The notes beneath the pieces were generated by a model, which saw only the letters and a program-made list of their open reading frames with translations, ran no database searches and had not been told where the DNA came from. The translations under genes were made by a program, and so were the position numbers. 46,953 nt of DNA from a virus: positions 1 through 46,953 of IMG/VR virus record IMGVR_UViG_3300024323_000011; one strand, given 5' to 3'. Positions 1 through 46,953 of this stretch are shown one piece after another. The stretch's first letter is position 1. Each line of letters starts with the position of its first letter.

Positions 1-132
1 GCCGGTCGTGATCGTTGTCGGTCGCAATATCTACCGTCTGTACCGTCAGGCTTGCCGTGATCGCACTATGATTACGCTGTCCGAGACGAAGATGGGCGGC
101 AAGATGTTCGATCTTGGCTTCGGTGGTTGTTC
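1..132. repeat. Terminal redundancy, left copy
   Basis: Bases 1-132 match bases 46822-46953 with one mismatch: T at base 6 against A at base 46827. Bases 7-132 are identical. This is the overlap expected when a circular or circularly permuted genome is assembled as a linear contig, and it lies inside the major capsid gene. It is not evidence of physical direct terminal repeats, because packaging ends inside a capsid gene would be unusual. Joining the copies gives a genome of about 46,821 bp. Confidence 0.9.
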
Positions 133-367
133 TCACAACAACATCCCGATGGTGTACGATGAGGATTGCGGTGTGAACCGTGCTTACTTCATCAACTCCA
201 AGTATCTCCGTCTGCACATGTTGAAAGGCGTCAACATGCGCGTCAAGAAGCTCAACTCACCGTGGAACATGGATGCTTCCGGTTCGCGTGTCCAGTGGCA
301 GGGTCAGTTCTGCATCTGGAAGGCGTATCGTACGCACGGTCTTGTTCGTAACGGAACAACGGGGTAA
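1..367 (+). CDS. Major capsid protein, C-terminal part (gene continues from 46211)
   Basis: This is the downstream part of the capsid gene that starts at 46211; the reading frame enters at base 2 and stops at 365-367. Joining across the terminal redundancy gives an open frame of 325 residues. This half contains IPMVYDEDC followed by AYFINSKYLRL, an arrangement I associate with HK97-fold capsid proteins of podoviruses. The protein would form the shell on the scaffold encoded just upstream. Codon 3 reads GTC (Val, bases 5-7) here but GAC (Asp) in the copy at 46826-46828; Asp in KPDVIVVGRN looks more natural, so base 6 may be a contig-end error. The functional call rests mainly on position after portal and scaffold. 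Confidence 0.8.
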   Translation, partial: PVVIVVGRNIYRLYRQACRDRTMITLSETKMGGKMFDLGFGGCSHNNIPMVYDEDCGVNRAYFINSKYLRLHMLKGVNMRVKKLNSPWNMDASGSRVQWQGQFCIWKAYRTHGLVRNGTTG

Positions 368-370
368 CGC

Positions 371-907
371 ATGGGAATGAGAATGGACTATGAGGTACGT
401 ATTCTTCCAGAAGACTACGTAACTCATAGACTCGAATACGCATTCGAGGATGATCCGAAGCAACGCAAGGATCGTTACGGTAATCCACGACAGAAGATGG
501 TCACGAAGCAAGTTGAAGAACGTGGCGGCGTGCTCATCATCGTGCGTGGAAAGCCCGGTCACAGTATTCGTCTGACATCGTTGGATCAGGCGCTTGACCT
601 AAAGTTGATTGATACAGACACGTTCAATCGACTGACAGAGCATAAGGACGGATTGCTTGCAATGCGTCCTCGTCTCATCGACACAGGAACAGGTGAGGAA
701 GTGAATGAGCAGGGCATTCCCCTGAACATTGCTAACGAGCTTGCGAATGGTACTACAATGCCGAGTGGCGCTCCACGGAATGCACGCGGCAATGTGGACA
801 CTGACGTAGACGTGAATACGACTGGTGATGAAGACATCGCTGGTAATGATCTTCCTGTCATGGAAGGCCATGAGCACGTCTCAAAGACAATTGATAAGCT
901 GGAGTAA
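371..907 (+). CDS. Virion-region protein of unknown function
   Basis: This 178-residue protein lies between the capsid gene and the decoration-like gene, 3 bases after the capsid stop. It is acidic with no membrane segment. The N-terminal third has the run PEDYVTHRLEYAFEDDPKQR and a lysine-rich stretch (RYGNPRQKMVTKQ). The middle third is a compact alpha/beta-looking segment (GGVLIIVRGKPGHSIRLTS), and the C-terminal third is low-complexity and Asp/Asn/Thr-rich, probably disordered. In-frame ATGs at 377 and 383 are alternative starts, and none has a strong Shine-Dalgarno. Position suggests a head-completion or minor head role, but I recognise no family. Confidence 0.75.
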   Translation: MGMRMDYEVRILPEDYVTHRLEYAFEDDPKQRKDRYGNPRQKMVTKQVEERGGVLIIVRGKPGHSIRLTSLDQALDLKLIDTDTFNRLTEHKDGLLAMRPRLIDTGTGEEVNEQGIPLNIANELANGTTMPSGAPRNARGNVDTDVDVNTTGDEDIAGNDLPVMEGHEHVSKTIDKLE

Positions 908-914
908 CCTGTAA

Positions 915-1649
915 ATGTCTAATTCACTCTCTCGCCCATATGCGGATTACTTTCCGTTTGGCGTAAGCCTTCGTGTTCCCGGTATGCAGTATGCGGCGGA
1001 TATTTCTCTGTCCGGTCCGTACTGTGCAAAGTGGTCTGCACCGCTCGCGTTGAGTGCGAACGGTCTGCTTGCCGCTGGTCAGATGGTGAACGGTTCCGCG
1101 TTTAGCGTTACCACATTCACTGCTGGCGTCGGTACTGCAACTGCAATTGGTAACAACGGACTTGTGCCAATTGACAGTCTCACGATTCGTTCGCATTGGG
1201 GCCGTAATATTACTGCGGTTGCTTCTGCTGCGAACGCGCGCACGTTGACTGTGACTGGCTATGACTATCTTGGAAGCAAGATGGTTGAAGCGTTGACCAT
1301 GAACGGCACTACTACTGTGCAGGGTCTGAAAGCATTCGCGTGGATCGAATCGCTCGCTCTCTCGTCCGACACTGACGTTACGACTGTCAACGTCGGATGG
1401 GGCAATAAGTTCGGACTCCCGTACAAGGGTGTCACGATGCAAACTGAAATCAAGAACGAAGCGGTTGCTGCCAACGCTGGCACGTTCACTGCGGGTCTTC
1501 TTGATGCGACGACTGAGACAAGCACGAACGCGGATTGCCGTGGTACGTACTTGCCTGCTACCGTCATTCCCGACGGCACGAACGTGTTTGAGATTTGGTA
1601 CATTCCAAATCGTACGAATCTTCACGGTCAAGCTCGCCCGACGAGCTAA
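915..1649 (+). CDS. Probable capsid decoration or head surface protein
   Basis: This 244-residue protein is rich in Ser, Thr, Ala, Gly and Val and is predicted to be almost all beta. It contains TVTGYDYLGSKMVEALTMNG, a GYDYLG-x-M-x-E block I associate with phage head-surface proteins. The start at 915 has GGAG at 901-904. It is the last gene before a strong terminator (1663-1704), which closes the capsid transcription unit and would set its dose relative to the tail genes. Decoration or head-fibre is inferred from position and composition; a minor structural protein is the alternative. Confidence 0.65.
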   Translation: MSNSLSRPYADYFPFGVSLRVPGMQYAADISLSGPYCAKWSAPLALSANGLLAAGQMVNGSAFSVTTFTAGVGTATAIGNNGLVPIDSLTIRSHWGRNITAVASAANARTLTVTGYDYLGSKMVEALTMNGTTTVQGLKAFAWIESLALSSDTDVTTVNVGWGNKFGLPYKGVTMQTEIKNEAVAANAGTFTAGLLDATTETSTNADCRGTYLPATVIPDGTNVFEIWYIPNRTNLHGQARPTS

Positions 1650-1662
1650 CCAGTGTGAGAGG

Positions 1663-1704
1663 CGCCGCGGTGGTCTTGTGTGTTCTCCCACCGCGGCGTT
1701 TTCT
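1663..1704 (+). terminator. Rho-independent terminator between head and tail genes
   Basis: An 11-bp perfect GC-rich stem (1663-1673 with 1688-1698, arms CGCCGCGGTGG and CCACCGCGGCG) has a 14-nt loop and is followed by TTTTCTT. It sits 13 bases after the decoration-like gene and 13 bases before the adaptor gene. It would separate abundant capsid transcripts from tail transcripts, and partial read-through would be needed because no clear promoter follows. Confidence 0.9.
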
Positions 1705-1717
1705 TATGGAGTTGTGA

Positions 1718-2404
1718 ATGGCAGACAGTACAGTTGGTGATGCAATTCGCGATGTAGCGCGTTTCATGGGCATGGTGAATGGTCAGAATATGACCCCATA
1801 CTCAGACGACGCTGCAATCATGTTTCTCAAACGCGCACACAATATGATTAAGGAGTCGTCAGAGAACGATGAAATGGTTCTCTGGCGCATTCGCACGCTC
1901 GACGGCACGACAGGCAAGATCACAGAATTGATTACGGATACAGAAGACTGGAAGGACATCTTCCGCATATATCACGAATCCATGCAAACGCCTATGACGA
2001 AGTTGAGCAGTTATGCGAATCCCCTTACTTCTACCTTGCTATTTGGGTATCGTGGCCTTGATCCTGCTAGTGATGCTGGTGGAGCACCGGGGCGTGGTCG
2101 GTATCTAGTACAGTTCTATCCTGAGACGTTGCAAGGACGCGTGCTCTTTCACATTCACCGTCGCATTGATTGGACGAATCGTGAAGAAATTCTGCCAATT
2201 GACTATGATTGGCATGTGTATGAGGCAGCGCACATGTGGGCGTGTCAGGACGGCACGAATCCCATTCAAATCGACAATCTCAATAAGTTAAAGACTGAAC
2301 GCAAAGCACAGATCATGGCGAAGGAGAATTCACGTCCCACTACTTCACAGCCGAATCAACTAATGCCGAATGATTGGTGGGAGGCAGACGCGCCGTATGC
2401 TTAA
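1718..2404 (+). CDS. Probable head-tail adaptor protein
   Basis: This 228-residue soluble protein starts at 1718 with GGAG 7 bases upstream. The N-terminal half is helical (DAIRDVARFMGM, then DDAAIMFLKRAHNMIKESSEND). A central strand-rich part has RYLVQFYPETLQGRVLFHIHR, and DWHVYEAAHMWACQDG precedes a basic helix and a Pro/Asn-rich tail. Its size and its place immediately before a beta-propeller-like nozzle protein match the adaptor (T7 gp11 or P22 gp4 type) that joins portal to tail in podoviruses. That role is inferred from synteny. The stop overlaps the next gene by 8 bases. Confidence 0.6.
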   Translation: MADSTVGDAIRDVARFMGMVNGQNMTPYSDDAAIMFLKRAHNMIKESSENDEMVLWRIRTLDGTTGKITELITDTEDWKDIFRIYHESMQTPMTKLSSYANPLTSTLLFGYRGLDPASDAGGAPGRGRYLVQFYPETLQGRVLFHIHRRIDWTNREEILPIDYDWHVYEAAHMWACQDGTNPIQIDNLNKLKTERKAQIMAKENSRPTTSQPNQLMPNDWWEADAPYA

Positions 2405-4184
2405 TGTCAATATCCTAAAAGAAGCAACGTCGCGTGACTTCTCTGGTGGATTGAACGTAGCTGATACGGAACTCAATCTATCGAGCAAATACGCGCGTGC
2501 GTTGGATAACCTTCTTGTAGGACTTGATGGTTCGTTGCAGTTGCGACAAGGCACGAAGTGGTTTGCTTCACTTAATGCGTTGACCGACTACTCCATTGTG
2601 AATATGGAGTATTTCCTCACGAAGCTCGTTGCAGTTGACGAGATTGGACAAGTATTCACGATTGATGGTACTGGTGTTGCTACTCGTATTTGGGATGCGG
2701 CGATTGCAGCAGCGACGAGAGTAGGACTTACAATTTGGAGTCCCACACAACAATGTCTATTCGTTGAGTTCAATGGTTCGTTGATTATCACGAATGGAGT
2801 GGATAAGCCTCTAACTGTTTCGTCGTCGTACGTTGTAGACTATCTCGCTGATCTTGGCACTGGTAGCAATATCAATGTGCCCATCGCACTACTCTGTGAA
2901 AAGTTCTCGCAGCATGTGATCTTCGCATCTGGCTCCATGCTCTACGTGAGTGAGAAAAACGCAGGAGGCACATGGCTCGGCGATCCCGGAGTACAGTTCG
3001 CAAACAACTTCGATATGAAGACGTATGTTACTAAGGGAAATACCACAATCGTTGGCCTTGCAATCTTCAAAGGCTATCTACTCGTTCGCTTCCAAGAATG
3101 CATCATTCCTGTGCAGCTTGTGGAGACTGTTGGTACACCTAACACTCTTACTCTGTCTGTATCACCTGATAGTATCATTCAGAACTACGGAGCAGTGTCA
3201 CACAGGACGCAGCAAGACATTGGAGACATGGCTCTCTCGTGTGACATCGTGGGTGTTGCCTCGGTAGAGTTGTCCAAGTTTACTCGCGTCCTCTCACCAG
3301 ATCGTCCGTCACGTTTGATTGATCCACTTCTACAAAAGGCTATCAACGCACTTCCATCCAGCACACTCAATACAGACGCATTCAGTGTGTACGATCGTCG
3401 TATGTCAATGTACATGTTGTTTTTGCCAGATGCGAAGAAGCCGTATCAGCTGAATTCTACTGGCTACTGTTACCGCTACGTGGATCGTCTCAACGTTGAG
3501 TCATGGTCACGGTTCGTTGGTTGGAATTGGCATTGTGGTGTTCGCTCTAGTGAAGGTAATGTCTTCTTCACACGCGAGAATAGTAGCGACATCTTTCTAC
3601 TCGGTAATGAACAGACAAACCCACTGAACGCTGATTTCGTAGGCGAGCAGGAGACTTTCACAGATGGTACTGACTTCACAGACGACACTGGATTCTCTCC
3701 GGTTGTCGATGTGAACGATAGTGGACTTCCTATCAAATGGGCGTGGGAACTTCCGTGGAGTGATTTGAAGCATCGCGCAATGGCGAAGACGCTTCGTTAC
3801 ATGATGATGGATACAGAAGGTTCAGCGATATTCAATATCAAAGTGTTCGTGGATAACTACTACATTCAAGCGAATAGCGGTGAGGAATTCGACGACGAGA
3901 CGCTGTTCGATGATGATACTGGATTCGATCCATTCGCTGATCCACCATTCATAGAAGCACTATCAATTGACATGGTAGGACGTGATCGTGGTGGATTCGG
4001 ACTAGACGCATACGGCGATCTCTACGGTGGTGGCAATAACACAGGAACACAACTCGTTACAGAGGCTCCAACGAAAGGCAAGATTGTGAAGATTCGCTTT
4101 GAAGGCGAGTCACTTGAAGCACTTCGCTTCGTCGCAATCACGTTGCTGTATCAAATGGGCACTGTTCGTAGCTTTGGAGTTTAA
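2397..4184 (+). CDS. Probable tail nozzle / packaged-DNA stabilisation protein
   Basis: This 595-residue beta-rich protein begins with the pattern DFSGGLNVADTELNLSSKYA then LDNLLVGLDGSLQLRQGTKW. That opening (remove defaults, then a list of located values) is shared by P22 gp10-type and T7 gp12-type proteins that plug the tail and form the nozzle. Repeated blade-like motifs (QHVIFASGSMLYVSEKN, FKGYLLVRFQE, RMSMYMLFLPD) fit a beta-propeller. The start at 2397 is preferred over an in-frame ATG at 2370 because GGGAGG lies at 2379-2384 and the extra residues simply re-read the upstream gene. It would sit under the adaptor and hold the tailspikes encoded next. Confidence 0.7.
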   Translation: MLNVNILKEATSRDFSGGLNVADTELNLSSKYARALDNLLVGLDGSLQLRQGTKWFASLNALTDYSIVNMEYFLTKLVAVDEIGQVFTIDGTGVATRIWDAAIAAATRVGLTIWSPTQQCLFVEFNGSLIITNGVDKPLTVSSSYVVDYLADLGTGSNINVPIALLCEKFSQHVIFASGSMLYVSEKNAGGTWLGDPGVQFANNFDMKTYVTKGNTTIVGLAIFKGYLLVRFQECIIPVQLVETVGTPNTLTLSVSPDSIIQNYGAVSHRTQQDIGDMALSCDIVGVASVELSKFTRVLSPDRPSRLIDPLLQKAINALPSSTLNTDAFSVYDRRMSMYMLFLPDAKKPYQLNSTGYCYRYVDRLNVESWSRFVGWNWHCGVRSSEGNVFFTRENSSDIFLLGNEQTNPLNADFVGEQETFTDGTDFTDDTGFSPVVDVNDSGLPIKWAWELPWSDLKHRAMAKTLRYMMMDTEGSAIFNIKVFVDNYYIQANSGEEFDDETLFDDDTGFDPFADPPFIEALSIDMVGRDRGGFGLDAYGDLYGGGNNTGTQLVTEAPTKGKIVKIRFEGESLEALRFVAITLLYQMGTVRSFGV

Positions 4185-4189
4185 TAATC

Positions 4190-6091
4190 GTGACAAGCCA
4201 AGTTGATCCCACAGTAATTCCAGATGATCGCAAGGTTCGTAAGGCTGACTTGCGTGAGCAGTTGGAAATCATCGCGCAAGAACTTACAGAGTTGGAAGAT
4301 GCTGTATCTATTCCACGGCAATCTGCGTTCAATTTTGAAGATGATCCACAAGCTATTCCTCCGCCAGCTAGTCTTACAGGATTGGACGGAAGCGGCATTC
4401 TCGTAACTGCTACTGGATCAAGTATTGCACGCACGCTTGCAGCTAGATTTGCTCAAGTATATGATGTTCAAGATTATCCAATTCCATTCAACGGTGTGAC
4501 GGATTCGACAGCAGCACTACAGAGTTTGATTAACGCTGTACCGAATGGCAGCATTATCAACTTCTCGAATCCGAATGCGATATATGTACTGACATCTACA
4601 CTCACGATGACAGACAAGCGCAACGTGTGGCTTGTCTCTGGTCTTGATCCTCGCAACTTTGGACAGACACCTTCATTTTTATGGAATGGCGGCAATCACG
4701 GTGTCATGGTTGACATGGTGCGCTGTCAGAATTGCCATATTGAAGGGTTCACTTGGAATACAACGGGTGGCGTGACTGTCGATACTGTTTTTAACATTGA
4801 TGGATATGCACCGGGCAACATCTCGACACAGAATGTCATTCGCTATAATGCGATCAATCTTTCCAACCAAACCAATTCTGCTACGAAAGCCATTGCGATT
4901 TCTGCTACGGCAGTTAATAACTGCGAGAACATAGATATTTGGGACAATTTAATCGTTCTATCTCCTTCGCTTCGTCCACTAACCGCTGGCATTGGCATTT
5001 GGGTAAGTACAAGTTCTAATGCAAAGCATCATCGCGTTTATAGAAATGCTATTACTCAAGGGACTATTGGTATTCAAGTCAATAACGGTTCCGTTGACAT
5101 CCAACATCTAGGTGGTGGATACAACGCAACTGATATTGAAATACTCGGAGCTTCTGAACCAATCTATATCCGTCAAATCGACACTGAAGGTAGTGGTGTA
5201 TCAGTACACTTCATTCCAAGTAATCAATGCTTGACGCTTGATGATTGCCGTTTTGCTAATGGTGATCAAACGAATGCTGGTGGTTTCATTAAAGTTACCG
5301 GCCTTGTTACGATTCGCAATTGTAGCTTTGAAGCGCGTCCTCCTGTTGGCGGCACGTTGATTGAATTCAATGGAACTGGCGCTCTTGGACTAACGATTCA
5401 TGATTGTATCTTCCAAGCCAACACGACGTATGCTGAATCAGGATTACAAGCGTATGTAGCGTTCCTCGACGCGAATTCAACTATCGGCGCCTTATTCGCT
5501 TGGAATCTACAAAAAATCGTTGGTATGCCGTCGCGTTATGCGATGGAATTCGCTGGTACACTTGATCCAGTAACAAATGATCCTACAGGCCATTACTTTG
5601 GTACATCTGTTAGATTTAGACCGCGCACATACAACCAAATCATGTTGGGCGGTGCAATTCCTACTGCTGGTGCATTTGCGTGTTTCAGTGACGCAACTGT
5701 AAACACACATGGCGCTGTAATCTCAAGTGGCGGCGGCACGAATACCGTACTTGGTTTTTTCGATGGAAGTTTCTGGACCGTATGTGGAAGGCCCGCACTT
5801 CAAGTTCCACGCACTGTTACAAGTGCTACTTACACGGTCGTTGCTTCAGATGATGTGTTGATTTTTAACCACGCGGGAACTGTCACAGTAACATTCCCAG
5901 CTGCAAACGCAAATCCTGGTAGAAAGATTCGCTTGAAGACGATCACAGCAAATACAGTGGTATCTGTTGCTACCGATGTTGTAGCACTCGATGGTACTGG
6001 TCCTGCATTCGCGATTCTAGCTGCTACAGCGGGTAAGTGGTGTGATCTTGAAGCGAATGGAACCAATTGGGAAATCATGGCGAGTAACTAA
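4190..6091 (+). CDS. Tailspike with right-handed beta-helix
   Basis: This 633-residue receptor-binding protein has a GTG start with GGAG at 4177-4180. Residues 1-50 form a short helical anchor (KADLREQLEIIAQELTELED). From about residue 93 a pectate-lyase-like opening appears (VQDYPIPFNGVTDSTAALQS), followed by a long parallel beta-helix rich in Asn ladders (residues about 120-480). The last 100 residues are a small all-beta cap (YTVVASDDVLIFNHAGTVTV to NGTNWEIMASN) seen at the ends of many phage fibres. It probably binds, and may cleave, a surface polysaccharide; no catalytic residues were assigned. The anchor is duplicated in the next gene. Confidence 0.85.
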   Translation: MTSQVDPTVIPDDRKVRKADLREQLEIIAQELTELEDAVSIPRQSAFNFEDDPQAIPPPASLTGLDGSGILVTATGSSIARTLAARFAQVYDVQDYPIPFNGVTDSTAALQSLINAVPNGSIINFSNPNAIYVLTSTLTMTDKRNVWLVSGLDPRNFGQTPSFLWNGGNHGVMVDMVRCQNCHIEGFTWNTTGGVTVDTVFNIDGYAPGNISTQNVIRYNAINLSNQTNSATKAIAISATAVNNCENIDIWDNLIVLSPSLRPLTAGIGIWVSTSSNAKHHRVYRNAITQGTIGIQVNNGSVDIQHLGGGYNATDIEILGASEPIYIRQIDTEGSGVSVHFIPSNQCLTLDDCRFANGDQTNAGGFIKVTGLVTIRNCSFEARPPVGGTLIEFNGTGALGLTIHDCIFQANTTYAESGLQAYVAFLDANSTIGALFAWNLQKIVGMPSRYAMEFAGTLDPVTNDPTGHYFGTSVRFRPRTYNQIMLGGAIPTAGAFACFSDATVNTHGAVISSGGGTNTVLGFFDGSFWTVCGRPALQVPRTVTSATYTVVASDDVLIFNHAGTVTVTFPAANANPGRKIRLKTITANTVVSVATDVVALDGTGPAFAILAATAGKWCDLEANGTNWEIMASN

Positions 6092-6093
6092 AC

Positions 6094-6261
6094 ATGGCAA
6101 GTCAAATTGATCCAGACGTTTTCCCAGACAACATAAAAGTAGACAAAGCTGATCTACGTGAGCAGTTCACGATTGCTGCTGCGGAAATCACTACGCTACA
6201 AAACACTACACGAGTGCCAAGGCAACTCGCGTATGACGATTCAAACTTTGACACGGTGTAG
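6094..6261 (+). CDS. Free-standing copy of the tailspike N-terminal anchor (55 aa)
   Basis: This 55-residue frame starts two bases after the tailspike stop. Its first 46 residues align without gaps to the tailspike N-terminus at 26 identical positions, including MxSQxDPxVxPD, KADLREQ and PRQxA. It ends right after the anchor, with no beta-helix. Either it is a decayed second tailspike that kept only its virion-binding part, or it is a genuine mini-protein that occupies or bridges anchor sites on the nozzle. The start lacks a good Shine-Dalgarno, so expression may depend on re-initiation after the tailspike stop. The open frame and clean stop argue against random decay. Confidence 0.75.
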   Translation: MASQIDPDVFPDNIKVDKADLREQFTIAAAEITTLQNTTRVPRQLAYDDSNFDTV

Positions 6262-6270
6262 GAGCAAAAC

Positions 6271-6672
6271 ATGAGTGACAAGATTGGCGTGCTTGGTGAA
6301 GCTGCAACAACGACGGTAGGTACGACTACTGTTTACACCGTGCCAACGGGGAAGGCAGCGAAAGGTAAGTTGATGTTCATCCTGCAAGGTAATGCAGGTG
6401 GCGGCAGCATCATCGAATTCTTCGTGAATGGTATGAGTATTGCGAAGATCGCTGCAATGACAGCGAGCTTCTACGCATTCAGCGTCAAGAGTGCAGGACT
6501 TCGCGCAGCAGAACAAGCAGCACAGCCTACAGGTATTGGCACGGCGCTCACGGTTGCTCCCGCTGATCCTATCTACTTCCTCAGTGCAGGTGATACGGTA
6601 CAGTACGCTACGTCTGGCGCAGCGCTCATTGCTGCGAACGTGCAATTCGTGGGTACTGAAATCGACGTGTAG
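6271..6672 (+). CDS. Small beta-rich tail-region protein, unknown
   Basis: This 133-residue protein starts at 6271 with GGAG at 6261-6264, just after the mini-anchor gene. It is Ala/Gly/Thr-rich with alternating strands (TTVYTVPTGKAAKGKLMFILQGN, FLSAGDTVQYATSGAALIAANVQFVGTEIDV). The layout, a jelly-roll-like module ending in a YxTS-x-N-x-QF-GTEI strand, is common in small phage tail or baseplate accessory proteins. No signal peptide or membrane segment was seen. Its place between tailspike and fibre suggests a virion component such as a fibre chaperone or tip. Confidence 0.65.
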   Translation: MSDKIGVLGEAATTTVGTTTVYTVPTGKAAKGKLMFILQGNAGGGSIIEFFVNGMSIAKIAAMTASFYAFSVKSAGLRAAEQAAQPTGIGTALTVAPADPIYFLSAGDTVQYATSGAALIAANVQFVGTEIDV

Positions 6673-6684
6673 TAGGAGTACGTT

Positions 6685-8076
6685 GTGAGCGATCCAGCAC
6701 CAACACCGAATATCCATCTCCAGCCCATTAACGCGAATAGGCGTACATGGGCGGAGATTATGAATGACAACTTGATACTGATTGATGCAGTCATCGGTAC
6801 GTACTTTGTTGTTCAGAATTTGCAAGGTGCTTGGCAGAATAGCACAACGTACGCGGTGGGTGATTCTGTAGTTGATGAGACTACAGCTGCGGTGTTTCAA
6901 TGTCAAGTGCCGCATGTAAGTGCTGCACTTCCTACTACGTTCTTGGAAGATCGCATTGCAAATCCGTCGTACTGGACAGTGTACTCTAGTCCAGCACGTG
7001 CCCGCGGTGCATGGTTGCCGAATACGAACTATGCGCTTAATGATTTCGTAGTGAATGGGTCACAGTATGCAGTAGCAACGGAGACACATACTTCAAGTAG
7101 TAGCTTCGCGAATGATCTTGCTGCTGGTAAGTGGTCTGTGCTTGTTGATTTGTCTCTTGTTGGATCGCAAGTACTTCCTGTTCCCGGTGGTGCGACAGAT
7201 GCACGTAAGATTGTAGCTGTTACGAGTAGTGGTTCTGGATATACGATCTACTCGCAGGCTGATTCACTTTCTTTGTTGCTTGGCGCTACGTCTATCGGTA
7301 CTGCTGTATTGCAAGCTGCTAATCAAAGTGCCGCTCTTGCAGCAATTGGAGCTCAAGCTTCTGGTAGTTATCAAACTGCTAACGCGAACCTCACAACGCT
7401 TGCAGCCGTTACGCCTGGTGTGTATGGACTTGTGCTTCTCTCGATGCCTGCTGTTGGTTCATTACAATTGTCACTTGGACTTGGTACTGCCGCGTATATG
7501 ACGGGGCCGGTAGGCACGATTGTCGGCACGACTGACGCACAAGCATTGACGAATAAGAGTACGACTACACCGGCACAAGACGATAATAGCACGAAACTTG
7601 CTACGACTGCATATGTTGACCGTGTTGCTGTTCAGCAGATTGTGCGTACAGAGGTAACAGCGCTTGTATCTCATTCAGGCGTTACGCCATTCGATAATAC
7701 CAAGCCGCAGTTTAGTGAAGGCAGTCAGTACGGTTTGGCTGTTACAATAACGCCGAAGAGCGCGACAAGCAGGCTAAAGGTAAGAAGTCGTATCAACTTC
7801 GGTACAGCAGCAGGTGGTCTCACAGGCGTCACTGCACACATTCACCGAGATAGTGCTGCTGATGCATTAAAAGCTGTAGGCGTCATCATGGGTACGGGAC
7901 CAACCCAGCTTGAAGTAGAATGTGAAGTTGTATCTGGTGCCGCAGTAGCAACTACGTTTGAGTTGATACTTGGAGATAGTACAGCTGAAGCCATTTACCT
8001 CAACGGTTCCGCTGCTGCACAGCTATACGGTGGTGTGAGTGAGTCCTTCATCGAAGTGATGGAGTATGGTCCATGA
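6685..8076 (+). CDS. Tail fibre with two tandem carbohydrate-binding-like repeats
   Basis: This 463-residue fibre uses a GTG start with GGAG 6675-6678. Residues 48-100 and 108-153 form two repeats in exact 60-residue register (W50/W110, Y56/Y116, D60/D120), each W-x5-Y-x3-D-x-V then YW or KW. This is the spacing of CBM5/12-like chitin-binding modules. A middle fibre segment holds ALTNKSTTTPAQDDNSTKLATTAYVD, a signature of phage fibre shafts (about residues 285-312). The last 140 residues are a beta domain ending in SFIEVMEYGP. The N-terminus (PNIHLQPINANRRTW) is likely the virion attachment. The ATGAG at the stop overlaps the next gene. Confidence 0.8.
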   Translation: MSDPAPTPNIHLQPINANRRTWAEIMNDNLILIDAVIGTYFVVQNLQGAWQNSTTYAVGDSVVDETTAAVFQCQVPHVSAALPTTFLEDRIANPSYWTVYSSPARARGAWLPNTNYALNDFVVNGSQYAVATETHTSSSSFANDLAAGKWSVLVDLSLVGSQVLPVPGGATDARKIVAVTSSGSGYTIYSQADSLSLLLGATSIGTAVLQAANQSAALAAIGAQASGSYQTANANLTTLAAVTPGVYGLVLLSMPAVGSLQLSLGLGTAAYMTGPVGTIVGTTDAQALTNKSTTTPAQDDNSTKLATTAYVDRVAVQQIVRTEVTALVSHSGVTPFDNTKPQFSEGSQYGLAVTITPKSATSRLKVRSRINFGTAAGGLTGVTAHIHRDSAADALKAVGVIMGTGPTQLEVECEVVSGAAVATTFELILGDSTAEAIYLNGSAAAQLYGGVSESFIEVMEYGP

Positions 8077-8366
8077 GTGATGAGAAATTTCGATTTACTT
8101 CACAAATTACAACTGGGAATGTAATCACGTTCTGCACAATACTCGTCATGGTCGCCGTACAGTGGGGTTCCACTGGCGTGCGTATGGCGAACGCGGAAGA
8201 GCGCATCTCGAAGGTGGAGAAAGATCAACACGAATTGAATGTGCAAGTTCAATCCGTGAAGGAACGTGTAATCATCATTGATGAACGTCAGCAACAGCAG
8301 ATAAAGCAACAAGAGGAAATACGCAAGATTCTCGATCAGATCAACAACAAGATACAGAAGCCGTAA
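8073..8366 (+). CDS. Membrane-anchored coiled-coil protein, candidate lysis accessory
   Basis: This 97-residue protein overlaps the fibre stop by 4 bases (ATGA). One hydrophobic helix (about residues 16-33, VITFCTILVMVAVQWG) is followed by a Glu/Lys/Gln heptad-rich coiled coil through the C-terminus (RISKVEKDQHELNVQVQ ... IKQQEEIRKILDQINNK). It is directly upstream of holin and amidase, so it may serve lysis as an inner-membrane spanin-like protein or holin modulator. No lipoprotein partner is nested here, so spanin assignment is only a suggestion. Confidence 0.7.
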   Translation: MSDEKFRFTSQITTGNVITFCTILVMVAVQWGSTGVRMANAEERISKVEKDQHELNVQVQSVKERVIIIDERQQQQIKQQEEIRKILDQINNKIQKP

Positions 8367-8380
8367 CACACGGAGAACAC

Positions 8381-8785
8381 ATGTTTCCACTTCTACTAGG
8401 CGTACTTAGCCCGATACTACAACAAGTTGTTAACAAGTTTTTCCCTGATCCTACAAAGCAGCAAGAATTCATGCTCGCATTCATGACGCAATTGCAGAGT
8501 GCGGACTTGGGACAACTTGAGATTAACAAAGCAGAAGCTGCCAGCGATGGGAATTTCAAAGGTGGATGGCGTCCTGCTATTGGTTGGGTGTGTGCTGGTG
8601 CTCTATTTTACCAGTACATTTTCATCCCCTTGGGTGGATATTTGTCTTCGTTTGTTGGTGAGCGTTATGTCACTGCTATTCTGAATGCTCCGAAGCTCGA
8701 TAACATGCTTTGGGAGTTGTTGTTCGGAATGCTCGGTATGGGTGCGTTGCGTTCATTCGATAAGTTCAAAGGATTGACCAAATGA
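8381..8785 (+). CDS. Holin of the 3-TM family
   Basis: This 134-residue protein matches the Holin_3TMs type. An amphipathic N-terminal helix is followed by a charged linker (DPTKQQEFMLAF). The family hallmark GGWRPAIGWVCAGALFYQYI sits near residue 60-79, then a second and a third hydrophobic helix (IFIPLGGYLSSFV, MLWELLFGMLGMGALRSFDK). It would form the timed inner-membrane hole that releases the amidase encoded 4 bases overlapping downstream (ATGA at 8782). GGAG lies at 8371-8374. Confidence 0.85.
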   Translation: MFPLLLGVLSPILQQVVNKFFPDPTKQQEFMLAFMTQLQSADLGQLEINKAEAASDGNFKGGWRPAIGWVCAGALFYQYIFIPLGGYLSSFVGERYVTAILNAPKLDNMLWELLFGMLGMGALRSFDKFKGLTK

Positions 8786-9354
8786 GTGACAGCGGTACTC
8801 CTGCACATTGGCCGTTCGTGATGTTCGATCCGCCGTCATTCAAAGTGCCACAGCGGAAAGTCACAAGAGTATTCCTACACTGTAGCGCTTGGGATGGCAA
8901 GGTAATCGGACAACAACTAGCGGAGACAATCAATGCTTGGCATCTTGCTAATGGTTGGCGCGGTGTTGGTTATCATTTTCTCGTGGACAATGTTGGAGGT
9001 ATTTGTACAGGGCGTCCACTAGAAGAACAACCTGCGGCACAACTCGGACCAGATCAACGCGGTAATATCGCGACGATTGCGATAATGACGAATGGATTGT
9101 GGGACTTTCAGGAAGCTGCGCTTGCAAGCACGTACATGCTATGCAAGGCGATTGATGATGCATACAAACTCGCGAATACACCTGTGACGTTCCACGGTCA
9201 CTGTGAAATTGATCCAAAGCCGTGTCCTGTGTACGACTATCAGGCATTGCTTGGACTTGTAGATGGGAAATTGAATGGCTGCACGCCCCACACGGCAGCC
9301 GATGTAGCGACGCTTGCAAGAGAGAAAGCTGCCGCACAATGGCACCATACATAG
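8782..9354 (+). CDS. N-acetylmuramoyl-L-alanine amidase (endolysin)
   Basis: This 190-residue Amidase_2/PGRP-fold endolysin cuts the bond between muramic acid and L-alanine of peptidoglycan. Zinc ligands are visible: H33 in VFLHCSAW, H140 in HGHCEID and C148 in KPCPVYD. K146 sits two before the cysteine, as K128 and C130 do in T7 lysozyme, and Y64 (GVGYHFLVD) corresponds to the T7 catalytic tyrosine. There is no signal peptide, so export needs the holin just upstream, with which it shares an ATGA junction. No separate cell-wall-binding domain is present. Confidence 0.92.
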   Translation: MSDSGTPAHWPFVMFDPPSFKVPQRKVTRVFLHCSAWDGKVIGQQLAETINAWHLANGWRGVGYHFLVDNVGGICTGRPLEEQPAAQLGPDQRGNIATIAIMTNGLWDFQEAALASTYMLCKAIDDAYKLANTPVTFHGHCEIDPKPCPVYDYQALLGLVDGKLNGCTPHTAADVATLAREKAAAQWHHT

Positions 9355-9821
9355 TCCGTGATGCTCACGGCTATGAAGTAGACAAGCTCGCTGCAATTGC
9401 GGGGCGTGTGTTAGGAGAAGCCCCAACCTACACACGCCTCGCATTCAATCACGAGAAGACTGCGAACTTACTAGCCGGAGCAATACTGAAACAAAAGGGT
9501 TGGTTCATTCGTGTGATCGCGGTGTCGGACACGGATGAGCCTGTAGGTGGAATTACAGCTGTATGTGAAGAGACAGCATTTGGACCTGATAAGATTGCAT
9601 ACGATCTGATAATGATAGTTGAAAAAGAACATCGCGGTAGATGTACACGTGCATTCATACAGTGCATCGAGGACTATCGCACATGGGCTTTGAATGAAGG
9701 TGCGAAGATTATCAAACTCGGCGTGTCGAGTGGCATCAAGATTGATAGCGTGTCGAATATACTAGAAAGACTTGGCTTCGTGCGTATTGGTTCTATGCAC
9801 GCGCATTTGACAGGAGTGTAA
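9339..9821 (+). CDS. GNAT-family acetyltransferase
   Basis: This 160-residue protein has the GNAT order. A mixed N-terminal part is followed by strands (WFIRVIAVSDTDEPVGGITA, IAYDLIMIVEKEHRG). The acetyl-CoA loop, normally R/Q-x-x-G-x-G/A, is here EHRGRCTRAFIQCIEDY. The C-terminal part (KIIKLGVSSG, SNILERLGFVRIGSMH) is typical of the fold's end. The start at 9339 is preferred over an in-frame upstream start because it gives a complete fold and only a 16-base overlap with the amidase. It sits between lysis and ejection genes, so it may modify a virion protein or an injected host target; the substrate is unknown. Confidence 0.8.
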   Translation: MAPYIVRDAHGYEVDKLAAIAGRVLGEAPTYTRLAFNHEKTANLLAGAILKQKGWFIRVIAVSDTDEPVGGITAVCEETAFGPDKIAYDLIMIVEKEHRGRCTRAFIQCIEDYRTWALNEGAKIIKLGVSSGIKIDSVSNILERLGFVRIGSMHAHLTGV

Positions 9822-9822
9822 T

Positions 9823-10758
9823 ATGAGTGGTGGCGGTGGCGGTGGGAGTGCTCCTCCCCCACAAGATAACAGCATTCAGCTGGAGATGATGCGTGAAGCA
9901 GCGGCACAACGCGAGCAGGATCGTCAAGATGCATTGAAAGCGCAGGCTCGAACTGACTTTCAGAACAACCTGTCCACCGCTGTCACTGGTGCGCATAACA
10001 CTGGACGTGATTATTTCGCATCTCGTGGACTATCACCTGACACGTATTCAAGTCTCATTGACAGCATCGTGAATGATACACGCGTGAAGGTACCTGATCT
10101 AGATGCGAATCCTGCTGCGTACTTCAACAGTGATGCATTCGCTACTGGACTCGATAACGCTCAGAATGTGAAGCGTGCGAACTATACTGGACAAGTGAAT
10201 AGTCGCTTTGCGCCGGGATTTGATCGCACTCTTATTCCAGACAATGCTGGCGATAGCATCGTAAATAGCATCCTCGGTAATCAGACACAGCAAGCACAGC
10301 AACAGCTAGACTTCAATCGCAAGCGTGGATTGTTGAATGACGCTGGATACGCTACGGCTCAGAATGAGCTTGGCGCGCAGGGGAATGCTGCACGCTCTAC
10401 GTTGTCGAATATCGAGAGTAGTATCATCGGCAAGGATCGCCAGGATTTGAATAATATCCGTGGCGATGCAGGTACGGCAGCAAGTCAGTTCCAATTCGGT
10501 ATGCCTGAATTCAGCGTCGATCCGTACTACAAGCAAGCACAGGATAAGGCGACGAGTGATATAGGTAATCTTGAAGGCAGTATTCGTAGCGCACTTGGAA
10601 GCACGAATCTCTTTGATGTACCGACGCTACTACAGAAAGCTGGTACAGCGCAAGGACCAATTAATTTGACTACGAATACTCCCGCCGATACGTCACTTCC
10701 ATTCACTCCGAAGAAGACGAATACAAATCGTGGACTCGGTAGTACTGGTACATTCTAA
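9823..10758 (+). CDS. Probable ejection (internal virion) protein 1
   Basis: This 311-residue protein opens with a glycine run then APPPQDN, followed by long Ala/Gln/Asn/Asp-rich helices (EMMREAAAQREQDRQDALKAQ, QQAQQQLDFNRKRGLLNDAGY). It has no Cys, no signal peptide, and a Thr/Asn-rich tail. The Gly-rich head and Ala/Gln helices are typical of podoviral internal virion proteins that leave the head with the DNA and build a conduit across the envelope. The role is inferred from composition and from its place at the head of a four-gene block ending in a 1,313-residue protein. Confidence 0.6.
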   Translation: MSGGGGGGSAPPPQDNSIQLEMMREAAAQREQDRQDALKAQARTDFQNNLSTAVTGAHNTGRDYFASRGLSPDTYSSLIDSIVNDTRVKVPDLDANPAAYFNSDAFATGLDNAQNVKRANYTGQVNSRFAPGFDRTLIPDNAGDSIVNSILGNQTQQAQQQLDFNRKRGLLNDAGYATAQNELGAQGNAARSTLSNIESSIIGKDRQDLNNIRGDAGTAASQFQFGMPEFSVDPYYKQAQDKATSDIGNLEGSIRSALGSTNLFDVPTLLQKAGTAQGPINLTTNTPADTSLPFTPKKTNTNRGLGSTGTF

Positions 10759-11216
10759 TGAATGAAGTCACATCATATAAGGTGCTGCCTGCACTTCAAC
10801 CAGAAGCACTTGAACGTGTGCGAGACGTGGAAGATCGCATGTTCAAGCTGCCACAGGAACATGTGTTCACGGAGCATGTACTACATGGTGGCTTGTACTC
10901 ACGCACGTGCATGATGAAGCCACATCAAATGCTAACTGGCGTGTTGATGAAAGTGCCTACTCTTGTGATCGTAGCTGGACATTGCATGATTCACACGGGC
11001 ATGGATCACATCACTGTGGAAGGGTATCGTGTATTCCCTGCGATGGCTGGACGGAAGCAGTTATTCGCATCGCTGGCTCACACGTTTATTACGATGGTCT
11101 ACGCTACGAAAGCAAAGACAGTTGAAGAAGCGGAACACGAATTCACAGATGAGTTTCATCTACTTGCATCTCATCGAGACACAAATCACAATCACGTTGT
11201 GATTACTGGAGTGTAG
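10758..11216 (+). CDS. Cupin-like small protein in the ejection block
   Basis: This 152-residue protein shares TAATG with the upstream stop. Its central part has a double-stranded beta-helix rhythm with several histidines (VFTEHVLHGGLYSRTCMM, TLVIVAGHCMIHTGMDHIT, VEGYRVFPAMAGRKQ), suggesting a possible metal site. The C-terminal part is helical (AHTFITMVYATKAKTVEEAEHEF). It resembles hypothetical proteins found among podoviral ejection genes. A structural or enzymatic role cannot be told apart, and no catalytic motif is certain. Confidence 0.65.
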   Translation: MNEVTSYKVLPALQPEALERVRDVEDRMFKLPQEHVFTEHVLHGGLYSRTCMMKPHQMLTGVLMKVPTLVIVAGHCMIHTGMDHITVEGYRVFPAMAGRKQLFASLAHTFITMVYATKAKTVEEAEHEFTDEFHLLASHRDTNHNHVVITGV

Positions 11217-11217
11217 T

Positions 11218-12201
11218 ATGTCAGCAATTGCAGCAATGATCGGTGCAGGTGGTGCCGTCGCAGCGGGTGGCTTGAATCTACTTGCGCAGAGTCAGAAGAG
11301 TGGACAAGATCAAGGCGCGCTGCAAGTCGCAATGCAACAGTACATGTTGCAGAAGAAAGCACTTGAGCAACAGTACGAGTTGCAGACTGCTGGACAGACA
11401 GACGCACGCGGCAATCAAGTACGCTACGTACCGGGACGTGGATGGGTCACTGACCTTACGCCGCAATCTCAGTCCATGCTCAATCGGAGCGATGCAGTAC
11501 AGAATCAAGGATACGTCGAATCGCTTGGGCGTGGTGCGGAGGAACGCCGTGGAGCATTCAACCGACGACTTGCTGAAGGAAGTGCCGCGTCGCCTCTATT
11601 GGATCAGATGCGCTATGGCTATGGCGCACCTACGCGCGGTGGCGTGGCGGGCGCTCATAGTATTGCAAACGTCACAAACGCGACCGAAGGGGCGGATCAA
11701 GCACGAAGCGGCTTTAACGCTGCGGCTTTGCGAACTGGTAGCGGGGCAAATAACCTACAATCGACGATTGCATCCTTGGATCGCGGAGCTACACAAGGGA
11801 TTCGTACGGCACAAGCGAGGTCCGACGAAGAAGCGAGTCCGCTCTACATGCAAATGACGGATCAGTTTAATCAAGGCAAGTTGAACCCGTACAACATGCT
11901 TGCATCACGCGCAAGTAACATAGAGAATATGCCATTCCAGCCTGAGAGTATCAGCGGTGGACTGGATACTGCTACAATGAACCGTGCGAAGTACGCAGAT
12001 ATGTCTCGCGCGAATGCTGCATTCTCTGGCGCTGCGAATCCTTTGATTACTGCGATGATGGCACAGAAGACACCGAACTATGACACGTTCGTTGGTGGTC
12101 TGACTGATAACGCGAAGCAGCTATACAACGCGTACGGTCGGAACAAGCCGAGAATGTACGGTGATGTGACTGAAGATCAAATGAATAATTACATTAGCTA
12201 G
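11218..12201 (+). CDS. Probable ejection (internal virion) protein 2
   Basis: This 327-residue protein begins with a hydrophobic Gly/Ala helix (MSAIAAMIGAGGAVAAGGLN) able to insert in membranes, then a Gln/Lys/Leu coiled coil (MQQYMLQKKALEQQYELQ). A segment with DARGNQVRYVPGRGWVTDLT follows, then Ala/Gln/Ser helices. The opening helix plus low-complexity helical body is the usual pattern of DNA-ejection proteins. One base separates it from the upstream stop. The function is inferred from pattern and context. Confidence 0.6.
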   Translation: MSAIAAMIGAGGAVAAGGLNLLAQSQKSGQDQGALQVAMQQYMLQKKALEQQYELQTAGQTDARGNQVRYVPGRGWVTDLTPQSQSMLNRSDAVQNQGYVESLGRGAEERRGAFNRRLAEGSAASPLLDQMRYGYGAPTRGGVAGAHSIANVTNATEGADQARSGFNAAALRTGSGANNLQSTIASLDRGATQGIRTAQARSDEEASPLYMQMTDQFNQGKLNPYNMLASRASNIENMPFQPESISGGLDTATMNRAKYADMSRANAAFSGAANPLITAMMAQKTPNYDTFVGGLTDNAKQLYNAYGRNKPRMYGDVTEDQMNNYIS

Positions 12202-12209
12202 GTGCGAAC

Positions 12210-12875
12210 ATGAGTGACGCAGTTCCAAAAACACACGTTCCACTTCCCGCTATCTTTCAAAGCGATCCCGTCGAGCAGATATTCTCGAAGGGAATTCTTG
12301 ATCGTGACATGTCCGGCTTGTCGTTCATGTTCAAGAACGCAGCAGAGATGCAGCGCGGACAAGACAAGGAAGACTATCTTGCTGGCGTAGATCGCGCGAA
12401 CAAGATGGCTGCTGCATTATCTCAGCAAGAGACGATGAGTAAGCACGCTATTGAAGTGTTGAAGCAGGCTGTTGAGATGAGCAAGGGAGTTGGCTCTCCT
12501 ACTGACACCATGCCTATCATGCGGATGCTCTTCCCAAGTGGCGTGAGTGATCCGGGTGCTGCTGCGAAGCTCGCATTGTTGCAAAGTGAAGCGACTGCGA
12601 ACAACGCGAAAGCCGCTGGAGAAAGCAAGCCGGAGTTCTCTACTGAAACAGCAGTCACGCCTAGTGGTGTGTCGCAAGAAATACTACGTGCGAAGCAAAA
12701 GGGTGGCGATCCTGCTATGTTGCAAGAGATGGGAAGACAACGCACACTACAAGCGTTGAAGAGTCGCGGTATTACTGGAAGTGGTCCCGGTGGTACAGGA
12801 TTGCCGAATGCAAATCCCGTTGATACATCTCGCACACAGGAATATCTACGTGCTAATCGTGGATGGGGTGGGTAG
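12210..12875 (+). CDS. Probable ejection-block helical protein 3
   Basis: This 221-residue protein is mostly helical in the first 110 residues (MFKNAAEMQRGQDKEDYLAG, AIEVLKQAVEMSKG). A Ser/Gly/Pro/Thr-rich linker follows, with QEILRAKQKGGDPAMLQEMG and a C-terminal RTQEYLRANRGWGG. It has no Cys and no membrane helix. GGTGCG precedes the start at 12210. It sits between two candidate ejection proteins and overlaps the start of the giant one, so it probably belongs to the same injected complex. I recognise no family. Confidence 0.6.
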   Translation: MSDAVPKTHVPLPAIFQSDPVEQIFSKGILDRDMSGLSFMFKNAAEMQRGQDKEDYLAGVDRANKMAAALSQQETMSKHAIEVLKQAVEMSKGVGSPTDTMPIMRMLFPSGVSDPGAAAKLALLQSEATANNAKAAGESKPEFSTETAVTPSGVSQEILRAKQKGGDPAMLQEMGRQRTLQALKSRGITGSGPGGTGLPNANPVDTSRTQEYLRANRGWGG

Positions 12876-15800
12876 TGCCTGATCTGTACGAAATTCTCAA
12901 TGCCGTAGCAGCGAATCCGCAGGGTGCAGACGCGCCTCCGGTACAGCCTGTCGATCCGAAGCCATTGTGGATGCAGAAAGCACTCAAAGTTGCGGGTGCG
13001 ATTACTGACGCCGTAAATCCAATGGCAGTCGTTGGGAATACTGTGCGTGAAGCTCTTGACGGTACGGCTGTAGAGAATAGCCGTATGCGTGCAGGGCAAC
13101 TTGCGCGCATTCCAACAGACGTGATTGGCGGTGCGATTTCGCTACCGAATCTCCCGGACACAGTATCACAAGTACTCGGTGGTCCCAAGATTGGACGTGT
13201 AGATGCACTTGATGAAGCTGCACAGAATGTTCATCAAGTTGGACAGGACATCGGTGAGAGCGTTGCAGGTAAGCCACTCAACGATTCGCTGCTAGAAGGC
13301 ACTCCCGCGGAGCTTGGTGCATCGTGGCAACGTCTTATCGCTGGTGCTGCACTTCCCATACCAGGTAGTTGGCAAGCGAAGATGGGTAGTGCGTTGCAGA
13401 AGGTGAGCGCTGGCAATCAAGCAGTAGATACGATTGCAGCAGGCGCACTCAAAACGATGGAAGTTTTGACTCCGCTGACACTCAATCCGAAAGCAGCACC
13501 GCTTAACATCGCAGTTGCAGCGACGATAACTCCCGCATTGGAGATGGCTGTTAATGCACATGACCAAGCACAAGCAGACATCAAAGCTGCGAGCGATCAA
13601 ACGACAGGGGCACTTGACGTATCCGCACAAGGAGCACAAGAAGCACGGGATGCCACTACACAGCATGTCGTCAAAGCAGGAATGCTGCCGAGTATTACAG
13701 GAGATGACACGACTGACGCAATCATCGGTGCGTCACTACTCGGCGCTGCTACTCTCGCGCAAGCAAAGTTCAATATCGCAGGACGCGTATTGAACGGTAC
13801 GAAGAAGGCGCTCACGAGTTACGATCCGAATAATCCACTTGACAAGACCAAGATGGGTACGTGGGATTTGATACAACAGCAAGTCGTGAATCGTAATCAG
13901 ACATCGGAGACAGCGTTCCGTAAGGTGCTCGAATCACAAGGCGCACCGAATATCGACAAGCGTGTGATGGAGATTAAAGAAAGCAACGCGATGCGTACAG
14001 GTGCATCAGTTGATACACGCATGAAATCGTTGATTACAGATGGACAGATTCCAGATAGCCTTGTGAAAGTGACTCCCATCAACGATCACTACGCTGGTGT
14101 GAGTACATTGAATGATGCGGAGAAGCAGTTGCTTGATCGTGCTATTCTCTCGCAGCAGGAACTAGACGTACGGAATATTCGTAAGACAGTTCACAATCTA
14201 TTCAACACGAACACGCGCGACTTGCAGGGCTACGTGGGACAGGCACAAGCGAATCCACGTGTGAAGCAGTTGATGGACAACTACTTCCAGACGAACCGTG
14301 ATTTCACTACGTATCTAGCAGAACAAAACGCATTCACACATGCGGAATTGCAGAACTTTCGCAAGATGAATCCGAACTACGCTGCACATGAGTTGACAGG
14401 CGGGGATACGCGTTGGCTGAGTCCGCAACGCATTGATCCGAAGAAGCCGGGAATGGGCTTGGAAACATTCGAGCAACTTGGCTCGCCTACACAACTCTGG
14501 CCGCAGTACATTGATGAGGTTGTGAGAAGCACGGAAGGCAAGAAGTTGAAGCGTGACTTCTTTAGCGAATTCGTGCGTGCAAAGAACGCGGGTGATGCGT
14601 ACGCAAGTGACATGATTGGACGCACCACGAATAAAGCTCCGCCTCCTGATAGTGCTGGTCGCTTTGTGCATTGGAGAAACGCGTACGGTGAGAGTCGCTG
14701 GACAGAGGTGATGGACGCTGCTGTGCGTAACTCACTACAAGACGCTACGAATCCATCCGCGCTCCAGATCAACAAAGGACTAGCAGATGCAACACGCTGG
14801 TACGAGCAAGGCGCTGTCGGTACTGGCGCTGCTATTACTGGCAGTGTGTTCGCTCCAAAATCGTATCTCTACAATCGCACGTTCGGAAGTGTATTCCGTC
14901 CAGAAGGAATAGCTGCGTCTCCGTTGGATAAGTTGGTACAACATCTTTCAGGTGGCAAGTTCGGTGCGCCTGAACCATTCACTGCACTTCCCATGGACGT
15001 GTGGAACATGGTGAATGGTGTGAGTGCTACGTTGTGGCAGCGTGGCGCAATGGCACTTCGCAATTCAACAATCCGCAACGGTCCACTTGCGAAGTCACTT
15101 GACGCGATCTTGCCGAAAGTACCCATTGGTCCGAATACTGCACAGGCGGCAGCGGATGGAATGACGACGTTGTACAAGAGACATGGTGCGTATGAGTTGC
15201 AGCAGCGTGGCCTACTTGGACCAAGTACATTCGCGTCTGTTGATCCTGCACTCTCATATCGCCAAGCAGAGAGTGTGCTTCGTTCGCATGGTTTGATTGG
15301 ACAGACCAAGGAAGCAGTCACATTCGTTAGTGATATTCTTCATGCTATCTCATCTGCACCGGGGACGACTACGTTACAATTGAACAAAGGTGCAGACAAA
15401 GCAGCAGTGAGCAACGCTATCCGCAACATGTCTGGTGATCCCGGTGCATCTGGCGCATTTCGTAACGCTGGACTGTCTGCGAAAGTGATTAACACGATCC
15501 CGTGGGGGAACATCTTTCTGCAATCCGGCTTTCGCATGATTAAGGGATTCAAAGAGAATCCACGTGGTGCAGTTGCAGGCATTACGACTACTGCCGTCAT
15601 GCCGGAAGTGTTGTCTGGAATGTGGAATGCTTCGCAAGGACCAGAGTATCTTGACTACCAGTACAATCAACGCTCGCCAGATCAGCAAGCGTCGAGCGTG
15701 TACATCGCGATCCCCGGTCGTCTACCGAGCGAAGGCGTAGAGATACCGATTGATCCGTGGCTGCGTCCATTCAAGCAGATTGGTTCTGTACTCGCTGGCT

Positions 15801-16816
15801 CGTATCTCGGATTACTGGATGGACGCATCTATCATCCAGACAACGCGACGACACTAAAGGCGATTACAGATGCAGTACAACATCGCCAACTCGGTTCACC
15901 GTTCCAGCAAGGCACAGTGCCGAATTCAATCATGAATCAAGTATTCATGCCGCCAGTGCCAGGTCCAGTTGCGGCAGGTGCAGCTGCGTTTGGTGGTGTG
16001 CAATTGCGTAATTGGGATGATGCACGCGCATTGCCTGACAAGCATAATGCAGGTTTCACAGAAGGCATGGGACCGAAAGGAAGCATGTTCCTAGACAAGT
16101 TCGGTCCCGCGCATCTTGAAGACATCGTGCGTGGTATCGCTGCACAAGCTGGTACGAACATCTACACGATGTTGAATGAGACGTTAACTCGTCGCTTCTC
16201 GCAAGAGCTTGGACGGAACGAGACGGATCAATCGTGGAAAGAGTCCGCGAAGCAAGGTGTGACTGCGAACGTCGAACAGAAGTTGAAGGATAGCGGACGC
16301 ATGTTCGGGACTGGTTCGCTATTCGACAACGTACTCACGATTTCACCGGGTACGGAGTCTGCTGGCGTGCTTGTGAATGATAAGTTGAATGGACTTCGCA
16401 AGATTAGCGAAGCATTCGCGAATTCCACCCTCTCAGGCGGTACTCCACAGATTGTTGTAGGAGACAAGAAACGGGGTTATCAAGATTACATGGGGGTAGC
16501 ACCTGTTGGTTCACCTGATTCCACAATGGACGTAATTGGTCGTGAAGCAACACGCATTTACCGTGAGCTAAGCACGTCTTATGGAGGCGCGCGGAAGGAC
16601 TTGTTCGATCAGCGTCAGTCGATCGCGAATTCGTCAAAGTACTCTCCACAGATGAAGCGATACATGATGAATGAAGTAAGTGATCAGATTATTCAGATGG
16701 ATCGTCGCATGTTGGTTGATATGGAACGACATGAGGAAGTTATTTCACAGCAGTTGGGGATTCCTGTGAAGTTCGACAAGTTGGATTTGAATCAAGGTAA
16801 AGGACAGTTCAAGTAA
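12875..16816 (+). CDS. Giant internal virion / DNA-ejection protein (about 1,313 aa)
   Basis: The longest gene encodes about 1,313 residues, mostly helical with Gly/Ala/Gln-rich stretches. Size and position at the end of the ejection block match the large internal virion proteins of podoviruses (T7 gp16 scale), which are ejected first and span the envelope. I saw no transglycosylase, protease or methylase motif. Gly/Ala-rich segments such as GVTANVEQK and GPVAAGAAAFGGVQL could contact membrane. The GTG start at 12875 shares a base with the upstream stop and has GGGGTGGG just upstream; an in-frame ATG at 12863 is the alternative. It ends facing the convergent minus-strand genes. Confidence 0.7.
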   Translation: MPDLYEILNAVAANPQGADAPPVQPVDPKPLWMQKALKVAGAITDAVNPMAVVGNTVREALDGTAVENSRMRAGQLARIPTDVIGGAISLPNLPDTVSQVLGGPKIGRVDALDEAAQNVHQVGQDIGESVAGKPLNDSLLEGTPAELGASWQRLIAGAALPIPGSWQAKMGSALQKVSAGNQAVDTIAAGALKTMEVLTPLTLNPKAAPLNIAVAATITPALEMAVNAHDQAQADIKAASDQTTGALDVSAQGAQEARDATTQHVVKAGMLPSITGDDTTDAIIGASLLGAATLAQAKFNIAGRVLNGTKKALTSYDPNNPLDKTKMGTWDLIQQQVVNRNQTSETAFRKVLESQGAPNIDKRVMEIKESNAMRTGASVDTRMKSLITDGQIPDSLVKVTPINDHYAGVSTLNDAEKQLLDRAILSQQELDVRNIRKTVHNLFNTNTRDLQGYVGQAQANPRVKQLMDNYFQTNRDFTTYLAEQNAFTHAELQNFRKMNPNYAAHELTGGDTRWLSPQRIDPKKPGMGLETFEQLGSPTQLWPQYIDEVVRSTEGKKLKRDFFSEFVRAKNAGDAYASDMIGRTTNKAPPPDSAGRFVHWRNAYGESRWTEVMDAAVRNSLQDATNPSALQINKGLADATRWYEQGAVGTGAAITGSVFAPKSYLYNRTFGSVFRPEGIAASPLDKLVQHLSGGKFGAPEPFTALPMDVWNMVNGVSATLWQRGAMALRNSTIRNGPLAKSLDAILPKVPIGPNTAQAAADGMTTLYKRHGAYELQQRGLLGPSTFASVDPALSYRQAESVLRSHGLIGQTKEAVTFVSDILHAISSAPGTTTLQLNKGADKAAVSNAIRNMSGDPGASGAFRNAGLSAKVINTIPWGNIFLQSGFRMIKGFKENPRGAVAGITTTAVMPEVLSGMWNASQGPEYLDYQYNQRSPDQQASSVYIAIPGRLPSEGVEIPIDPWLRPFKQIGSVLAGSYLGLLDGRIYHPDNATTLKAITDAVQHRQLGSPFQQGTVPNSIMNQVFMPPVPGPVAAGAAAFGGVQLRNWDDARALPDKHNAGFTEGMGPKGSMFLDKFGPAHLEDIVRGIAAQAGTNIYTMLNETLTRRFSQELGRNETDQSWKESAKQGVTANVEQKLKDSGRMFGTGSLFDNVLTISPGTESAGVLVNDKLNGLRKISEAFANSTLSGGTPQIVVGDKKRGYQDYMGVAPVGSPDSTMDVIGREATRIYRELSTSYGGARKDLFDQRQSIANSSKYSPQMKRYMMNEVSDQIIQMDRRMLVDMERHEEVISQQLGIPVKFDKLDLNQGKGQFK

Positions 16817-16997
16817 GTCCCTCTCGTTCTGCCCACCATCTTGCAATCTCGATCGTACCGTCTATCTTATTACGAGATGGATTCCATGTAGATACAGACA
16901 TAGGAATCCAATAATCAGTATCATCAATAACCACGAGATAGGCTTTATCGGTTTCATCTTTTAACTCACAGTCGTATTCGCATGTCTCTTGACTCAT
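16809..16997 (-). CDS. Small acidic protein, unknown
   Basis: This 62-residue protein is the last gene of the minus-strand block; its stop overlaps the end of the giant plus-strand gene by 8 bases. The ATG at 16997 shares ATGA with the upstream stop, which fixes the start over a longer frame. The protein is acidic (CEYDCELKDETDKAYLVVID, DYWIPMSVSTWNPS) and ends with a short helix WWAEREGLT. The SVSTW-x-P-SRN stretch looks like the end of a small modified SH3- or OB-like fold, as in minor phage replication accessories, but no function is assigned. Confidence 0.7.
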   Translation of the reverse strand: MSQETCEYDCELKDETDKAYLVVIDDTDYWIPMSVSTWNPSRNKIDGTIEIARWWAEREGLT

Positions 16998-17179
16998 ACG
17001 GCTCTCCGTGGAATCGTAGGATGATCTAACTGCACCCACTCACCGTCCGGTGGTAGTGGGAGTTTTTTTGTCTCGTTTAGTTCAAACTCAGTCGCGTACT
17101 GTGCTTGTACCCAACCGTTACCGCGTTGCCAGTACACGCCTTTTTGTGTTTTGTTTTTAATAACACAAACCGTAACCAT
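16994..17179 (-). CDS. Small protein, unknown
   Basis: This 61-residue protein starts at 17179, where its ATG shares a base with the stop of the upstream ATPase gene (TGATG); a GTG one codon earlier is possible. It is beta-rich (VTVCVIKNKTQKGVYWQRGN, WVQAQYATEFEL) with a Pro-rich end (LPLPPDGEWVQLDHPTIPRR). No membrane segment. Coupling to the replication operon suggests co-expression with polymerase and ATPase. No family recognised. Confidence 0.7.
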   Translation of the reverse strand: MVTVCVIKNKTQKGVYWQRGNGWVQAQYATEFELNETKKLPLPPDGEWVQLDHPTIPRRAV

Positions 17180-18438
17180 CACTCCATCCCCAATTTATTC
17201 GCGACTTCCTCAAGCAGCAAGTCGTTCTTCAAGTACTCTGTCGCTACGAGTACTTGCTTTGGTCGTCCTGTTGCGCCTTGTACATCGTAGACTTTGATGA
17301 GGTCTAGCTCGTGCAGAACGGAAATGATAGCGCGCATTTCCATGCCACTGCCACCAGAAAGATTGAGCCGACGATACAAGTCTCCACGAGCAACACCAGA
17401 ACTCCCAGCAGCAATAAGTTCAGCACGCATTTTCGCAAGTAGTTTGACATCGCGCTTCTCTGCGCGAGTTCCTGTAAAAAGCTCAGTGCCATATCTCTTG
17501 TACTCCACTACGAGGTTGATGGCTCGTCGAATATGATCGTCACTGACATGCCAATGTCTGTCATTAATCGCCATAAGCCCTGCAAGTCGTAGCACATGGG
17601 CGTCTTCCCGCGATTCAAAACTTTCCCTGTACGTGTCACGATGCACGCGGCGTTGTTCGTACCATTTCGTGAAGGTATCTTTTGCTCCAGTACTGATTCC
17701 GATCCTGGAATTAGATATACTGTCACTGGAGAGTCGCTGTAACTCATCTATCAATTCCTTTCTTAGTTGTTCTTCTCGTTCGCTTGTGGCATCTGGCCAA
17801 GCGACGAGACGTTTCCGCTCTCGTCCGTGGATGAAGTAACAGCGCGATGTAAAACCACCTGCAACAATTTCCGGGCGCACAGCTGTTGCAAGCCATGAAG
17901 GGGTCGATCCAGCCAAGAATGAGCAGTAGACATCGCGTAGATTAAACGAGCCTGTACTGAGCGACCCCCCACCAACACGCTCATCAGGGCAATCATACAA
18001 GTCAGTAAGTAGAGCGGGAATTCCAGCAATGTTCGTACCGCGCCCAAGCATTGCTGCAAGCTCACTAGCAACCAAGAGTACCTGAGCACCATTGCCTTGT
18101 TGAGTTGATCGCGAAAGTTCATTGAGAAGTGCTCCCATTGTTATCTTGCTCTCGATGAGCAGCATCTTTGACTGTTGCCTGTACAACAAATCCCGTACTA
18201 ACCCTGTTGCGACGCGGATAGACGATGACTTCCTCAATATCCCCGACTCGGATACCAAGATCATATACACGTTTAAGTGCACAGGCGCACGGGGGCGATC
18301 TACGATGACAGATCGTCCAAGAGCTACACTGACGCACCACAAGCCGCACGCGAAGTCGTACTCTCGCGGCGTTTCCTGTACGCTCATGTACTCCATGTAC
18401 TTGTGAAGGAACGTTCCCTCTTTGATGAACGGAATCAT
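17179..18438 (-). CDS. DUF3987-like ATPase, probable replication helicase/primase partner
   Basis: This 419-residue protein resembles DUF3987-type phage and plasmid P-loop proteins. Residues 56-75 read NVYMILVSESGILRKSSSIR, a strand followed by a P-loop-like SxSGxxRKSS. This departs from the standard GxxGxGKS but keeps Lys-Ser. A Walker B-like strand follows (VLLVASELAAMLG). A later helical domain has HVLRLAGLMAINDRHWHVSD, the family's usual C-terminal part. The last 90 residues look like a winged helix (GVARGDLYRRLNLSGGSG, LHELDLIKVYDV). Adjacent to DNA polymerase, it may load or act as the replicative helicase; no primase catalytic motif was seen. Confidence 0.65.
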   Translation of the reverse strand: MIPFIKEGTFLHKYMEYMSVQETPREYDFACGLWCVSVALGRSVIVDRPRAPVHLNVYMILVSESGILRKSSSIRVATGLVRDLLYRQQSKMLLIESKITMGALLNELSRSTQQGNGAQVLLVASELAAMLGRGTNIAGIPALLTDLYDCPDERVGGGSLSTGSFNLRDVYCSFLAGSTPSWLATAVRPEIVAGGFTSRCYFIHGRERKRLVAWPDATSEREEQLRKELIDELQRLSSDSISNSRIGISTGAKDTFTKWYEQRRVHRDTYRESFESREDAHVLRLAGLMAINDRHWHVSDDHIRRAINLVVEYKRYGTELFTGTRAEKRDVKLLAKMRAELIAAGSSGVARGDLYRRLNLSGGSGMEMRAIISVLHELDLIKVYDVQGATGRPKQVLVATEYLKNDLLLEEVANKLGME

Positions 18439-20895
18439 TCACAGCTTCACCTTCTCTAAAGTTGACCATCTGTGGATACCTTGCTCGTCCGCTTTCGAGA
18501 ACGCGAATTCACATGGGATAACCAGTTCTTGATTGCGGACGATAAGAGGCTTGGCTGCGTGCTTTGCGAGAATATTCGCAACTCTTGGCATGTCTTCAAG
18601 TCTTGCAAGAGTGATAAGTGCGTCGTGGATGTTGAGTGTAACCGCGGCCTCCAAGCCGTGACGGCTACGAGGCCACTTGGCATCTTCGTGAGCGAGATAA
18701 ATAACCTCACACACTTTGTCTCCAATAGAAGATTGGGGTTCAAAAGCAATGACTGATTGGAGAGCTTCATCGCTGTCGATACGGGATAGTAATATCCAAC
18801 GACGTCCGTATGCGTTAAATAGTACTTTGTCACGCTCAACACGTTTCCGTATGTCCTGCCATGCATTGCTAATTTCTGGGAAGGCAGTGTGGTAAAGTCT
18901 ATGCGCATGTGTAGCCTGTGCAAGTGAGATACCGAATTTGATCGCTGCACTATCCGGCATCAGTGTGTAGTTGAAGCCGTGGACTCCGCGCTTTGCTTGA
19001 TAGCGGAGTGTCGGCTTTCCTTCTTCGTCCCAATCACTCTTTGGTACATCATCATATTGCATTTGAAAGATGCGAACTGCGTTGAGTCGATGCACGTCGT
19101 AGTTGTCAGGATCACTTAACGCTTTCTCGAAGTTCTCTTTGAGTCCTTTGACGTTCCACGCGACTGCGACGTAGCGCGCTTCCGCTTGCGAGAGATCGAA
19201 ATATACAAACCCATAGCCTGGTGGAGCAATGAACATAGGACGTGCGCGGGTAGGTTGATTCTGTAGGTTTGTACCACTGCCCCACATGACCGCAGAGGAA
19301 CTGAGTCGGCCCGGCGCGCTTTGTGTGCCCCATTGACGATACTCACACCGCATACGGCCGTCTTCGTCAACTTGAGTATCAACGTAGGTTGAGTAGAACT
19401 TGTGTTCTTCCTTATACTTGTCGAGCGCACTCAACATCTCCTTCGATACTTGTGATGTGTTCGGATGCATTTTGATGCGATTTCGGTTGTCCTCGTCCGT
19501 AGAATAACCGCGTCCAACGAATTTGAGCTTGTCGAAGAATAGTGCTCTTAATTGCGGGGAACTCCGAGGATTCACTTCCAGTGTCGGGTCGCTCGTCGCT
19601 ATCTGTGCTTTTAAGACAAACTCCTTCTCTAACGCATCTAGTTGCTTGGTCAAGTCCTGTGCAATCGACGCACGTAGCGTCTGGTCTATCAAAATCCCAT
19701 TCACTGTCATCGTAACGAGATGCGGTTGGAGCCTCATGACATGGGAGAAGAAGAACTGTTCGAGCTTCTGCGAGCGTAATTCCTTGTGAGTCTCTTCGCA
19801 TACTTTCCTCGTGATGCAACAGTCCTTTACGTTGTATTCCCAATATCCGTTCATTGAACCAACAGCGCGCCAATCGTCTTTCTCATCCTTGTAATACGGA
19901 TGTTCGGTATACGCTGTGGTGAGGAACGCCAAGGAATGCGGGAGTGCCGGATACAGTGTATGATGAGCGAGGAGAGTATCGTACCACGGAGCAATACGAA
20001 TTCGATCTTTGTACCATAGCCAGTATGCGTCGAAATTGAGATTCTGGCCAATGATTTGGACTTGTTTGTCATTGAACAATTCCTGTATTTCCATACGGAT
20101 AGCCATCTCGTCATGTGCGTCGAATCGTGATGTGTTCTTTTCGTCACGGAAGTTTATGCACATTCCTTCGTGATTGTTGTTGGCGAATCCGATACAGGCT
20201 GTTTCGTTTCCGTTAGTTTCGATGTCTGTTGCTACGGGAATCTTATCAGCGCGTATTGATCGAACATAATCAAGGGCTTGCCTTTTAGTTGGATTAATGT
20301 GTGCGGTGATAAGATACGGACGGTAGGTTCCTTGGAGAACCCTTGCAAGTCTTCGCATGTCAATCTTGAAGTGAACTTCCACACTTGCATCACGAAGTAC
20401 ATACGCTGGATTGTACGAGACAAGTATCTGACCATCGCGTTTGAATCCCATCTCACTTGTGAAGTTAATAACTGAGCCACGCCATTTCTTTATACCCGTG
20501 TGTCCCGTGACACTCTTCAACGCGACGTTGCCTAGTAGAACGATGTATCGCACGTTGGACAGTTCGGACAATTCCTGCATCAAGACCGCGTTCCACTTTC
20601 GTAGTTCTTCCGCTGGCACTGGCGTCTTGTCGTTCTTGTTGTCCTCGCTCGTCGTGCGACGTTTGATCACGTTTGTTATGTAGCATTGTTCTCTCTTCAC
20701 TCCGATCTTGCCAAGCTCTGTCCATAGGTATCTCCCACTTCCACCTACGAGTGGTTGTTTCAATTGGCACTCTGTCTCACCGGGGAATTCCGCGATGATG
20801 CAGATTTGAGATGAAGGCGATCCACTACCTAGGACATTGTACTGTAGTCCTAGTGCTGTCGCGTGTGCTGCTGTCTGTTCTTGAAGTGGTGTCAT
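18439..20895 (-). CDS. Uracil-DNA glycosylase-like / family A DNA polymerase fusion
   Basis: This 818-residue replicative polymerase has three parts. Residues about 30-190 match a family-4/5-type uracil glycosylase (AEFPGETE at 35-42, PLVGGSG, ITNVIKRR), but the usual catalytic His is Asn (N162 in SYNPAYVLRD). Residues about 218-365 are a 3'-5' exonuclease with D224/E226, N285/D289 and Y354/D358 all present. The polymerase domain has motif A DLSQAEAR (D567, E572), motif B R631, K635, Y643, and motif C HDA (757-759). The position of E. coli Pol I Phe762 is His639, and motif C lacks the usual second acid. UDG fusions are known from SPO1-like polymerases. Confidence 0.93.
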   Translation of the reverse strand: MTPLQEQTAAHATALGLQYNVLGSGSPSSQICIIAEFPGETECQLKQPLVGGSGRYLWTELGKIGVKREQCYITNVIKRRTTSEDNKNDKTPVPAEELRKWNAVLMQELSELSNVRYIVLLGNVALKSVTGHTGIKKWRGSVINFTSEMGFKRDGQILVSYNPAYVLRDASVEVHFKIDMRRLARVLQGTYRPYLITAHINPTKRQALDYVRSIRADKIPVATDIETNGNETACIGFANNNHEGMCINFRDEKNTSRFDAHDEMAIRMEIQELFNDKQVQIIGQNLNFDAYWLWYKDRIRIAPWYDTLLAHHTLYPALPHSLAFLTTAYTEHPYYKDEKDDWRAVGSMNGYWEYNVKDCCITRKVCEETHKELRSQKLEQFFFSHVMRLQPHLVTMTVNGILIDQTLRASIAQDLTKQLDALEKEFVLKAQIATSDPTLEVNPRSSPQLRALFFDKLKFVGRGYSTDEDNRNRIKMHPNTSQVSKEMLSALDKYKEEHKFYSTYVDTQVDEDGRMRCEYRQWGTQSAPGRLSSSAVMWGSGTNLQNQPTRARPMFIAPPGYGFVYFDLSQAEARYVAVAWNVKGLKENFEKALSDPDNYDVHRLNAVRIFQMQYDDVPKSDWDEEGKPTLRYQAKRGVHGFNYTLMPDSAAIKFGISLAQATHAHRLYHTAFPEISNAWQDIRKRVERDKVLFNAYGRRWILLSRIDSDEALQSVIAFEPQSSIGDKVCEVIYLAHEDAKWPRSRHGLEAAVTLNIHDALITLARLEDMPRVANILAKHAAKPLIVRNQELVIPCEFAFSKADEQGIHRWSTLEKVKL

Positions 20896-21134
20896 GCTTC
20901 ATCAGCCCACCTGTGATAGCGTTCCCAACATGCACGATGCTTCTTGCGAAGATCGTACGCTATTAACTTTCGTGAGTTGTTCTTGTTCTTCTTGTCGCGT
21001 TCTTCCTCCATTGTGTATCTCATGAAACGGAACACACCGCTCTCTTTCACGATGGGATTGATTACGAAGTCGTATCGCAGAATCCCACCGCTGTAGCTAC
21101 TTATTGTAGCTTCTATCTTTAGCACGTGACTCAT
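20892..21134 (-). CDS. Small basic protein, unknown
   Basis: This 80-residue protein has ATGA junctions on both sides: its ATG at 21134 overlaps the kinase stop and its own stop overlaps the polymerase start at 20895. The N-terminal half is strands (VLKIEATISSYSGGILRYDF). The C-terminal half is a very basic helix (RDKKNKNNSRKLIAYDLRKK, HRACWERYHRWADEA) that could bind nucleic acid or the polymerase. Full coupling between kinase and polymerase argues for a replication accessory role. No family recognised. Confidence 0.75.
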   Translation of the reverse strand: MSHVLKIEATISSYSGGILRYDFVINPIVKESGVFRFMRYTMEEERDKKNKNNSRKLIAYDLRKKHRACWERYHRWADEA

Positions 21135-21736
21135 ACTTTAATCCAGTCTGGCTCTCGTAGCAACGGCATCGCGAATTCACGTGTGATGATGCGCAGCACC
21201 TTCATAGTAAATTCATGAATTGTAGAATTGTTGTTAACATCCCAAGTAGTACAGATATCATCCCTAAGAAAACTACGAGAATCCCCATCAAAAGAAGTAC
21301 CGACACGATGCGCACGAATAAGTAGACAATTATTCTTCCCGGCATTTGCGACCACACGTGTCACCTCGCTCTCAAATCCACAGTCGCTTGCGATGATGAG
21401 ATCGCTGGCACTGTTCTTTGCGTGTTGCCAGAACACTTTGCCGAAGAAGTCATCTCCGTATCGCGGTTTGAGGAGTTCTTCCGAAAGCGCGATAAGTAAT
21501 TGCCTTGGGGTATCACGATACTCCTTCGTTCCTGTGTCCCTACGTTGTAGTACAGTACTCTGTATATCTTTATAGCTTTCAAGAGCACCCTCCCCGATGT
21601 CAAGTAATCCTGCGACTGCACGCTTGATTGGCATTGCGAATTTGAGATGTTGAAACTTGATGTACGGTACGAGTTCCCGTACAACTGTGTCTTTGCCGCA
21701 CTTTGGTGGGCCGTTGAGTAGGACAATCTTTGGCAT
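21131..21736 (-). CDS. Probable deoxynucleoside monophosphate kinase
   Basis: This 201-residue P-loop kinase carries GPPKCGKDT at residues 9-17, the Walker A form of T4 gp1-type dNMP kinases. LKFAMPIKRAVAGLLD and REYRDTPRQLLIALSEELLKP-like segments contact substrate in that family (here KEYRDTPRQLLIALSE). LIIASDCGFESEV is the second strand region. It would phosphorylate dNMPs to dNDPs to feed phage replication. It is coupled to the helicase (TAATG at 21736) and to the small gene downstream (ATGA). Substrate range cannot be read from sequence. Confidence 0.85.
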   Translation of the reverse strand: MPKIVLLNGPPKCGKDTVVRELVPYIKFQHLKFAMPIKRAVAGLLDIGEGALESYKDIQSTVLQRRDTGTKEYRDTPRQLLIALSEELLKPRYGDDFFGKVFWQHAKNSASDLIIASDCGFESEVTRVVANAGKNNCLLIRAHRVGTSFDGDSRSFLRDDICTTWDVNNNSTIHEFTMKVLRIITREFAMPLLREPDWIKV

Positions 21737-23025
21737 TATCTCACCACCGCACTCTGGAAGCTACGTTGGTCGCTAATCACATGTACATGCTTCCTTGCAC
21801 GTGTGACTGCTGTGTAGAAGTTGGCACGATTCTGCAACATGAATGCGTACTTATCCATCATGTACACAACATGCTGGTACTCACTGCCCTGTGACTTGTG
21901 TGTTGTAATCGCATACGCAAGTTGAAGTTGTGTACGTGGATCGTAGCCTTTACGCTCTCCGTCTGCACCTTCGTATTCTACCCAGGGAGGAATGGCAAGA
22001 GTACGATCACCGAAATCAATGGTAACAAGATCATTATCAAGAGAAGTAACGATACCAGTTTCCCCATTGTAAATCTCCAATTGATAGTCGTTCTTTGTCC
22101 ACAGTACCTTGTCACCGACTACGAGAACGAGATTTGTCTTGTCCCATTTGCTACGGGGCATGACGTGAGCGGAGTACATCTTGTCGCCCTGCAACAACTC
22201 TTGAATCGTGACGTTGAGTGCGACCTGTCCAATCCAACCTTTGTTCGTAGGCGTGATTACTTGATTGTCGAGTGAACCGAAGTCGATACCGCTTGTCATC
22301 ACGTAGTCGATGATCCTGTTTTTGTGTTGTTGTGTGATCGTGATTTTGAAATCGTCCATCTGTGAAGGACACATGCCGTTGATGATACGGTGTCCGTTCT
22401 TCACGATGCCAGAGCCTTCGCCTTGACGGTAGATGTTCTTGAGTGTGACTGATGGGAACTGTTTGAGATATTTCTCGAATGGAGATAGAGGCTTCGTGCC
22501 TTGTCGATTGAAGTCGCCTTCTTCAATCGGTGGAAGCTGGTTCGCATCACCGAATACGCGCACGAGTCCGCCTGATGGCATAGCGTCCATCAGTGCGCGA
22601 TTCAATTCCTCATTCACCATGCTGTATTCGTCGCCAAGGACCACAGAATAATCGAGTGGTCTTTGCGGCCCGCGTCTCGGCACGGAGATACCGAGTATCT
22701 TGCCTGTCTTTTCGTCTGGATCGCCGGGGTGTGTGTACTCTAGCAACTTGTGTATGGTTGTGGCTTGGATACCAGTTGCTTCGGATATGCGCTTTGCTGC
22801 TTTCCCGGTAGGAGCGCATAGCGCAACGGCGTGTCCTGCATCTACGAATGCATGATACACACGCCGCATGATTGTCGTCTTGCCAGTACCTGCTTGTCCT
22901 GTTACTCCGACAATGCGATTGCTAGTTGAGCAAGCCAGTTCGATGGCTCGTTCCTGCAACTCGTCCTTGATTGAAGTATTCAGCGAAGTATCCGGCGAGG
23001 GTTGTGTGTTCGTCTCGCTGTCCAT
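21736..23025 (-). CDS. SF1 DNA helicase (RecD2/Dda-like)
   Basis: This 429-residue superfamily 1B helicase has motif I GQAGTGKTT (43-51), Ia ALCAPTGKAAKRI, motif II GDEYSMV (131-137), motif III VFGDANQLPPI and motif VI NFYTAVTRARKHV. TTHKSQGSEYQHV marks the UvrD-C2/Viral helicase C-domain. The size resembles T4 Dda, a 5'-3' helicase that remodels forks and removes proteins. GGGAG sits 11 bases before the ATG at 23025. Its first 104 bases overlap the end of the upstream gene in another frame. It is coupled downstream to the kinase. Confidence 0.92.
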   Translation of the reverse strand: MDSETNTQPSPDTSLNTSIKDELQERAIELACSTSNRIVGVTGQAGTGKTTIMRRVYHAFVDAGHAVALCAPTGKAAKRISEATGIQATTIHKLLEYTHPGDPDEKTGKILGISVPRRGPQRPLDYSVVLGDEYSMVNEELNRALMDAMPSGGLVRVFGDANQLPPIEEGDFNRQGTKPLSPFEKYLKQFPSVTLKNIYRQGEGSGIVKNGHRIINGMCPSQMDDFKITITQQHKNRIIDYVMTSGIDFGSLDNQVITPTNKGWIGQVALNVTIQELLQGDKMYSAHVMPRSKWDKTNLVLVVGDKVLWTKNDYQLEIYNGETGIVTSLDNDLVTIDFGDRTLAIPPWVEYEGADGERKGYDPRTQLQLAYAITTHKSQGSEYQHVVYMMDKYAFMLQNRANFYTAVTRARKHVHVISDQRSFQSAVVR

Positions 23026-23161
23026 TTGACTTCATCTCCCGCTGCGTGTGAGCCTCATATGCATCCCGACCGAATACCGTCTCGACAGTCACACGACCAT
23101 CATCGTGTTCAGTCGTGATCTGGAAGACATCTTCATCCACTTCGTAGATTGTGCTGCGCAT
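22922..23161 (-). CDS. Small protein overlapping the helicase start, unknown
   Basis: This 79-residue protein starts at 23161 with AGGAG 9 bases upstream and ends 104 bases inside the helicase gene, in another frame. Both starts have good Shine-Dalgarno sequences, so the overlap appears real. The N-terminus is acidic and strand-like (STIYEVDEDVFQITTEHDDG, VTVETVFGRDAYEAHTQ). The part inside the overlap includes TTLAGYFAEYFNQGRVAG. It could modulate helicase translation by coupling. No family recognised. A wrong stop by sequencing error is the alternative. Confidence 0.6.
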   Translation of the reverse strand: MRSTIYEVDEDVFQITTEHDDGRVTVETVFGRDAYEAHTQREMKSNGQRDEHTTLAGYFAEYFNQGRVAGTSHRTGLLN

Positions 23162-23408
23162 TTTTCTTCTCCTGTTGTTCAAGTGCTTTTGCCATGTTGA
23201 CTGCGCTCTCTCGTATGAACGCTGATACTGTAACTCCGAGTCTCGCTGCTTGTCGTTCGATCATCGCATTCTCCGCACCGTTGTAACGCTGCATAAGACG
23301 TTCGGTTCCGTGCTTGCCTTCTGTTCTTGCGTGCACTCCGTAATCACGTTGGAATGGTAGCGGTATCGGGATTGTGACGGTTTGTAGATTCTCGCTCGTT
23401 GGGTCCAT
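23133..23408 (-). CDS. Possible ribbon-helix-helix DNA-binding protein
   Basis: This 91-residue protein has its start at 23408 fixed by GGGGAG 5-6 bases upstream. Residues about 48-75 (MIERQAARLGVTVSAFIRES then AVNMAKAL) have the helix-turn-helix-like spacing of ribbon-helix-helix or Arc/MetJ proteins. A Thr/Ile/Pro strand region precedes it, and the C-terminus is a Gln/Glu/Lys helix. It may be a small transcription regulator. Its Shine-Dalgarno lies within a possible hairpin described at 23414-23457, so translation could be regulated. Confidence 0.65.
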   Translation of the reverse strand: MDPTSENLQTVTIPIPLPFQRDYGVHARTEGKHGTERLMQRYNGAENAMIERQAARLGVTVSAFIRESAVNMAKALEQQEKKNAQHNLRSG

Positions 23409-23413
23409 GCTGT

Positions 23414-23457
23414 CTCCCCGAAACAAAACGGGGAGAGCAACTTGCGCTGCCCTCCCC
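23414..23457 (-). promoter_or_regulatory. Terminator with a mutually exclusive Shine-Dalgarno hairpin
   Basis: On the minus strand the RNA can form a 12-bp stem (23457-23446 with 23441-23430, two G-U pairs) capped by a GCAA tetraloop and followed by TTTTGTTT (23428-23421), a rho-independent terminator after gene 23485-23706. The next gene's GGGGAG (23419-23414 strand equivalent, lying just before the ATG at 23408) can instead pair, over 7 bp, with the CTCCCCG arm at 23435-23429, the terminator's own 3' arm. The two hairpins share this arm and cannot coexist, an arrangement like an attenuator or switch. Regulation itself is inferred. Confidence 0.7.
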
Positions 23458-23484
23458 GCCCTGTGCATTCGTTAGAAAGTACAG

Positions 23485-23706
23485 TTACGAAGTGACGAGA
23501 GTGGGAGCGGCCTTCTTACGAGTGCCGCGAGGAATGGTGATCTTCTTGACCTGAAGCTCCTTGTCATTCAGAAGCTCGTCGATGAGTTCATCCTTGTTGA
23601 ACTTGAAGATGGGATCAGCAGTGAGGCTACCCTTGTACGCCATATAGAGTACACGATCCTTGATGGGACCACGGGGAGCCTTAACCTTGGCAGTATTGGC
23701 AGCCAT
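23485..23706 (-). CDS. Small basic protein, unknown
   Basis: This 73-residue protein starts at 23706 with AAGGA about 10 bases upstream. It is basic and Lys-rich at both ends (MAANTAKVKAPRGPIKDRVL, KKITIPRGTRKKAAPTLVTS) around a helical centre (KFNKDELIDELLNDKEL). It is transcribed from its own promoter (23777-23805) and stops just before a terminator, so it can form a one-gene transcript, which suggests abundant product. The size, charge and strong expression signals fit a nucleic-acid-binding protein; no family recognised. Confidence 0.75.
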   Translation of the reverse strand: MAANTAKVKAPRGPIKDRVLYMAYKGSLTADPIFKFNKDELIDELLNDKELQVKKITIPRGTRKKAAPTLVTS

Positions 23707-23739
23707 GAAATTGATTCCTTGTAATGATGTTCTACGAAA

Positions 23740-23805
23740 CCCTGTCACCTAGGCTCATTCCCAAGTGACAGGGATACTCTTACGCTACGCCACGCTTTTA
23801 GTCAA
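23740..23805 (-). promoter_or_regulatory. Minus-strand promoter with inverted repeat at the start site
   Basis: Reading the minus strand, TTGACT (23805-23800), a 17-bp spacer and TAAGAG (23782-23777) form a sigma-70-like promoter after the DUF669-like gene. A perfect 9-bp inverted repeat (23740-23748, CCCTGTCAC, and 23765-23773, GTGACAGGG; 16-nt loop) covers the predicted start site and leader. It may be an operator or a leader hairpin that protects the transcript of gene 23485-23706. Confidence 0.7.
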
Positions 23806-23817
23806 GCATCTCACCTA

Positions 23818-24249
23818 CTAATTCATAGGCTCGACGGCATTAATTTCGGCCCGCTTCTCCCCGTTGTACTCGGACTCGGCAACCTTGAGGGCCGCCGACT
23901 TGCCGATGCAATCGTTGAGGTCGAACCGCTTTGTCACAGGGACACGGAGTGCTTCACAGAATTTGCGAATGTTGAAACGTGTACGTGCAGTGTCGTCAAG
24001 TCCAACACGACGGTAGTACAGCTTGACAGAATCAGCTTGAATTGCAGCGAAGTCAGGAGGGAATTGATCAGGAGAGATTGTGAATTCTACTTCTGCATAC
24101 TTGCCGCCTTTCTTGGAGATACGTGCAACAGCACCTGTGACAGTACCGATGTACGAACGTGGCGGGAGAGGCGGGGGAGCTTCTGCTTTCGAGATGTCGT
24201 CTGCGAACTCGAATACGCTACCAAGCTCTGGTGCATTATCGTCAGCCAT
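23818..24249 (-). CDS. DUF669-like protein, possible ssDNA-binding/recombination accessory
   Basis: This 143-residue protein has an acidic Pro-rich N-terminus (LGSVFEFADDISKAEAPPPL), then strands RSYIGTVTGAVARISKKGGK-YAEVEFTIS. It continues with FNIRKFCEALRVPVT and a C-terminal ALKVAESEYNGEKRAEINAV. This pattern resembles DUF669 proteins, which commonly sit beside Sak4-type recombinases, as here. An OB-fold ssDNA-binding role is plausible because no other SSB was recognised. It follows the ATPase gene on the same strand. Confidence 0.65.
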   Translation of the reverse strand: MADDNAPELGSVFEFADDISKAEAPPPLPPRSYIGTVTGAVARISKKGGKYAEVEFTISPDQFPPDFAAIQADSVKLYYRRVGLDDTARTRFNIRKFCEALRVPVTKRFDLNDCIGKSAALKVAESEYNGEKRAEINAVEPMN

Positions 24250-24279
24250 TTGAATGTCCTTCTTTAATTTACTTACACA

Positions 24280-25065
24280 CTACTTAGGCAGTTCGAGTTT
24301 GTTGTATTCATTCTTCTTCCACCGATCGAACAACTCGGCGAGAAGTACTTTAGCGGGGTTGTCTTTATTCGATGCCTCGAATTCAAATCCTTTCTGAGCA
24401 TCGAACATGCGCGTCTTCATTGGTTTGTAGAGGCCAAACTGGCGCACTTGCACGTACCGTACTAGATTTCGCTCTTGCATATGCCACACCTCAGAGATTT
24501 GAGATGGCACTTCTTGTTTCAGCGATCCGCCTAGCAGGACAGTGATTTCGTTAACTGCTCCCTCAGCACCGAGTGTAGGTGTATCCTCGTGACCAATGAA
24601 GATAACGTGTTTGTCATGTTTCGCAGTCGCGAGGAGTACTGACTTACATAGTCCAAGAGTGAACCGATTTCTGAATCCGTAACCAGAAGGTCCGGGGTTC
24701 TCAAATACGCTTCCAGGTGCATACTTATGTCCTGCACTGTACGCAACTGCTCTCGATACGAATGCAGTGACGCTGTCAACGATAACGGTGGAGATGTCAG
24801 GATGAGTTCGGAGTTCTCTGTCGATGCCGAATGGGTCGGATTCTTTAACTTGATTGACGCAGCTGTCGTGTTCCGTCGTGTAGTCTTTGATGAGTGTTTC
24901 ATCGCTTTTCTCCAGTGATGCTGGACCGTCGTTGTCGAAGTTTATGAATAGACGCTTACCGGGTGCAGTGTTCGCGAAGTGCGTCTTGCCACAACCAGCC
25001 GGTCCCCACAGGAACATACTGACACGGACAGGACGCGTCTTGAGTGGTGCTGCTTCAGGTGGCAT
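24280..25065 (-). CDS. Sak4-type RecA-like ATPase (AAA_24)
   Basis: This 261-residue RecA-core ATPase has Walker A GPAGCGKTH at 21-29 preceded by strand VSMFLW. Walker B is STVIVDSVTAF (92-102), and further sensor-like strands (HVIFIGHEDTPTL) follow. It has no N- or C-terminal extensions, so it is of Sak4 size. Such proteins assist single-strand annealing recombination with an SSB or DUF669 partner, encoded next. The start at 25065 overlaps the 53-residue gene upstream by 11 bases. A replication role for origin-independent restart is also possible. Confidence 0.85.
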   Translation of the reverse strand: MPPEAAPLKTRPVRVSMFLWGPAGCGKTHFANTAPGKRLFINFDNDGPASLEKSDETLIKDYTTEHDSCVNQVKESDPFGIDRELRTHPDISTVIVDSVTAFVSRAVAYSAGHKYAPGSVFENPGPSGYGFRNRFTLGLCKSVLLATAKHDKHVIFIGHEDTPTLGAEGAVNEITVLLGGSLKQEVPSQISEVWHMQERNLVRYVQVRQFGLYKPMKTRMFDAQKGFEFEASNKDNPAKVLLAELFDRWKKNEYNKLELPK

Positions 25066-25216
25066 TCTTGTTCAACGCTTCCATGACTCGTGTTGCTAGT
25101 TCAACGTCTACGAACATTGCTTGTACGTTGTCGTTCTCGTCAACTAGACATACAGAGTAACCGTATCCTTCAAATTCTTCGTCTGCACGTTCTTGATTGT
25201 CATCGAGTTTCCACAT
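25055..25216 (-). CDS. Small acidic protein, unknown (53 aa)
   Basis: This 53-residue frame starts at 25216 with AGGAG 8 bases upstream and overlaps the Sak4 start by 11 bases. It is acidic: MWKLDDNQERADEEFEGYGY, then VCLVDENDNVQAMFVDVELA and a final helix RVMEALNKNAT. The good ribosome site and tight fit between two genes support it as real. It could be a small regulator of the adjacent recombinase, but nothing in it identifies a function. Confidence 0.75.
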   Translation of the reverse strand: MWKLDDNQERADEEFEGYGYSVCLVDENDNVQAMFVDVELATRVMEALNKNAT

Positions 25217-25219
25217 GTG

Positions 25220-25495
25220 TTACTCCTGTGAGAAATTAGCCTTTACCGCTGCCATCTGTGCACCTTCAATCAAAGTGATTGCGATTGATGCACCACGCTT
25301 CTGTGCATTGGTGGCGTCAGGTTTGTTTCGTAAATCAAGCATCTGTTGAATGAGTGCAGCGCAAAGTGCTTTAGACATATCAACGTTTGCATCACTCGTC
25401 ACATTGAATGAACGCAATACATGTCGCTCTGATGCTTCACTAAGTTCAATCTTCTTCTCGTGGCTACCTGTTACCACTACTACAACTGTCGTCAT
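25220..25495 (-). CDS. Small protein, unknown
   Basis: This 91-residue protein starts at 25495, where ATG overlaps the nuclease stop (TAATG); a longer frame upstream is not needed. It opens with a hydrophobic strand TTVVVVVTGSHEKKIELSEA and continues with helices (MSKALCAALIQQMLDLRNKP, GASIAITLIEGAQMAAVKAN). No signal peptide: the opening is a buried strand rather than a membrane helix. Placed between nuclease and recombinase, it probably works with them. No family recognised. Confidence 0.75.
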   Translation of the reverse strand: MTTVVVVVTGSHEKKIELSEASERHVLRSFNVTSDANVDMSKALCAALIQQMLDLRNKPDATNAQKRGASIAITLIEGAQMAAVKANFSQE

Positions 25496-26631
25496 TACAC
25501 TGCTCCCTCTATTGCAGTTTCTGTCAAGTGATCGAGTGGACTCCACTCGTCAATTCGCATCTCTTCCAAGTACATCAATTGGTCTTCTCTTGGACTCGAA
25601 CAGAACGGAATGAATTCGCAAGCTGAGAAATAGCGGTTGCAGCTATGTGAATAACGGGGCGCATAAGTTGGGCGCGCCACGTACGCTTCGTATTCTCCGA
25701 CTGACTTGAAAAACCATTCACACCATCGTACGCAATCACTATCGGTTCGTGTGCAAAGCTCGAAGATAGTGCCGTCGAAGACATTGCGAGGTGGTGGAAT
25801 CTGACTCCCCATGACGAAGGCTTGTGTGACCGGGCGATCCAGTAAGGCTGAACCAGCAACGCAATATCCAGTGACTTGATTTGAGATTGCAAATGCCATT
25901 CTCCATGCGTTAGATGATGCGATGCTCATGCCGCTTGTTTTGTTCTCACAGACTACAGCGTGATCGCCCCATGTTTGAACACCGTCGATGCGACCGCAGT
26001 AGTAGGCTATATCGGTGCGTGTTGCATTTGTGTATTCGCGAATTACTTCAAGTACGAACGGTACTTCAATACCTATGAAATCATCTTGTACAAGAATAGG
26101 CATCTCACTCTGGAAGTATCTATGCGTGTACGCTAGACACGCTGCTTCCATGTTTGACATCGTGCGTTTGCGATCAGATGGATCGTCGTAGAAGCCGGAG
26201 GAATGAAGTGCATCGAGAGCGAAGAGTTGAGCGTTGTTGATACGGTCGCTGTCTTGTGGAATTGATCCCATACTTTCCCATCGTTCTTCTCCGAACATCT
26301 TTTTGCCATACGACATTACACGTTCTTGGAAGTATAAATCACGACGATTGGGATCATTTAATAGCGTCCACAATCTCAATGCTGCATAGAATTCATGACA
26401 CGCATGGCCACATTCCAACGCCATCTTGCGTCCGCTTGTATTCAATGGAATCTCTGTCTTGTGATGTGCGTATCTCAGTACACCGTACGTTGGACACGTA
26501 TTGATTGCCGTGAGTTTCGTGTAGTCGTAGAACACTTGACCATTCTGCTTCATTTCAAGTGCCTTATCCATTGGCACGACAGATATGGTGTATCTCTCCC
26601 CCGTGTCTTCATTTGTGTATATGACTGACAT
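25495..26631 (-). CDS. Cas4/AddB-like PD-(D/E)XK exonuclease with probable Fe-S cluster
   Basis: This 378-residue nuclease has H79 (GHACHEFY), then D216 in CGRIDGV, and E229-x-K231 in VCENKTSG, the PD-(D/E)XK catalytic set. A single Cys near the N-terminus (C46 in NTCPTYGVLRY) and three near the C-terminus (C331, C338, C344 in CNRYFSACEFIPFC) match the 4Fe-4S arrangement of Cas4 and AddB nucleases. It probably resects or degrades DNA ends for recombination with Sak4 and DUF669. A TAATG junction couples it to the next gene. Confidence 0.88.
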   Translation of the reverse strand: MSVIYTNEDTGERYTISVVPMDKALEMKQNGQVFYDYTKLTAINTCPTYGVLRYAHHKTEIPLNTSGRKMALECGHACHEFYAALRLWTLLNDPNRRDLYFQERVMSYGKKMFGEERWESMGSIPQDSDRINNAQLFALDALHSSGFYDDPSDRKRTMSNMEAACLAYTHRYFQSEMPILVQDDFIGIEVPFVLEVIREYTNATRTDIAYYCGRIDGVQTWGDHAVVCENKTSGMSIASSNAWRMAFAISNQVTGYCVAGSALLDRPVTQAFVMGSQIPPPRNVFDGTIFELCTRTDSDCVRWCEWFFKSVGEYEAYVARPTYAPRYSHSCNRYFSACEFIPFCSSPREDQLMYLEEMRIDEWSPLDHLTETAIEGAV

Positions 26632-26963
26632 TAGTTCTTCTCACGTGATGCGTTGTGTGCGCTCTCGCCAGCGTCGAATTCTTCCACGCTCTCGACCATG
26701 CTGCCACTCTTTTGGTTCTGGAAGTTAGTCAGCATCTCACGCACGCCTAGCTTCTCTAGATTCTTGTCGCGTGTGCCGAGTTGTTCAAGTACCTTGTTCA
26801 ATACGTCTTGCATCGCAACGAAGAGTCTAGCGAATTCATAAATCTGTTGATGCTGTACACGTTGACGCTCTGCTATTTCACATATGATTGCAATGAGACG
26901 CGGATCAAGTTGTGCTTGTTTTAGTATCTCTTCGATCCGTCGCGTTCTTGGTAATGCTGCCAT
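26631..26963 (-). CDS. Helical protein, unknown
   Basis: This 110-residue mostly helical protein starts at 26963 with GAGG 7 bases upstream and shares a base with the start of the nuclease gene. It opens with TRRIEEILKQAQLDPRLIA and continues with heptad-like helices (FARLFVAMQDVLNKVLEQLG, RDKNLEKLGVREMLTNFQNQ), then an acidic tail. Its start lies 59 bases inside the upstream gene. The coiled-coil nature suggests a dimer or a partner to the adjacent nuclease. No family recognised. Confidence 0.7.
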   Translation of the reverse strand: MAALPRTRRIEEILKQAQLDPRLIAIICEIAERQRVQHQQIYEFARLFVAMQDVLNKVLEQLGTRDKNLEKLGVREMLTNFQNQKSGSMVESVEEFDAGESAHNASREKN

Positions 26964-27276
26964 CTGTTACCTCTGTTCTGCTCAGTAGCACTTGACCGTC
27001 GGACACTTCTAGGAATAGTCCGCGTGCTTTGTTCAATTCGTCTGCTGCTATGTCGAGTCGCGTTTCAGCGTCTTTGATGTTCTTCAATATCTTGGAGCAT
27101 ATACGGTCGATTTGCTTGCTACGTTTGCGCTCTTCTGCGACCTTGCTGTTCTCTGTTGCCTTGCGTATTTTCTCCGTGATGAGAGCGCGACGTGCTTGTA
27201 GCTCACGTACTAATTCTGCAATGTAGTTGAGATTGAGTTGGGATAGATATGTCCGATGTGTGGGAGTGTCACTCAT
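26905..27276 (-). CDS. Coiled-coil protein, unknown
   Basis: This 123-residue protein is almost all helix: IAELVRELQARRALITEKI, ATENSKVAEERKRSKQID, KNIKDAETRLDIAADELNKA. The central part is strongly basic. A strand-like segment (GLFLEVSDGQVLLSRTEVTD) and a Thr/Lys/Asp-rich tail follow. The last 59 bases overlap the next gene in another frame. It may pair with that helical protein. No membrane segment or catalytic motif. Confidence 0.7.
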   Translation of the reverse strand: MSDTPTHRTYLSQLNLNYIAELVRELQARRALITEKIRKATENSKVAEERKRSKQIDRICSKILKNIKDAETRLDIAADELNKARGLFLEVSDGQVLLSRTEVTDGSITKNATDRRDTKTSTT

Positions 27277-27277
27277 A

Positions 27278-27517
27278 TCAATCCTCAGACGAGAGATTCT
27301 TACCGCCGCCGCTTAGAGCTATCTCAATCTTCTGCTTTAGCTCTAACTTCGCATGTTCGGCACTGTCGGCGGTGCCGTTGATAACAATGCGTTGCAGCAA
27401 TTTGAGTGTGAACGTCCATTTCTTGCTGGACGGATGGTACTCCACGTACCCATGTAGTCCTTTGTAATGGACTGACATTCTTCTTGGTGGTACTTTGACA
27501 ACATTATCATTGGCCAT
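27278..27517 (-). CDS. Small basic protein, unknown
   Basis: This 79-residue protein has a start at 27517 (MANDNVVKV); the longer frame from 27559 is less natural, and an ATG at 27478 is another option. It is basic and strand-rich in the middle (YKGLHGYVEYHPSSKKWTFT, LKLLQRIVINGTADSAEHAK) and ends with a helix LELKQKIEIALS. It is the first gene after promoter 27585-27613, so this promoter drives the operon that includes the nuclease and recombinase. No family recognised. Confidence 0.7.
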   Translation of the reverse strand: MANDNVVKVPPRRMSVHYKGLHGYVEYHPSSKKWTFTLKLLQRIVINGTADSAEHAKLELKQKIEIALSGGGKNLSSED

Positions 27518-27584
27518 TCGGCATTCTTTTGGTACGCTATTAGTGGCTCCCCGCCACATACTCTACGCTACTGTTAGTGTATTG

Positions 27585-27613
27585 ATACTAGCACGTTACC
27601 AGTACTAGGTCAA
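27585..27613 (-). promoter_or_regulatory. Minus-strand promoter of the recombination operon
   Basis: Reading the minus strand, TTGACC (27613-27608), a 17-bp spacer and TAGTAT (27590-27585) give a good sigma-70-like promoter. Predicted start is near 27578, about 60 bases before the ATG at 27517. A 5-bp hairpin at 27543-27557 lies in the leader. A 9-bp inverted repeat flanks the upstream side (27615-27623 CTTATCTCC; 27680-27688 GGAGATAAG), beginning two bases beyond the -35 box, and may be an operator. Confidence 0.75.
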
Positions 27614-27749
27614 CCTTATCTCCAAGTATTCCGGCTCGCTCTGTTCGGCATTGAATAAGCGACTTCGCATTACATTGCGGGAGATAAGCGCAATGCATAC
27701 TCGGCATCGTGGGCTGTGGGGCAGCACATAGATGCACCGGAATTCAAAT

Positions 27750-28247
27750 TCACTCCGCTGTTGTTGCAGGTGTTAGTGTAAGCGGCGGCTTGCCAGTACT
27801 CGTTCCCGCTTCGAGTACTTTGATAGCCTCATCGAGTGAGAGATTCTTCGCACCCGGTACAAGTTTCGACAACTTCGTCATGAGTACAACTTGCATCTGT
27901 TCGCGATTGAGCAATGCGCGTCCAGCAGTCACCTTGTACGTCAGGTTCACGTTGTCGAATTGGAACGTCTTCGTATCTCCCGCGGCCAATGCGTCCTCTT
28001 TGATTCCAAGGCGAGTAAGTACGTTTGTCTTCGTAGCCTTATGCTGTCCTTCCACATGTTTCTTGATCACGTCGAGAATGAAGAACTTCTTGACAAGTGC
28101 GTGTTTGTCGAAGAAGTCATTCACTGCGTCGTTGTTCTTCTTATCAATGTCAGACGGAAGTGTTGGGTCTGGTAACTTGGTGCCATTCATGATGCCAAGT
28201 TTGTCCACTGCATCTTGGATGCGTTTGTGGAATGGAAGTTTCGCCAT
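27750..28247 (-). CDS. Soluble protein, unknown
   Basis: This 165-residue protein has a basic N-terminus (AKLPFHKRIQDAVDKLGI) and a charged region PSDIDKKNNDAVNDFFDKHA, then KFFILDVIKKHVEGQHKAT. A strand pair (TFQFDNVNLTYKVTAGRALL) and helices (REQMQVVLMTKLSKLVPGAK) follow, with a Thr/Pro-rich end. It has no Cys and no membrane segment. About 230 bases without a gene follow before the next start, holding the promoter at 27585. No family recognised. Confidence 0.7.
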   Translation of the reverse strand: MAKLPFHKRIQDAVDKLGIMNGTKLPDPTLPSDIDKKNNDAVNDFFDKHALVKKFFILDVIKKHVEGQHKATKTNVLTRLGIKEDALAAGDTKTFQFDNVNLTYKVTAGRALLNREQMQVVLMTKLSKLVPGAKNLSLDEAIKVLEAGTSTGKPPLTLTPATTAE

Positions 28248-28271
28248 GTTCTATCTCCATAGTTGGCGTGG

Positions 28272-28715
28272 TTAGTCGCGAGTCCATACGTTCTTCGTAG
28301 CGGTCGCACGTACCTTTGTGAGTACGTGATGCTTACCGCGTGCGTTTGTGTTGCCTTTCCCATGCTTGGATTTTGTGCTGGTTGAACCGCCTGTGCGCTT
28401 GCCTGTCAAGCGGTTTGCAGGTTGTGTGGGGGGTAAGCGATACTCGCCTTCTTCAAATTTCTTGCCTCTGTCGAATGAGACAAGTTCTGTGCGTGCGGAT
28501 AGCGGAGTATTGTAACGTACCCACTTGTCGTCGTACTCCACGTACACTCTTGACAGATGTACGCGCGCTGACTTCGCATGTAGTTGTCGCTTGACTGCGC
28601 GTGCAATCGCACAGCCTGTTGGATTTTTGACTTGTCCGCCTTCGATGTCACACGCCTTGACCTCGAGAAGTAACGGACCACGCGCGTCGATTACTTTCTT
28701 TCCACCGATCTTCAT
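28272..28715 (-). CDS. Basic-tailed protein, unknown
   Basis: This 147-residue protein has an N-terminal strand-rich part (KVIDARGPLLLEVKACDIEG, GCAIARAVKRQLHAKSARVH, LSRVYVEYDDKWVRYNTPLS). This is followed by a long disordered-looking basic tail (RLTGKRTGGSTSTKSKHGKG, NARGKHHVLTKVRATATKNV). The tail suggests DNA or RNA binding. A short GGAGATAGA leader precedes the start at 28715. Position after the HNH gene does not settle the role. No family recognised. Confidence 0.7.
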   Translation of the reverse strand: MKIGGKKVIDARGPLLLEVKACDIEGGQVKNPTGCAIARAVKRQLHAKSARVHLSRVYVEYDDKWVRYNTPLSARTELVSFDRGKKFEEGEYRLPPTQPANRLTGKRTGGSTSTKSKHGKGNTNARGKHHVLTKVRATATKNVWTRD

Positions 28716-28724
28716 GTCTATCTC

Positions 28725-29309
28725 CTATGTTGGTTGAACCTTTCCACTCTCACGCACTGCTCGATCCTGTTCGTCGAGCTTGTTCTTCAACACGTATCTA
28801 CGTCTCCCAGATATGATGTCAGTCACAGTGGTACGAGCTATCTCAATACCGTACTTCGCACCGACAGCATTCGCGATTTGTTGATGCGTCAGTTTCAACT
28901 CGCCTTCAAGTTCACCTCTCTTCACTATATCTAGTATATCACGTACTGCTTCCGTACGCAAGCCACGACGTCCACGCACCATCATGTCGATCATGTTCTC
29001 TTCGTGAGTGCCAGGACGGAGATGATCAGGATTGCAACACAGAGGATTATCAACGCTGTTTCCGTGCGCATCGACGCAAGAGTGGAGTATGAATTCGCGA
29101 GAGTTGTTAATATCCCATTCAGGATGCGTGATCCAGTAGACGAGACGATACGCAATAATCTTTTTACCAGCGACTTGAAAATACGGAAGTCCCTTGTCAT
29201 TTGGTTGCCCCGTCCATAGCCAACACAAGAGAGGGGGCGTCGGGTTTAGATTGATGTGTTTGAACACATCTGTAGGCTTGTTACGGCGAGACACGTTCAC
29301 ACCATGCAC
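28725..29309 (-). CDS. HNH homing endonuclease with C-terminal helix-turn-helix
   Basis: This 194-residue HNH_3-type nuclease begins with CWLWTG (29-34) and GLPYFQVAGKKIIAYRLVYW. LHSCVD follows with H76, then CCNPDHLRPGTHEEN (91-105) carrying H96 and the closing N105. The C-terminal region (GELKLTHQQIANAVGAKYGI, RTTVTDIISGRRRYVL) looks like a DNA-binding helix-turn-helix. It is probably a free-standing homing endonuclease that spreads within phage genomes. Its start overlaps the 52-residue gene upstream by 29 bases. No intron is visible around it. Confidence 0.88.
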   Translation of the reverse strand: MHGVNVSRRNKPTDVFKHINLNPTPPLLCWLWTGQPNDKGLPYFQVAGKKIIAYRLVYWITHPEWDINNSREFILHSCVDAHGNSVDNPLCCNPDHLRPGTHEENMIDMMVRGRRGLRTEAVRDILDIVKRGELEGELKLTHQQIANAVGAKYGIEIARTTVTDIISGRRRYVLKNKLDEQDRAVRESGKVQPT

Positions 29310-29439
29310 TTGCGTCCATCAATACTACAACTTCATTCGCTGCGATTAGACACGTGTTAAGTGTGTCGTAGAGTACACGCATCGTATCGTTGATCCATGT
29401 AACGCAACGATAGCCGTTGCAGTATGTGATGTACCACAT
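29281..29439 (-). CDS. Small protein, unknown (52 aa)
   Basis: This 52-residue frame starts at 29439, where ATG shares TAATG with the stop of the lectin-like gene, and ends inside the HNH gene. It is aromatic and Cys-containing: MWYITYCNGYRCVTWINDT then helix-prone RVLYDTLNTCLIAANEVVVL. Four cysteines suggest a small metal site or disulfides. Translation by coupling is likely. It is too short to assign. Confidence 0.65.
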   Translation of the reverse strand: MWYITYCNGYRCVTWINDTMRVLYDTLNTCLIAANEVVVLMDASAWCERVSP

Positions 29440-30044
29440 TACCATAACTGCGTGCCGTTAGAGATATTGCCTGTGCCTGTTACTTTAACACCGTACGCTG
29501 CTATGGTACTATCTTGTAGATTCCCATACACACCTTGCGGAGCTTCACTGTAAGTCATGACTACTTCCGCAGCACCATGCGTGATTGGAACCCATACACC
29601 ATTTCGTTTGAGTGCTAGGTCTGTGAATATGATTGGAGCGGAGCCATCGCTACTCTCTACGCACGCGACGATATTACTTGATGGTGCATCTTGCGAACCA
29701 AGATCGTACGTACCTTGTGATCGTCCGTCCACAAGGAAATGCCATTTGTTTCCAGTTGCTTGGGACATTTCAAACGTGTGAGAACCAACAGGAAATGGTT
29801 TCTGTTGTACCTTTCCTGTCACCTTACTCGTAGCGATGTTTGCACCATTACGGAACACTTGGAAGAATGGCTTGCCGACATCTGAAATACCAGACTGTCC
29901 CCATATGCCTGCACTAGAATACTCACTTATCCAACACGCTCCCGGTGGGAATCCATTTGTAGTGCGTGGCATGATGAATGTGCAACGCACACCGTTGTTT
30001 GGTCCGTTAGGATCAGACGCGTTTACTCCGAAGTATGTAGTCAT
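29439..30044 (-). CDS. Concanavalin-like (jelly-roll) domain protein
   Basis: This 201-residue all-beta protein has a good AGGAG 9 bases before the ATG at 30044. KPFPVGSHTFEMSQATGNK then WHFLVDGRSQGTYDLGSQ is the pattern of LamG/concanavalin-type jelly-roll domains (VGxHTFxMS...GNxWxFxVDG). The N-terminus (YFGVNASDPNGPNNGVRCTF) and C-terminus (VTGTGNISNGTQLW) are strands. No signal peptide. It lies among early genes on the minus strand although it resembles a virion carbohydrate-binding module. It may be a moron-like structural protein or an intracellular binding protein. Confidence 0.7.
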   Translation of the reverse strand: MTTYFGVNASDPNGPNNGVRCTFIMPRTTNGFPPGACWISEYSSAGIWGQSGISDVGKPFFQVFRNGANIATSKVTGKVQQKPFPVGSHTFEMSQATGNKWHFLVDGRSQGTYDLGSQDAPSSNIVACVESSDGSAPIIFTDLALKRNGVWVPITHGAAEVVMTYSEAPQGVYGNLQDSTIAAYGVKVTGTGNISNGTQLW

Positions 30045-30060
30045 TGTTTATTACTCCTGT

Positions 30061-30129
30061 TCATTGGGGGCATCCTTGAGGGCGACGCGGGCCAAATTCA
30101 ACACTGCCCAGTTCCAGGCTTAGGCTCAT
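30061..30129 (-). CDS. Possible 22-residue micropeptide
   Basis: A 22-codon frame starts at 30129 with ATGA overlapping the zinc-ribbon gene's stop and GGGGGAG 5 bases before the ATG. Its stop lies 17 bases before the next gene's ATG. The product is MSLSLELGSVEFGPRRPQGC followed by two residues. The strong ribosome site and coupling are in its favour, the short length and lack of any structural feature against. It may equally be a spacer that carries translation to the lectin-like gene. Confidence 0.3.
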   Translation of the reverse strand: MSLSLELGSVEFGPRRPQGCPQ

Positions 30130-30293
30130 CTGCGCTCCCCCGTTGGCTTGTCATGGAATGGACAATCACGATTTCGACAAGGGCAATTCTCGCCAAACCA
30201 CTGACGGCTGCAATCCAGACAGTAATGCGATTGGCCAACTTGGTCGTAGCCAGCCTGCGGGCAATTTCCGTTTCTTTTGTCGTCCTTGCTCAT
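30126..30293 (-). CDS. Cys-rich zinc-ribbon-like small protein
   Basis: This 55-residue protein starts at 30293 (or 30302), right at the stop of the upstream gene. Six cysteines (NGNCPQ, HYCLDCSRQW, NCPCRNRDCPFHD) include one CxxC and one CxC, and His residues are near. This strongly suggests bound zinc. Such phage mini-proteins often bind DNA, RNA or host polymerase subunits. Function not assigned. Confidence 0.75.
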   Translation of the reverse strand: MSKDDKRNGNCPQAGYDQVGQSHYCLDCSRQWFGENCPCRNRDCPFHDKPTGERR

Positions 30294-30294
30294 C

Positions 30295-30678
30295 CTAATC
30301 ATTGGGTGTCTCCTTCCGTGCCGCGAGAGCGCGGAGAACCCCGGCTATTGCTGATACTTCAGAATGCGAGAACGAGTGAGGCCATCTCCGCGCACAGCGA
30401 TAAACTGCCTCTATGCACTCCTCGACGATGCTCTCTCGTTGCTGGAGCAGGGCGCGTGCGACTGCGGGATTATCATATCCCCCATCCCTTATAGGACATG
30501 CTCGGACAATAAGATTAACGGCCTGCCAAGCCATCGTGGGGCCGGAGAGATGATCTCTCAGGAAAGTAAACAGCGTGATCTTCGTGTTGCTGCCGAAGAT
30601 TTCGGTAAGATCGACATTTCCGATTGCGCGAGCCACTTTATCTCCTTCGCTTCCACGCTCTGCTCTGTCTGCTGTCAT
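30295..30678 (-). CDS. Helical protein, unknown
   Basis: This 127-residue protein starts at 30678, where ATGA overlaps the lipoprotein stop. It has an acidic/basic N-terminus (TADRAERGSEGDKVARAIGN), a central helix (TKITLFTFLRDHLSGPTMAW, QAVNLIVRACPIRDGG), and helices AVARALLQQRESIVEECIEA plus SAIAGVLRALAARK. It is mainly soluble and has three Cys. It sits between the lipoprotein and zinc-ribbon genes, all tightly coupled, so the three may act together. No family recognised. Confidence 0.7.
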   Translation of the reverse strand: MTADRAERGSEGDKVARAIGNVDLTEIFGSNTKITLFTFLRDHLSGPTMAWQAVNLIVRACPIRDGGYDNPAVARALLQQRESIVEECIEAVYRCARRWPHSFSHSEVSAIAGVLRALAARKETPND

Positions 30679-31061
30679 TGCAACATTCCCATCTTCATGC
30701 GATCCCACATCCTACCACGATCCGGCACGGCTATGTTGGACTTGGGCGGCTTCGGCGGATGCCTGTAATTGTGGAGCACGTGACACCCCAATTCATGGGC
30801 CAATGCCCCGTCACGAGTAATGCGGTTCGCGTCACTTGCGATGTAGATGATAGCAGGCCCATCTGCATCGAGCCGCGTAGTGCGGCCAAGGGCTCCACGC
30901 GGTAACTGGTCGGTGTAGATGACTTCGTAGGGCGTTTTGATTTGGGCACGTAGAGCCTCCAGGGATTGTCCTCCGCACTCATTCGGTGCGTCGGTACATC
31001 CACACAACGCGATTACTAGCAGTACAAGTACTGCTGTAGCTGTAAATGCAAAGAGTTTCAT
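30675..31061 (-). CDS. Probable lipoprotein with HExxxH motif
   Basis: This 128-residue protein begins MKLFAFTATAVLVLLVIALC then GCTD: a short basic start, a hydrophobic core and a lipobox-like LCGC, so it is probably a lipoprotein with mature start near C22. In the mature part, ALAHELGCHVLHNYRH contains HELGCH, an HExxxH arrangement known from M49 peptidases (HELLGH), unlike the usual HExxH. AIIYIASDANRITRDG precedes it. It may be a small envelope metallopeptidase or a surface protein blocking superinfection. The ATG at 31061 overlaps the stop of the upstream gene by 4 bases. Confidence 0.65.
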   Translation of the reverse strand: MKLFAFTATAVLVLLVIALCGCTDAPNECGGQSLEALRAQIKTPYEVIYTDQLPRGALGRTTRLDADGPAIIYIASDANRITRDGALAHELGCHVLHNYRHPPKPPKSNIAVPDRGRMWDRMKMGMLQ

Positions 31062-31315
31062 GACTTCCTCGTGAGTATGAGTTTACGATCTTGCCATTTC
31101 ACATACACGATGTCTTCGTGTGTGTACTCTTCGTTCGTATTTGCAGGCACGCCATTCACCATGTTACCCCACGTGTGTACGTGGTTATCATTGCCAACGT
31201 ATGCTACGTCTACTTTCCAGTATGCGTTGATGTTGTCAGCGTAGTCTTGTGCAGCAGGTTTGGACGAGTCGCGACGAATGCGCATGAAGCGCGGACGCAT
31301 ATCAGAGACTTTCAT
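31058..31315 (-). CDS. Small basic protein, unknown
   Basis: This 85-residue protein starts at 31315 with GAGGA 8-12 bases upstream. The N-terminus is basic (VSDMRPRFMRIRRDSSKPAA), followed by strands (YWKVDVAYVGNDNHVHTWGN) and a C-terminal YVKWQDRKLILTRKS. The strand pattern and basic surface fit a small nucleic-acid-binding or inhibitor fold. The stop overlaps the lipoprotein start. No family recognised. Confidence 0.7.
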   Translation of the reverse strand: MKVSDMRPRFMRIRRDSSKPAAQDYADNINAYWKVDVAYVGNDNHVHTWGNMVNGVPANTNEEYTHEDIVYVKWQDRKLILTRKS

Positions 31316-31358
31316 AGCATGTTCCTCATAGTAATGGTGTAGTGCCCCCCGTAGTTAG

Positions 31359-31562
31359 TCATCGTACTTTTACAATATCTTCCGTCCCGTCTAGCGACAC
31401 GGTGATTCGCTCAATTGCACCGTCAGAGTACAATTTGAGGTATGTACCGTGTTGCATTAGTCTGTCGTGATGTATCCATAAAAGCCACACTCCACCGCCT
31501 TCGTACGATAGCTGCACGAGTTTTGTGCCGGGCTGTACGCCGACAGGGAATGTGGCTTTCAT
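31359..31562 (-). CDS. Small beta-rich protein, unknown
   Basis: This 67-residue protein starts at 31562. It is almost all strand: ATFPVGVQPGTKLVQLSYEG, GVWLLWIHHDRLMQHGTYL, YSDGAIERITVSLDGTEDIV. Alternating hydrophobic pattern suggests a small barrel. It lies between the DUF932 gene and other small unknown genes on the same strand; a TATAGA-like box just before the start is too close to be its promoter. Confidence 0.65.
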   Translation of the reverse strand: MKATFPVGVQPGTKLVQLSYEGGGVWLLWIHHDRLMQHGTYLKLYSDGAIERITVSLDGTEDIVKVR

Positions 31563-31598
31563 TATCTATAGTAGCACGTATTGGTCTGTTAATCTACC

Positions 31599-32573
31599 TT
31601 ACCGTGCCATCTCCAATGCTGTCGTTAGCGCACTCGCTTTGAGCGCATCTCCACTACCAAACCACGCATTATTCAACGTGCGTGACTTGTCTTCACGATT
31701 CTGCATGTGATCGACCATGTATGTGATAGCATTGTATCCACTCCACCACGTACCACGGTTCATATCAGCTCCCACCTGCTCGGCGAGTGCGGAGACAGCT
31801 TTGGTGTAGTTACGCGGCCGGATAAGTTCAGGTGTTCCGCCACTCCGTTCAACCGTGCGAAGGGGAAAGAGTCTTTCGATGAACCGCGTGTAAGCAGCAT
31901 CGTCCATTGTCTTAGAGACAAGAAACTCTGCTTGTTCTCTGAATGTCTCAAGTGCACGGTGCCCGAGTCCGAGTGCGGACTTGGCTGTATCAGGATCGAA
32001 CTTGGTTCGATGATGAATTCTAAATTCTTGCCCGACACCCTGATGAGCAAGTGCGAGTGTATTAGCGCATACGACTCGGACTCCTGTGAATTTGATTCGT
32101 CCTCTTGCTCCGCCGTGACTGTTAGAAAAGAGCAAGAAGCCTTGCACTCTGTCGCCAGCGCTAAGAGTAAATCCTTCTCGTAGTGAAGCAAGGCACCAAA
32201 CAGTTCGACCTTCATCGAGTACGCCTCCTGTTTCAATGTCCATGTTGCCAGCATTGCAGAAGTCATGGAAGAAATCGAACACTTCGATGTTCTGCAACAC
32301 TTTGTACTGATTGGACACCACGTTGAGGATTAAGTGATTGTCGTCTCGCATGAGTGCGTATGCATCGGATTGGATGTGGTCACTCAATCCGTTATCGCGA
32401 TTCGCACGTACCCATAGGCGTTCTTTTCGGACGGTCCACGCGGCACCTGCGAGCTTCTGGAACTCGCGTGAAGACACTTCCTCGTTACGATCTACTGGCA
32501 TACCGAGTCCGTGCCACGGTGTATCGCTACGATCAGCGAAACGATACGCCATTGTTTCTACGTTAGCTGGCAT
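31599..32573 (-). CDS. DUF932 (TIGR03299-like) protein
   Basis: This 324-residue protein matches DUF932, a family of phage- and plasmid-encoded proteins. ETMAYRFADRSDTPWHGLG opens it, and LWVRANRDNG, HLILNVVSNQYKVLQNIEVF, GFLLFSNSHGGARGRIKFTG and VRVVCANTLALAH follow, in the family's order. The start at 32573 is preferred over 32705 because GGGAGA lies 9-14 bases upstream and homologous proteins begin near MAYRF. Family members occur in early modules and their biochemical role is unknown; a defence- or recombination-related role has been guessed for some. Confidence 0.85.
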   Translation of the reverse strand: MPANVETMAYRFADRSDTPWHGLGMPVDRNEEVSSREFQKLAGAAWTVRKERLWVRANRDNGLSDHIQSDAYALMRDDNHLILNVVSNQYKVLQNIEVFDFFHDFCNAGNMDIETGGVLDEGRTVWCLASLREGFTLSAGDRVQGFLLFSNSHGGARGRIKFTGVRVVCANTLALAHQGVGQEFRIHHRTKFDPDTAKSALGLGHRALETFREQAEFLVSKTMDDAAYTRFIERLFPLRTVERSGGTPELIRPRNYTKAVSALAEQVGADMNRGTWWSGYNAITYMVDHMQNREDKSRTLNNAWFGSGDALKASALTTALEMAR

Positions 32574-32598
32574 GTGCGTCGTCTCCCTCTGGCTCGTT

Positions 32599-32910
32599 TC
32601 ATTGTGCGTCAAGCGGTGGCCGCGGTTCGATAATCGCAAGCTCCGGTGCAGGAAGTGCAACAGGTGCATTGAGTGTATTCCATCCCTTGCGACGGAAGTA
32701 CTCAATAAGTACAGCGTGAAGACGCGAACCCTTCACGCCTACATCGTAGTTCTCACACAGTTCATACGAGATTTTAATCTCGCCATGAACACGTCCAGAC
32801 ACTTTGATGTCGAGTGTCATGTGTCCGATGTCCTTCGCATCGAACTCGTTACGCAGTTCCATCGCTGCTTCTTTGAGTACAGCGTGTAGCTTATCAAACA
32901 TTAGTGACAT
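32599..32910 (-). CDS. Protein of unknown function
   Basis: This 103-residue protein begins with a helix (MSLMFDKLHAVLKEAAMELR) then strands DIGHMTLDIKVSGRVHGEIK, a CxxN segment (LCENYDVGVKGSRLHAVLIE) and a Pro-rich end. The start at 32910 overlaps the upstream gene by 17 bases. The alternating strand then helix build suggests a small alpha/beta fold. No motif seen; expression is probably coupled to the upstream gene. Confidence 0.7.
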   Translation of the reverse strand: MSLMFDKLHAVLKEAAMELRNEFDAKDIGHMTLDIKVSGRVHGEIKISYELCENYDVGVKGSRLHAVLIEYFRRKGWNTLNAPVALPAPELAIIEPRPPLDAQ

Positions 32911-33130
32911 GTGTGTTCCTCTTGATTTCTTGGATTCGTTTCCATATCAACCAACGCTGTTTCTCTCGCCAGCGTTGAATGATCTTTGTATTCGCGTATG
33001 CGTTAGGTAGACTTGCTAGTCTGCGACTCTCTTCCTCCAATGATGGGATGTGAAACCATACATCGTATGGGCTAGGCGTTCCTCTCTTTACGCTTGTTAC
33101 TCCCGCAACGCGCGGTAGTGCAGTTTCCAT
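32894..33130 (-). CDS. Small basic protein, unknown
   Basis: This 78-residue protein starts at 33130. It has VAGVTSVKRGTPSPYDVWFH then IPSLEEESRRLASLPNAYAN, and a very basic end (IIQRWREKQRWLIWKRIQEI). The Trp/Arg helix at the C-terminus could bind nucleic acid. It overlaps the next gene by 17 bases. No family recognised. Confidence 0.65.
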   Translation of the reverse strand: METALPRVAGVTSVKRGTPSPYDVWFHIPSLEEESRRLASLPNAYANTKIIQRWREKQRWLIWKRIQEIKRNTHVTNV

Positions 33131-33152
33131 TCATGACCCCGCTCATTTGTAG

Positions 33153-33509
33153 TTAGTGCTGCGTCTTGCCGAGTTCGGAGAGTATCTTGGAATGCGTGTT
33201 GTACACGTAGTTCCAACCCTTACCAGCTAGCCCTGTGATCTTTAGCACAGTCACGAATGCTTGATACTTGCGAAGTGTCTCTTCTGCAGAGATGAGTGAT
33301 AGCGCGAGTAGTGCTACGTCGCTATCTTCTTTAACATCCTTGGCACCACTAATGTCAGGATCAACATCAGCACACTTATTGATTGCATCAATGAATGTCT
33401 GCTTGTTCTTCTCAATGTGATTCATGAATGCTGATACTGCATTCGATGTTATCATACTGAGTGGCTGGAATAGTTTATCTAACTCAGCCTTCGCCTCTTG
33501 CTCTGTCAT
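33153..33509 (-). CDS. Helical protein, unknown
   Basis: This 118-residue protein starts at 33509 with ATGA overlapping the upstream stop. It is almost all helix (EQEAKAELDKLFQPLSMITS, AFMNHIEKNKQTFIDAINK, LLALSLISAEETLRKYQAFV). It has one Cys and no membrane segment. Spacing and coupling support it as a genuine gene in the early block. No family recognised. Confidence 0.7.
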   Translation of the reverse strand: MTEQEAKAELDKLFQPLSMITSNAVSAFMNHIEKNKQTFIDAINKCADVDPDISGAKDVKEDSDVALLALSLISAEETLRKYQAFVTVLKITGLAGKGWNYVYNTHSKILSELGKTQH

Positions 33510-33832
33510 GGTCTCACCATGTTCTTGAATGCAGGAACGTTATAAGTTACGGTGTCCCCGTTACCGTTTGTGAATTCTCGCTGTTCTACGTACTGTTCGC
33601 AGTCGTAGTACGCATCGAGTTCGCTGTGATTAGGTGTGATTGTTTTGCCGTGGTCGTCTCTGTTATATTTCTCAATGCGGCAACGGCTCGCTCGCATTGG
33701 TGTCGCTATGCCAGATAGCATATGCGAATACACGCGATTGCGTGTGTGAGGATCGCTCTTATCGTATGAGATATAGCGCTCTGCTGCGCTATTCATAATG
33801 GCAACACTGTTGCCGCGAGCTTGTCTGCTCAT
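33506..33832 (-). CDS. Protein of unknown function
   Basis: This 108-residue protein starts at 33832. It is charged throughout (SRQARGNSVAIMNSAAERYI, YDKSDPHTRNRVYSHMLSGI, RCRIEKYNRDDHGKTITPNH) with an acidic, Tyr-rich C-terminal part (ELDAYYDCEQYVEQREFTNG). Stop overlaps the next gene (ATGA). No membrane segment or known motif. About 100 bases with no recognised gene precede the start. Confidence 0.65.
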   Translation of the reverse strand: MSRQARGNSVAIMNSAAERYISYDKSDPHTRNRVYSHMLSGIATPMRASRCRIEKYNRDDHGKTITPNHSELDAYYDCEQYVEQREFTNGNGDTVTYNVPAFKNMVRP

Positions 33833-33931
33833 TCTTAGTTCCCCCGTGTTAGATCTGAATGTAGCATGGAATTGAAGCTAGTGCAAGCTACGAGGCGTAG
33901 CCGAGTCTCATGATGATGCGTATTCGCGTTC

Positions 33932-34096
33932 CTACTCGTCGTGACAGTATCCATCACAGAATATGCTGTTTGTGCAGTATGCGATATCATAGCCAAGTGA
34001 CCAAAGCCACTCCTCGCGTGTTTGGTTGGAGTATTCGAGTGTGCATTGGAATAGAGCTTCAAAGAGGATTGCTCTGGCGAGATTGCGTGTAGTCAT
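33932..34096 (-). CDS. Small Cys-containing protein, unknown (54 aa)
   Basis: This 54-residue frame starts at 34096 downstream of the promoter at 34125-34153. It reads as a helix (TRNLARAILFEALFQCTLEY) and REEWLWSLGYDIAYCTNSIF ending in CDGYCHDE, with four Cys near its C-terminal half. It is preferred over a 75-residue frame at 33835-34062, which has no ribosome site and unlikely composition. Expression from its own promoter suggests an early product. No family recognised. Confidence 0.65.
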   Translation of the reverse strand: MTTRNLARAILFEALFQCTLEYSNQTREEWLWSLGYDIAYCTNSIFCDGYCHDE

Positions 34097-34124
34097 GTAA
34101 AGTCAGCCCCTCCAATGGGCCTTG

Positions 34125-34183
34125 ATACTACGTAGAAAGGTACTTACTGACAAGGGGAAAGTGCAGTGGATACTACACTTTCC
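34125..34183 (-). promoter_or_regulatory. Minus-strand promoter with upstream inverted repeat
   Basis: Reading the minus strand, TTGTCA (34153-34148), a 17-bp spacer and TAGTAT (34130-34125) form a sigma-70-like promoter with predicted start near 34118, about 20 bases before the ATG at 34096. Just upstream, a perfect 8-bp inverted repeat (34156-34163 GGAAAGTG; 34176-34183 CACTTTCC; 12-nt loop) may be a regulator site or end the upstream transcript; no T-run follows it. Confidence 0.75.
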
Positions 34184-34205
34184 GAGTTTGTGAGGTTTTG
34201 TGAGG

Positions 34206-34391
34206 CTACGTGTAGTGCCTCCAAGAGCTACGCTTCATGCGTTGCTTGATGCGGTATGCTGTCGAGTGACGATACGCATTGTATCTGTCAATTGTGTAGC
34301 ATATCGCGAGTGCAGCGAATCCTGCGCATAGTGCGAACGCGCAGATTGCTAGTAGATAGAGAGATGGCACGTTCATGCAGACTGTTTGCAT
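34206..34391 (-). CDS. Small membrane protein, unknown (61 aa)
   Basis: This 61-residue protein starts at 34391, right after the stop at 34393. One long hydrophobic segment (PSLYLLAICAFALCAGFAAL then AICYT) spans the membrane once. A strongly basic tail follows (YNAYRHSTAYRIKQRMKRSS), so the C-terminus should stay in the cytoplasm. Early membrane proteins of this kind can alter host envelope or exclusion, but no function is assigned. Confidence 0.65.
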   Translation of the reverse strand: MQTVCMNVPSLYLLAICAFALCAGFAALAICYTIDRYNAYRHSTAYRIKQRMKRSSWRHYT

Positions 34392-34392
34392 G

Positions 34393-34530
34393 TTACTCAT
34401 CCACTTCATCAATGCCGAATGTGGGTCTTGATCCACAACGCCAGTATACAGCGTATGGCCAATACATGTAATACTTCCCAAGTTGGAAGCCCCATGATGT
34501 TGCACCACGTTGGAACATTATGAAACGCAT
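34393..34530 (-). CDS. Small aromatic protein, unknown (45 aa)
   Basis: This 45-residue frame starts at 34530 in a TGATG overlap with the upstream stop and ends 1 base before the membrane protein start. Its sequence is aromatic: MRFIMFQRGATSWGFQLGKY then YMYWPYAVYWRCGSRP and an acidic end FGIDEVDE. Tight coupling on both sides favours it over the overlapping 65-residue frame at 34409-34606. No function known. Confidence 0.6.
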   Translation of the reverse strand: MRFIMFQRGATSWGFQLGKYYMYWPYAVYWRCGSRPTFGIDEVDE

Positions 34531-34733
34531 CACCGTGCCCTCTGTGTATAGAACACTGCGTGATGTTCTTTCTCCAACACACGCACATGCTCAGTGAGTT
34601 CAACACGCGTGCAATGGACAGTCTGCGAGAACGTGCGACCGTCCACCTTGCCGTAGATGTAGTACCAATTAGGCACGCTCGGATCAGTACGCGATGTGCC
34701 TTTGGTGAATGTGTTGTCGAGTGAGCTACGCAT
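34530..34733 (-). CDS. Small protein, unknown
   Basis: This 67-residue protein starts at 34733, 8 bases inside the upstream gene. It has TSRTDPSVPNWYYIYGKVDG and RTFSQTVHCTRVELTEHVRV, an alternating strand pattern, with a final LEKEHHAVFYTQRAR. The fold may be a small beta-sheet with one helix. It joins the coupled chain of 34.2-35.0 kb. No family recognised. Confidence 0.65.
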   Translation of the reverse strand: MRSSLDNTFTKGTSRTDPSVPNWYYIYGKVDGRTFSQTVHCTRVELTEHVRVLEKEHHAVFYTQRAR

Positions 34734-34983
34734 TGCGCGGCCTCATCAACAAATACTCAAGCGTCTCACTATCGCGAGTTGTGCGATTGTGATCGTACGC
34801 GGACATGATGTAGCCTTGTAGTTCCTCGTCATTTGTAGGAGGAAACTTTGGCTTTGCAATACGTCCGTCCACGCCTCGTGAATCATCAGCGAAGATGATT
34901 GAACCATCATTGCATACGCGCGCACGGATAGATTGCCCATTGGCCGTATAGAGACGGCCTGTATTGAACACAATTTCTTTCAT
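34726..34983 (-). CDS. Protein of unknown function
   Basis: This 85-residue protein starts at 34983 (MKEIVF) with AAGGAGA 8-13 bases upstream and an extended -10 promoter at 35008-35016 whose transcript would start about 18 bases before the ATG. The protein has NTGRLYTANGQSIRARVCND, SIIFADDSRGVDGRIAKPKF, and a C-terminal helical DHNRTTRDSETLEYLLMRPR. No family recognised. A promoter close by suggests strong early expression. Confidence 0.7.
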   Translation of the reverse strand: MKEIVFNTGRLYTANGQSIRARVCNDGSIIFADDSRGVDGRIAKPKFPPTNDEELQGYIMSAYDHNRTTRDSETLEYLLMRPRNA

Positions 34984-35007
34984 GTGAATATCTCCTTTCA
35001 CTCAATC

Positions 35008-35016
35008 ATTATACCA
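35008..35016 (-). promoter_or_regulatory. Minus-strand extended -10 promoter
   Basis: A perfect TATAAT (35013-35008) is preceded by TG-G (35016-35014), the extended -10 form; no convincing -35 box is present. Predicted start near 35001, giving an 18-base leader to the ATG at 34983 with a good Shine-Dalgarno. It would start the early chain that runs from 34.98 kb to about 34.2 kb. Confidence 0.75.
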
Positions 35017-35137
35017 TAGGTAGCTATATAATGCATCCTAGCGTGAGCGTCTGAGTAATCGCGTTTGCACACGCGTCATAGCAGCGAGCGATGTATACGG
35101 ATTGGCGGGCGGGCGATGCGCCCTCGCTGCATCTAGA
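35017..35137. other. Structured gene-free stretch
   Basis: About 120 bases hold no frame I can support. A perfect 8-bp inverted repeat is visible (35081-35088 GCAGCGAG; 35123-35130 CTCGCTGC, 34-nt loop), and GC-rich repeats of GGGC fall within its loop. It sits between a strong terminator and an extended -10 promoter. It could be a short RNA, a regulator site or an origin element; sequence alone does not decide. Confidence 0.4.
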
Positions 35138-35173
35138 CAATAAAAAACCCCGCACCGTTTCCAGTGCGGGGTT
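35138..35173 (-). terminator. Rho-independent terminator (minus strand)
   Basis: Arms 35146-35155 and 35164-35173 form a 10-bp stem (AACCCCGCAC with GTGCGGGGTT), and an 8-nt loop. Reading the minus strand it is followed by TTTTTT (from 35147 downward). It ends transcription of gene 35180-35389 seven bases after the stop. In the plus direction the tail TTGTTGTG is weak. Confidence 0.9.
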
Positions 35174-35179
35174 GTTGTG

Positions 35180-35389
35180 TTACTTGACGTTGACTATCAC
35201 ACCGTCGCGCGCCTCACATTGCGCGTACCATTTGTGCGGCTTGGGATAGTGCGGTCCCTCTAGATAAACCGTGCCGTCACGTGGCGCGGCGAACATGCCG
35301 CCCGGTTGATAGAAGGTGACACGCTCGCCGGCTTTCACTGCGGTCACTAACTCTTTCTTTGTCTGAAAGTTTCTAGTCGCGTACGCCAT
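35180..35389 (-). CDS. Small basic protein, unknown
   Basis: This 69-residue protein starts at 35389 with AGGAG about 9 bases upstream, between two terminators, so it can be expressed as a separate unit. It reads AYATRNFQTKKELVTAVKAG then RVTFYQPGGMFAAPRDGTVY and LEGPHYPKPHKWYAQCEARD. Its basic N-terminal helix plus beta part is like small nucleic-acid-binding proteins of phages. No family recognised. Confidence 0.7.
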   Translation of the reverse strand: MAYATRNFQTKKELVTAVKAGERVTFYQPGGMFAAPRDGTVYLEGPHYPKPHKWYAQCEARDGVIVNVK

Positions 35390-35417
35390 AGCCTTATCTC
35401 CTACATTCGATTGAGAG

Positions 35418-35451
35418 AAAAAAAAGGATGCGGGAATTTAATCCCGCATCC
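35418..35451 (-). terminator. Strong rho-independent terminator (minus strand)
   Basis: A perfect 10-bp stem (35426-35435, GGATGCGGGA, with 35442-35451, TCCCGCATCC) with a 6-nt loop precedes, on the minus strand, eight T residues (35425-35418). It ends the unit of the 316-residue protein and the micropeptide, whose stop lies 3 bases before the stem. It would separate this leading unit from gene 35180-35389. Confidence 0.93.
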
Positions 35452-35453
35452 CT

Positions 35454-35516
35454 TTAGATCGACGCGACGATGATAAGTATCAGCAGTATCATCGCCGCGC
35501 CTATCCATGCCTTCAT
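35454..35516 (-). CDS. 20-residue single-helix membrane micropeptide
   Basis: A 20-codon frame starts at 35516 in an ATGA overlap with the stop of the 316-residue protein, and AAGGCGG lies upstream of its ATG. The product is MKAWIGAAMILLILIIVASI: a Lys-start and one hydrophobic helix, enough to cross a membrane once. A strong terminator follows 3 bases after the stop, so it is the intended end of the unit. It may act on host membrane or anchor a partner. Not tested by homology because of length. Confidence 0.6.
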   Translation of the reverse strand: MKAWIGAAMILLILIIVASI

Positions 35517-36463
35517 GCTGCCGCCTTGTTCGCCGCCTTGAACGTCGCGTCATACGCTGCCCGTTCCTTTTCGACGGCGGCCAAGAATTCCTTAGCTAGC
35601 TTCGTGCTGATGCGGAATCCCTTCCGCTCACCGTTGGACAGTTCATTGACTGTCGTCATCGCCAGCTTAAGCAACACGTCATCGTCGCTTAGTCCGGCAG
35701 CGTCCATTGACTTGCTATCCCACTTGTCGATTTGCGTCGCGAGATTAGCAATCGCGATGCGCGGGACAACGTTGCCGTTGGCAGCGCGGTCATTGGGCTT
35801 ACGCTTGATGCCCTTTGCCACGAGTGTGTCCATGCCAGCTTGCGCCAGCATGGTGAGCCGAAACTTACCGGCCTTGCCCGATATAGTGTGCTGCGGCTCT
35901 TCACTCTTCCTGATGCTTTGCTCTTTCTTCAAGTTGAGAAAGAGACGATGCATCGTTCCGTCATTGTTGTTGCGTCCGACCCAAAGCGATTCACCATTCT
36001 TACTTGCGGCGATGTCATTCCAGTCCGCAGCCACGTCATCGATACGTACGACAATGGCGGCGCCCATCTTCACAGCAGTTACGCGCTGTTGAATGGGGGA
36101 GTTTTCATTCTGGCGAGAGTAACTGTCCATGTCCTCGCCAGCGGTGCCCGCTTCTGCCGTCAACTTGAACAAGTCAACGTCAGCGCGCGGCGACTTGTGT
36201 TCGTTGGCGATTGTCGAAAAGAAATCCCATCCTGCCTTGACGGCGTTAGGGTCTTTCTTCGCGTCGGCGTTGACGTTCATGCAATGACGCACAAACTCTG
36301 GATACTTGTCAGCGTCGGCGCTTTCCTTCGCAGACTTAGCAAGCATCACAATCGACACGTACACACCGGCGCGACCCTCTTCGAGATTTACTTGCGCCTT
36401 GCCGATACGGTCCAACGCGCGGGCAAGCTGCTCAGAGTGCGGGTTCACATTTGAATTAGCCAT
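35513..36463 (-). CDS. Soluble protein in a GC-rich leading module, unknown
   Basis: This 316-residue protein starts at 36463 (MANSNV) with AGGAG about 9 bases upstream; an upstream in-frame start adds residues without a ribosome site. It is Ala/Asp/Lys-rich with helices (SEQLARALDRIGKAQVNLEE, VYVSIVMLAKSAKESADADK). A beta central part contains RVTAVKMGAAIVVRIDDVAA then GESLWVGRNNNDGTMHRLFL, and the C-terminus is helical (KLAKEFLAAVEKERAAYDAT). It appears more GC-rich than its neighbours by eye. Being in the first unit of the early block, it may be a takeover protein. No family recognised. Confidence 0.75.
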   Translation of the reverse strand: MANSNVNPHSEQLARALDRIGKAQVNLEEGRAGVYVSIVMLAKSAKESADADKYPEFVRHCMNVNADAKKDPNAVKAGWDFFSTIANEHKSPRADVDLFKLTAEAGTAGEDMDSYSRQNENSPIQQRVTAVKMGAAIVVRIDDVAADWNDIAASKNGESLWVGRNNNDGTMHRLFLNLKKEQSIRKSEEPQHTISGKAGKFRLTMLAQAGMDTLVAKGIKRKPNDRAANGNVVPRIAIANLATQIDKWDSKSMDAAGLSDDDVLLKLAMTTVNELSNGERKGFRISTKLAKEFLAAVEKERAAYDATFKAANKAAA

Positions 36464-37027
36464 GACTTCATCTCCTATTGAAATGAACGCGCACGAAAAC
36501 ACGCGCAAGCGGAATGCTTGCGATGCTGTGAACGTTCACGATGTCAAAGAACAGACGGGCGCTGTGTCGCCAGCGATCAACCCCGGCAGGCATCACATAC
36601 ACAACGCCCATACACATAATCGCATTTACACAACGCTAACGCAACCTCACGCGTGCATCATATAAACGCGTTTGAATATACGTAATAACATAACACGTTA
36701 TGTGATTCCAAACATAACGAACAACGCAACGCGCAATGTCAGCAACAACACGCGCCGACACCGCACGCGCACGTTGCAATCTCACACACAGCACAACCAC
36801 CCCCCGCCAAATCCAAAATCACTTGACAGGGCGCGGCCGAAGCGGCAGCGTAGGGTCAGCATTCTGCACACCGCGAAACAATACGAACACGTGCGAAGAA
36901 CCGTCCCCCCGTCGCAACAAAACGGGTAGTGATGGGTGGTGCGTGTTGTTAGTGTGTAGGAGTGTGTAGATGCTACGATGCGAAGTGCGCATGTAGTCAG
37001 CGGCCCAACGCTTCGCGTTGGGGAATG
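36464..37027. other. 564-base gene-free region with palindromes
   Basis: No frame here has both a ribosome site and sensible composition. A 7-bp hairpin (36504-36522) and a perfect 12-bp palindrome GTGAACGTTCAC (36528-36539) lie in the leader of gene 36463; a TTGACA (minus strand, 36547-36542) sits just beyond it, but no -10 box follows. Around 36660-36720 an AT-rich stretch holds inverted copies of ACATAAC and a third copy nearby. At 37004-37022 an 8-bp hairpin with a 3-nt loop follows gene 37028-37216. The region could hold the replication origin and the early promoter. Confidence 0.5.
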
Positions 37028-37216
37028 CTATTGAGGCGTGTCGTCCGTGAGCATTGTCTTGTATTCAACTAGCTTCGCACTCATGCGGCGAGCGTAGTCA
37101 ATACCTTCATCGCACAGCTGCACAATGCGCGGGTCATTGTGTGCGAGTGCTATTTCACGTATCTCACCGAGCACGTCGCATATCGGACGGTGCCGTTTTA
37201 AGTAAGAAGCGGGCAT
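37028..37216 (-). CDS. Small helical protein, unknown
   Basis: This 62-residue protein is the first gene of the minus block, divergent from the late promoter. It is helical throughout (YLKRHRPICDVLGEIREIAL, RIVQLCDEGIDYARRMSAKL). Two Cys and a basic N-terminus are present. A hairpin without a T-run follows its stop (37004-37022). As the gene nearest the divergent control region it could be a regulator, but no DNA-binding motif is clear. Confidence 0.65.
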   Translation of the reverse strand: MPASYLKRHRPICDVLGEIREIALAHNDPRIVQLCDEGIDYARRMSAKLVEYKTMLTDDTPQ

Positions 37217-37221
37217 GTGAG

Positions 37222-37273
37222 TGTCAGCCTATTGACAGTGCGCGCACCTTATATATAGTAGGCCCGTGGGCCT
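37222..37273 (+). promoter_or_regulatory. Late promoter overlaid by three inverted repeats
   Basis: TTGACA (37232-37237), a 16-bp spacer and TATAGT (37254-37259) give a strong sigma-70-like promoter facing the late genes, start near 37266. Three inverted repeats overlap it: TGTCA/TGACA (37222-37226, 37233-37237) on the -35 box, palindrome GTGCGCGCAC (37238-37247) in the spacer, and AGGCCC/GGGCCT (37260-37265, 37268-37273) at the start site. These are plausible operators for timing late expression. Confidence 0.75.
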
Positions 37274-37346
37274 GCTCATGGTCCCCCCGGTGCGCTTTTG
37301 GATATGGTAGCATACTAAAAAGCACACGTCAACTTCACAAGCACGT

Positions 37347-37352
37347 TATAAT
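37347..37352 (+). promoter_or_regulatory. Possible second plus-strand -10 box
   Basis: TATAAT at 37347-37352 lies 27 bases before the ATG at 37379, but no convincing -35 box is found at 16-18 bp. It may be a weak or activator-dependent start, in addition to the promoter at 37232. The leader between it and the gene has GGAG at 37368-37371. Confidence 0.4.
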
Positions 37353-37378
37353 AGGGCAGTCCCTCACGGAGTAGTACA

Positions 37379-37849
37379 ATGTCACTTACAGTGCCTACAG
37401 TTACAGGCTATTCAGGATTCTGGGCGAACATTCTCGTTCCATCGCAAGGACCGGGAACGTATTCGATGAGTGCATCGCAGGTGCGTTCGTCTAGCTCGAA
37501 GTTCATCTCACGCGAAGTGCGCGGCGGCGGTACTCGCGATGTACGCGGTGCTCTCGCTGCATTGATCGGTGCGGCTGCTGGTGGTGCTGCATTGAATCAG
37601 TATCGTCGTCGGCAAGGACCGGCAGGACCGAGTGAGACAACGCCAATTGCAACAGGCTTCGGTGATTTCGGTGGTAACATCACTATCGAAACAGTGTCTC
37701 CTATCAATCGTGTCACTACTGCTGCTGACGTGACAGAGTTGAAGAAGTGGTTCGATGCGACGTTGCTTGAAGCTGGCATTACATATCCCACTGTTGCAGG
37801 TAATAACCTAGCAGCGGGAATGCAAGTCGGGGGAACTGGACGCTTCTAG
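37379..37849 (+). CDS. First late gene, unknown
   Basis: This 156-residue protein starts at 37379 with GGAG 7 bases upstream. The N-terminus (VTGYSGFWANILVPSQGPGT) is strand-like, then Arg/Gly-rich linker (SSKFISREVRGGGTRDVRGA), and a Gly/Ala helix (LAALIGAAAGGAALNQYRRR). The second half has VSPINRVTTAADVTELKKWF and a Gly-rich end. It is the first gene read from the late promoter. A minor virion or assembly role is a guess from position. Confidence 0.7.
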   Translation: MSLTVPTVTGYSGFWANILVPSQGPGTYSMSASQVRSSSSKFISREVRGGGTRDVRGALAALIGAAAGGAALNQYRRRQGPAGPSETTPIATGFGDFGGNITIETVSPINRVTTAADVTELKKWFDATLLEAGITYPTVAGNNLAAGMQVGGTGRF

Positions 37850-37855
37850 CGTTCG

Positions 37856-38182
37856 GTGAATGCGGTGCGCTGGTCGCTTGTTGCTATAGCCCTTCTAGCA
37901 ACAAGCGCCAGCGCATTTGCACATGATGGATATGAGAATCTACGCGATAGTCGCGGTAACTCATGCTGCAATGATGCAGACTGTCGTGCAGTACACGCAC
38001 GTGTAGATAGCGAAGGCGATTGGGAAATATACGTGAAAGAACTCGACAAGTACGTGCGAGTTCCTTCACATGCAATTCTCAAAACGCGAATGTCCGATGA
38101 ACGCTGTCATGCATGTTACAAGTTCATCAAAGGATACTCACTTGCATTCTACTGCTTCGTACCATGTGACGTGAAAATATAA
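37856..38182 (+). CDS. Secreted Cys-rich protein (HD-x-YE / CCN-x-x-DC type)
   Basis: This 108-residue protein uses GTG at 37856. A Sec signal peptide is clear (MNAVRWSLVAIALLATSASA then FA), with cleavage near residue 20-22. The mature part HDGYENLRDSRGNSCCNDAD continues with C, then VPSHAILKTRMSDERCHACY and a final Cys pair. Seven cysteines suggest disulfides in the periplasm. It resembles a family I associate with Alphaproteobacteria and their phages (HDWYE...CC-x-x-DC). It may influence the host envelope; no function is known. Stop overlaps the next start (TAATG). Confidence 0.75.
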   Translation: MNAVRWSLVAIALLATSASAFAHDGYENLRDSRGNSCCNDADCRAVHARVDSEGDWEIYVKELDKYVRVPSHAILKTRMSDERCHACYKFIKGYSLAFYCFVPCDVKI

Positions 38183-38487
38183 TGGACATCATCGACACTG
38201 TGAAGAATTCCACACTCGAATCATCGAGGATGAAGAAGATGCCGAGCAAAACTCCTGCACAAGCACGACTTATGGCTGCTGCTGCACATACTCCCGGTGG
38301 ATATGGTGGAGTGTCGCAGAAAGTTGGGAGAGATTTCAACTCTGCGGATAAGGGTAGTAGTATGTTACACGATGCAATGAAGAATCGTGCACGTGTGCAC
38401 AAGATGGGTAAGCATCAAGGTCCACCGGATGAAGCAACTGAATCGAATCGCGAGAAAGCACGTGAGAAGCGTCTAGGCATTCCGTAG
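38182..38487 (+). CDS. Small basic phage protein, unknown
   Basis: This 101-residue protein, TAATG-coupled to the gene before, has the block PSKTPAQARLMAAAAHTPGG then VSQKVGRDFNSADKG, which I recall from many phage late regions. It is basic and helical, with a C-terminal NREKAREKRLGIP. It lacks Cys and a membrane segment. It could be a small head- or DNA-packaging-associated protein; evidence is positional only. Confidence 0.7.
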   Translation: MDIIDTVKNSTLESSRMKKMPSKTPAQARLMAAAAHTPGGYGGVSQKVGRDFNSADKGSSMLHDAMKNRARVHKMGKHQGPPDEATESNREKAREKRLGIP

Positions 38488-38495
38488 GAGTTATC

Positions 38496-39263
38496 ATGGA
38501 TCAAGCACTACTCAGTCAGTTGATTAAGTCATACGGTGCTGCTGACACACCTGAGAACACGAATCGCATTCGTGAATTCTACGGCGCGAATCCAGATCAA
38601 GCGGAACGTCGCGTCATGGGAATGAAGGGTTCGCAAGGACAGCAAGGCGCTGGTGGACGTGATGATATTCTCAATGCAATGCTTGATAAGTACATTGCAC
38701 CGCAAGTAGCGCAAGCTGTACAAGCGCCAGAAGTAAGTACTGGTAATGTGTACGAAGCTCCTACTGGTGGGGGTAAAGCTGCACCACTTGTAAAGACAGA
38801 AGGTGCAATGCCGACTCCATTAAATACTGGCCCGCTTCCTCCGCGTGACGCTACTGCCGCTGAGAAGGGTGGTTCTGGTTGGGAATGGTTGCTTGCTGCA
38901 CTTGGCGCGCGTGCCGCTGCTGATCCGACTGTGCGAGCGTTGCCAACGCCTGAGCAACAGAAGATGCTTCCCGCTCCGCAAAGTTCTACGTCACGTATGA
39001 TTGAGAACTACAATAAAGACAATCCCCGTCTCACGTATCAACCGAAGCTAGAGAATCAAGGTCCGGTAGAAGTACGTAATAGTCCCGAGCTAGAAGCAAA
39101 GGGACAAGCGAACGCTGAGAAGTATGCGCAATTAAAGAGTGAAGTGGATGCAGAGAATGCGTCTCGCGCAACTGCGGATGAAGCTGCGGCACTCAAGCTG
39201 CAAGAGCAAATGCGTACACAGAAACTACTAAAGGCCGCACGTGCAGCAACTGGAAGACGGTAA
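38496..39263 (+). CDS. Helical protein, unknown
   Basis: This 255-residue protein has GGAG at 38488-38491. Its N-terminal part is helical (LLSQLIKSYGAADTPENTNR, IREFYGANPDQAERRVMGMK), and residues 85-170 are low-complexity and Gly/Pro/Ala-rich (TGGGKAAPLVKTEGAMPTPL). A Trp-containing helix (GWEWLLAALGARAAADPTV) and Glu/Ala/Lys helices (ANAEKYAQLKSEVDAENASR) follow. It lies just before the probable small terminase. A packaging or scaffold accessory role is conceivable. No family recognised. Confidence 0.65.
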   Translation: MDQALLSQLIKSYGAADTPENTNRIREFYGANPDQAERRVMGMKGSQGQQGAGGRDDILNAMLDKYIAPQVAQAVQAPEVSTGNVYEAPTGGGKAAPLVKTEGAMPTPLNTGPLPPRDATAAEKGGSGWEWLLAALGARAAADPTVRALPTPEQQKMLPAPQSSTSRMIENYNKDNPRLTYQPKLENQGPVEVRNSPELEAKGQANAEKYAQLKSEVDAENASRATADEAAALKLQEQMRTQKLLKAARAATGRR

Positions 39264-39855
39264 TACCAAGTTAAAGCTGCCTGACGGTTCGTTGCTAATG
39301 GCTGATGGCACTGTCATCAAGCCACATCAAGCAACACAGACAGCGGTAACAATAGGACGTGAGATTCAAAGTGGTCGTGCTGCGGCGCGTACGTTGAAGC
39401 GTGTTCACCGTCAACTCGGTGATCTTCCAGAAGGCGACACAAAACAACTAAACGCGATTGCTGCGATTCTCATGTACACGGGAGTAGGACTCAGCGATGA
39501 TGATATTGCTGTCACCTTGGGGACTACCTCCGATGTTGTGGGACGGATACGAGAGCTTGACGCTTATCGACAGTTATCAGAAATGTTCGATAGCGCCGTA
39601 TTCGATGATGCCAAACGGACTGCGGCTCACATACTCGCCAACGCCAGTGCTAGTGCCGCTGACAGAATGGTTGGATTCATGGAGTCCCCCAACGAGCAAG
39701 TCGCATTAGTAGCAGCGCGGGAAGTTCTCAAGACGAACGGCATCTCCACAGAACACGCTACCGGAGAGAAGAAGAGCGGATTGAATATCAAGATCGTCCG
39801 CAAGGGTGAGAAGAAAGACGAGACTATTACTGTGGAGTTACAACATGCCTCCTGA
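39241..39855 (+). CDS. Probable terminase small subunit
   Basis: This 204-residue protein uses GTG at 39241 overlapping the upstream gene by 23 bases; ATG at 39298 is an alternative. Residues about 68-110 hold helix-turn-helix-like sequence (LNAIAAILMYTGVGLSDDDI, AVTLGTTSDVVGRIRELDAY). A helical oligomerisation part follows (DAKRTAAHILANASASAADR, VALVAAREVLKTNGI), and the tail is basic (KSGLNIKIVRKGEKKDETIT). The order DNA-binding, oligomer and tail, and the place near the large terminase, support TerS. Five genes separate small and large subunits' usual adjacency loosely. Confidence 0.6.
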   Translation: MQQLEDGNTKLKLPDGSLLMADGTVIKPHQATQTAVTIGREIQSGRAAARTLKRVHRQLGDLPEGDTKQLNAIAAILMYTGVGLSDDDIAVTLGTTSDVVGRIRELDAYRQLSEMFDSAVFDDAKRTAAHILANASASAADRMVGFMESPNEQVALVAAREVLKTNGISTEHATGEKKSGLNIKIVRKGEKKDETITVELQHAS

Positions 39856-40186
39856 TCCATATATCAATTACACAGGAACGTCATCGTTCCCAATCAAAGC
39901 TGCGACGAAGATTCGTAAGACTGTTGAGAGTACGCCTCTCTTGACAGTGACCAATGCGTATAAACTCGTGTTCCCTGAGAACGCACTGCGTAAGGGATTC
40001 GCTATCGAGAGTGCTGTATCGAATACCACGAAAGTGTACGTTCGCTACGGCACAACCGGACCAGAATGGGAACTCTCTGGCGGCGGTAGCTTTGGCCGCG
40101 ATGTTAAGACAGGTAGCGTATTCACAGGCGAGCTTTACATGAAGGGTGCTTCCGGTGGTGAAGCATTCATCGCAGAGGAATACTAG
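39845..40186 (+). CDS. Beta-rich protein, unknown
   Basis: This 113-residue protein starts at 39845 with GGAG 8 bases upstream, 11 bases inside the upstream gene. It has strands (YINYTGTSSFPIKAATKIRK, TPLLTVTNAYKLVFPENALR, VYVRYGTTGPEWELSGGGSF) ending in FIAEEY. This is like small phage fibre or head-surface domains (jelly-roll). No signal peptide, unlike the next two genes. A virion role is guessed from composition. Confidence 0.7.
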   Translation: MPPDPYINYTGTSSFPIKAATKIRKTVESTPLLTVTNAYKLVFPENALRKGFAIESAVSNTTKVYVRYGTTGPEWELSGGGSFGRDVKTGSVFTGELYMKGASGGEAFIAEEY

Positions 40187-40187
40187 A

Positions 40188-41102
40188 ATGAAGCGCATTA
40201 CCGCACTATTACTCGCGCTACTGTATAGTACGGTTGCGCTCGCTCAAGGTCCAGTCAATCCGGGTGGTGGTGGTGCGGCAGGTGTAACTGCATCTGGTAC
40301 GCCGTGGACGTTGGCAGGTACGAGTGGACAGACATACACACTTCCTACTGCAACATCCACGCTCGCGATACTTGGAGCGAATACGTACACAGGTACGCAG
40401 ACATTTGCGGATGCTGGTACATGGAGTGCAACAGGCATTACACTTGGAGCGAATCTTAACTTCAATGGTACTAATGCCAATTCTATAGCGAATATTGCTT
40501 ATAGTGGACAGCTTGTGGGAACGACATCACAAGCAAATGCTATAGCTGTTGGTCAAAACGGCACAACGACGCCTGCATTCAGAGTTGATGCTTCAACTGC
40601 TTCGCAAACAGGTGGATTAAAGATTACAGGTAGTGCATTGAATGGCACTGTTGCTGTAGCTGTTACTGACACATCAGGCAACACGAATCTAACAATCAAT
40701 GCTCTTGGTACAGGCACGATTGGCATTGGTTCTGTATCTACTGGTGCTGTTACTATAACACCAAATGTCACGCATAGCGGGACGACTACGCTTGCAGGTG
40801 CGATTGCACAGACATCTGGCACTGCATTTTTTGCTTGCACAACGACAAACTCAAGTGACACGTTTACTTGCACAGCGTCTCCAGCAATCACAGCGTATAC
40901 AACGAGTGCGATCTATCTAGTCAAGTTCAACGCTGCGAACACGACGACGACGCCGACTATCAATATGAACACGCTAGGCGCTAAGACGATTGTGAAGCGT
41001 GCGTCTACTGCACTCGCTGCATCTGACATCACAGCGAATGGATACTACTGGCTCATCTACAACGGAAGCACTATGCAGATCGTCAACCCAACAGTCAACT
41101 AG
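40188..41102 (+). CDS. Fibre-like protein with a Sec signal peptide
   Basis: This 304-residue protein starts at 40188 with GAGG upstream; the longer frame from 40146 lacks a ribosome site. A signal peptide is clear (MKRITALLLALLYSTVALA), with cleavage before QGPVNPG. The mature part is Thr/Ala/Gly/Asn-rich, with fibre-shaft repeats (TLAILGANTYTGTQTFADAG, GTGTIGIGSVSTGAVTITPN) and a C-terminal strand set ending YWLIYNGSTMQIVNPTVN. A fibre-like protein that is exported is unusual. It may coat the host or be released to block receptors. Confidence 0.75.
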   Translation: MKRITALLLALLYSTVALAQGPVNPGGGGAAGVTASGTPWTLAGTSGQTYTLPTATSTLAILGANTYTGTQTFADAGTWSATGITLGANLNFNGTNANSIANIAYSGQLVGTTSQANAIAVGQNGTTTPAFRVDASTASQTGGLKITGSALNGTVAVAVTDTSGNTNLTINALGTGTIGIGSVSTGAVTITPNVTHSGTTTLAGAIAQTSGTAFFACTTTNSSDTFTCTASPAITAYTTSAIYLVKFNAANTTTTPTINMNTLGAKTIVKRASTALAASDITANGYYWLIYNGSTMQIVNPTVN

Positions 41103-41111
41103 GAGTACGTC

Positions 41112-41315
41112 TTGAAGAACACACTATTCGTACTCGCGCTGCTCATTGCTCTTCCAGCATTTGCACAGCAGGAAGAGTCGAACGGCGTGAAGTATCTCAT
41201 CAATCGCATCTCTCAACTTGAACAATTCGTGAAGCAACTCATCGACGTGAATGATCGACAGACAAAAGAAATCGAAGCACTGAAGAAGTACAAAGAAAAC
41301 TCTTGGCTTCCATGA
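41112..41315 (+). CDS. Secreted short coiled-coil protein
   Basis: This 67-residue protein uses TTG at 41112 with AGGAG 41101-41105 upstream. A short Sec signal peptide (MKNTLFVLALLIALPAFA) precedes QQEESNG and a coiled coil (YLINRISQLEQFVKQLID, DRQTKEIEALKKYKE). No lipobox is seen, so it would be a soluble periplasmic coiled coil, possibly a partner of the exported fibre just upstream. Its stop overlaps the terminase start (ATGA). Confidence 0.7.
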   Translation: MKNTLFVLALLIALPAFAQQEESNGVKYLINRISQLEQFVKQLIDVNDRQTKEIEALKKYKENSWLP

Positions 41316-42838
41316 CAATCAAGACGTTTGAGTTAAGTGAAGAAGACAATCCGTGGCAGCTTGGTTTCTTTGAATGTCGCGACGAGATTGCAGGATTCAC
41401 AGGAGGATTCGGTAACGGCAAGACATCCGTGATGGGTGTTCTTGCTTGTTACATTGCAGAGAACTACGAAGGTGCTCGCGTACTCGTAGGTCGTGCAACA
41501 CGTCCGAAGCTAGAAGATAGCACGAAACCAGAGATTATGAAATGGGTTCCAGAGGATAGTGTATCGCGTTGGCCGTCTGAGCGTTATAACAATATCGAAT
41601 TCAAGCGCACGGACTCACGAATAGAATTCCGTCACGTACGACAAGAAGGCAAGGGGAAGGGAGAAGAGCAGAGTAATCTACTCTCCGCTACGTACGATGC
41701 AATCTTCATCGACCAGATGGACGACCCTGAATTTTCTTACAAAGATTTCGCTGATCTATTTGGTCGTCTTCGTGGTACTGCTAAATATATTGGCGATGAT
41801 CCGTCTTTTCCGCGATATGGACCACAGTGGATGCGGTTCGGTGCAAATCCAACTCGCAACTGGCTCTACCGGGAAGTGTGTGGACCGTATTTTCTATATG
41901 AAAAGACCAAACTAATCACGCCGAAGTTGCTCACTGACCCTGAAACACGCAAGCCCATCATTCGCGTGTTCAATGCTCCAACAGAGGCGAACAAGAAACA
42001 CACAGGAGAACGATTCTCAAAGCGTATGCAGATCGTGTTCCGCGGCGCTATGTACGATAGATACGTGAAAGCGAAGTGGGACGCATATGAGGGTCTTGTA
42101 TATCCTGATTATAACGACACTGTTCATATGGTGGAGCATAGTGATCTTACTAAGTATATCAAAGCACAGCTTGCAAATGACGCTCTCGGCATTGTCGAAG
42201 GTTACGACTACGGCCAGATCGTTCCTTCATGCTACGGTCTCGCGTTTTACAACGATGTGGGCGACATTTTCCTCACGGATGGCTTCTATGAACCCAATGC
42301 GTTGGTTAAGAAGCAAGCGAAATGGATAAAAGAGATACGGAATGAGTGGCAAGTCATTCCGATTGAACCGATATTCGCTGATCCACAGCTATTCAGAAAG
42401 ACGAATGCTCAAAAGGAGACAGTAGCAGAGAGCATCACGTCGATGTTCGAGACCGAAGGCATAGTAATGCAACGTGGTGCAAGTGATATTGCATCTGGCA
42501 TTGAGAAGATGGGCACGTATCTCGCAATCGACGCGATGCACATGCATCCAGTTCATAAGACATATGGTGCGCCTCGCTTCTTTGTCTCATCCAAGCTCGA
42601 CTGGTGGCACAACGAGATAGCTGACTACTACTGGAACAAGAATATAGCAGGCCAGAACGTAGACAAGCCAATGGATCGCAACGATCACGCTATGGATATG
42701 TCAAAGTACATGCTCACGAAGCGTAGTCGTGTTGTCGGTTCTATCCAACGCAAGCGCAGAATCATAGACCCACGTGTATTCAATTGGTCCGAAGTCGAAG
42801 ATGATCGACGCGGGCATATTCTTCCGAGGCACATGTAA
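41312..42838 (+). CDS. terL: Terminase large subunit
   Basis: This 508-residue DNA-packaging motor starts at 41312, ATGA-coupled to the small secreted protein. Walker A is GGFGNGKTS (31-39). Walker B is YDAIFIDQMDD (128-138), with Gln in the position often filled by Glu. The RNase H-like nuclease has D299 (EGYDYGQ), D357 (PIFADPQL) and DHAMDMSKY (458-466), the three-acid set. The motor pumps DNA into the prohead through the portal and cuts it. Stop overlaps the portal start (TAATG). Confidence 0.93.
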   Translation: MTIKTFELSEEDNPWQLGFFECRDEIAGFTGGFGNGKTSVMGVLACYIAENYEGARVLVGRATRPKLEDSTKPEIMKWVPEDSVSRWPSERYNNIEFKRTDSRIEFRHVRQEGKGKGEEQSNLLSATYDAIFIDQMDDPEFSYKDFADLFGRLRGTAKYIGDDPSFPRYGPQWMRFGANPTRNWLYREVCGPYFLYEKTKLITPKLLTDPETRKPIIRVFNAPTEANKKHTGERFSKRMQIVFRGAMYDRYVKAKWDAYEGLVYPDYNDTVHMVEHSDLTKYIKAQLANDALGIVEGYDYGQIVPSCYGLAFYNDVGDIFLTDGFYEPNALVKKQAKWIKEIRNEWQVIPIEPIFADPQLFRKTNAQKETVAESITSMFETEGIVMQRGASDIASGIEKMGTYLAIDAMHMHPVHKTYGAPRFFVSSKLDWWHNEIADYYWNKNIAGQNVDKPMDRNDHAMDMSKYMLTKRSRVVGSIQRKRRIIDPRVFNWSEVEDDRRGHILPRHM

Positions 42839-45033
42839 TGGCACTTCCTCCACTGCCTACTGACCAGCAACAGACGCCGCCTACGAGTGTGGATGCGAGC
42901 GTGAATGAGTCAATTCGTCAAGTTGGCGGTGACTTGCCGCAGGAAGTTGTGAAAGCTCCGCGTCAAGAGATATACAAACTCGATCCGACTACGAAAGTAC
43001 CTGTTTCTAAGTACGAAGGGAACACTTGGAAGGGTCGTCGTGACGCTGGACGCAAAGCTGTGTCTCATTTGATTGATGGATGGGAAGAAGCTGAGTACTA
43101 CTACGACAACGCGCAGCAAAATCATCGCAAGCAGACACAAGGAAACAAGGCAGGCACGCGAAATTACGGCAAGGATCGCCGTGACTCGTTCTCCATGACA
43201 GAGAACATCGTGTACGCGACTGTCAATGCCGTCATTCCCAACGTGTACGCTAAGAATCCGTCAATCGAAGTGACAATGACGGACCCGAGTGCAGAGCAAA
43301 TGGGACTTGCGCTCAAGCGTCTTGGAAATCGCATCATGGAGATGCGTGCTGCACCCGGAATCAACATGAAACCCAAGATGCGCAAGTGTATCATGCGCAC
43401 TGAGGTTACAAATGAAGCGTGGGTACTTCTTGGTTGGACACGAAGAGAAGATTCCGCGGATGCTGCTCGCGAAGACATTAAAAGAATTGGCGAAGAGCTT
43501 GCGAAAGCAGAAGACCAGAAAGAAATTGAGCGTTTGGAAGGTGAGTTACTTGCGCTCGAAGAATCAATTGACTTGCTTGATCCTCCCGGCCCGTTTCTCA
43601 AAACGCTTAGGAGTGTAGACGTACTTGTTGACTCAGATGCGCTAGAAGATGACTTCTCTGATGCGAATTGGAAGATGGTCTGCGTCATGGAGAGTACTAA
43701 GTACTTGAATGCGCGGTATCGTCAACGAAAAGGCGATCCCAAGAATGGCGAATTCGTCTCCGCATACGAGGCATCTCATGTCGTCGATGCTTCGCAAGCA
43801 AATGCAAGTGCTTCTGCAACACAAGAGCAAATTGACAACTTCAAACTATTTGACAGTGGTAAAGATGATCCAAAGTCTTACGGATACAGTGACCGAGAAT
43901 CGTACGAACGCGCTAAACGCACAGCAGTCTGGTACTGCTTCGACAAGGTTAAGAGACGGTTCTACATGTATTCGGAAAAAGACTGGACGTGGCCGATTTG
44001 GGTATTTGAAGACCCGTATCACTTCCCCGACTTCTACCCGCTAGAGCGTTTGCAGTGGCATCCGTCGCCCACGTCTCCACGTACGCGCGGTGAAGTGAGT
44101 CATTATCTCGACCAACAAGACGAAATCAACATCATCATTGATGAATTGAACCGTGCTCGTGTTGCAATGCGCGATAAGACGATCTTCAATTCACGTGTGT
44201 TGAGTACGAAGGACGTTGAGGACATCCTACTCAATCCGAATAAGAAATTCCAAGGTGTCGCTGTACCAGATGGACACAAGTTGACCGACCTCATCATGGG
44301 TCCGCCACAACCGAATCTGGAATTCAAACACTTGTGGGACAAAGAGCCAGCAAAGGCAGCGGTAAATATGCTGTCTGGACTTGGCGAAGCGATGCGTGGT
44401 GAGCAATTTAAGACGAACACCACGAACCAAGCAATTCAAGAATACTCGTCCGTCTCGAATACGCGTCTCGATGAAAAGCGCGACGCAGTTGAAGACTTCA
44501 TTGGCGCTATCATGTGGAAGATTCTGTTCATGTGCTTGCAGTTCATGGAAGCGGATATGTTCAATGAATTGACAGGTGGACAGTTCCAAGACATGCAATG
44601 GCAACAGATGCAGCCACAGGACATTCGACACAAGGTGCAATGCCGTGTGGAAGGTGGCAGCACACAGAAGCCAACGAGTGCGGTGAAGAAGCAAGAAGCA
44701 CTCCAGATGGGACAGATTCTCGGACAGTTCGTGCAATCGTCTCCTGTCGCGTTGCTTCTTGTACTCAAGATATTCCAGCGTTCATTCGATGGCTTCACTG
44801 TGAGTAGTGAGGAAATCGGAATGATTATGCAGAGTATTCAAGGAAGCCTGCAACAGCAGCAAGCAGAAACACAGAATGCGCAGGCTGGAGCACAGGGACA
44901 ACAAGACGACGCGAAAGAAGAAGCAGCCGTGAAAGAGATGGTTGCGAAAGGAATGCCCGAAGCAGAAGCGCGCAAGAGAGTACAGCAGGCACAAGCTGCT
45001 GCACAGTCACAAGGACCGCAGAGCACACACTAG
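42838..45033 (+). CDS. Portal protein
   Basis: This 731-residue portal is coupled to the terminase by TAATG. It begins with a disordered acidic N-terminus. Typical portal segments follow: NIVYATVNAVIPNVYAKNPS, then helices (KRIGEELAKAEDQKEIERLE), DWTWPIWVFEDPYHFPDFYP, and SHYLDQQDEINIIIDELNRA with TNQAIQEYSSVSNTRLDEKR, the stem-loop helix region. The C-terminal 130 residues are Gln/Ala-rich helix (barrel). It makes the dodecameric DNA entry ring and binds the adaptor. Length is at the upper end for podoviral portals, comparable to P22 gp1. Confidence 0.88.
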   Translation: MALPPLPTDQQQTPPTSVDASVNESIRQVGGDLPQEVVKAPRQEIYKLDPTTKVPVSKYEGNTWKGRRDAGRKAVSHLIDGWEEAEYYYDNAQQNHRKQTQGNKAGTRNYGKDRRDSFSMTENIVYATVNAVIPNVYAKNPSIEVTMTDPSAEQMGLALKRLGNRIMEMRAAPGINMKPKMRKCIMRTEVTNEAWVLLGWTRREDSADAAREDIKRIGEELAKAEDQKEIERLEGELLALEESIDLLDPPGPFLKTLRSVDVLVDSDALEDDFSDANWKMVCVMESTKYLNARYRQRKGDPKNGEFVSAYEASHVVDASQANASASATQEQIDNFKLFDSGKDDPKSYGYSDRESYERAKRTAVWYCFDKVKRRFYMYSEKDWTWPIWVFEDPYHFPDFYPLERLQWHPSPTSPRTRGEVSHYLDQQDEINIIIDELNRARVAMRDKTIFNSRVLSTKDVEDILLNPNKKFQGVAVPDGHKLTDLIMGPPQPNLEFKHLWDKEPAKAAVNMLSGLGEAMRGEQFKTNTTNQAIQEYSSVSNTRLDEKRDAVEDFIGAIMWKILFMCLQFMEADMFNELTGGQFQDMQWQQMQPQDIRHKVQCRVEGGSTQKPTSAVKKQEALQMGQILGQFVQSSPVALLLVLKIFQRSFDGFTVSSEEIGMIMQSIQGSLQQQQAETQNAQAGAQGQQDDAKEEAAVKEMVAKGMPEAEARKRVQQAQAAAQSQGPQSTH

Positions 45034-45043
45034 GAGTTAGAAC

Positions 45044-46180
45044 ATGGTCGAGAACGATGTAATTGAGAATGAAGAGACACAACAGAATGATGTTCAGCAA
45101 ATCGAACAGTTTTCCACAGGTGATAAGAAGTGGGACGACATCATTGATCGTGCGGCTGATCTAGGTACAGGTGATGATAAAGGACAGAAACAGCAGACGC
45201 AACAGACCACCACCGGAAAGACAACTGACAGTACGCAGCAAGACGGTGCAAAGCAGCAAGTCGATCCGAAAACCGGAAAGGCTCCCGTTGCTGGCGACGG
45301 ACAGAGCACTACTGAAAATCAAACAGTTCAACCGACTCGTACGTCTGCGAGAAAGTTCGGAAATCTATTCCAATCCGACACAAACGGAAACATCTACGAC
45401 GCGAACGGCGCGCTGATTGCACGTCAAGGTGGACAGCGTGCGATCTTCCATCGTCTCTGGCCGACTATCGAAGCACAGTCGCGTGAACTAGGCGGACTTC
45501 GTTCGCGTATTGAGAATTACGAAAGCGCAAACGCACTCGCGAAGAAAGAAGGACTCACACTAGACGAACACGGCGCTGCATTGCAGATGTTCGTGCAATG
45601 GAAGCGTGATCCTGTAAAAACGATGAATACCCTCTTGACCCTTGCCGAGCAAGCTGGTAAAGATGTATCGTCAATCCGACAGGCACAGGGACTAAGCGCA
45701 GCCGACCTTCGCAGCACCGTGCAAGAGATTGTCGGAGAGGCAATCAAGCCGTTCTCATTCCTAACAGAACAGCAACGCGTTAATCAAGAAGAACAACAGC
45801 TACACGACGAAGTTACAAATGAATACAATGCGTTCATGGAAGATTTCCCGGACGCGCGTGTACACGAAGATTCAATCGCGAATGTCATGCGTGACAAGGG
45901 ATTGTCTCATCGTGAATCGTACTTTGCAGTACGCGCTTTCGCGGCAGAGCGTGGACTCGATTGGACTAAGCCGCTCGCTCCGCAGTTGGCTGGAAACGGT
46001 CAGCAACGGAACGGACCTTCCGGTGTTGGAAATAACCGTCGTCCACTGCCATCTATGAATGGTAGAAATCGCAGCGAAACAACTCACGTCGCGGAAGGCG
46101 TGAACGATCAAGCAAACGCTGAAGATTCTTGGGATTTGATTGCTCGTCGCGCAATGGCAAAGCACGGCATTCAAGTGTGA
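45044..46180 (+). CDS. Scaffolding protein
   Basis: This 378-residue protein has GGAG 9-12 bases before the ATG at 45044. The first 100 residues are acidic and Gln/Thr-rich, likely disordered (ENEETQQNDVQQIEQFSTGD). Then comes an ordered part (IARQGGQRAIFHRLWPTIEA, LGGLRSRIENYESANALAKK), and a helical QQRVNQEEQQLHDEVTNEYN. The C-terminus has RNRSETTHVAEGVN and IARRAMAKHGIQV. Position between portal and capsid, acidity and helices support a scaffold that leaves after assembly. No protease motif is present. Confidence 0.8.
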   Translation: MVENDVIENEETQQNDVQQIEQFSTGDKKWDDIIDRAADLGTGDDKGQKQQTQQTTTGKTTDSTQQDGAKQQVDPKTGKAPVAGDGQSTTENQTVQPTRTSARKFGNLFQSDTNGNIYDANGALIARQGGQRAIFHRLWPTIEAQSRELGGLRSRIENYESANALAKKEGLTLDEHGAALQMFVQWKRDPVKTMNTLLTLAEQAGKDVSSIRQAQGLSAADLRSTVQEIVGEAIKPFSFLTEQQRVNQEEQQLHDEVTNEYNAFMEDFPDARVHEDSIANVMRDKGLSHRESYFAVRAFAAERGLDWTKPLAPQLAGNGQQRNGPSGVGNNRRPLPSMNGRNRSETTHVAEGVNDQANAEDSWDLIARRAMAKHGIQV

Positions 46181-46210
46181 CGTTATTTCATTCAACAACC
46201 GGAGTAAGCA

Positions 46211-46953
46211 ATGCTTAGTACATATGCTTCCGGCACTCTCGATACAGTCATCCACTCGATGCTGGACGGAAGTCGCCGCAAGCTCATCATGGCAGCGATC
46301 AAGTCGAATGCTCTTGTAGCATTCGCATTCGCTTCCGAGCGTGTTGAGACTGAGACGGGTGCGAATATCACCAATCCTCTCATCGTCGGCCGCAATAGCA
46401 ACATCACTTCCACTCAGTACTACGCACCGATTCCCGTCGCTCAGACGAACGAACTCGATACGGTTCGCTTCGGTTGGTCGCGTGTTGTCGGTACGTACAT
46501 CGTCTCCGAGCAGGAAGAGGATGAGAACCAAGGACCGGAAGCGATTCTCAAGATCGCGAAGGTAAAGATGCAAGTGTTGGAGGAATCCATCACTGAGCGT
46601 TTCTCGACTTGGCTCTACGCGACTGGAAGCGGTCTCGACCCGAATGGTCTGGGAAATCTCATTCCCGACGATCCAACTACTGGCAGCATCGGCGGCATCT
46701 CGCGTGTGTCGCAGAACCAGTGGCGCACGTCCGCGTATCAGTTCTCTGGTAACTTGGACGCGAGCAACATTGAAGAGGCGTTCGACGACATTCTTCTCGA
46801 CTTGACGCTCAAGGGCGAAAAGCCGGACGTGATCGTTGTCGGTCGCAATATCTACCGTCTGTACCGTCAGGCTTGCCGTGATCGCACTATGATTACGCTG
46901 TCCGAGACGAAGATGGGCGGCAAGATGTTCGATCTTGGCTTCGGTGGTTGTTC
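46211..46953 (+). CDS. Major capsid protein, N-terminal part (continues at base 1)
   Basis: The gene starts at 46211 with GGAG at 46201-46204, 30 bases after the scaffold gene. It continues across the window end into 1-367 for 325 residues in total. Helical STYASGTLDTVIHSMLDGSR and RRKLIMAAIKSNALVAFAFA form the N-terminal arm region; GWSRVVGTYIVSEQEEDENQ and IEEAFDDILLDLTLKGEKPD follow. The fold is presumed HK97-like from gene order. The window end repeats 132 bases of the start. Confidence 0.8.
   Translation, partial: MLSTYASGTLDTVIHSMLDGSRRKLIMAAIKSNALVAFAFASERVETETGANITNPLIVGRNSNITSTQYYAPIPVAQTNELDTVRFGWSRVVGTYIVSEQEEDENQGPEAILKIAKVKMQVLEESITERFSTWLYATGSGLDPNGLGNLIPDDPTTGSIGGISRVSQNQWRTSAYQFSGNLDASNIEEAFDDILLDLTLKGEKPDVIVVGRNIYRLYRQACRDRTMITLSETKMGGKMFDLGFGGC
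46822..46953. repeat. Terminal redundancy, right copy
   Basis: Bases 46822-46953 repeat bases 1-132 with one mismatch (A at 46827 against T at 6). It marks the assembly join of the circular map. The A here gives Asp in the capsid protein; the T in the left copy gives Val. Confidence 0.9.

Follow-up and report, generated by a model that had tools for sequence, protein, structure and literature searches.

A conserved stand-alone gene resembling a tailspike anchor and its probable role as a docking protein on a podophage tail nozzle

What can a frame of only 55 codons encode when it lies immediately behind a tailspike gene and repeats the beginning of that spike without its remainder? The window, that is, the whole stretch of DNA analysed here, is a virus record of 46953 bases, whose end is linked to its start by a second contig with a 132-base overlap, the two copies differing at one base, so that the genome is taken to be close to complete and circularly assembled. 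The frame in question, hereafter the mini-gene, runs from ATG to TAG and encodes MASQIDPDVFPDNIKVDKADLREQFTIAAAEITTLQNTTRVPRQLAYDDSNFDTV; it starts 2 nt past the stop codon of the spike gene (6089–6091) and ends 9 nt ahead of the next gene (Table 1), and in this region the window is matched almost exactly by three contigs from other metagenomes. An earlier note on this DNA had claimed that the frame aligns without gaps to the first 46 residues of the spike at 26 positions and then stops, with no receptor-binding part, its product either filling or bridging anchor sites on the nozzle or being what is left of a second spike since lost. The ungapped match over 46 residues was reproduced, with 25 identities after residue 1, rising to 26 if the GTG start of the spike is taken as Met, and the local BLOSUM62 score of 129 is far above chance (the best of 2000 shuffles of the mini-protein reached 49). 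A receptor-binding or enzymatic part is likewise absent from the same chain, which is closed by a stop codon after 52–81 aa in all of the 13 viruses that carry the gene (see below). The supposed abrupt end of the anchor did not hold, for the last nine residues belong to a C-terminal motif common to the stand-alone relatives. The frame is thus a real gene with likeness to the spike anchor.

Table 1. Positions of the mini-gene, its parts and the neighbouring tail genes in the window
Feature	Position	Strand	Basis
Nozzle protein, 604 aa	2370..4184	+	Model pLDDT 81, pTM 0.80; podophage nozzle/tail structures on top
Tailspike N-terminal anchor, 46 residues, mini-protein paralogue	4190..4327	+	Alignment; tree
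Tailspike body (protein 633 aa in all, 4190-6091)	4328..6091	+	PHROG tail protein match, residues 77-130
Mini-gene, 55-aa stand-alone anchor protein	6094..6261	+	ORF; orthologues at same place in 12 related contigs; dN/dS
Predicted short coiled-coil segment, residues 17-36	6142..6201	+	Column hydrophobicity; heptad insertion in L049
C-terminal motif R-x-x-A-[YF]-x-D-x-x-F-[DN]-x-[VIL], residues 43-55	6220..6258	+	Alignment
133-aa jelly-roll protein	6271..6672	+	Model pLDDT 92.9; always directly after mini-gene
Tail fibre with own, different N-terminal segment	6685..8076	+	PHROG tail fibre match; clade-conserved

Among the neighbours of the mini-gene, the predicted model of the nozzle protein matches in Foldseek the nozzle/tail chains of Pa223, PhiM1, VP1, cyanophage A4, Sf6 gp8, P22 gp10 and T7 gp12, with E values down to 1e-21, which justifies the label and confirms, at the level of the model, a podophage nozzle with a fold of the P22 gp10/T7 gp12 type. 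The tailspike body gives weak tailspike/pectin-lyase matches in phages, and no homologue of it occurs in those loci of the relatives that were retrieved, the window being the only case of a spike between the nozzle gene and the mini-gene. The N-terminus of the tail fibre has homologues in the relatives, including those without a mini-gene. Elsewhere in the window, a 318-aa protein (40146–41102) just upstream of the terminase gene combines a Sec-signal-peptide-like start with fibre-like repeats and has no match in Pfam or PHROG; a GTA-type three-helix holin (8381–8785; PF11351, E 4e-19) is encoded upstream of the amidase gene; an acetyltransferase-like gene (9348–9821; PHROG 1249) adjoins the amidase, and frames of ~157–197 aa resembling it by eye follow the fibre or the amidase in L020, L043, L044, L046 and L048; and a DUF932/PHROG 1221 protein lies in the early-gene region (31602–32600, − strand).

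The question of whether the mini-gene is kept by other viruses was approached with a degenerate pattern for the module helix, which retrieved two diverged viruses (L011 and L015), and with nozzle and mini-protein profiles, which then yielded 47 loci. A stand-alone mini-gene of 52–81 aa lies directly 3′ of the nozzle gene in 12 related contigs, none of which has a spike there (0/12); with the window, where the spike stands between the two genes, they form a clade of 13 viruses (the window, L011, L018, L019, L020, L024, L025, L026, L027, L028, L029, L031 and L049). The order in the clade is nozzle gene, mini-gene, a ~133-aa gene and, wherever the contig extends far enough, the fibre gene, an adaptor-like gene preceding the nozzle gene in the relatives. 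The mini-gene overlaps or abuts the end of the nozzle gene in several relatives, and in most of them a ribosome-binding site lies ahead of it. Of the two outcomes for which the earlier note had suggested searching the relatives, an intact frame was found in all 13 viruses (the 12 related contigs and the window) and a full second spike at this place in none of the relatives. In more distant viruses of the same nozzle family (L032–L048, L051, L053–L056 and L064), neither the mini-gene nor the 133-aa gene is present anywhere in the records, and the nozzle gene leads directly to the fibre gene where downstream sequence exists, barring short unrelated frames; on the nozzle tree, the group with both small genes requires one change. 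Bacterial genomes gave no match to the anchor alignment and one to the nozzle, in a distant MAG (L086) without the mini-gene, and a scan of viral contigs with a DNA pattern for KADLRANF returned only chance matches besides L024 again. Spike-like genes with different N-termini occur downstream of the fibre gene in L020 (11327–12994, signal-peptide-like) and L019 (9610–11430, MLDFP...), suggesting that spikes enter the clade at several places.

The mini-gene is under purifying selection. The Nei–Gojobori method was applied to pairs of relatives; seven pairs had a measurable dS, and dN/dS is 0.13–0.25 in six of them (L011/L019, 0.13; L026/L028, 0.14; L025/L026, 0.17; L027/L028, 0.22; L025/L027, 0.23; L011/L020, 0.25), compared with 0.08–0.26 for the nozzle gene; the closest pair, L026/L027, gives 0.66, yet with a dS of only 0.095. 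Under substitution without selection, the frame would stay open with its start in only ~6–24% of cases at 20–40% divergence. The identities of the window to L011 and L015/L019 are of the same order for the mini-protein (58 and 64%) and the nozzle (53 and 53%). Neither frameshifts or random loss among relatives nor a neutral dN/dS, all named by the earlier note among the results that would refute its view, was encountered.

The relation between the mini-gene and the foot of the spike was examined in an anchor tree of 17 sequences and 55 columns, a size at which trees are weak. The spike anchor nests within the stand-alone clade (88/85), as sister to the mini-protein of L018 (91/88), and forcing it together with the mini-protein of the window costs 7.2 log units (p-AU 0.08), so that this pairing is disfavoured, not rejected; the end branch of the window mini-protein is ordinary (0.28) and that of the spike anchor long (0.58). 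This nesting suggests that the stand-alone gene is the older state in the clade and that the spike is the newcomer, standing on a copied foot. Most likely, therefore, the tailspike of the window acquired its foot from a stand-alone mini-gene. Tandem duplication within the genome was dropped as a proven route, since the tree favours the place of the spike anchor beside the L018 mini-protein; the spike may have come from a sister virus, or the original copy may have been fused and a second mini-gene then imported. The module itself is more widespread, standing at the N-terminus of fibre-like proteins of L062, L009 and the Thiohalocapsa phage MD04, and the mini-protein resembles in sequence the N-terminal anchor of its own spike, of the L062 fibre and of the Thiohalocapsa protein. 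L062, which has the same nozzle family as the window, matches the module with an E value of 4e-9; its 518-aa protein (3317–4873), encoded upstream of the nozzle gene, joins the module to a C-terminal part of lectin-type appearance. The Thiohalocapsa protein shows 58% identity over 36 aa to the L024 mini-protein and was the only credible match in a tblastn search of mini-proteins against named phages; a Hafnia match at chance level (E 7) and a Sphingopyxis match to the spike N-terminus, lying antisense to its gene, were dismissed. L009, as read from its ORFs, is myovirus-like, with Mu/P2-like baseplate genes and without a nozzle, so that the docking partner of the module need not be a nozzle. 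Because the module heads fibre-like proteins at greater depth, a fibre may, in the distant past, have given rise to the stand-alone gene itself.

The mini-protein is more than a clipped anchor. Its invariant residues in the alignment are M1, S3, D12, K18, R22, E31 and L35, and the hydrophobic columns 21, 25, 28, 32 and 35 fit a heptad, a modest signal, as 399 of 20000 shuffles (about 2%) reach its score. The mini-protein of L049 speaks more strongly for a coiled coil than this score does, for it has exactly 7 extra residues in the helix stretch, with the heptad pattern continued. The last 13 residues form the C-terminal motif, kept in most mini-proteins; the spike has its first half (PRQSAF) and then diverges, and it is this final part, kept in most mini-proteins but missing from the spike, that argues against a mere truncation.

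The constant neighbour of the mini-gene, the ~133-aa gene, is found in exactly the same 13 viruses, its product being 124 aa in L049 and cut by the contig end in L025. This co-occurrence is weak proof of a partnership, because on the nozzle tree it amounts to one event and not to thirteen independent ones. The protein has no family match; a viral relative (A0A6J5RUN5) shares 53% identity with it. Its model is a beta sandwich that comes closest, among solved structures, to C1q heads and to the trimeric cement proteins of the Helicobacter phages KHP30 and KHP40, with TM scores of about 0.5 or below. A trimeric knob is a plausible reading of the model.

Taking these features together, we consider it probable that the mini-protein is a small coiled-coil adapter, presumably a trimer, which uses the module it shares with the spike to dock on the nozzle and carries a separate head, the latter probably being the 133-aa knob. 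The mini-gene would then be an ancestral virion-module gene in a clade of nozzle-type podoviruses, its product composed of an N-terminal docking peptide, a short and probably trimeric coiled coil and the C-terminal motif. The first of these most likely binds the tail nozzle in the manner in which some receptor-binding proteins use the same module as an N-terminal anchor, and the last may hold a head encoded by a separate gene. The most likely candidate for that head is the jelly-roll knob next door, in which case the two genes would make a split appendage. In the window, a tailspike body would have received, by fusion, a copy of the mini-gene as its foot immediately behind the nozzle gene, and virions could then bear spike and mini-protein on equivalent sites. 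The more specific version, a two-gene short fibre of 55-aa anchor and 133-aa head, with a duplicate of the docking gene joined to an enzymatic spike in the window, is put forward more tentatively, at somewhat less than even confidence. As to the earlier proposal that the mini-protein fills or bridges anchor sites on the nozzle, a conserved, selected and free-standing protein of anchor type is borne out, and the docking would be compatible with the data.

The closest known idea is gp37 of SP6 and K1-5, a free-standing tail protein that is akin to the N-terminal anchor of fibres in related phages and attaches separately encoded receptor-binding proteins; it is about 300 aa long, includes a T4 gp10-like domain and holds the tailspikes through peptides of 7 and 11 residues (PMC6872550). 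The mini-protein is likewise free-standing and related to a fibre/spike anchor; unlike gp37, however, it has 55 aa and no T4 gp10-like domain, neither it nor its profile matching anything in Pfam, PHROG or PDB sequences, and no SP6- or K1-5-type record was among its matches in the phage collection. Membership in the gp37 family was ruled out, as size, domains and sequence all differ. In the Thiohalocapsa phage LS06-2018-MD04 (TPMD04_24) and in the L062 and L009 fibres, the same N-terminal module of ~38 residues is fused to a large protein, whereas in the mini-gene clade it forms a separate protein that ends in a C-terminal motif of its own.

Other roles next to a nozzle are also to be weighed. 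In P22-like phages, the needle gene comes after the nozzle gene, and the needle of P22 (gp26) or Sf6 is a trimeric coiled coil of a single protein of over 200 aa, in Sf6 with a knob of the general C1q/TNF-like kind. A split tail needle, in which a very short trimeric coiled coil, the mini-protein, closes the distal nozzle end and has the 133-aa jelly roll for a knob, would accord with the gene order in the relatives, with the resemblance of the 133-aa fold to trimeric C1q/TNF-like heads and with the coiled-coil pattern and its heptad insertion. We nevertheless regard it as unlikely: needles are single long proteins; the profiles of both small proteins lack a match to solved P22/Sf6-type needle proteins among PDB sequences; the 133-aa fold is only generically C1q/TNF-like, with no needle knob among its 50 best fold matches; and the tailspike, having the N-terminal module in common, would have to sit at a central site, which is unusual.

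Slightly less likely still is a small nozzle assembly factor, the spike having merely reused a nozzle-binding peptide. The model for it would be T7 gp7.3, a small scaffold protein between nozzle and adaptor, held by its C-terminal loop at two neighbouring nozzle subunits (PMC11784390). The position of the mini-gene, directly after the nozzle gene and in several relatives touching it, would suit such a factor, and both would be small, nozzle-bound tail proteins. However, gp7.3 has 99 aa, lies inside the channel and contacts DNA through a mostly positive N-terminus, whereas that of the mini-protein is acidic and followed by a heptad helix; a sequence relation between the two was not found, and a module that recurs at the start of fibres and spikes accords better with a docking site on the outside. 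Very improbable, finally, is the remnant of a lost second spike, which the tandem position, the likeness to the spike anchor and a possible remote descent from a fused fibre might suggest but which is contradicted by the conserved C-terminal motif, the spike-less relatives and a tree in which the spike anchor branches within the stand-alone proteins, a pseudogene or spike remnant having been rejected on the 13 intact frames and the dN/dS values.

How phages add a new tailspike while the old tail stays compatible is an open question in the field. In this clade the docking module is a gene in its own right, kept by selection, in 13 viruses, and one of them also has it as the foot of a spike, which makes a concrete before-and-after case. 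If the reading as a split appendage is true, the genome records the gain of a spike by copying a stand-alone docking gene. The case also suggests that similarly tiny, unannotated genes beside the nozzle genes of other podophages may be structural.
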